In this document: positions 1 to 25,896 of the stretch, piece after piece
Layout: each line of letters starts with the position of its first letter
Numbering within the stretch: the first letter of the stretch is position 1
Virus record (IMG/VR): IMGVR_UViG_3300043410_000414
Span: 1 to 25,896 of that record
Direction: 5' to 3' (one strand)
Length of the DNA: 25,896 bases
From: a virus
Made by a program: the position numbers and the translations under genes
Notes under the pieces: model-generated
Databases searched by the model: none
Told to the model about the DNA's origin: nothing
Seen by the model: the letters and a program-made list of their open reading frames with translations, nothing else

Positions 1-602
1 GCAGGGTTGGGCAATCTATCTAAAGTTTTTATGTATTCAGAACGTGCCCACCAAAAGTTTCCATTGAAATGATTTTGGCTTTTTTTCTGGCTGTCAATAA
101 TTTGAGATCCTAACACAACTCCATCGTCATCAACTATCTTTCGCTCAGTCTGGATGCTGACTCCACGTATCCAGTTTACTCCGCAAACATCAAAACCTTT
201 GTCTAGTTCTGCGACTGCGGCTCTCCAGCATTCTATGTTGCCATAATCCATTACTTCACGCCAGTCTAGTATAGCAGTATTGTTTTGTCGAGTCAAGCCC
301 TTGAGGTGAAAATAAAAGATATAATGATCGTCTTGGGGTGCGTGTGTATTTTGATAAAGGAAATCCAGAGTTGGATATTCCCAGGTATCGTAGGAATCAC
401 TCACATGCACAATCTTTATATTTGGATAAGCATTGGCTGTGGCTAATAACAAGTTGGGTATTGTTTTGCCATTGAAACAAAAATAAATCTTGTCAGCGGA
501 TTCGATTAACCTGCTGTCCTGTGCTTTGGAGAATTGTGAATTGAACACATTCTCCCAGCCAGGTATGTCATTAAGGTGATAGTAAATTACAATTGGTGTC
601 AT
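1..602 (-). CDS. Glycosyltransferase-like protein, 3' part beyond window
   Basis: About 200 N-terminal residues are visible and the frame is still open at base 1. The ATG (602-600) overlaps the thyA stop as ATGA, which fixes the start. The protein has a beta-strand-like start (TPIVIYYHLND), an FHLKG motif near residues 98-102 and a GNFWWAR motif at 181-187. This pair is familiar from putative glycosyltransferases of phages and surface-polysaccharide loci. Assignment to a glycosyltransferase is inference from these motifs; donor and acceptor are unknown. It is translationally coupled behind dhfr-thyA. A promoter-like sequence lies inside it (268-296). Confidence 0.8.
   Translation of the reverse strand, partial: MTPIVIYYHLNDIPGWENVFNSQFSKAQDSRLIESADKIYFCFNGKTIPNLLLATANAYPNIKIVHVSDSYDTWEYPTLDFLYQNTHAPQDDHYIFYFHLKGLTRQNNTAILDWREVMDYGNIECWRAAVAELDKGFDVCGVNWIRGVSIQTERKIVDDDGVVLGSQIIDSQKKSQNHFNGNFWWARSEYIKTLDRLPNP
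268..296 (-). promoter_or_regulatory. Possible internal sigma-70 promoter in the glycosyltransferase-like gene
   Basis: On the minus strand TTGACT (296-291), a 17-nt spacer and TATACT (273-268), with TG-C just before the -10. It matches the intergenic promoters of this window in sequence and spacing, but it lies in coding sequence and no downstream gene start is visible before the window ends. It could drive genes beyond the edge or be a chance match. Confidence 0.4.
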
Positions 603-1510
603 ACTGCCATTGCGGCAGCAATAGCGCCGTGACTTTGATAATTGTCCAAACGAATATCATCCATGGTAAAACGAGTGATATCTGTTATGTCTGGATTCAA
701 CCAAAGAGTTGGCGCAGGCAATGGTTCACGTGACAGTTGTTCTTTTACCTGTTCAACATGGTTTAGGTAGATGTGTGCATCGCCGAGTACATGAACAAAC
801 TCACCGACCGCTAGGCCGCACACTTGAGCTATCATCGCCGTTAAAAGGGAGTAGCTTGCGATATTAAAGGGGACACCTAAAAACATGTCGCAACTTCTTT
901 GATACATTTGGCAACTTAGTCGGCCCTCAGCTACGTAAAACTGAGCAAAGCAATGACACGGTGGCAGAGCCATGGCTTCTAATTCGCCTGGGTTCCACGC
1001 TGTTAATATATGTCTTCGTCCGTATGGGTCTGCTTTGATTCCCTCAATCAGTGACTTTAACTGATCGACTTCTGTAATAGTAACGCCGCCTTGTACACTG
1101 TATGTGTGACCAAAGTCATTTGTAAAACTTCCGCCACGTTGTTCAGCTGGGGTACGCCAGTGACGCCATTGTACACCGTACACACGCCCTAGATCTCCTT
1201 CGTACTTGGCCTTTGGTTTCCAATAGGATGCTGTGGCATTTGCAGACCAGATGGTGTCCTTACTGGAATCCCTACTACCATGTAGTATCTCTCGTAGGCG
1301 TTTTTCGTCCCCCGACCCTTCAATGAACCACAGCAACTCGCTGACCACACTTTTCCATGCTAATTTTTTTGTAGTAACAGCAGGAAAGCCTTGGCTGAGA
1401 TTGTATCTTTGTTGCATGCCAAACAAGCCAATGGTTCCTACCCCAGTTCTGTCAGAACGAGTTGTACCTGTTTCTAATACTTGTCGGAGTGCATCTAGAT
1501 ATGTTTTCAT
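599..1510 (-). CDS. thyA: Thymidylate synthase
   Basis: ThyA-type enzyme, 303 aa, methylating dUMP to dTMP with methylene-tetrahydrofolate. Landmarks: Arg21 in the SDRTGVGT phosphate-binding loop, the catalytic cysteine C185 in LPPCHCFAQF, the YQRSCDMFLGVPFNIASY stretch at 203-220 (dUMP binding), and the HVLGDAHIYLNH segment near 240-251. It is longer than the 264-aa E. coli enzyme because of insertions around residues 72-100 and 120-145, as phage enzymes can have. Its ATG overlaps the DHFR stop (ATGA) and its stop overlaps the next start, so it is translationally coupled; no clear Shine-Dalgarno is needed or seen. With DHFR next door it forms the classic phage dTMP-supply pair. Confidence 0.98.
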   Translation of the reverse strand: MKTYLDALRQVLETGTTRSDRTGVGTIGLFGMQQRYNLSQGFPAVTTKKLAWKSVVSELLWFIEGSGDEKRLREILHGSRDSSKDTIWSANATASYWKPKAKYEGDLGRVYGVQWRHWRTPAEQRGGSFTNDFGHTYSVQGGVTITEVDQLKSLIEGIKADPYGRRHILTAWNPGELEAMALPPCHCFAQFYVAEGRLSCQMYQRSCDMFLGVPFNIASYSLLTAMIAQVCGLAVGEFVHVLGDAHIYLNHVEQVKEQLSREPLPAPTLWLNPDITDITRFTMDDIRLDNYQSHGAIAAAMAV

Positions 1511-2013
1511 ACGTATGGTCTGAATATGTCTACGTTTTTATATGTACACCAATTAATTGTACGACTTTTGTTAGGCAAAGAGCTAGTAATTCGGGTGCCT
1601 AACATGTATTTGTGCATGTCTACACGTACATCTGTATAGTACGCACCCCTACGATGTGCAATCCACATTTCGTCGCAAAGATCTTTTGTTTGCATCAGCA
1701 GTTCTGCACCGCCTATGATCCAGATATCTTTACTTGTGTATTCTTCAGATAGCTTTTTAATAACTGAAATTGGATCTCCACTGACAACATGGGCATGTGG
1801 TAAAAATTTCTTGTTAGTGAATACTACACATGTTCTGTTGTTTAATGGTTTAGGAAATTTAGGGTCTTCAAATGTTCTGCGACCCATCACAACAACGTGC
1901 CCTGTTGTTGCTTCCTTGAACCACTGCATATCCTCAGGGTCATTGGCCCAGGGCAGACTGCCGCGGTGGCCTAAGCCACCGCGTTGATCCACGGAAAATA
2001 TACTACGAATCAT
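1507..2013 (-). CDS. folA: Dihydrofolate reductase
   Basis: DHFR, 168 aa, reducing dihydrofolate to tetrahydrofolate with NADPH and so regenerating the cofactor oxidised by thymidylate synthase. Visible motifs: the Met20-like loop GLGHRGSLPW (13-22), the acidic active-site residue D28 in NDPEDMQWFK (one residue longer here than in E. coli, where it is D27), the NADPH-binding GRRTFE (44-49) and IIGGAELL (99-106). Length is normal for the family. It is flanked by four-base ATGA overlaps on both sides, placing it in one polycistronic unit with the upstream unknown gene and thyA. Confidence 0.97.
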   Translation of the reverse strand: MIRSIFSVDQRGGLGHRGSLPWANDPEDMQWFKEATTGHVVVMGRRTFEDPKFPKPLNNRTCVVFTNKKFLPHAHVVSGDPISVIKKLSEEYTSKDIWIIGGAELLMQTKDLCDEMWIAHRRGAYYTDVRVDMHKYMLGTRITSSLPNKSRTINWCTYKNVDIFRPYV

Positions 2014-2336
2014 GATAGAGATTTTAGAATATCGTCGGTAATTGGTTGTACCGTTTTAGCTACAGTTTCAATGCTGATAAAGAAGTCAACGTCTTTGATA
2101 ATCTCGTCCATCTTCTTTAATCTGTCATTGAGTTCATCTTTAATATCATCAGGGTGCATACCCTCATCTAACAGTTGCAAAATATCAATTTCAACTTTGC
2201 TACCATCTATTAAATTAACATGAATTTTTTCAAGTAACGAAACTGGCACTTCATCTTTACTTACAGTTTTTAATATCTGTTTCCAACGATCTCTCGCATC
2301 AACATTAATGCGCCTTGACTTTGGTTTTCGTGCCAT
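2010..2336 (-). CDS. Hypothetical phage protein, 108 aa
   Basis: Function unknown. The protein starts with a basic segment (MARKPKSRRINVDARDRW) and continues as a charged, mostly helical sequence with an acidic centre (DEGMHPDDIKDELNDRLKKM) and a hydrophobic C-terminal part (DFFISIETVAKTVQPITDDIL). No enzymatic motif is visible. It resembles small conserved proteins of T4-like marine phages as I remember them, but no function can be given. The start overlaps the upstream gene by 32 nt, with only a weak purine-rich ribosome site; the end overlaps DHFR as ATGA. Confidence 0.85.
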   Translation of the reverse strand: MARKPKSRRINVDARDRWKQILKTVSKDEVPVSLLEKIHVNLIDGSKVEIDILQLLDEGMHPDDIKDELNDRLKKMDEIIKDVDFFISIETVAKTVQPITDDILKSLS

Positions 2337-3003
2337 TTGTTTTCTTAACCTTCACAGCTGGAGTTAGTGTGGCTGCTTCTTCTGTCAGCCTTTTGACTTC
2401 TGCAAGCATGAACTCTGCTTCACGCTTCATTCTATCTGCTTGTGCTAAAAGGTTCTGGGCAATATCTGTGTCAGATAAAACACCATCGACGGCTGGAACA
2501 TCAATTGGCTTGGCTGCATTTGGCGGAACGCCTACTTCGCGGCCTTCAACTGCTTTAGGTTTGCGGCTTTCTCTTACTGCCTGACGATCCTTGTCACCTG
2601 GTTGCCAACCTGTTACTTTAGCATCTAGTTCAGCTAGACGTCTAACAGCTTCTTCGCCTTTGGCCATTTCGTTAAGGATTTCGTTTAGTTCATCTAAACG
2701 TACACTTGACTTGGGGTTGGCTTGTACAATAACTTGATTGGTTGGTACTTTTTGAATCATACCATTCACATGCAATACTTGTAGAGTATTTGTTCCGTCT
2801 GGCATGATGTTGCGGAATAGCGCATCGGCTAGGTCAGTGGCTTGTTGACCAACTGGACTCTCAAGAACCTTCATGATTTCGTCATGAATCATTCTTGGCA
2901 ATAGATCGCTGTATACCAATAGGCACATATGATCTTCGCCAGGTACTTGTCTATACAACAAAGCACCTTTGCGGTTGTTGTGTTTTACAACATGTTTAAG
3001 CAT
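2305..3003 (-). CDS. Hypothetical phage protein with charged C-terminal tail, 232 aa
   Basis: Function unknown. The N-terminal about 100 residues look globular (KGALLYRQVPGEDHMCLLVY, then LPRMIHDEIMKVL). Residues about 102-125 and 185-215 are helical and charged, suggesting coiled coil, and the C-terminus is lysine-rich (KVKKTNGTKTKVKAH). The middle (about 130-180) is polar and proline-containing, probably disordered. GGAG stands 8-9 nt before the ATG. It overlaps the upstream gene by 8 nt. It could be structural or DNA-associated, but the sequence does not decide. Confidence 0.88.
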   Translation of the reverse strand: MLKHVVKHNNRKGALLYRQVPGEDHMCLLVYSDLLPRMIHDEIMKVLESPVGQQATDLADALFRNIMPDGTNTLQVLHVNGMIQKVPTNQVIVQANPKSSVRLDELNEILNEMAKGEEAVRRLAELDAKVTGWQPGDKDRQAVRESRKPKAVEGREVGVPPNAAKPIDVPAVDGVLSDTDIAQNLLAQADRMKREAEFMLAEVKRLTEEAATLTPAVKVKKTNGTKTKVKAH

Positions 3004-3250
3004 TTTCTGTCTCCTCGGTTCCCGGTGATGTTTCAGACTCTACGGGCTGGTCTGTTTTCTGTATGGCACCCGAGGCAGTAAGGAAAGCAATTAAACGGTC
3101 ATAGAGATTACCTACGGTGCTTAATTCCTCTGGTTTCCATGCGCTTCTGCTGGTGGCAATTTGAATGATTTGTGCAACAATAACCAAGTCCTGTAAACCT
3201 AGGCTTGGTCCTTTTTCTTCGTTGCTAGTGGTGGGTTGTTGGGATTCCAT
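2996..3250 (-). CDS. Hypothetical small protein, 84 aa
   Basis: Function unknown. The core is helical and hydrophobic (GLQDLVIVAQIIQIATSR, then TVGNLYDRLIAFL) between polar, probably disordered ends. I chose the ATG at 3250 because GGAGA lies at ideal distance upstream of it. An in-frame ATG four codons earlier (3262) has no ribosome site, and the GGAG would lie inside that longer reading frame. The end overlaps the next gene by 8 nt. The pattern resembles small proteins in T4-like phages that follow membrane-protein genes, but this is weak evidence. Confidence 0.82.
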   Translation of the reverse strand: MESQQPTTSNEEKGPSLGLQDLVIVAQIIQIATSRSAWKPEELSTVGNLYDRLIAFLTASGAIQKTDQPVESETSPGTEETENA

Positions 3251-3317
3251 CTGTCTCTCCATGAATGAATATCTACTGCTTTTATTTACTGGCAGCGGAG
3301 AGCTCGGATTTTTTTCT

Positions 3318-3611
3318 TTACCAGATTATCACGTTGGGCTGGTTAAGTTGATCAACAAATAGTCCAAAATAGGTTGCTTCACTGTGGCGTTCAAATGCAA
3401 TAACCTTGCACATGTCTCTTCGACCATCAGGATTGATAACCATTTTATCGCCAAAATAGAAACGTCCTTCTAGGTGGGTGTATACCCAGTCAACGATGTT
3501 TCTTTCGTCTGTGGCCAAGTTGAAGCACACTTGACAAAAATGCGGCGGCAGATGTTCTGTACGCCTTAGTCCGTGTACGTTTAGTGGATTTACTTCGCTG
3601 TATCTAAGCAT
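3318..3611 (-). CDS. Hypothetical protein, 97 aa
   Basis: Function unknown. It contains HFCQVCFNLA (a CxxC pair) and later DMCK, with several histidines, so metal binding is possible but unproven. The ATG at 3611 lies inside the end of the upstream gene (22-nt overlap). A TTG six codons earlier is also in frame; neither has a convincing ribosome site, so the start is uncertain. The 55-base gap after it holds only the leader of the next gene. Confidence 0.75.
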   Translation of the reverse strand: MLRYSEVNPLNVHGLRRTEHLPPHFCQVCFNLATDERNIVDWVYTHLEGRFYFGDKMVINPDGRRDMCKVIAFERHSEATYFGLFVDQLNQPNVIIW

Positions 3612-3787
3612 CTTTTGAATATTAAACAATCGTGGTGAATAGCGACCAGTTCAAAACCTGCATCGCCTAGTGCATTCATCATTTCCAAGTATTCAACAGG
3701 ATTCACATTGATCTCGTTGGCCTTGGCTACCATTGGTAGTATGGAATACTGATATCTAACGACCTTTTCTGTACGTGGGCGCGGCAT
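3590..3787 (-). CDS. Hypothetical small protein, 65 aa
   Basis: Short basic protein of unknown function: a basic N-terminus (MPRPRTEKVVRYQYS) is followed by an alpha/beta-like pattern ending in GFELVAIHHDCLIFKR, reminiscent of a small ferredoxin-like fold. AGGA stands about 9 nt before the ATG. It overlaps its upstream neighbour by 32 nt and its downstream neighbour by 22 nt, typical of the compressed layout here. Confidence 0.72.
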   Translation of the reverse strand: MPRPRTEKVVRYQYSILPMVAKANEINVNPVEYLEMMNALGDAGFELVAIHHDCLIFKRCLDTAK

Positions 3788-3998
3788 CTACCATGTCCTG
3801 TTCATAATGTTTTCTTAGCTCACAAGCTTCTTTGACTCTTTGCGGAACGTCTGGCTTGAATGATTCAGTGCAATCAAAATACACCTGCTGACGTTTACTG
3901 GCCCTAACATCTGCCATAACATACCAAAGGATAACCAGCATGATAATAACAATGGTCATGCCTTTGGTAACTTCAACAAGCACATTATTTTGGTCCAT
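3756..3998 (-). CDS. Small single-pass membrane protein, 80 aa
   Basis: One clear transmembrane helix at about residues 13-30 (GMTIVIIMLVILWYVMA), with a short N-terminal part and a charged C-terminal domain containing two cysteines (FDCTESF, EACELRK). No signal-peptidase motif is obvious, so it is probably an inner-membrane anchored protein. It sits in a run of three small membrane proteins (3756-4412). Function unknown; spanin, holin or superinfection-exclusion roles are all conceivable and none is supported. Confidence 0.8.
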   Translation of the reverse strand: MDQNNVLVEVTKGMTIVIIMLVILWYVMADVRASKRQQVYFDCTESFKPDVPQRVKEACELRKHYEQDMVDAAPTYRKGR

Positions 3999-4254
3999 CT
4001 CGCAAAATGTCTACTATCTTTTCCTGTTCTTTGTTGTAATCATCCCAGCTGGATTTGACCATGTCCCAAATAAACCATTTGAAGAACACAACAGCCAACG
4101 ATCCAATGAACAGATACTGGTACACCTGCTCATGCGTACTGCCTTTTTCTGCGGTGATATAAGCACCTAGCCAGAAGCAGGAGAAAAACCAGAGCTTTTG
4201 CCAAATATCATACTGTCGATATTTCCAGGCAATAAAATTAAAAACTTTTTTCAT
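3985..4254 (-). CDS. Small membrane protein with two transmembrane segments, 89 aa
   Basis: Two hydrophobic segments: about residues 20-36 (KLWFFSCFWLGAYI) and 46-64 (YLFIGSLAVVFFKWFIW), followed by a charged cytoplasm-like tail (NKEQEKIVDILRDGPK). The ATG at 4254 forms an ATGA overlap with the stop of the 53-aa gene upstream. A GTG three codons earlier is possible, but the overlap argues for the ATG. Two transmembrane helices and a charged tail are also seen in some holins, but nothing else supports that role. Confidence 0.8.
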   Translation of the reverse strand: MKKVFNFIAWKYRQYDIWQKLWFFSCFWLGAYITAEKGSTHEQVYQYLFIGSLAVVFFKWFIWDMVKSSWDDYNKEQEKIVDILRDGPK

Positions 4255-4412
4255 TTGTCGCACACTTGATTGATTCGGTCAGCTTCCCAGCCAACCTTGA
4301 TTGCTTCCAACCGGCACTGACTTTTATGATATTCGTGAAGGGCCATGCCTGCCATTGGCACGCCAAACACAAACATAAAAATCAGCGCCGCCCATTTCAT
4401 TTCAGTGTTCAT
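4251..4412 (-). CDS. Very small membrane protein, 53 aa
   Basis: The frame runs from an ATG at 4412 to a TGA at 4251. It exactly fills the space between the VWA gene and the next membrane-protein gene, with ATGA overlaps at both ends, which is strong evidence that it is translated. The protein has one transmembrane helix at about residues 7-25 (WAALIFMFVFGVPMAGMAL), then a short charged tail with two cysteines (QCRLEAIKVG and NQVCDK). Function unknown. It is short enough to be missed by length-filtered gene callers. Confidence 0.8.
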   Translation of the reverse strand: MNTEMKWAALIFMFVFGVPMAGMALHEYHKSQCRLEAIKVGWEADRINQVCDK

Positions 4413-5698
4413 TTTTTACCCTTTGCGGCTTCCTCGTAGTGTGCCCACACACCAAACGGTGGTTCGCAACCTGGGTTGCCTTTGATGATCCAGCATACAT
4501 CGCAGTACTCTTCCTCACCCCACTCACCAAAGGGCATACCGTCAGTGAACATAACAAACTTCTTGGGCTGGATATCGTTTTCTTTCATCCAACGATAGTT
4601 AGCCATAAAGTCAGTACCACCGCCACCTGCAGGTTGATACTCTGCAATGTCGCTTAGGTTTTCACTGGTGAACACCTGTGGGTTGTAGATGTCTGTGTCA
4701 AAGCACCATACATGGATCTTGTACTCATCGTAGGATTCCATGATGCCTTTGATCTCAGCCATGAAGTCCTTGATATCACGTTCGCTGATTGAACCTGAAG
4801 TGTCGATAGCAACACAGATGTCAATCTGTGTACCGGGCAACATACCAGGCATAACAGCATCCATGTGCCAGCCGCGTCGGCTAGGCTTCATCCAAGTAAA
4901 GTCACTCTTGATAGTGCTCTGGATCTGTTGCTCCAGCAGAGTGCGCCAGTCAATAACAGGCTCAGTCAAGTCCTTGATTAGACGCTTGACGCCTGCAGGC
5001 AAGTTGCCTGCGCCTGTTTGGTTAGCGGCATTGAGTACAGCTTCGCGAATCTCGTCACGGATCTGTTGCTTTTCTTCTTCACTGAGTTGCGGACGGCCAC
5101 CTTTCTTGTTGCCGTCTTCGTCCTCTCCATCGCCGTCGCCATCGCCGTTGCCATCCAAGTGCTCGTCTAGCAATTGGTCAATCAGCTGGTCCAGGTTAAT
5201 CTTCTTGACGTTCTTCATCAAGTCGTCATAGATCTCTTCAGAGCTCATGCCACGATACTTTGGATCGTACAGCATGGGCACCACGTTGATGCGTTCACCA
5301 ACCTTTTGATCAACCAAGTCTGCGTTAACAGCAAAGTCGTTGGCTACGTTAAAAATCTGCGGATCGCGATCGCCTCTACGACCCATGTGGTCGTAAACAG
5401 CGTGAAGCACTTCGTGTCCAACAAGAAACTCCAACTGTTTAGCAGGCAGTTTTTCAATGAACAGGGTGTTGTAATAGAAGTTGCGACCATCGGTTGCCGC
5501 AGTAGGGCACCAGTCGTCGGCATTGATCAACTTCATGCGAGTTGCAAGGTTACCAAAGAAAGGAGCCTTGAGCAAGAGTGCAATACGAGCAGTGATCAGT
5601 TTTTCGCGAACAGCATTGTCGCGAGCTTGATTAAACTCAATCTTGGGGAGTTCTTTCTTCTTAACTTTTTCGTTTAGAGTGGTATCTTTGGCTGACAT
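4409..5698 (-). CDS. VWA-domain metallopeptidase-like protein (CobT/DUF2201-like)
   Basis: 429 aa. The N-terminal part carries a zinc-peptidase-type HEVLH motif (95-99, in LVGHEVLHAVYDH). An acidic Asp-Gly linker (about 182-196) follows. The C-terminal von Willebrand A domain has the MIDAS motif DTSGS (299-303), GGGGTDF (358-364) and FTDG (384-387). Proteins of this build work with MoxR/CobS-type AAA+ ATPases, and such an ATPase is encoded directly upstream. The likely role is a partner that binds a substrate for ATP-driven remodelling; proteolysis is possible but unproven. AAGGAG lies 5 nt before the ATG, and a promoter precedes it (5722-5751). The target is unknown. Confidence 0.92.
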   Translation of the reverse strand: MSAKDTTLNEKVKKKELPKIEFNQARDNAVREKLITARIALLLKAPFFGNLATRMKLINADDWCPTAATDGRNFYYNTLFIEKLPAKQLEFLVGHEVLHAVYDHMGRRGDRDPQIFNVANDFAVNADLVDQKVGERINVVPMLYDPKYRGMSSEEIYDDLMKNVKKINLDQLIDQLLDEHLDGNGDGDGDGEDEDGNKKGGRPQLSEEEKQQIRDEIREAVLNAANQTGAGNLPAGVKRLIKDLTEPVIDWRTLLEQQIQSTIKSDFTWMKPSRRGWHMDAVMPGMLPGTQIDICVAIDTSGSISERDIKDFMAEIKGIMESYDEYKIHVWCFDTDIYNPQVFTSENLSDIAEYQPAGGGGTDFMANYRWMKENDIQPKKFVMFTDGMPFGEWGEEEYCDVCWIIKGNPGCEPPFGVWAHYEEAAKGKK

Positions 5699-5721
5699 AG
5701 TGGCTCCTTGTGTATATATGC

Positions 5722-5751
5722 ATTATAAGACAGAGCGGGCTTTTTGGTCAA
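5722..5751 (-). promoter_or_regulatory. Sigma-70 promoter for the VWA gene
   Basis: Minus strand TTGACC (5751-5746), 18-nt spacer, perfect TATAAT (5727-5722), followed by a short leader and the AAGGAG of the VWA gene. The -35 box lies in the loop and arm of a strong hairpin (5732-5760). Confidence 0.85.
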
Positions 5752-5760
5752 GCCCGCCCT
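5732..5760 (-). terminator. Hairpin between the AAA+ and VWA genes
   Basis: Inverted repeat of 11 bp arms (5732-5742 and 5750-5760, core GCGGGCTT/AAGCCCGC, one G-U pair) with a 7-nt loop, 8 bp after the AAA+ stop. It is GC-rich like a terminator stem, but no U-run follows. It may instead be an RNA-stability element or an operator over the -35. Confidence 0.5.
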
Positions 5761-5767
5761 ATCCAAT

Positions 5768-6889
5768 TTAGCTCTTGTCGCGAGCACTTGCGGCCAAGAT
5801 GTACTTACCAAAACGCTTGTGGAACTCGTCGAAGTTCTTGAGCTTGTTGGGAATCAACGGCAGGTTGTAGGTAGTGAGTGCAATACGAGAACCCATAACC
5901 ACCAACTCAGTGTTGAAATTGTCCATCATGTACTTCAAGAAGTTGTCAGCAAATGGATGCCATTTGTCCAACTCTGCCTTGTCGCCTTTGCAAGCGATGA
6001 AACGTTCTTGCAAGGTGTAGCACAGGCTAACAGCCAAGGAGTACTGAGCTGACACTTCCTTGGTGTCCAAGGTAGTAACCTTGCCAGACAACACGTCATC
6101 TGGCTTGGGCATCTTGCCTGCAACCTTACGGTGTGCCATAAACTTGATGGCAATACCTTCACCCACAGTACCTGCAATCAGGTTAGTGAGTTCGCCGTCG
6201 CTGATGCCTTCGTCTTCACAGAACTGTGATACGAAGCTCCAAGAACGTGGAGTAGCAAAGGTGCGGCTTGCAGAGCGTGGATCAAAGTCGTACAGGTCCT
6301 GCTTGGCAAAACCAATGTAACCAACCACGTCCTTGTGAATTTTATTGTTCACAGCCCATTGTTCCCAAGAACCGTGATCCACACGCAACTCCTGGTGAAC
6401 AAAACGGTTGGCAAGCGGAGTAGGCATACGGAAGGTAACACCCTTATCGCTTTCACGGTTACCAGCGGCAACCATAACCACGTTTGCAGGCAACACATAC
6501 TTGCCCACACGGCGGTTCAAGATAAGTTGGTATGCGGCTGACTGCACAGCAGGAGGTGCAGAGTTCATCTCGTCCAAGAATAGAACGATCACTGGATACT
6601 GGCCGGCCAGTTCTTCATCAGGCAAATCAATAGGAGGAGCCCAATCCATCTTGCCTAGGTCTTTGTTAAAGAATGGAATACCACGGATGTCTGTGGGTTC
6701 GCATTGACCTAGTCGCAAGTCAATCATAAAGCCACCGAGCTCTTCGGTAATGCTTGCTACCAGTTCGGATTTACCAATGCCGGGAGGACCCCAAAGAAAG
6801 ATAGGGCGTTGATTTTTGAAACAGCTAAGGATACTCTTACGTGCCTCAACTGCGGTGATAGTGCGATTTTCGCTAGTCTGTGCCGCCAT
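5768..6889 (-). CDS. MoxR/CobS-like AAA+ ATPase
   Basis: 373 aa. Walker A GPPGIGKS (34-41), Walker B VIVLFLDEMNSA (100-111), sensor-1 asparagine in VAAGN (140-144) and an arginine-finger-like R162 in PTPLANRFVH. This is the build of MoxR/CobS-type ATPases, which remodel or load protein complexes together with VWA-domain partners; that partner is the next gene. T4-like marine phages are known to carry CobS/MoxR-like ATPases, generally of unproven role. AGGAG lies 6 nt before the ATG, and the gene has its own promoter (6936-6964). The C-terminal 150 residues are helical with no motif I recognise. Confidence 0.93.
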   Translation of the reverse strand: MAAQTSENRTITAVEARKSILSCFKNQRPIFLWGPPGIGKSELVASITEELGGFMIDLRLGQCEPTDIRGIPFFNKDLGKMDWAPPIDLPDEELAGQYPVIVLFLDEMNSAPPAVQSAAYQLILNRRVGKYVLPANVVMVAAGNRESDKGVTFRMPTPLANRFVHQELRVDHGSWEQWAVNNKIHKDVVGYIGFAKQDLYDFDPRSASRTFATPRSWSFVSQFCEDEGISDGELTNLIAGTVGEGIAIKFMAHRKVAGKMPKPDDVLSGKVTTLDTKEVSAQYSLAVSLCYTLQERFIACKGDKAELDKWHPFADNFLKYMMDNFNTELVVMGSRIALTTYNLPLIPNKLKNFDEFHKRFGKYILAASARDKS

Positions 6890-6935
6890 TGTTTACTCCT
6901 AAAAAAGTTAGCGTGAAAAAATTGTTTACAGGGTT

Positions 6936-6964
6936 AGTATATTGCAGAAAGCATTTAACGTCAA
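6936..6964 (-). promoter_or_regulatory. Sigma-70 promoter for the AAA+ gene
   Basis: Minus strand TTGACG (6964-6959), 17-nt spacer, TATACT (6941-6936). The -35 is centred in a 24-base imperfect palindrome (6948-6971). The leader to the ATG is about 40 nt and contains AGGAG. Confidence 0.85.
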
Positions 6965-6971
6965 ACGCTTT
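6948..6971. repeat. 24-bp near-palindrome over the -35 of the AAA+ promoter
   Basis: AAAGC-TTT-AC outward-symmetric sequence; 10 of 12 positions pair and the other two are G-U in the minus-strand RNA. It could be a repressor operator or the hairpin ending transcription of the upstream 92-aa gene; no U-run follows on the minus strand. Confidence 0.5.
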
Positions 6972-6986
6972 TTGCAGGTGTTGTGT

Positions 6987-7265
6987 TTATGCGACAGCGA
7001 CAATGTGTTTGGAAACTTTAGGTTGTACTTTAACACTGACGTCGGCGGCATTGGCTTGTTTTTGCAAACGAGCAATGGCATTTTGAATACAGGCAATGGT
7101 AGTTACTTGTAGAGGTAGTTCTGTGAAATACAGAGCTTTGCTTGCAGTAAAATTTGGATACATTGCGGCAGTTATTAAAATGCTAATGGGTTGTTGACTG
7201 TAAGGGTGTTGCTTGACTGTTACTTTTGCAAACAGAGTGCAAGAGGGTGCAGAGGTGTGTTGCAT
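6987..7265 (-). CDS. Hypothetical protein, 92 aa, single-gene unit
   Basis: Unknown function. Its beta-rich first half contains ALYFTELPLQVTTIACI, followed by a helical NAIARLQKQANAADVSVKVQ and a C-terminal strand (HIVAVA). No catalytic or membrane motif. It is well supported as a gene: AAGGAG lies 6 nt before the ATG, a sigma-70 promoter lies immediately upstream, a strong terminator precedes that, and a hairpin follows its stop. It is thus transcribed on its own, which is unusual in this densely packed region and fits a regulator or an early host-takeover protein (inference only). Confidence 0.82.
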   Translation of the reverse strand: MQHTSAPSCTLFAKVTVKQHPYSQQPISILITAAMYPNFTASKALYFTELPLQVTTIACIQNAIARLQKQANAADVSVKVQPKVSKHIVAVA

Positions 7266-7279
7266 TTTAGCTCCTTTTT

Positions 7280-7297
7280 AATTACTATAGAGTAATT
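7280..7297. repeat. 18-bp dyad at the start site of the 92-aa gene promoter
   Basis: AATTACT and AGTAATT arms (7280-7286, 7291-7297) around ATAG. It overlaps part of the -10 box and the expected start site, a position typical for a repressor operator. Confidence 0.5.
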
Positions 7298-7323
7298 GTA
7301 GCAAAAAGGGCCAAAACGGTCAA
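7295..7323 (-). promoter_or_regulatory. Sigma-70 promoter for the 92-aa gene
   Basis: Minus strand TTGACC (7323-7318), 17-nt spacer, TACAAT (7300-7295) with TG-C just upstream (extended -10). It starts only 2 nt after the U-run of the preceding terminator. Confidence 0.88.
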
Positions 7324-7325
7324 CC

Positions 7326-7354
7326 AAAAAGTGTTGCATTTCTGCAACACTTTT
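7326..7354 (-). terminator. Rho-independent terminator after the three-gene DGQHR cassette
   Basis: Perfect 12-bp arms (7327-7338 and 7343-7354, core GTGTTGCA/TGCAACAC), 4-nt loop, ending in a run of U on the minus strand, 5 bases after the stop of the 140-aa gene. The best terminator in the window. Confidence 0.88.
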
Positions 7355-7358
7355 CTGC

Positions 7359-7781
7359 TTAAAAATCAAGCACAATATGGCCCATGGCAATGTTTATTGC
7401 ACACATCAACCTATCACGGTTGCGCCAACCAAGCCTACCTAGTTCATAATATTTCAAGTTGAAGGTTTTACGAACTTTGGTCTTGTTGCTGGTTACCTGC
7501 ACACGTTGCCAGCTACCACTTTCAAAGGTATAACGACCGTGGGCGTTTTTAAGGCTCCACTTGTTGCTCATTTCTTTGTCAGCACCAACTGTGTCAAATT
7601 TGACTGTTTCGGCAAGTGCGCGGTTGGTCTTGGCTTCCTCAGTTTTCTGGGCACGGTCAATATGACCACCTAGACTTACCAGATCCTTGCCAGTCAATCC
7701 CATCAATTGACACCACTGTAGTAAGCCTTCTAGTTGTTCATGTTTTGCTTTGTCAAATCGTTTTAATCGGTTTAGGTCCAT
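7359..7781 (-). CDS. Hypothetical protein, third gene of DGQHR cassette, 140 aa
   Basis: Unknown. From the chosen ATG (7781; GGAG 6 nt upstream) the protein starts with a charged helix (MDLNRLKRFDKAKHEQLEGLL). It has a lysine/arginine-rich C-terminal half (TSNKTKVRKTFNLKYYELGR, then GWRNRDRL) compatible with nucleic-acid binding. A longer frame upstream would overlap the previous gene by 68 nt and lacks a ribosome site, so I reject it. It lies 1 nt after the EHVIP-containing gene and just before a strong terminator. Confidence 0.82.
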   Translation of the reverse strand: MDLNRLKRFDKAKHEQLEGLLQWCQLMGLTGKDLVSLGGHIDRAQKTEEAKTNRALAETVKFDTVGADKEMSNKWSLKNAHGRYTFESGSWQRVQVTSNKTKVRKTFNLKYYELGRLGWRNRDRLMCAINIAMGHIVLDF

Positions 7782-7782
7782 A

Positions 7783-8337
7783 TTAGACTCCAAATTTTTC
7801 AAAGTGATCGCCAAGTGTCCAAGTACCTGGGTCTGTGATCTCTTCTCCATTATATGTTACAAATTTTGTATCGTCAAACATTTCGTAGCGTTTGAAAAAA
7901 TTCCAGTAGTCAGGACTTGAACTAACATGTCCTTCCTCACGTAGGATTTCGTCATTGCGCTTGCTGATAAGACACGTGGGTGTATTAAGAGCCTGCTTCA
8001 CAGTCAAGATACCTTGCAACAGCATGTCACGCACCTTGGCGGCAGGTATCACATGCTCAAACACACAATTGGCCTTGTCAACACCTACTTCAGTGTAGTG
8101 AGCGCCAATACTGCCTTCGATTGCATAGCCGTGATAACGACGGATCCAGTGATCAATGTCATCACGCAATAGTCGTGCAGTCTGCCCAACCTGTTGCAAT
8201 TCTTTGTATTCAGCAACCAAAATATTCAGTTTCTTTACTGTAAGCTCAAAAGTTTCCTTATAACTTTTGTCACCACGTTGCACACGGCTGTATGTAACAG
8301 GACTGAAGCTTTCCACTAGTTTCTGTAGGTCGCTCAT
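7783..8337 (-). CDS. Hypothetical protein with possible HNH-like motif, 184 aa
   Basis: Unknown. The segment CVFEHVIPAA (about 91-100) followed by LNTPTCLISKRND (about 117-129) recalls the His...Asn...His layout of HNH nucleases (E/D-H-x-x-P, then N, then a C-terminal K/N). The zinc CxxC pairs and the last histidine are not clear, so this is only a suggestion. The ATG at 8337 shares its A with the upstream TGA, and AAAGGA stands 5 nt before it. An in-frame GTG one codon earlier is less likely. It is the middle gene of a three-gene unit. Confidence 0.82.
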   Translation of the reverse strand: MSDLQKLVESFSPVTYSRVQRGDKSYKETFELTVKKLNILVAEYKELQQVGQTARLLRDDIDHWIRRYHGYAIEGSIGAHYTEVGVDKANCVFEHVIPAAKVRDMLLQGILTVKQALNTPTCLISKRNDEILREEGHVSSSPDYWNFFKRYEMFDDTKFVTYNGEEITDPGTWTLGDHFEKFGV

Positions 8338-9392
8338 CACAGTCCTTTCACAGCAGGCTTAACTGCATCACAGATGTTACTCTTGTCAGCAATGCCAATC
8401 TCATGTCCTTTGAAGGGCAGAGTTAATTTGCCGCCATGCAGTTTGTAGATCTCGCGGATAAACTTGGCCGCACCGTCTGGCGCACTCCAGTTGCCTACCA
8501 CGTGAGTCCATTGTGCCTTGGCCATGTCGTGTGCTACGTGACTGCTACCAAATGACTTGGCTACTTCTTTGAGCACTGACTTCATCCAACCCTTGGGCTG
8601 AGTGATGCACATTTCTTTGCTCCAGTTGTTCAACTGCCACATGCCAATGAACATACCTTGATCAATCTCTTCGTTGTCAGGCCACGCTGATTTAATAGCG
8701 TCAAGAATATTGTGCAATGTTTCACCGCTGGCATCTTGTTTGATGCCCTTGTATGCATAGTCAAAGTGACTGAACCAATATTTGTTGGCCCCGCATTGAG
8801 CAGGATTGTTGCGCTTGGCTGACTCTTGCAAGTCAATCTTAAGAACGTCAAACTGGTCTTGCAGTTTACGAGCTTCAATGTTGGCTTTGTCTTCACTGCC
8901 TTTTGAAAACAGATTCAAACGAATGCGATGCAGATCTGGCTTACCAATTTTCTTAACGCCGCTGTCGTTGAGGATTTCAAATGCGTGGCTGGCAAAACGC
9001 TCGTCCTCAGTTTCTACATAACATGCAGGAATTGAAGCATAGCCTAGAATTGCCATGGCAATGGTACGATGCTGGCCATCATAGGCATAGTAACGATTAG
9101 GAAACTTGCTCTTGGGCAGACGTACACACGAAGCCGCACCAACAATGCGTGGGTCAAATTTGCGGATGATGTTGAGTACATGTTTAACAATGACGTCACG
9201 CTGGACTTCATAGTCAATCCACATGTCATTGATATTTAATAGAGCAAGCCCAATTGGGAATCCGTAGCCGCTTGCCTTAATACGTGCCTTGTGTTTGTCA
9301 AGTTCCTTGTCAGTCAGGCCGTATTTCTCTTTGAGTTCATTGTGAACTTCTTGAGCGACCTCAACTACAAGACGCGAAATTCGCTTGTTCAT
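8337..9392 (-). CDS. DGQHR/ParB-like domain protein
   Basis: 351 aa. The N-terminal half has the ParB/Sulfiredoxin-like layout: DYEVQRDVIVKHVLNIIRKF (60-79), strand VGAASCVRL, then YYAYDGQHRTIAMAILGY with DGQHR at 105-109. In the ParB superfamily this corresponds to the nucleotide-binding signature; DGQHR-domain proteins such as DndB act with DNA-modification systems, and others bind or cut DNA. The C-terminal 200 residues have no motif I recognise. It leads a three-gene operon with its own promoter (9442-9470) and GGAG before the ATG. A role in DNA binding, partitioning or modification is inference. Confidence 0.88.
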   Translation of the reverse strand: MNKRISRLVVEVAQEVHNELKEKYGLTDKELDKHKARIKASGYGFPIGLALLNINDMWIDYEVQRDVIVKHVLNIIRKFDPRIVGAASCVRLPKSKFPNRYYAYDGQHRTIAMAILGYASIPACYVETEDERFASHAFEILNDSGVKKIGKPDLHRIRLNLFSKGSEDKANIEARKLQDQFDVLKIDLQESAKRNNPAQCGANKYWFSHFDYAYKGIKQDASGETLHNILDAIKSAWPDNEEIDQGMFIGMWQLNNWSKEMCITQPKGWMKSVLKEVAKSFGSSHVAHDMAKAQWTHVVGNWSAPDGAAKFIREIYKLHGGKLTLPFKGHEIGIADKSNICDAVKPAVKGL

Positions 9393-9417
9393 TGAGCTTC
9401 TCCATTAAGTTGTTGAA

Positions 9418-9435
9418 TGTGCTAATATCAGCACA
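9418..9435. repeat. Dyad at the start site of the DGQHR promoter
   Basis: TGTGCT/AGCACA arms (9418-9423, 9430-9435) with a 6-nt spacer. It begins at the position expected for +1, so it would be either an operator or a 5'-end hairpin of the message. Confidence 0.5.
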
Positions 9436-9441
9436 AAGACA

Positions 9442-9470
9442 AGTATAACACCGTTTGGGTATTTGGTCAA
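9442..9470 (-). promoter_or_regulatory. Sigma-70 promoter for the DGQHR cassette
   Basis: Minus strand TTGACC (9470-9465), 17-nt spacer, TATACT (9447-9442), with TG-T upstream of the -10. It lies in the 125-base gap between genes; the leader is about 43 nt and carries GGAG. Confidence 0.88.
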
Positions 9471-9484
9471 CCTGTTGAGCTAAA

Positions 9485-9502
9485 TGTTGCAAAAAAGCAA
9501 CA
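9485..9502 (-). terminator. Possible weak terminator before the DGQHR promoter
   Basis: TGTTGC/GCAACA arms (9497-9502, 9485-9490) with a six-U loop on the minus strand and a short U-rich tail. The arms resemble the core of the strong terminator at 7326-7354. The stem is short, so termination would be inefficient. Confidence 0.45.
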
Positions 9503-9517
9503 GTTGCAAAAGTAATA

Positions 9518-9913
9518 CTAAACTATTACCTGTGTACGGGTGTTTACGCGGTCACTGTAAAGACAGTTTCCATGCTCACGGATTAGATCAGCGGCATGTT
9601 GTGGGTTATTGTTGAACAGGTCCCACATGTTCTGCTCAGTTATGCCTGGGGTGGTTTGGATGGTATAGACTTCGTAGTGGCGCTGGCTGTTCACGCGGGC
9701 ACGAAGCAGGATACCTTGTACTGCACGATTAAGAGCCATGCCTGTTTGGTCACCAGGGTCACGTCCTTCTGGATCAGCCAAAATACTGATAATGCGATGC
9801 TTTTCTTCGTCCTGCCTGAGTTTTTCTAATGTGGTTAGATCCAACACAGTTTCAAGCCCAGTCATATCCCAGCTGAGCAAGAATAGGTTATGCTTGTTTT
9901 TTCGCTTTGCCAT
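9518..9913 (-). CDS. Hypothetical phage protein, 131 aa
   Basis: Unknown. It starts with a basic segment and a hydrophobic strand (MAKRKNKHNLFLLSWDMTGLETVLDL), then a helical region. Near residues 80-100 it continues as RARVNSQRHYEVYTIQTTPG, and ends with a polar helix. The ATG at 9913 was chosen because the longer in-frame extension would lie almost wholly inside the 55-aa gene upstream, whose end it overlaps by 26 nt. The ribosome site is weak. Confidence 0.82.
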   Translation of the reverse strand: MAKRKNKHNLFLLSWDMTGLETVLDLTTLEKLRQDEEKHRIISILADPEGRDPGDQTGMALNRAVQGILLRARVNSQRHYEVYTIQTTPGITEQNMWDLFNNNPQHAADLIREHGNCLYSDRVNTRTQVIV

Positions 9914-10055
9914 ATTGATGCCTGTATTCACGTTTGAGCCAATACTTGTACATTTGAAAATATTGATCTGCGTTGAGTGTGGGTGCTTGACCGTAGCCTT
10001 CGCACTCGGCAACATAATCATACCACCGTTGTCTTAACCAGTGTCTAAAGTTCAT
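9888..10055 (-). CDS. Small protein rich in aromatic and basic residues, 55 aa
   Basis: ATG at 10055 preceded by AGGAGGT, the best ribosome-binding site in the window, and a frame of 55 codons to a TAA at 9888. The protein is aromatic and basic: MNFRHWLRQRWYDYVAECEG at the start and QYFQMYKYWLKREYRHQYGK near the end, a helical pattern that could bind nucleic acid or protein. It fits between two well-supported genes (8 bases after one, 26-nt overlap with the other). Function unknown. Its short length makes it easy to overlook. Confidence 0.83.
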   Translation of the reverse strand: MNFRHWLRQRWYDYVAECEGYGQAPTLNADQYFQMYKYWLKREYRHQYGKAKKQA

Positions 10056-10063
10056 AGTACCTC

Positions 10064-10549
10064 CTAGATAGAGTTGGCCAACATGTCTAGCATTTTGCGT
10101 TGCTTTTCTTCTTCTTCTGGTGTGAGAGGTTTCATGCGCTCACTGTGCTCAGGCACAAAGCCTTCCTCAGGCAGTTGCTCAACCATGGTGATCAACATGC
10201 GATACTGTTCCCAGGCCGCAGTAACAGATTCATTCACAGTACCAGCAGGCGCTGTGGGAAACAAGTCCATCCAGATGTAATCACGTGGAACCTGCATGGG
10301 AGAAATATTGTTGGCACGTGGCTCTAGGATCTTGCCTGCATTAAACAATCGCAGGCCCATTTCCTCACACTTGTCTTGATCCAGCCCTAGTAGATATCCG
10401 CGACGATGCATGTATTCGCTCACAACCCATTTCACATGCTCTTCGGTTTCCATGCGTGTTCGTGCAATAAGACACAGCACATCGTCAAAGGCAACTTCGC
10501 CACGCACAATGCTACCCAGACAACGACCAAAACTGAATCCAATTTTCAT
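10064..10549 (-). CDS. Hypothetical phage protein, 161 aa
   Basis: Unknown. It has a distinctive N-terminus (MKIGFSFGRCLGSIVRGEV), a helical middle with HRRGYLLGLDQDKCEEMGLR, and an acidic C-terminal tail (PLTPEEEEKQRKMLDMLANS). The sequence feels like a conserved protein of T4-like marine phages, but I know no function. AGGAG lies 8 nt before the ATG, and a clear promoter (10571-10599) overlaps the end of the upstream gene. It therefore heads a transcription unit with the 55-aa and 131-aa genes. Confidence 0.88.
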   Translation of the reverse strand: MKIGFSFGRCLGSIVRGEVAFDDVLCLIARTRMETEEHVKWVVSEYMHRRGYLLGLDQDKCEEMGLRLFNAGKILEPRANNISPMQVPRDYIWMDLFPTAPAGTVNESVTAAWEQYRMLITMVEQLPEEGFVPEHSERMKPLTPEEEEKQRKMLDMLANSI

Positions 10550-10566
10550 ATATTTCTCCTAGATGT

Positions 10567-10579
10567 TGCTAGTATAGCA
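10567..10579. repeat. Short dyad over the -10 box
   Basis: TGCTA-GTA-TAGCA, 5-bp arms around the -10 of the promoter at 10571-10599. Possibly an operator, but short enough to be partly a by-product of the TG-C extended -10 sequence. Confidence 0.3.
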
Positions 10580-10599
10580 TATAGGAGAATAAAGGTCAA
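10571..10599 (-). promoter_or_regulatory. Sigma-70 promoter for the 161-aa gene
   Basis: Minus strand TTGACC (10599-10594), 17-nt spacer, TATACT (10576-10571) with TG-C upstream (extended -10). The -35 overlaps the stop codon of the preceding gene. Confidence 0.87.
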
Positions 10600-10955
10600 T
10601 CAGAGTTGGTTGCCAGGTTATCCAAATATTGTTTTAGGTTGTTGCCATGCAAGCTCAACATCATGGCATCTTCTTCGCCCATGAGGTCAATTTGTTTTCG
10701 GCTTTTGATAAAGTAGGGAGCCTTGATCAAACGATCCAACTGTAGCAGTTGCATGTTGGTCATTGAATCAATTTTGAATTGGTAAAAGACCGTTTTGGAT
10801 TTGTTGCGAAGGTGATTGTATGCGTTAACTGTTAGTCGTAGACTGTTTGGATTCAACACATTGCGCCAGGTCAATTCGGGTGTAGGCCGGTTTACAGGAA
10901 ATAACTTCTCTTCCCATTCTCTTTGTCGACCAGGCTTAAGGATAGATTTGTTCAC
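10596..10955 (-). CDS. Hypothetical protein, 119 aa (GTG start)
   Basis: Unknown. Basic and helical: KPGRQREWEEKLFP at the start, NAYNHLRNKSKTVFYQFKID in the middle, and a helical end with GEEDAMMLSLHGNNLKQYLD. The only sensible start is a GTG at 10955, which overlaps the upstream gene by 20 nt and is preceded by AAAGAAG; the first ATG is far inside. The C-terminal codons double as the -35 region of the next promoter. Confidence 0.78.
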   Translation of the reverse strand: MNKSILKPGRQREWEEKLFPVNRPTPELTWRNVLNPNSLRLTVNAYNHLRNKSKTVFYQFKIDSMTNMQLLQLDRLIKAPYFIKSRKQIDLMGEEDAMMLSLHGNNLKQYLDNLATNSD

Positions 10956-11223
10956 CTTCTTTAAGAATCACTACACTAAATTTGTCTGTTTTGAACAGAC
11001 TATTCAATTTCTTAGCAAGATTAATAGCATGACCAGGATTGGAGAATGATACCTTTTTGTATTTTGGTCCTGGATAACTGATCAAGATATTTTGATTCTT
11101 CAGGTTGATGGGCTTGTTGTCATAGAACACCGCCCAAATGCCTTCACTGTTTAGCACCTGGTCGCTCTTGAACGTGGTTTTGTTGACATGTTCAAGTAGT
11201 ACAACTGGTTTAGGTCTACTCAT
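10936..11223 (-). CDS. Hypothetical protein, 95 aa
   Basis: Unknown. Beta-rich with strands such as GIWAVFYDNKPINL and KNQNILISYPG, then a helix (GHAINLAKKLNSLF) and a final strand (KFSVVILKEGE): a small alpha/beta fold. AGGA stands about 10 nt before the ATG. The 48 bases before it carry a CATAAATA box and a small hairpin (ATGCC/GGCAT). Confidence 0.8.
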   Translation of the reverse strand: MSRPKPVVLLEHVNKTTFKSDQVLNSEGIWAVFYDNKPINLKNQNILISYPGPKYKKVSFSNPGHAINLAKKLNSLFKTDKFSVVILKEGEQIYP

Positions 11224-11245
11224 GTTTGATAATTCCTGTACATTT

Positions 11246-11253
11246 TATTTATG
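11246..11253 (-). promoter_or_regulatory. Possible T4-type late promoter (CATAAATA)
   Basis: CATAAATA on the minus strand, 22 nt before the ATG of the 95-aa gene, in one of the few gaps without a sigma-70 promoter. T4 late promoters are TATAAATA, and T4-like cyanophages use NATAAATA. An eight-base match in AT-rich DNA is weak evidence on its own. Confidence 0.4.
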
Positions 11254-11271
11254 CCTTAATCTGGGCATATA

Positions 11272-11490
11272 TTAGAACTTACCGCCGTCCATGGTAACCT
11301 GCACAACCTGTTGATTATCAACGTTAATCAGCACACTCAATCTGGCAATTTCGGCCAGCATGGCAGTGATGTCTGCTTGTAGATTGTTGGCCTCTGTAGC
11401 AGTCATGCGTATCTCTTGCTGTCGTGTTTGATTCATCACACGCACACGATCGTTGAAAGCCAGAATGTTTATGGTTGGGTTATATTGCAT
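11272..11490 (-). CDS. Hypothetical small protein, 72 aa
   Basis: Unknown. After NPTINILAFNDRVRVMNQTR, a long helix with heptad-like spacing (TEANNLQADITAMLAEIARL) suggests a coiled coil or helical hairpin. It ends in a beta strand (QQVVQVTMDGGKF). Purine-rich AAAGAGAA precedes the ATG, and the start overlaps the upstream gene by 11 nt. The composition fits a small structural or assembly protein, which is only a guess. Confidence 0.82.
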   Translation of the reverse strand: MQYNPTINILAFNDRVRVMNQTRQQEIRMTATEANNLQADITAMLAEIARLSVLINVDNQQVVQVTMDGGKF

Positions 11491-11950
11491 TTTTCTCTTT
11501 CAAGGCCTTTTGTTGTTCTTCGACTGTTTTGAACGGACCTTCAAATTCATATCGTTGTAGAGTAATCAACTTGGGACAAAATGTCTTGCTCCAGTTGCTG
11601 TTCAATCGCACAATATAGTATCCTGCACAATAGAAACTCTTGCTCTTGTCTTCTTTGGTATAGATAGGCAGTCGTTTGCTAACATCAAACAAGGCATTGT
11701 ATACTTTACCAGTAGCAGGAAATCCATTTACTTCTGTGGGCAGAGCTTTTTTAACCTTGCCCACAGTTCGTGCAAACTCAACATTGTGTCGATCTTTTAA
11801 CATCTTGATGGTAGCATACTTTTCACGATGTGCATCATCGACCCAGACCACGCCATCGTCTGTGGATTGTATAGTGGCAACCTTTTCGCCATCACGCTCG
11901 ACAATCCAAAATTTATTCTTGACAACAGGTGTTGCTTTTAATTCAGTCAT
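11480..11950 (-). CDS. Hypothetical phage protein, 156 aa
   Basis: Unknown. The first 50 residues look like a beta-rich small domain (KNKFWIVERDGEKVATIQST, then DDGVVWVDD). They are followed by a basic linker and a C-terminal domain with aromatic strands (SFYCAGYYIVRLNSNWSKTF), then a helical end rich in lysine and glutamate. I prefer the ATG at 11950 (AGGA 9 nt upstream). An ATG ten codons earlier (11980) forms an ATGA overlap with the previous stop but has no ribosome site, so that start stays possible. Confidence 0.82.
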   Translation of the reverse strand: MTELKATPVVKNKFWIVERDGEKVATIQSTDDGVVWVDDAHREKYATIKMLKDRHNVEFARTVGKVKKALPTEVNGFPATGKVYNALFDVSKRLPIYTKEDKSKSFYCAGYYIVRLNSNWSKTFCPKLITLQRYEFEGPFKTVEEQQKALKEKNAI

Positions 11951-11976
11951 TTTGTTTTTCCTAACCTTTTTGATTA

Positions 11977-12162
11977 TCATTTTTGGTCAAATTCGAAAGT
12001 AAAATTAAATGTTAATTTACCTTCGGTTTCATCGTAACACAGTTCAAAAGAATTTTGATCTTTGAAGTGATCGATCATTTGATACATTTGTTCGATTTGT
12101 TTTCTTGTCAAGGTCAACCTAGTAGGTTGTGAACCAAAACGTTCTTTCTTAAATTGCGGCAT
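11977..12162 (-). CDS. Hypothetical small protein, 61 aa
   Basis: Unknown. Basic N-terminal half with TLTRKQIEQMYQMIDHF (helix), acidic C-terminal beta hairpin (FELCYDETEGKLTFNFTFEF). The ATG at 12162 has GGAGG at perfect distance; the upstream in-frame ATG (12168) and GTG (12183) would place that site at or inside the coding start. It overlaps the upstream gene by 14 nt. Confidence 0.78.
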   Translation of the reverse strand: MPQFKKERFGSQPTRLTLTRKQIEQMYQMIDHFKDQNSFELCYDETEGKLTFNFTFEFDQK

Positions 12163-12703
12163 TGTCATCCTCCGGCCATTCACTTGCCACCCAACCCATG
12201 ATGTATAGATCGTCGGCTATTTCTTCTGTTACAGTACCCTCGGGCACAAACTTCTTGAGTTCATACATGGTGTCAATGCTTTCGCCATCATCACCTGCTT
12301 GATATATACCAGAGCAGTACCAGTCAATGTAGTCTCCTTTGCCCAGCATGTCTGCTACAATGCCGCCAGCACTGCGCCAGGTGCAGGACCAGTATTCATC
12401 TTTGAGAATAGGCAGTATGTCACGCTTTTGAAAACGCATGTTGCACATGGCCGCATAGAGATTCTGTGCATAGGTTTCGCTGGCACGAACTTTACCGCAC
12501 ATGTATTCGTTGGTACGCAGATCGTATTCCATATCGTTGACATGGGCGTCTGGATCTGTGCCCCAGAGTTTATCTTGTTCTTGAACTTCAGCCCACCATT
12601 TGAGATAAGCTTCGTTGGGTTTTTTACCTTCTTCCGCACAGCGTTCAAGGTATCTTTCTTTTTGCCAAGTATGGCGTTCTGGGCTACGTGCTATTTTTGT
12701 CAT
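12149..12703 (-). CDS. Hypothetical phage protein, 184 aa
   Basis: Unknown but probably conserved: tryptophan- and cysteine-rich with a striking central stretch (MCNMRFQKRDILPILKDEYW, then SCTWRSAGGIVADM and GDYIDWYCSGIY). The end is acidic (EWPEDDNAAI). I recall similar proteins from T4-like phages without a function. ATGA overlap with the upstream 75-aa gene shows coupling. Confidence 0.85.
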   Translation of the reverse strand: MTKIARSPERHTWQKERYLERCAEEGKKPNEAYLKWWAEVQEQDKLWGTDPDAHVNDMEYDLRTNEYMCGKVRASETYAQNLYAAMCNMRFQKRDILPILKDEYWSCTWRSAGGIVADMLGKGDYIDWYCSGIYQAGDDGESIDTMYELKKFVPEGTVTEEIADDLYIMGWVASEWPEDDNAAI

Positions 12704-12927
12704 GCTGATAATCTATCCATCATTAGTTCATAGTCTTTGACATGGGCGACACAACGAATGTAACCTTGTGCAATAGCCCAGTCCAGTGTTTGCTGAACAT
12801 TAGCAGGTGCACCTGGCGTAACATGTAACATGGCACGAGGATACACCGCAAATCCGTCAACAATCCGGAAGTCGGGATCACCTTCACGAATTTCTCGAAC
12901 AATGCTTTTGTGTACTGTGTAGGTCAT
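12700..12927 (-). CDS. Hypothetical small protein, 75 aa
   Basis: Unknown; alpha/beta pattern (FRIVDGFAVYPRAMLHVTPG, then a helix QQTLDWAIAQGYIRCVAHV). No catalytic motif. ATGA overlaps on both sides tie it to the glycosyltransferase-like gene upstream and to the 184-aa gene downstream. Confidence 0.8.
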   Translation of the reverse strand: MTYTVHKSIVREIREGDPDFRIVDGFAVYPRAMLHVTPGAPANVQQTLDWAIAQGYIRCVAHVKDYELMMDRLSA

Positions 12928-13865
12928 GGAATAAACTTATCTAAATATGTTTCAACTTCTTTGAGCATGGTTTCTCTGTTGTGTTTTTTATACACAGACT
13001 CCAGTGGAGCAATACCATCATTCATGATATCTTTAAGACCACGCTCTCCTATCCAAATACCAGCAACATCTTTCATGTGACTGAAATATGACGACCTGGA
13101 TAATGCTATGGGCTTACGTGCGCTCAACGCATGATCTAGGCTACTGCTGGTAACTTTGAGATGGGGCTCATCCTCGTACATGAATATGTTCAAGTCATTG
13201 TTGTTTAAGAACTTAGCAATATCGTAGGATGTTTTTAGATAGCCAAATGTAATATTTAGATTCACATTTGGCATGGCTACTTCTCTACACTCTTGTGCTA
13301 TTCTGTTGGTTTCTGCAAACGTGTGTTTTGTATAACTCATGTGAATGTTCAAATCAACTACAGAGTCGCTGAACTCTTTGTTAACCAATTCAACTATTTT
13401 TGAATAGTTCTTGAGCTTGAAACCTAGGCCAAAACTTCCAAGTTTGATTCTACCACTGGGAGGACTGTACACTAGATCTAGATAATCAACCACAGGGCGT
13501 GGCAAAGGTGTTAGCCAGTCAGACACTTCACAGTCAACAAATGCAGACCAATTGTGCTTGGATTCTGGAAATTCTGGCATGTGATTGTGCCCACCAATAA
13601 CAAACTGAGGTTTGTTTACGCCTTGCAAAGTATCATCAAAGATCCAGTTATCCCCGCTGGGATACCAGTTGTAAATGATACCATCGACTTTCAAGTTGTT
13701 CAGCCATTCTCTAGCACGTTCGCTACCGGGGGGACTTGTAAAAGGCACCGATATTAATTCATAACGATATCGGTCAGATGTTTTTAATACATCATAAACT
13801 GTAATAGCATATCCTGATATGCTGTTACGAGCATCGTTATCAATCAAGAACGCAATAGTTTTCAT
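12924..13865 (-). CDS. Glycosyltransferase-like protein (GT-B type), 313 aa
   Basis: Two-domain alpha/beta protein. The N-terminal strand-helix units include TIAFLIDND and DGIIYNWYPSG. A linker with the GSFGLGFKLKNYSKIVELV motif (about 142-160) and NIHMSYTKH follows. Near residues 215-255 there is a Rossmann-like region (NDLNIFMYED and SSSLDHALSARKPIALS). The GSFG-G-K-V pattern followed by an acidic residue and a sugar-donor-like loop is typical of GT-B glycosyltransferases of phages and surface-polysaccharide clusters. Donor and acceptor cannot be read from sequence. Coupled by ATGA overlaps on both sides; no separate ribosome site. Confidence 0.78.
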   Translation of the reverse strand: MKTIAFLIDNDARNSISGYAITVYDVLKTSDRYRYELISVPFTSPPGSERAREWLNNLKVDGIIYNWYPSGDNWIFDDTLQGVNKPQFVIGGHNHMPEFPESKHNWSAFVDCEVSDWLTPLPRPVVDYLDLVYSPPSGRIKLGSFGLGFKLKNYSKIVELVNKEFSDSVVDLNIHMSYTKHTFAETNRIAQECREVAMPNVNLNITFGYLKTSYDIAKFLNNNDLNIFMYEDEPHLKVTSSSLDHALSARKPIALSRSSYFSHMKDVAGIWIGERGLKDIMNDGIAPLESVYKKHNRETMLKEVETYLDKFIP

Positions 13866-14107
13866 TGCAAAGTGGGTTTGATATCATTCTTTGCATTGAA
13901 CAAAGACTGTGCTAGACGCTCTGCATCATCCTCGTCTAGTTCTTCCCAGTCCACGGGTGTGCTCAGTGCGCGAATTTCTTCAGCAGTCTTGCCTTCAAAG
14001 ATGCCCATGATTTCTTCCATCATGGCATCCAGTTCTTCTTGTGTGCCTTCGAATGCTTCAAAAAAAGCAGGATCAAAGACTACCTTGAGCTTTTTCTCTT
14101 CGGTCAT
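13862..14107 (-). CDS. Acidic helical small protein, 81 aa
   Basis: Unknown. Strongly acidic (VFDPAFFEAFEGTQEELDAM, DWEELDEDDAERL). It lies between the 79-aa gene and the glycosyltransferase-like gene. The ATG at 14107 has GGAG 6 nt upstream and is much better than the longer in-frame alternatives that run into the previous gene. Confidence 0.82.
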   Translation of the reverse strand: MTEEKKLKVVFDPAFFEAFEGTQEELDAMMEEIMGIFEGKTAEEIRALSTPVDWEELDEDDAERLAQSLFNAKNDIKPTLQ

Positions 14108-14108
14108 A

Positions 14109-14348
14109 TTAAACTCCAAAATGTTGTTTGACAGCTTCAGTGCATCGTTGTTTAACACCTTCAGCCATATTATGGTCATAGGTGGTTCTAACAATATCAA
14201 CTATTTTAGTATCGTTAATTGCTTTAATGCACTCGTCGATAATCATTTTAGCAAACGCAGTTTGCATATCTGGATTAATGCTAGGATAGTGGCTACCACC
14301 TGCTTGCAACGACAGCTGATGCAATTTTGGATTTTTGATTTCAGACAT
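14109..14348 (-). CDS. Hypothetical small protein, 79 aa
   Basis: Unknown. A polar start (MSEIKNPKLHQLSLQAGGSH) precedes a long helix with DECIKAINDTKIVDIVRTTY and a C-terminal helix. The ATG at 14348 has AGGA 6 nt upstream and overlaps the exonuclease end by 8 nt. Only one base separates it from the next gene. Confidence 0.82.
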   Translation of the reverse strand: MSEIKNPKLHQLSLQAGGSHYPSINPDMQTAFAKMIIDECIKAINDTKIVDIVRTTYDHNMAEGVKQRCTEAVKQHFGV

Positions 14349-15369
14349 ATTCTTTCCTAAGTTTGTCAACAATTTCTTCTGCTTCTGGATAACTTGCTGA
14401 CAAAAATTCTGTATAGCTTACAGCCTGTTCACCAATTTTAACCAGATTGTGCTTGCCACAGAACTTCATGAACTTTACACCCACCTGAGGTATTTGTTTG
14501 GTAACAGAGTTTTCTGCAATAGTTTCTGCGATCCATACTTTAACATGATCTGGTTGTGCAGTCAAGTCAATCAGTGTACGGTTACGTTCATAGTCATCTA
14601 GCACACGATGTTCGTTTTCATTATGGTCAACCCAACGCTGAAGCATGAGATTGTTCCAATTGAATCCTTTACGATCCATGTCAGCAAAGGCTTCTTGTAA
14701 GCCAACCTTGTTCTTACTGCCCTTGGTACGAACACCAGGAAACGCAGAGAACACATTGTCGCTTACATCGCCACGCATACACTTTTCAAACAGTAACCAT
14801 TTTGGATCTGGGATGGTCTTGGGTTCCTTGGTCTTTTTATCAACCACTCGTTTGCCTTTGCCATCAAAGATACCATCCAATGTGTGCAATTCATCTGCAA
14901 CACCATTGTACTGTTTGACGTTGGATGCCAGTAACTGGTGGTAATCAGTGTCACTAGAAACAATCACATGTTCATCGTGAGGGTGACTTTGTATCCATCC
15001 TGCCACCAGGTCATCTGCTTCGAGGTTGGGGTGCCGGAGCACAGTACAATTTGACTTTTCTGTGAAGAATGTTTTGAGGTCGTCAAACGCTTGCCAGAAG
15101 GCTGTGTCTTCCTCAATCTCTTTGTCTGTGAGAGCAGCTCGAGCCACAGCTCGATTCTTTTTGTACGGCTCATAGTAGTCCTTACGCCATGAGCGACCTT
15201 CTAAACAAATCACCACGTGATTGGCTCGTTGGTCACGCCAGGCTTTGTATATGCTGGCAAGGGTTACATGAATAGCAAAGCCCACTTTTTCTTCTAGTGT
15301 GCTTGCCCGGTGCGCCGCATGGCGGGCCCGAAAGAATGTGTTAGCGGTGTCGACAATCAGATAGTTCAT
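14341..15369 (-). CDS. 5'-3' exonuclease (T4 RNase H / FEN1-type)
   Basis: 342 aa, related to T4 RNase H and the 5' nuclease of PolI. It would remove RNA primers and flaps during lagging-strand synthesis. Metal ligands are in their usual order: D7 in LIVDTANT; the RKDYYEPYKKNR helix (62-73); E117, D119 and D120 in LEADDLV; D140 and D142 in SSDTDYHQL; D201 and D205 in MRGDVSDN. A helix-hairpin-helix-like FPGVRTKGSKNKVG stretch follows at 210-223. T4 RNase H is about 305 aa; the extra length is in the C-terminal half. The start is fixed by D7 near the N-terminus. There is no ribosome site, and the promoter directly upstream predicts a leaderless message. Confidence 0.94.
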   Translation of the reverse strand: MNYLIVDTANTFFRARHAAHRASTLEEKVGFAIHVTLASIYKAWRDQRANHVVICLEGRSWRKDYYEPYKKNRAVARAALTDKEIEEDTAFWQAFDDLKTFFTEKSNCTVLRHPNLEADDLVAGWIQSHPHDEHVIVSSDTDYHQLLASNVKQYNGVADELHTLDGIFDGKGKRVVDKKTKEPKTIPDPKWLLFEKCMRGDVSDNVFSAFPGVRTKGSKNKVGLQEAFADMDRKGFNWNNLMLQRWVDHNENEHRVLDDYERNRTLIDLTAQPDHVKVWIAETIAENSVTKQIPQVGVKFMKFCGKHNLVKIGEQAVSYTEFLSASYPEAEEIVDKLRKEYV

Positions 15370-15375
15370 AGAGAT

Positions 15376-15404
15376 ATAATAGCATATATTTATCTCCGTG
15401 TCAA
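15376..15404 (-). promoter_or_regulatory. Sigma-70 promoter for the exonuclease (leaderless)
   Basis: Minus strand TTGACA (15404-15399), 17-nt spacer, TATTAT (15381-15376) with TG-C upstream. The expected start site, about 7 nt after the -10, coincides with the ATG (15369). A GATAAATA sequence, like a cyanophage late box, sits in the spacer (15394-15387). Confidence 0.87.
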
Positions 15405-15410
15405 GCCAAA

Positions 15411-15728
15411 TTAGTCCGTTTTGGGCGGATTCTTTACTAGCTCTAGTACCACTTGCAATCGTTCAAGTTGGTCCTTGACTGTGGGATGGTCCATGTATTC
15501 TAGCAGATCACTAATTAACTGCTCTAGACCTACTGACTTTTTGAGAGAGTCCGGAATTGGATAATCCATTTGGACATCGTTACCGTAAAATTGGCAAGTT
15601 GAAGTTGGTGTTGCTAGTTGTATAAGATCGCCGTAACGAGGTGCTTGCGAGAATCTAATACGCTCTTTAGCAATGTTATAGTCGTGCTTGGGTACAAGTC
15701 TTGCACCGTTGATGTGTACAGCAATCAT
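15411..15728 (-). CDS. Hypothetical protein, 105 aa
   Basis: Unknown. N-terminal beta-rich segment (IAVHINGARLVPKHDY, then RYGDLIQLATP), typical of a small tail- or neck-associated beta domain. The C-terminus is helical (LEQLISDLLEYM, LERLQVVLELV). ATGA overlap with the upstream gene; its stop lies 7 nt from the -35 of the exonuclease promoter. Confidence 0.83.
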   Translation of the reverse strand: MIAVHINGARLVPKHDYNIAKERIRFSQAPRYGDLIQLATPTSTCQFYGNDVQMDYPIPDSLKKSVGLEQLISDLLEYMDHPTVKDQLERLQVVLELVKNPPKTD

Positions 15729-15964
15729 TTGCCGTATGCAGGATTTGGAACTTCCAGTTCAAATACATGGAAGATGTTGTTTGATTTGTCCGAAAGTATG
15801 GCCAAGGTACGTGCTTTTTCAGCTTCGTCTCTTGTACCAAAAAAGCCTGACCCAATGGCACTGGTCATACCAGATACTGCGGCCGGATTGAAATAGAAGC
15901 TGGTACTACTCTGACTCAACAGCATGTAGATACTAAGTGTAGCAGGAGCTTCTAATGGTTTCAT
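15725..15964 (-). CDS. Hypothetical small protein, 79 aa
   Basis: Unknown. Ser/Gly/Ala-rich beta pattern (YMLLSQSSTSFYFNPAAVSG) then GSGFFGTRDEAEKARTLAIL and a final strand (IFHVFELEVPNP). No signal peptide. Coupled by ATGA at both ends between two unknown genes. Confidence 0.83.
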   Translation of the reverse strand: MKPLEAPATLSIYMLLSQSSTSFYFNPAAVSGMTSAIGSGFFGTRDEAEKARTLAILSDKSNNIFHVFELEVPNPAYGK

Positions 15965-16350
15965 GACATTTCGGTTCTGCCATTACCAAGATCTCGGCGG
16001 TTGATAACACGTTCGCCAGTTTGGTTAGCTTCCCATTGTTCAAAGTTTTCCATGACCACATTTCGGCAAATATCCTGGAACCAACGTTCTACAATCTGTT
16101 GGTCATCCTTGCCACTGTAGCCTGCCTTGACCAACTTGGCAACAAAGAACTCGTTCCAGTCTAGCTCAAATGCACCATTGCCTGGGTTGTCTTCTTCTAA
16201 TTCAACGTTGATAACTGCCACATAAGGTTCTTTCTTCTTAGTGGCAATTTCCTTGGGATTCTTGGCCTTGGCTTTGACTGTCACGGTTTTAGCCGCGACA
16301 GTTTTTTTAGCAGGTGCTTTTTTAGCTGGCGCTTTTTTTGCGGTAGCCAT
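15961..16350 (-). CDS. Protein with histone-H1-like basic tail, 129 aa
   Basis: Residues 2-30 are Ala/Lys/Pro repeats (ATAKKAPAKKAPAKKTVAAK) like the tails of histone H1 and bacterial Hc1/AlgP-type proteins, suggesting DNA or RNA binding. The acidic, folded part (about 47-129) has strands VAVINVELEEDN and a helix QIVERWFQDICRNVVM; I do not recognise it. The ATG at 16350 overlaps the queE stop (TAATG), with GGGG about 7 nt upstream. A longer frame would start inside queE. A role in genome packaging or condensation is inference. Confidence 0.83.
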   Translation of the reverse strand: MATAKKAPAKKAPAKKTVAAKTVTVKAKAKNPKEIATKKKEPYVAVINVELEEDNPGNGAFELDWNEFFVAKLVKAGYSGKDDQQIVERWFQDICRNVVMENFEQWEANQTGERVINRRDLGNGRTEMS

Positions 16351-17243
16351 TATTTGCCCCAGCCATTGCCCCAAAGGTCAACGTGCAAGCGAGGACTGTA
16401 GTTGTATCCTAGCTTGAGTGCCATGTCAGCAACTTCCTTCTTGTTAATATCATACAACTCAGTGGTACCACCAACTGGCATGATATACACTTCACCCATG
16501 AAGCCTGCTCTGCGATAGTCGTCAACAGCTTGTTGAACTTCTAACATGCTGTCTTGTGAGCTTACAACAAACTTCAAGTATGTAACACCATACTGTTGAT
16601 ATTGAGCAACAACTTCTGGCTTGATTGCATCTTCACGCTTTTCTCCGCTGGAGCTCAACTTTGGACTAACACTGAATTGCATTTCACGGAAACGTCCGAT
16701 GTACTTTTGATGATCATCTTCATTAATACCGCGCCATTCAGTGTGCCATGCTTCAATAACTTCGCAGAACTCTTCGCTGAGTTCCTGAGTACCATTTGTT
16801 TCAAAGGTGATATTGTCAAGACCAATCATGCCTGGATGTGACAACAGTTCAGGATAAAATTTCTGCCAGCCTAGCAACGGCTCGCCGCCAGTGATAACAA
16901 GATGCACATTGTTACCAGTGAACTGACGCCAGTTACCGTTGGGAGTATTTTTCAACAGCTCTCTAACAACTTCATGTACATCCATGGTTGGACTTAGATC
17001 TTTGAAACGTGGATCCCAACTTGCATAGCTGTCGCATCCAGTATGTACCAATGGCAGTTCTGCAAATGTTTTGTATTTGCTAGGCTCAACCAATCCTCGT
17101 TCTTTACTGGTCTCACCTAGTGGCATACCAAACCCACCACAGGTAAAATTACAACCAAATGTGCGTAAAAACACACTAGGTACACCTACATAACGTCCTT
17201 CGCCTTGTAGGCTGTAGAAGATTTCGCTGACTTTAAGTTTCAT
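16350..17243 (-). CDS. queE: 7-carboxy-7-deazaguanine synthase, divergent radical SAM
   Basis: 297 aa. QueE turns 6-carboxytetrahydropterin into 7-carboxy-7-deazaguanine with SAM and a 4Fe-4S cluster. Visible: FYSLQGEG (9-16), typical of QueE; GCNFTC (30-35); TGGEPLL (118-124); ETNGTQ. Cluster cysteines appear to be C31, C35 and C70 (in HTGCDSYASWDP), a C-x3-C-x34-C spacing instead of the usual C-x3-C-x2-C. The insertion (about 36-69) includes GMPLGETSKERG. AAGGA precedes the ATG, which overlaps the epimerase stop (ATGA). It acts after QueD, encoded 1.3 kb upstream; the product would feed preQ0 for DNA or tRNA modification. Confidence 0.92.
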   Translation of the reverse strand: MKLKVSEIFYSLQGEGRYVGVPSVFLRTFGCNFTCGGFGMPLGETSKERGLVEPSKYKTFAELPLVHTGCDSYASWDPRFKDLSPTMDVHEVVRELLKNTPNGNWRQFTGNNVHLVITGGEPLLGWQKFYPELLSHPGMIGLDNITFETNGTQELSEEFCEVIEAWHTEWRGINEDDHQKYIGRFREMQFSVSPKLSSSGEKREDAIKPEVVAQYQQYGVTYLKFVVSSQDSMLEVQQAVDDYRRAGFMGEVYIMPVGGTTELYDINKKEVADMALKLGYNYSPRLHVDLWGNGWGK

Positions 17244-18106
17244 AGTATTTCCTTAGATATTTTATTGTATAGCATTTCAAAGTTGTCGTCTAGCCACTGA
17301 TCTACCGTTTGTGGTTTCCAGTCTGGCAAGACCGATAATAGTTTATTTAGGTTTGCACCGTTCTCCCACTGATATTTTTCAATCATGTGTTCGGGCATAG
17401 GAGCAATGACAACCTGTGCGTTTTCTATGCCCACACGCTTTTGTATCAGTTTAGCAATGTCTTCAAAGGTCAATTGATGACCACTGCCAATGTTGTACAC
17501 ACCGCTGACTGCTTTGTCTTTGAGTGCAAGCATGCCTTTAATACAATCGTCTACGCTGATAAAGTCACGTAGACCCATGCGTCCATTGTGATGCCATACT
17601 GTTAGCTTGCGTGTGGTGATAGCACTTTCAATGTATCTGCGTATAGGACTGGGTTGATTCTTGTGTCCTTCGTTGCGTCCGTACACATTGAAGAAACGCA
17701 TGCCTTGTACAGGAACACTGAATTCTTGTTCAGCACACCACATGTCAATGGTGATCTTGCTCACACCATATGGATGTTGTGGTTGGAAAGGCCCCCATTC
17801 TGGACTGTTTGACCAAGGTCCATATACACTAGCTGAACTTGCATAGGTAATACCGCAGTTGTGTAATTCAGCGAAACGAATCCAGGCCTGGGTGTCTTCA
17901 ATGTTTTTTCTAACCAGTGCGTCCCAATCAAACACATTGGTCTCACTGATTGCCCCCATGTGAAAAATCCACTCAATGGGTTCTGTGGCTGTCCAGGTTT
18001 TGCCTCGATCAGCCCAGTCAAGGCTGTGTACATTATAGCCTTGATCTATCAAATGCTTTTTAAGCTCGCTTCCTATGAAGCCACGATCACCGGTTACTAT
18101 TATCAT
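17240..18106 (-). CDS. NAD-dependent sugar epimerase (HldD-like)
   Basis: 288 aa, extended short-chain dehydrogenase fold. Gly-rich GDRGFIG (6-12), SSASVYG (90-96) and the catalytic YGVSK (113-117). The motif GAISETNVFDWDALV is like ADP-L-glycero-D-manno-heptose 6-epimerase (HldD/RfaD), an enzyme for the LPS inner-core heptose. Substrate is not certain: other nucleotide-sugar epimerases share this layout. The ATG at 18106 overlaps the HIT-gene stop (ATGA); longer in-frame starts were rejected. The cytidylyltransferase at 19777 and GalE upstream point to sugar-nucleotide work. Confidence 0.9.
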   Translation of the reverse strand: MIIVTGDRGFIGSELKKHLIDQGYNVHSLDWADRGKTWTATEPIEWIFHMGAISETNVFDWDALVRKNIEDTQAWIRFAELHNCGITYASSASVYGPWSNSPEWGPFQPQHPYGVSKITIDMWCAEQEFSVPVQGMRFFNVYGRNEGHKNQPSPIRRYIESAITTRKLTVWHHNGRMGLRDFISVDDCIKGMLALKDKAVSGVYNIGSGHQLTFEDIAKLIQKRVGIENAQVVIAPMPEHMIEKYQWENGANLNKLLSVLPDWKPQTVDQWLDDNFEMLYNKISKEIL

Positions 18107-18540
18107 CTTTCTTCGTCCAACCAAGGCCACGTTCCCGCTGGTGCCGTTCTATAGTTGCCACGGCCCGGAATTGTATGTCGTACACCGCCCACCGGATCCT
18201 CGACGTCGCCCTTGCGACGGGGAATAAGATGGATGTGAGGCCACGGCACAGTTTGACCTGCAGCCTCGCCATAATTAAATCCAATGTTGAAACCATCCCA
18301 CTCACCTTCAAATACTTTCTGTTGTCCAAAATCAAATGCATCAGCGAACGCATCTCTTAATACATGTTTGCTATTCTGTTGTGGTACAAACAGCATGTGA
18401 CCAGGTGTGCAAGGATACTTGTCTAGGTATACTGCAACATGAAAATCTTGTCTAACTGTGTTGTCCCACGGAGCCGAGGATCCTGCATCGGCTTTTTCAT
18501 AGGGAATAGTATCAAAGATGCGTTCGTCTTGTAATGGCAT
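18103..18540 (-). CDS. HIT-family hydrolase/transferase
   Basis: 145 aa. The C-terminal block AGQTVPWPHIHLIPRRKGDV holds the HIT motif with H102 and H104, while the first histidine of the HxHxH triad is W100. H102 would be the nucleophile by position. After it comes DVEDPVGGVRHTIPGRGNY, as in the Ap4A-hydrolase branch; FNIGFNYGEAAGQ precedes it. The enzyme could cleave dinucleoside polyphosphates or nucleotide-phosphoramidates, or transfer nucleotides in the neighbouring sugar/deazapurine pathway. AAGGA lies 6 nt before the ATG, 3 nt after the queD-like stop. Confidence 0.9.
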   Translation of the reverse strand: MPLQDERIFDTIPYEKADAGSSAPWDNTVRQDFHVAVYLDKYPCTPGHMLFVPQQNSKHVLRDAFADAFDFGQQKVFEGEWDGFNIGFNYGEAAGQTVPWPHIHLIPRRKGDVEDPVGGVRHTIPGRGNYRTAPAGTWPWLDEER

Positions 18541-18543
18541 AGA

Positions 18544-19089
18544 TTATCCTTCGTAGATTGCAGAGTTGCCGCTGTGTTCAAATACTTCAACAGTATACAG
18601 TTTAACACGCTGATGCTCATCGCCTAGCAAGTTTTTATATACGTTGGTTGGATCTGAGCGCAACCAATGCGCCACCCAATCATAAACATATTCAGCAAAT
18701 GCTTCACAACCCACAGCAGGCAGTGTTACCAAATTGACAACACCTTGTGATCCGACTGGGTGTGCTTGAACGTCTTCGGGTTTTCCGTTGAGTTCTGAAT
18801 TCGCACTCCAACCGGCCATTGCCTGGAACTGCTCAAGGAGTGGATCGTCTTGGGCAATGACCATGGTGTGATCAAAGGTTTTCTCAAGGAATGCTTTAAC
18901 ATCGTCTAGACCTCCAAAGTCTTGTACCCAGTTGCGTTCATCTAGTTCATCTGCTTCAAATGTTAAGCGAAAACCTAGACTGTATCCATGTAGCAAACTG
19001 CAATGCGAGTGTGTGGCTTTCCATTGTCGGAAACAACAGGAAAGCCCACGATCGTTGCCATAGGTTTTTGTACTAAAACGACGTGCCAT
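18544..19089 (-). CDS. queD: QueD-like 6-carboxytetrahydropterin synthase, copy 1
   Basis: 181 aa, 6-pyruvoyl-tetrahydropterin synthase superfamily. Landmarks: SHCSLLHGYS (28-37) with C30 at the catalytic-cysteine position and H34; Y36 stands where the second His of the canonical HGH zinc motif is expected. Then WVQDFGGL (54-61) and DHTMVIAQDDP with D73-H74. The C-terminus has VEVFEHSGNSA, where the substrate-binding glutamate would be E. QueD makes 6-carboxytetrahydropterin for queuosine-type bases. A promoter (19120-19148) precedes it, and GGAG lies 8 nt before the ATG. HIT, epimerase and queE follow in one operon. Confidence 0.88.
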   Translation of the reverse strand: MARRFSTKTYGNDRGLSCCFRQWKATHSHCSLLHGYSLGFRLTFEADELDERNWVQDFGGLDDVKAFLEKTFDHTMVIAQDDPLLEQFQAMAGWSANSELNGKPEDVQAHPVGSQGVVNLVTLPAVGCEAFAEYVYDWVAHWLRSDPTNVYKNLLGDEHQRVKLYTVEVFEHSGNSAIYEG

Positions 19090-19119
19090 TGAAAATCTCC
19101 AAAGAGTTGTTGAAACAGT

Positions 19120-19148
19120 ATAATACTACGAAATCGTTTTAGTGTCAA
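19120..19148 (-). promoter_or_regulatory. Sigma-70 promoter for queD copy 1
   Basis: Minus strand TTGACA (19148-19143), 17-nt spacer, TATTAT (19125-19120). The -35 overlaps the stop of queD copy 2. AGTAT-T-ATACT (19118-19128) forms a small dyad over the -10. Confidence 0.85.
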
Positions 19149-19696
19149 GCAAAAAGATCTTCTTTCCACTCGCGATGACCTTCTCGGAAAGCCATGTTGC
19201 TCTGTGTTTCACGTACTTCCACACGATAGCACCAAAGACGCTTGCTTTCATGCTCGCCCCACATTTCCGGAATGTACACACCATTTACATATTTGTACAA
19301 TTGGTCTGCCAGGCTTTCGCATCCTAGGCTGTGAAGTACAATGATCTTGGCCATGTTCTTTTCTTGTAGCAATCGGAATGTTTCCATTTCTGGATCATCG
19401 TGTGCAACGATCAAGGTATGGTCAAATTGATCTTCCAAGAACTTTTTAAGCTCTTTGAGTCCGCCGTAGTCTGCGGCCCAATTGCGAGCATCCAGATTGT
19501 CTGTGCCAAAGTAAAACTTCATACTGAATGAATAACCATGTATCAGGTTGCAATGGCTGTCTGCTCGCCACTGACGATATGCACATGGAAATGCATCGTG
19601 GTATTCTTTGGTGCTGGTGTATTTGTATTGCACTGGATGACGTACATACTGTCTGTAGTCGTTGCTTACGTTTTCGTAATTAAAATCGTCTGACAT
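19145..19696 (-). CDS. queD: QueD-like 6-carboxytetrahydropterin synthase, copy 2
   Basis: 183 aa, paralogue of the next gene: shared RQW-(K/R)-A-SHC-x3-HGYS (C49, H53, Y55), AADYGGL (74-80) and FDHTLIVAHDDP with D92-H93, then VEVRETQSNMAFREG at the end. The second His of HGH is again Tyr. It has a longer N-terminus (about 30 residues) than copy 1. Only one QueD step exists in preQ0 synthesis, so the pair may form a hetero-oligomer or one may act on another pterin. AGGAG lies 7 nt before the ATG, and part of it is in a hairpin (19706-19724). Confidence 0.87.
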   Translation of the reverse strand: MSDDFNYENVSNDYRQYVRHPVQYKYTSTKEYHDAFPCAYRQWRADSHCNLIHGYSFSMKFYFGTDNLDARNWAADYGGLKELKKFLEDQFDHTLIVAHDDPEMETFRLLQEKNMAKIIVLHSLGCESLADQLYKYVNGVYIPEMWGEHESKRLWCYRVEVRETQSNMAFREGHREWKEDLFA

Positions 19697-19705
19697 GCTG
19701 ATTCT

Positions 19706-19724
19706 CCTATGTTATTAGCATAGG
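19706..19724 (-). promoter_or_regulatory. Hairpin overlapping the ribosome site of queD copy 2
   Basis: CCTATG/CATAGG arms of 6 bp (19706-19711, 19719-19724) with a 7-nt loop. The downstream arm includes the first bases of the AGGAG site, so folding would hide it. The rest of the 80-base gap holds only a poor -10-like TATACA and AGCGG/CCGCT arms; I see no convincing promoter. Confidence 0.4.
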
Positions 19725-19776
19725 CTGGCAGAGTTTGTATAGCGGGATGAAGCCAAAAGACCGCTTAAAAGAATAT

Positions 19777-20265
19777 TTACCGTGCGCTAGGACCACCAGT
19801 GTCATCACTGCCCACAGGGTCTGGTCCTAGTTTCTTCTTGAAGTCTTCTGCAAAGGCTACACGCTGGCGTAGCTCACTGGAACTGAAACTGTGATCACGT
19901 CCGTTGAAATATAGATCAATGCCGCGCTTGTGACAGATCTCGCGTCCTGTAAACTCTTTGCCTTCGTATTCTACACCAAGGATACGCACATCAATTGGCA
20001 GAATAAGCAATAGGTCTTCAAGGTCTTTTTCTGTGTTGTAGACCCATACTTCGTCTACATACTTGCAACCTACCAGTTGCAGTTGTCTTTCAACAATGCT
20101 TTGCACAGGTTTGTTCTTGCTAGGACGATCCAGTGTAGGATCATTCTGTAGCGCACAAATCAAGTATTCGCAGTGTTCTTTGGCCTCACGCAACATAGCA
20201 ATATGTCCTGCGTGAAGTAAATCAAATGTTGATGCTGTAAAGCCTACTTTTTTTCCGTTGATCAT
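19777..20265 (-). CDS. Cytidylyltransferase-like nucleotidyltransferase
   Basis: 162 aa. HxGH-type motif HAGH (18-21, in TFDLLHAGHIAML) and a C-terminal SSSELRQR (128-135) like the ISSTxLR motif of glycerol-3-phosphate, ethanolamine-phosphate and heptose-phosphate nucleotidyltransferases. The chemistry is NTP plus phosphorylated substrate to NDP-substrate. With the HldD-like epimerase 1.7 kb downstream, an HldE-type adenylyltransferase role is an attractive inference; CDP-glycerol or FAD-synthase-like roles are not excluded. The ATG at 20265 overlaps the upstream stop (ATGA). The C-terminal 25 residues are Gly/Pro/Asp-rich and probably disordered. Confidence 0.88.
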   Translation of the reverse strand: MINGKKVGFTASTFDLLHAGHIAMLREAKEHCEYLICALQNDPTLDRPSKNKPVQSIVERQLQLVGCKYVDEVWVYNTEKDLEDLLLILPIDVRILGVEYEGKEFTGREICHKRGIDLYFNGRDHSFSSSELRQRVAFAEDFKKKLGPDPVGSDDTGGPSAR

Positions 20266-20837
20266 TTTTCCCACCATTGTTCCCATGGAAATTCAATCCA
20301 GCTGGGTTCTTCATGTTTGTTAATAATTAGTCCTGAATAGTCCACGGTCTTAAATTCACTGGCCTGATTGTCAACAATGCAAGCAAAGCGAACTGTGTTA
20401 TTCCAAATTTTATCCCACTCGGGGTTTTGTGGCAAGCAACCGCTGGGCCAATCTTCTTTGATCCAGTTCAGTGTACGACCTGTGTCGTTGATGTCATCTA
20501 CAATGAGAATCTTTTTGCGTGTTGCAGGATCGCTACGAGTAGGATCTGTGCCATCTGCAACTTCATGTGAGTCTACACTTACATAACCAAAGGCATCTTC
20601 TGCCATCCATAGATTGCTTTCTGGGCCTAGGTCAGCATCTCGAAAACTGATGTTCAAGGTGTGCAGTGGAACGTCCATGTACTGGCTGATCATCACAGCA
20701 GGGATCAGGCCACCGCGTGTGATACCTACAATGTAGTCTGGGCGCCAGTTTTCAACTGCCATCTGACGCATGATATTGTGAACATATCCATTGAGTTGTG
20801 TGTGGTCAATGGTGATAATTTTATTGGGAGTAGTCAT
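20262..20837 (-). CDS. Phosphoribosyltransferase (type I)
   Basis: 191 aa. PRPP-binding loop ILIVDDINDTGRTL (110-123) and an N-terminal substrate loop GITRGGLIP (38-46), as in Gpt/hypoxanthine-type phosphoribosyltransferases. C-terminal EEPSWIEFPWEQWW is often seen at the end of this subgroup. It would salvage purines (or other bases) to nucleotides, which could serve dNTP supply or a deazapurine base made by the neighbouring pathway. Start ATG at 20837 overlaps the upstream gene by 17 nt, with only a weak ribosome site. Confidence 0.9.
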   Translation of the reverse strand: MTTPNKIITIDHTQLNGYVHNIMRQMAVENWRPDYIVGITRGGLIPAVMISQYMDVPLHTLNISFRDADLGPESNLWMAEDAFGYVSVDSHEVADGTDPTRSDPATRKKILIVDDINDTGRTLNWIKEDWPSGCLPQNPEWDKIWNNTVRFACIVDNQASEFKTVDYSGLIINKHEEPSWIEFPWEQWWEK

Positions 20838-21159
20838 AGTCTGGTACTTTACAATCGTGGTTGATAATAGCTTCTGGGAACTTTAACATGAACAAACTGG
20901 CTTCTGGTGCAAACTCTTCACGAAGATGTATGATATAACCACTGTTGTCATTGAACTTGTGACTCCAGTCGCTGTGCTTGCCCATGCGTATACGATAACT
21001 TTTCTCGTTAACTTGCTTGTGGCGTGTCCAATGCTCGTCGGTAATCTCTTGTGCTTCAGCACCCATCATGACCCAGAAGTCCACCATCTCTTGTGAGAGA
21101 GCATTGGTATGGATCTTAAACGGACGAAGTGCTACTACGCCGGGAGAGATAACTTTCAT
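20821..21159 (-). CDS. Hypothetical protein, 112 aa
   Basis: Unknown. Alpha/beta pattern with conserved-looking HWTRHKQVNEKSYRIRMGKH and a beta hairpin DNSGYIIHLREEF, ending in an acidic tail (DCKVPDYDYSQ). GGGAA precedes the ATG at 5 nt. The start overlaps the cupin gene by 44 nt, the longest overlap in the window; no better internal start was seen. Confidence 0.78.
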   Translation of the reverse strand: MKVISPGVVALRPFKIHTNALSQEMVDFWVMMGAEAQEITDEHWTRHKQVNEKSYRIRMGKHSDWSHKFNDNSGYIIHLREEFAPEASLFMLKFPEAIINHDCKVPDYDYSQ

Positions 21160-21586
21160 TGTGTTCCCATTTTTGATTTTTGCCCTTGCCTGTTAGAAAG
21201 CCCCATTCACGAGTATGAGGACCAGGCATGAACAAGGTCCATGCAGTTACACCAGGTTTGAGCTCAATACGATGAAAAGACTCAGGGCGACAAATGCGGA
21301 AATGTCCGGGCCCACGCCAGTGACAAATCTCGCCAATTTTTGTGCCAAGACTATTAAACTCTGGAACCCATTCATAGTATCCGCCTTTCAAGATCAATGT
21401 TGCATATGGCCAAGGATGATCATGTACATCATCCGGATCACCTTTTAGAAACTTGTGTAAAAATACATTGAACGGGAACTTCTTGCGTTCTTTCAAAAAC
21501 AGGTAATAACGTTCCAAATATGGTTCGTTATTAATCCTATCATAGATAATGCGCTTGCGTCCCAGACGTTCAAGTAATTTTAACAT
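21116..21586 (-). CDS. Cupin-fold protein
   Basis: 156 aa. Cupin motif 1 is seen as GDPDDVHDHPWPYATLILKG (49-68) with H55 and H57, followed by GGYYEWV. The second half has GPGHFRICRPESFHRIEL with H105, and then TLFMPGP. Metal ligands of the type 2-His plus one His fit cysteine-dioxygenase-like cupins. No substrate can be named; sugar-modifying isomerase or dioxygenase roles are both possible. Common in phage genomes, in my memory without a defined function. AGGA lies 8 nt before the ATG; the ends overlap both neighbours (17 and 44 nt). Confidence 0.85.
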   Translation of the reverse strand: MLKLLERLGRKRIIYDRINNEPYLERYYLFLKERKKFPFNVFLHKFLKGDPDDVHDHPWPYATLILKGGYYEWVPEFNSLGTKIGEICHWRGPGHFRICRPESFHRIELKPGVTAWTLFMPGPHTREWGFLTGKGKNQKWEHNESYLSRRSSTSSV

Positions 21587-22151
21587 TCTTTGTTCCTACA
21601 GATGAGCCTCGGTAGTTGGATTTTAACAGATCATCCACACGTTCTGCAATCTTTTCGGACGCATTGTTTGGTGGATCGTATGCATAGCTGGTAGTACTTT
21701 TTGCTACAGCACTATCATTGGCTAGACTGATGCTGGTTGCACTGGTACTGGTGCCGCACCAAATTTGATTTGGTCCAGGTCCAGGCCAGCCGCCCGTGCC
21801 TGTTCCAGGGATAGGTGTAGTGGGGGCAGGCTGAGGCCAGATAGTTGGACTTGGGCTAATAACAGGGCCGTATGGTGCCGAAGGATTGTAGCCTCCGTTC
21901 CTCCAACCTGCATTGTTAACTTCAAGTCTTTCCAACCTCCGAAGGATTTCGTGTTGATCATCAAACATGCGGCGTAGTGGGCCATTGCGGCGATCATGTT
22001 TGTCGTGATTACGTGCCAACGCACAAATAACCATCAGATGCTGTAGTGTCTTTTGTACACTGGGATCGTCGCTGGTAAGTGCTTCGTCGAACAGGTCGAT
22101 AAACGCTTCTAAATCAAAATCTGCTGAATCTTTTTCTCTTGCGGCGCTCAT
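21570..22151 (-). CDS. Hypothetical protein with Pro/Gly-rich linker, 193 aa
   Basis: Unknown. Residues 1-80 are helical and charged (DFDLEAFIDLFDEALTSDD; HEILRRLERLEVNN), suggesting a dimeric helical domain. Residues about 87-130 are Pro/Gly/Thr-rich (SPSPTIWPQPAPTTPIPGTG) and must be flexible. The C-terminus is Ser/Asn-rich. The layout is like an adaptor or structural linker; no catalytic motif. AAGG precedes the ATG, which overlaps the upstream stop (ATGA). Confidence 0.82.
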   Translation of the reverse strand: MSAAREKDSADFDLEAFIDLFDEALTSDDPSVQKTLQHLMVICALARNHDKHDRRNGPLRRMFDDQHEILRRLERLEVNNAGWRNGGYNPSAPYGPVISPSPTIWPQPAPTTPIPGTGTGGWPGPGPNQIWCGTSTSATSISLANDSAVAKSTTSYAYDPPNNASEKIAERVDDLLKSNYRGSSVGTKNVKIT

Positions 22152-22399
22152 AGGTCATCACCTTCCTCTAAATGTCGAATCCATGAATCAACTTGTGATT
22201 CAGCTTCCTCGCGTGTCATGCAATGCACAGTGGCAGTTAAACGACCTTCGCGATTCATTTTAAGATCAAATGGCACAACACCTGCGCTGAAGATAAGATC
22301 AGGATCATCTAAGTGACGTGTGATTTGAAATGTTTGCATGGTGCGAGCTTTTTCAATAAGCTCATTGGCCATAACGGCCGCTGTTAGACTTGGGTTCAT
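22148..22399 (-). CDS. Hypothetical small protein, 83 aa
   Basis: Unknown. N-terminal helix (MNPSLTAAVMANELIEKART), then a beta pattern (DPDLIFSAGVVPFDLKMNRE, LTATVHCMT) and a C-terminal acidic helix (EEAESQVDSWIRHLEEG). ATGA overlaps on both sides, directly after folE. Confidence 0.8.
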   Translation of the reverse strand: MNPSLTAAVMANELIEKARTMQTFQITRHLDDPDLIFSAGVVPFDLKMNREGRLTATVHCMTREEAESQVDSWIRHLEEGDDL

Positions 22400-23184
22400 C
22401 TTGGGGCAAACTCCTGTTGTAATTTGATATTATCAAAGAACTCTTTCTTAACGCCTGCATCAGATCTGAATACACCGTTAAGCACAGTGGTCTGTGTTAG
22501 ACTACTGTGTGCCATAATGCCACGATTCTCACAGCAACCGTGTGTGGCTTGAATATACACCGCTACATTTTGCGAATTAGTTGCTTTGCTAATCTCTCGG
22601 GCAATGTCGTTACAAAGTTCCTCCTGGAGAGTACCTCGTCTTGCACACCACTGTGCAATGCGTGTGTACTTGGAGAGTCCGATGAGTTTCTCAGCAGCCA
22701 AAATGCCAATATAAGCAACGCCAGTAACGGGTTGGTGATGATGGCTACACATACTGCGAAGCTCACTACGAACAACCAACATACCTTCATAACGGTCCTG
22801 CGTGTCGTTTGGAAATGCTGTTGCACTTGGTCCTGGTTCATATCTTCCTGCCATTATTTCATTAAAGTACATCTTAGCAAGACGGCGAGCTGTACCCTTG
22901 CTATTAGGATCGTTTTCACGATCAATCAACAGTCGATCTAGAACAGTTTCAAATGCTTCTGTTGCTTCGTCAATTAGTTGAGCTTTAACATGATCGTTGT
23001 CAATGTATTCGCTGATGTTGTCACCAGCCCAGAACCGCTTACCATCACGTTTCATTTTTGCACGAAGATAGTTACCTAGATACTTTTCTTCTTGGTAACC
23101 ACCGTCGCCTGCCATGGCATCTAACGCTGTTTCGTTATCATGTGGTTCTGGATCGTTACTAATATATGCTTTTTCGTATACCAT
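22396..23184 (-). CDS. folE: GTP cyclohydrolase I
   Basis: 262 aa. FolE converts GTP to dihydroneopterin triphosphate, the first step of both folate and 7-deazaguanine (queuosine-type) synthesis. Zinc ligands are at their expected places: C146 and H149 in MCSHHHQPV, C217 in THGCCENRG (with H215). ARRGTLQEELCNDIAREI matches the conserved helix. About 110 residues precede the usual catalytic core, longer than in E. coli (222 aa); the extra stretch (1-70) is acidic and helical. GGAG lies before the ATG, and the gene has its own promoter (23224-23252). QueD-like proteins and QueE lie downstream. Confidence 0.96.
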   Translation of the reverse strand: MVYEKAYISNDPEPHDNETALDAMAGDGGYQEEKYLGNYLRAKMKRDGKRFWAGDNISEYIDNDHVKAQLIDEATEAFETVLDRLLIDRENDPNSKGTARRLAKMYFNEIMAGRYEPGPSATAFPNDTQDRYEGMLVVRSELRSMCSHHHQPVTGVAYIGILAAEKLIGLSKYTRIAQWCARRGTLQEELCNDIAREISKATNSQNVAVYIQATHGCCENRGIMAHSSLTQTTVLNGVFRSDAGVKKEFFDNIKLQQEFAPR

Positions 23185-23199
23185 TTGTTCTCCGAGTTA

Positions 23200-23215
23200 T
23201 AGCCGAGGATGGCTA
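23200..23215 (-). promoter_or_regulatory. Small hairpin in the folE leader
   Basis: TAGCC/GGCTA arms with a 6-nt loop (23200-23204, 23211-23215), in the leader upstream of the GGAG ribosome site. It may stabilise the message or be a weak regulatory stem; no known riboswitch pattern is seen. Confidence 0.35.
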
Positions 23216-23223
23216 AATGTTTA

Positions 23224-23252
23224 ATTGTAAATTTATTTAGACTCTGTGTCAA
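23224..23252 (-). promoter_or_regulatory. Sigma-70 promoter for folE
   Basis: Minus strand TTGACA (23252-23247), 17-nt spacer, TACAAT (23229-23224). The -35 lies in the last codons of galE. The leader to the ATG is about 33 nt. Confidence 0.87.
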
Positions 23253-24222
23253 CAAGATTTGATGGGTTATTATACCACTTCCATGCGCTCTTGATAATTG
23301 TTTCTAAATCGCTGTGCTCTGGTCGCCAACCTAGTTGTGTTCTAGCCATCAACGTGCCAGCAACCAGTCTGTCAGGGTCACCCAGCCTGCGTTTGCCAAT
23401 GGTCAGTTGTACAGGTCCAATGTGTTTGCACACAGCATCAATGATTTCTTGATTACTGTAACCTTGTTCTGTGCCAAGATTAAGTGCAAAGCACTCCTGC
23501 ATGTCGCTGAGTAGATAGCTTACAGCCAATGAGTGCGCTTCTGCTAGATCATTAACATTAATATAATCCCGAATGCAAGTGCCATCAGGAGTAGAATAGT
23601 CGTTTCCATATAAGGTAAATTCCTTGTTGTCACGTACACTTTCTAGCAGTCGAGCAATGATATGCGTAGCGCCTGGTGCTTGTCCTAGCTCACCGGACGC
23701 ATCTGCACCACAAGCATTAAAGTAACGCAAACATGCTGACTTCATGCCATAGGCTTTGTAGTGATCAACCAGCATGATCTCAATCATGGCTTTGCTTTGG
23801 CCATATGGACTCAAAGGATTGTAGGCTTGATTCTCGTAGATCAAGTCTGCTTCGGGAGATCCGTATACTGCCGCACTGGAACTAAACACAACCACTGGCA
23901 TTCTTTCTAACCAACGCAGAGCATTTAAGAACGCCGCTGTCTTGGCCACGTTGTTGGTATAGTATTCAGCAGGATCTGCCATACTAGGACCAACAAGACT
24001 TGTACCAGCACAATGCACAACCGCATGTGGATTGTGGTATGCAAGTGCATCAAAGCACACAGGACTATGATAATCAGCTTCGATAAACTTGTCCATGTAT
24101 TTGACAGTGTGTTCTCTATACACACGATCAAGTCCGATCACTTCATAGCCATCTTCTTTGAGTTTTTTGCATACATGGCTACCAATGTAGCCTGTTGCGC
24201 CTGTTACAAATACAGTTTTCAT
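23233..24222 (-). CDS. galE: UDP-glucose 4-epimerase
   Basis: 329 aa, extended SDR fold. NAD-binding GATGYIG (8-14), FSSSAAVYG (113-121), catalytic YGQSK (140-144), and the GalE-typical segments YFNACGAD and STPDGTCIRDYINVNDLAEA. It interconverts UDP-glucose and UDP-galactose (or the GlcNAc/GalNAc pair), supplying donors for the glycosyltransferase-like genes at both ends of the window. AGAGG precedes the ATG; its start overlaps the stop of the upstream gene (ATGA). Confidence 0.95.
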   Translation of the reverse strand: MKTVFVTGATGYIGSHVCKKLKEDGYEVIGLDRVYREHTVKYMDKFIEADYHSPVCFDALAYHNPHAVVHCAGTSLVGPSMADPAEYYTNNVAKTAAFLNALRWLERMPVVVFSSSAAVYGSPEADLIYENQAYNPLSPYGQSKAMIEIMLVDHYKAYGMKSACLRYFNACGADASGELGQAPGATHIIARLLESVRDNKEFTLYGNDYSTPDGTCIRDYINVNDLAEAHSLAVSYLLSDMQECFALNLGTEQGYSNQEIIDAVCKHIGPVQLTIGKRRLGDPDRLVAGTLMARTQLGWRPEHSDLETIIKSAWKWYNNPSNLVDTESK

Positions 24223-25181
24223 TGTGCCTCTAATACAATACGATCTAGTTCGTCACGCAGGTCCTGCTCATCTGGATCATAAGCAATGCCTTGCCACTCT
24301 TTGATTTTAAGTTCGTTGGTAGCATCATACGTGCTGTGCCAGAAAGTGCCGTTCCATTCAGCTTGACGTGTCCAACTGTCTTTGCCTGGTGTTTTGATGT
24401 TGTAAACACCTGTACGCACTGGCTTGATTTTCTTGGGGAACCAGGCTGTCATGGTGTATTCAATGTCATCCATGTTGGTGTACTTTTCAAACTTGCCTGC
24501 GTTTTTGTTTGAACCTGCAATATACATGCCAAAGTCTGAACTCTTGCCGTCTGTGTTGCCGCCGTTGTTGTCAATCTCTTCGCCATCATATTCAACATGA
24601 TTGATAATTTCTTCACCGTCAATCTCATCGTATTGTAGCGTGAGCTTGGTAATGTCAAAAGGTTCTTTGAGATCAATGCTACCATCAAAGAACGTGCCTT
24701 TTTCATTGCTACGTCCGATGAACACCACTGTACCATCTGGTTTTTCACCAATGTAAACTTCGTCGCCGCATGACCATTCTGGGCTATCATCAAATCCGTC
24801 TAGATCTTCTAGACTGCGTTCGTATACAGTATCACCGTTCTCATCTGTGATTTGTAGTGTGCCTGCATTACGGCTAACGCCGTGTGCATGTGCCATGTTA
24901 TCGCACTCATACCATGAGCCTGGCGGGAATGGCCACATGTCTTCTGGAATATTGTTTTCTTCTGCGTAGTCACTATCCCAGGCAAAGTCGCTGAGGTCTA
25001 GCCTACGAGCCTTAAAGTAGTCGTAGATTGCACGATCCACTGTGCCCATTACAGTTTCGCCACCATAGCCCCACATGCAGATGCTGTAGGTGCGTGGAGT
25101 GAACTTGAGCAGTTCAATTAGTTTTTCGTGTTCAGGATTAACAGTTTCTTCAACCGCCCCAGGGGATGATTTTTTCTTCAT
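24219..25181 (-). CDS. Acidic hypothetical protein, 320 aa
   Basis: Unknown. Very acidic throughout (e.g. ERSLEDLDGFDDSPEW, LQYDEIDGEEIINHVEYDGE), with two or three beta-rich blocks and many tryptophans (EDMWPFPPGSWYECD; WNGTFWHSTYDAT). No signal peptide, membrane segment or catalytic motif visible. Beta blocks such as CGDEVYIGEKPDGTVVFIGR look like repeated small barrels. AAGGA lies 6 nt before the ATG, and a candidate promoter (25208-25236) precedes it. It is coupled to galE. Confidence 0.87.
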   Translation of the reverse strand: MKKKSSPGAVEETVNPEHEKLIELLKFTPRTYSICMWGYGGETVMGTVDRAIYDYFKARRLDLSDFAWDSDYAEENNIPEDMWPFPPGSWYECDNMAHAHGVSRNAGTLQITDENGDTVYERSLEDLDGFDDSPEWSCGDEVYIGEKPDGTVVFIGRSNEKGTFFDGSIDLKEPFDITKLTLQYDEIDGEEIINHVEYDGEEIDNNGGNTDGKSSDFGMYIAGSNKNAGKFEKYTNMDDIEYTMTAWFPKKIKPVRTGVYNIKTPGKDSWTRQAEWNGTFWHSTYDATNELKIKEWQGIAYDPDEQDLRDELDRIVLEAQ

Positions 25182-25425
25182 GGTGGTCCTTCTTGAGTAA
25201 TGATACTAGTTTACATTGTTCGTAGAGTTTTGTCAAGTCTACTGCGCCACCAACTCCGTCTTGAGCATAGTAGTTAGCGCCATGTCCCCATGCGTTTACT
25301 GTGTTTTGGTAAACATGTATGGCATAGTCTGGGCAAACTTCTTTCCACCAAAGGGCTTCTGTAAGCATTTGGTGCCAAAGTGAAAAATCGAAGTTTAATT
25401 TTTCGTATTCGTGGTCTGTTGGCAT
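25150..25425 (-). CDS. Hypothetical protein, 91 aa
   Basis: Unknown; tryptophan/tyrosine-rich with FDFSLWHQMLTEALWWKEV, GHGANYYAQDGVGG and a basic end (LLKKDHHEEK). The ATG at 25425 has AAGGA 11 nt upstream. An ATG twelve codons earlier (25461) lacks a site and would increase overlap with the upstream gene. It overlaps the next gene by 32 nt. Confidence 0.75.
   Translation of the reverse strand: MPTDHEYEKLNFDFSLWHQMLTEALWWKEVCPDYAIHVYQNTVNAWGHGANYYAQDGVGGAVDLTKLYEQCKLVSLLKKDHHEEKIIPWGG
25208..25236 (-). promoter_or_regulatory. Candidate sigma-70 promoter for the 320-aa gene
   Basis: Minus strand TTGACA (25236-25231), 17-nt spacer, TAAACT (25213-25208), inside the end of the 91-aa gene and about 27 nt before the next ATG. 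The -10 is a poorer match than in the other promoters. Confidence 0.55.
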
Positions 25426-25547
25426 GTGCAGTTGCGTCCTTGATCGCAGTTGCCTGTACATGCACTAGGTGGTAACTTGCTCGCACTATACCAAATAACA
25501 GCAAGTGCTACAATAACAATACCTAGGATGTACAGGACAGCTAACAT
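25395..25547 (-). CDS. Small membrane protein with Cys-rich tail, 50 aa
   Basis: One N-terminal transmembrane helix (MLAVLYILGIVIVALAVIWY) followed by a short tail with four cysteines in about 15 residues (ACTGNCDQGRNCTC). I chose the ATG at 25547, which shares a TAATG overlap with the upstream stop. An in-frame ATG at 25601 (68 aa) has a slightly better purine-rich upstream site and cannot be excluded. Function unknown; small membrane proteins with such a C-N-C-QGR-C-C tail appear in T4-like phages, in my memory. Confidence 0.75.
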   Translation of the reverse strand: MLAVLYILGIVIVALAVIWYSASKLPPSACTGNCDQGRNCTCQQTTNTKN

Positions 25548-25896
25548 TAGAATTTGCTTTCGTGTGTATGTTTGCGATAGTCTGTGCCCATACGCAACCA
25601 TTGTTCGCCTTTGCCTTCTAGGATGTCAACAATGCGATCAACTGTGCCATTGGTCCAGTCTGATATCTTACCTTGGTTAGGATGTGGACGCTTTAGCAAT
25701 GCTTCCAGTTTGTTCATTGCATCTTCTATCGACCAAGGAATATAAAGTCTTTCAGGATCGTTAGCGAAGGATTCAGGGAAACTGCGATAAGCAGGGTAAA
25801 GCACATTACAGCCCAGAGTGTCTGCTTCACTGACGGTGTTGGAAACCCAGTCTTGTAAAGCACAATTAAAGAGCACACGAGTATCAGTAAGGAGAG
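25547..25896 (-). CDS. Glycosyltransferase-like protein, C-terminal part (start beyond window)
   Basis: The frame is open to the window edge (…LLTDTRVLFNCALQDWVSNT…), so only the last about 116 residues are here. TVSEADTLGCNVLYPAYRSF, then ERLYIPWSIEDAMNKLEALL, is the donor-binding and C-terminal helix region of GT-B-type glycosyltransferases, where the E-A/G-x-x-x-G pattern binds the nucleotide sugar. An internal GTG could begin a shorter protein but that is unlikely. Its stop overlaps the next ATG (TAATG). Confidence 0.72.
   Translation of the reverse strand, partial: LLTDTRVLFNCALQDWVSNTVSEADTLGCNVLYPAYRSFPESFANDPERLYIPWSIEDAMNKLEALLKRPHPNQGKISDWTNGTVDRIVDILEGKGEQWLRMGTDYRKHTHESKF

What the first reader, a model, noticed from the sequence alone, without database searches (positions are those of the whole stretch)
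7326..9470. Self-contained three-gene cassette with a DGQHR/ParB-like protein
A strong promoter, the DGQHR protein, a protein with an EHVIP...NTPTCL...K possible HNH-like pattern, and a basic third protein, closed by the best terminator in the window. DGQHR-domain proteins are associated with DNA modification or partition systems; combined with a possible nuclease this could be an undescribed DNA-processing, counter-defence or host-degradation module. Functions are inferred.
Basis: partly seen in the sequence, partly recalled or inferred. Interest (0 to 1): 0.6.

Follow-up and report, generated by a model that had tools for sequence, protein, structure and literature searches.

The report
Phage-borne ParB-like plus HNH nuclease pair
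Two neighbouring genes in this virus of bacteria encode a nucleotide-binding switch protein and a DNA-cutting protein that look like a very distant, phage-carried version of the bacterial GmrSD/SspE restriction enzymes, so phages seem to carry a kind of weapon known mainly from the bacteria that use it against them.

Summary
The three minus-strand genes exist, but the unit that holds together elsewhere is the first two. g1 (8337-9392) has a ParB/sulfiredoxin fold (VIA Z 9.6 to ParB) with the three marks of DGQHR domains (QR, D-x-Q, FxxxN) invariant in 98/98 homologs. g2 (7783-8337) is an HNH-type nuclease by motif: E94-H95 invariant (113/113), N118 in 111/113, and position 129 is only H, D or N. 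Its predicted secondary structure (pLDDT 94) matches the pattern published for GmrD. In an unbiased scan from g1, 100 of 104 phage loci carry g2 within three genes; the other four end at a contig edge. About half hold an extra, variable gene, often nuclease-like, between the two; about a quarter are followed by a putative DNA-modification gene. A separate ParB-like family with the same core is followed by an HNH-type gene in 23/23 loci. g3 is a backbone neighbour. Neither Pfam model of GmrSD recognises the pair, and no g2 was found in the bacterial genome collection. I read it as a phage-encoded, NTP-gated HNH nuclease that works like GmrSD/SspE. Its target, and how the phage spares itself, are unknown.

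The parts
8337..9392 (-). g1: ParB/Srx-fold protein (351 aa) of the DGQHR type; predicted NTP-binding sensor/switch subunit
   Evidence: AlphaFold model (pLDDT 71) matches ParB, KorB, Noc, sulfiredoxin and SerK with VIA Z up to 9.6 over 92 aa at rmsd 2.2; Q64-R65, D105, Q107, F138, N142 invariant in 98/98
9066..9080 (-). DGQHR motif of g1 (residues 105-109); QR pair at 9203-9198 and F138xxxN142 at 8981-8967
   Evidence: motifs that define DGQHR/GmrS domains in PMC4619093; conservation
7783..8337 (-). g2: HNH-type nuclease by motif (184 aa), near-obligate partner of g1
   Evidence: [quoted passage not shown] E94-H95 113/113, N118 111/113, position 129 H65/D41/N7; Pfam HNH_4 weakly hits 17 of 62 homologs, best E 0.0083
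8053..8058 (-). E94-H95 of g2, predicted metal ligand and general base
   Evidence: the comparable E582-H583 of GmrSD2 is needed for restriction (PMC12373910)
7984..7986 (-). N118 of g2, predicted middle residue of H-N-H
   Evidence: 111/113, two cysteines
7951..7953 (-). D129 of g2, predicted third (metal-binding) residue; H in most homologs
   Evidence: only H, D or N in 113 sequences
9442..9470 (-). sigma70-like promoter TTGACC-17-TATACT upstream of g1
   Evidence: consensus match only
7321..7356 (-). intrinsic-terminator-like hairpin after g3 (may work in both directions)
   Evidence: -17.6 kcal/mol, z -5.0
7359..7781 (-). g3: basic 140-aa protein, probably co-transcribed neighbour; probably not part of the system
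   Evidence: no family match; not beside g2 in L002/L030 and separated from g2 in L009 and L011

Best explanation
g1 and g2 form one two-subunit DNA-attacking enzyme that works like the bacterial GmrSD, BrxU and SspE restriction enzymes. Shown by computation: the folds or motifs, and an almost unbroken genetic partnership. Inferred: g1 binds and hydrolyses a nucleotide at its ParB/DGQHR pocket and reads some state of DNA, and its NTP cycle licenses g2, an HNH nuclease, to nick or cut DNA with H95 as general base and E94/D129 holding the metal. The target is inferred to be DNA that is not the phage's own (host chromosome or a rival phage). In some relatives a neighbouring modification enzyme could mark self DNA, and an exchangeable extra nuclease between g1 and g2 could widen the attack. 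In the window's own lineage no such modification gene was found, so a type IV-like attack on DNA that carries a foreign modification is equally possible there.
For: ParB/Srx fold of g1 by structure comparison and all three DGQHR-domain motifs invariant in 98/98, as described for GmrS (PMC4619093). [quoted passage not shown] EH invariant, N in 111/113, third position only H/D/N; weak Pfam HNH_4 hits in 17 of 62 homologs. Scan anchored on g1 alone: 100 of 104 loci have g2 within three genes, the rest end at a contig edge. Distances in the two families run in parallel: Mantel r 0.91 over 80 non-redundant pairs, 0 of 2000 permutations. The g1 subtype and the third HNH residue change together: R109 with H (67) or D (7), T109 with D (15) or N (9). 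A second ParB-like family with the same core (hhalign 96.8%, E 2.7e-10) is followed by an HNH-type gene in 23/23 loci, and in L103-L105 that pair sits in the slot that g1-g2 fills elsewhere. The slot swaps with ordinary restriction-modification genes. SspE gives an experimental precedent: DGQQR GTPase domain gating an HNH nickase (PMC9646914).
Against: No significant Pfam, NCBIfam, PHROG, PADLOC or PDB sequence match for either window protein. No solved or viral structure resembles g2 as a whole, and profile comparison of g2 with HNH families fails, so the HNH call rests on motif, order of elements and context. A quarter of the g1 homologs read D-(A/G)-Q-H-T, without the arginine that SspE needs for GTPase activity. 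Some loci pair g2 with another nuclease-like gene and no g1. About three quarters of loci have no adjacent modification gene of the two kinds sought, so self-protection is unexplained. Nothing was tested in the laboratory.
Confidence: 0.7

Rival explanations
1. g1 and g2 belong to a DNA-modification machine rather than a nuclease: g1 acts as DndB/DpdB do beside modification enzymes, g2 is an accessory factor of the ABC-ATPase/GNAT protein or of the methyltransferase that often follows, and the variable gene is the restriction part.
For: g2 is directly followed by the ABC-GNAT gene or a SPPY methyltransferase-like gene in many loci; g2 also occurs with nuclease-like genes and no g1; DndB, a ParB-superfamily protein, is known beside modification genes.
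Against: The E-H-N-(H/D/N) pattern is that of an HNH active site; 73 of 97 pairs have no such gene within three genes; the ABC-GNAT protein also occurs without g2; the window's relatives carry neither.
Confidence: 0.13
2. g1 and g2 control or restrain the variable nuclease that lies between or beside them, as immunity or targeting subunits; pairs without that gene, as in the window, are remnants or act on a nuclease encoded elsewhere.
For: 49 of 97 pairs hold one or two variable genes in between; about ten of 49 such genes tested carry recognisable HNH domains and others look like PD-(D/E)XK or GIY-YIG nucleases; loci lacking g1 keep a nuclease-like gene plus g2.
Against: Half of all pairs have no such gene, and the window's pair is under strong purifying selection; HNH-like catalytic residues would be unnecessary.
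Confidence: 0.1
3. g1 is a partition protein (true ParB) and the cassette serves plasmid-like maintenance of the phage.
For: Best structural matches are ParB, Noc and KorB.
Against: The match covers only the shared NTP-binding core (92 residues); no ParA-like gene was noticed nearby; DGQHR, QR and FxxxN are marks of DGQHR/GmrS domains.
Confidence: 0.03

Closest known systems
GmrSD / BrxU type IV restriction enzymes (DUF262 + DUF1524)
   Same: ParB/Srx-fold NTPase part with D-G-Q-(Q/H)-R, QR and FxxxN plus an HNH part with (E/D)H-x-x-P ... N ... N/H; sometimes two genes; same order of parts; same order of secondary-structure elements in the nuclease core
   Different: no detectable DUF262 or DUF1524 sequence match; g2 has a longer spacing between N and the third residue than the published motif; carried by phages, no g2 found in 84,980 bacterial and archaeal species genomes with this scan; often holds a variable gene inside the pair
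SspE (phosphorothioate-sensing effector)
   Same: DGQQR NTPase domain gating an HNH nickase; SspE is among the weak structural matches of g1 (Z 3.0, 22% identity over 94 aa)
   Different: single polypeptide, tied to SspABCD phosphorothioation genes; none noticed here
DndB / DpdB DGQHR proteins
   Same: DGQHR domain, ParB-like fold, sits near DNA-modification genes
   Different: partner is an HNH-type protein; no dnd genes noticed beside the pair, and no TGT-type transglycosylase found in nine relatives
Jumbo-phage Mom/REase and ABC-ATPase-GNAT systems (PMC7824862)
   Same: phage-encoded nuclease linked to a predicted acyl-type base modification; an ABC-GNAT gene follows g2 in many loci
   Different: nuclease part is a ParB-like/HNH pair rather than a fused REase

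Membership tests
GmrSD (DUF262 + DUF1524) family | matches PF03235 (GmrSD_N) and PF07510 (GmrSD_C) | tested here: not met
   hmmscan of window proteins and of homologs in A3, A4 and A8: neither family among the listed matches up to E 1; no match in five to seven relatives' genomes while controls ring
GmrSD (DUF262 + DUF1524) family | ParB/Srx fold with DGQ(Q/H)R, QR pair and FxxxN | tested here: met
   fold; motifs: (the final R is T in 24 of 98 homologs, kept in the window)
GmrSD (DUF262 + DUF1524) family | HNH domain with (E/D)H-x-x-P, N, and N/H in beta-alpha-alpha-beta-alpha context | tested here: met
   spacing between N and the third residue is 11, longer than in the published LGNLxLLxxxN
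GmrSD (DUF262 + DUF1524) family | NTP-dependent cleavage of modified DNA | not testable with these tools
   needs biochemistry
HNH / His-Me finger endonucleases | conserved H-N-H/N/D residues on a beta-beta-alpha metal fold | tested here: inconclusive
   residues met and elements in the right order; no structural or profile match to a known HNH; weak HNH_4 hits in 17 of 62
ParB/sulfiredoxin superfamily | ParB/Srx fold of the NTP-binding core | tested here: met
   VIA Z 9.6, rmsd 2.2, 92 aligned to 7bnk; many ParB/Srx entries; model pLDDT 71
Partition ParB | ParA partner and parS-binding HTH | not tested
   no ParA-like neighbour noticed while reading the neighbourhoods, but no ParA profile or parS search was run
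DndB (PF14072 / TIGR03187) | match to the curated DGQHR/DndB models | tested here: not met
   no match of g1 in Pfam or NCBIfam up to E 1

The most novel reading that the evidence does not exclude
Large phages carry an undescribed class of modular DNA-attack system: a constant ParB-type NTPase and HNH nuclease pair that acts with an exchangeable third nuclease held between them and, in some, with its own base-modification enzyme. It would be used for phage-phage or phage-host warfare at a genomic slot where complete restriction-modification systems also swap in and out.
Probability: 0.35. Interest if true: 0.8.

Novelty: new variant of a known kind. Interest (0 to 1): 0.6.

Why it matters
GmrSD and SspE are known as bacterial weapons against phages. 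A diverged phage-borne counterpart, present in some 200 viral contigs but absent from curated family libraries, from the cultured-phage records searched and (for g2) from the bacterial genomes scanned, would mean that large phages wield the same logic, against hosts or rivals. It also gives a likely function to two families that the libraries leave unnamed, and a compact, testable two-gene system.

Tried and rejected
Sequence look-ups of the window proteins in Pfam, PHROGs, NCBIfam, PADLOC, PDB and the cultured-phage collection gave nothing usable. Foldseek of g2 against PDB and BFVD gave no significant match, and VIA only matched the helix pair 16-78. hhalign of g2 against two HNH families was not significant. 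A link to 7-deazaguanine DNA modification through a DpdA-like transglycosylase was considered, because queuosine-type genes seem to lie in the window, but no TGT match was found in nine relatives; the other modification genes sought in the window's relatives were also absent. A PHROG label 'HNH endonuclease' on the gene at 4409-5698 was set aside: Pfam shows a DUF2201 metallopeptidase/VWA protein. A shared C-terminal LFE tail on some variable nucleases was noted but not used. The idea of a three-gene unit was dropped after g3 proved separable.

Full report
WHAT IS THERE. The finding covers three genes read on the minus strand: g1 (8337-9392, 351 aa), g2 (7783-8337, 184 aa) and g3 (7359-7781, 140 aa). 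g1 and g2 overlap at TGATG, and g2 and g3 are one base apart, so they are probably one transcript. A sigma70-like promoter lies at 9470-9442 and a strong hairpin with a T/A tract at about 7321-7356. Against the two nearest relatives g1 and g2 show dN/dS of 0.03-0.11, so both are maintained genes. No curated family, solved structure or cultured phage gives a significant match to g1 or g2 by sequence.

g1. An AlphaFold model from 22 sequences (mean pLDDT 71) matches the ParB/sulfiredoxin fold over residues 48-146: ParB of Myxococcus at Z 9.6 (92 residues, rmsd 2.2), and Noc, KorB, sulfiredoxins, free serine kinase and, weakly, SspE. In 98 sequences the QR pair, D105, Q107, F138 and N142 never change. 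These are the three marks that Machnicka et al. give for DGQHR domains and for GmrS (PMC4619093). The final R of DGQHR is kept in the window and 73 others, and is T in 24.

g2. Its model has mean pLDDT 94. The core reads helix 52-76, strand 91-95, helices 99-107 and 113-117, strand 121-125, helix 126-134, the same order that was predicted for GmrD. In 113 sequences E94, H95 and P98 are invariant, N118 holds in 111, and position 129 is H (65), D (41) or N (7) and nothing else. A free choice among H, D and N at exactly one place in the last helix is what an HNH metal ligand allows. In a bacterial GmrSD the comparable E and H are needed for phage restriction (PMC12373910). Weak Pfam HNH_4 hits appear in 17 of 62 homologs. 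Fold and profile searches do not confirm it, so I call it HNH-type by motif.

THE PARTNERSHIP. A scan anchored on g2 found 55 viral loci and none in 84,980 species genomes of bacteria and archaea. Scans anchored on g1-type proteins alone found 25 and 197 loci, of which 105 were listed and 104 new loci analysed. Of these 104, 100 have g2 within the next three genes, and the other four stop at a contig end. Among 97 full pairs, 48 are directly adjacent and 49 hold one or two genes in between; 24 are followed within three genes by an ABC-ATPase/GNAT gene (13) or a SPPY methyltransferase-like gene (11). Distances within the two families correlate at r 0.91 over 80 non-redundant pairs (0 of 2000 permutations), and subtype R109 of g1 goes with H or D at 129 of g2, subtype T109 with D or N. 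Shared descent of the phages contributes to that correlation.

A SECOND PAIR OF THE SAME KIND. Upstream of the ABC-GNAT gene in L103-L105, in the slot where g1-g2 sits elsewhere, lies a different ParB-like protein with NDAQHR and a 193-aa protein with a readable HNH motif (DHIVPRSKGG...NFQVLPAILN). That ParB-like family is followed by a protein of this HNH type in 23 of 23 loci, and its core is homologous to g1 (30% identity over 99 aa; hhalign 96.8%). The pairing of a DGQHR-type ParB protein with an HNH nuclease is thus repeated in phages.

THE NEIGHBOURHOOD. In other relatives the place of g1, or the gap between g1 and g2, is taken by varied small genes: HNH proteins (Pfam HNH_3 in ten of 49 tested), and others that look like GIY-YIG or PD-(D/E)XK nucleases (the last two classes by eye, except single T5orf172 and MUG113 hits). 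Loci with the ABC-GNAT gene but no g2 often carry ordinary restriction-modification genes instead: Eco57I-type, D12 and other adenine methylases with helicase-like or nuclease-like partners. Published work predicts base acylation for such ABC-GNAT proteins in jumbo phages and reads linked nucleases as weapons on host or rival DNA (PMC7824862). Records related to the window's lineage (54 to 355 kb) have one g2 each and none of the modification genes sought, apart from the ABC-GNAT gene in the records that carry it beside g2; they may be incomplete.

g3. Its homologs sit beside g2 in several relatives but not in L002/L030, and lie elsewhere in L009 and L011. I treat it as a neighbour.

HOW IT MOST LIKELY WORKS. 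SspE offers the tested model: DNA state is sensed, the DGQQR domain hydrolyses GTP, and this releases an HNH nickase (PMC9646914). GmrSD offers the two-gene layout. I infer that g1 is the NTP-driven sensor and g2 the nuclease. Which DNA is attacked, which nucleotide is used and how the phage spares itself are unknown. Where a modification gene follows, self-marking is a natural guess; in the window's lineage an attack on foreign-modified DNA fits as well.

MEMBERSHIP AND NOVELTY. The pair is not a member of the GmrSD Pfam families by sequence, but it shares their fold (g1), motifs, order of parts and partnership. I class it as a new variant of a known kind. I found no paper that describes it, but the library holds only open-licence papers.

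Noticed in passing
L103:4327-5998 and L140-L163: A second phage family of ParB-like (NDAQHR) protein is followed by an HNH-type gene in 23 of 23 loci; the ParB-like protein has no Pfam match.
   Followed up: partly
L081-L138, gene labelled F4 (e.g. L060:6570-7631): An ABC-ATPase/GNAT gene (phrog_11143, unknown function) marks a slot where many restriction-modification modules swap; predicted DNA-base acylation is untested.
   Followed up: partly
variable genes between g1 and g2, e.g. L201:5053-5607, L215:4992-5564, L242:1491-1934: Several unrelated variable nucleases, and some methyltransferases in the same slot, end in a short tail like FNxLFE; 6 of 46 by a strict pattern against 7 of 763 other proteins. 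It could be a docking or sliding-clamp-binding tail.
   Followed up: no
window 268-23252, e.g. 9442-9470, 7295-7323, 10571-10599: A promoter-like motif TTGACC-17-TAYAMT on the minus strand occurs 7 times with at most one mismatch against 0.5 expected.
   Followed up: partly
window 16350-23184: Genes that look (by eye) like QueE, two QueD-like proteins and a FolE-type GTP cyclohydrolase suggest 7-deazaguanine synthesis, but no TGT-type transglycosylase was found in nine relatives.
   Followed up: partly
window 4409-5698 and 5768-6889: A DUF2201 metallopeptidase/VWA protein beside a MoxR-like AAA ATPase; PHROG labels the first 'HNH endonuclease', which Pfam does not support.
   Followed up: no
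L202 and L262 (g2 homologs): The most diverged g2 homologs (29% identity) have cysteine instead of N118, so they may be inactive or use another residue.
   Followed up: no
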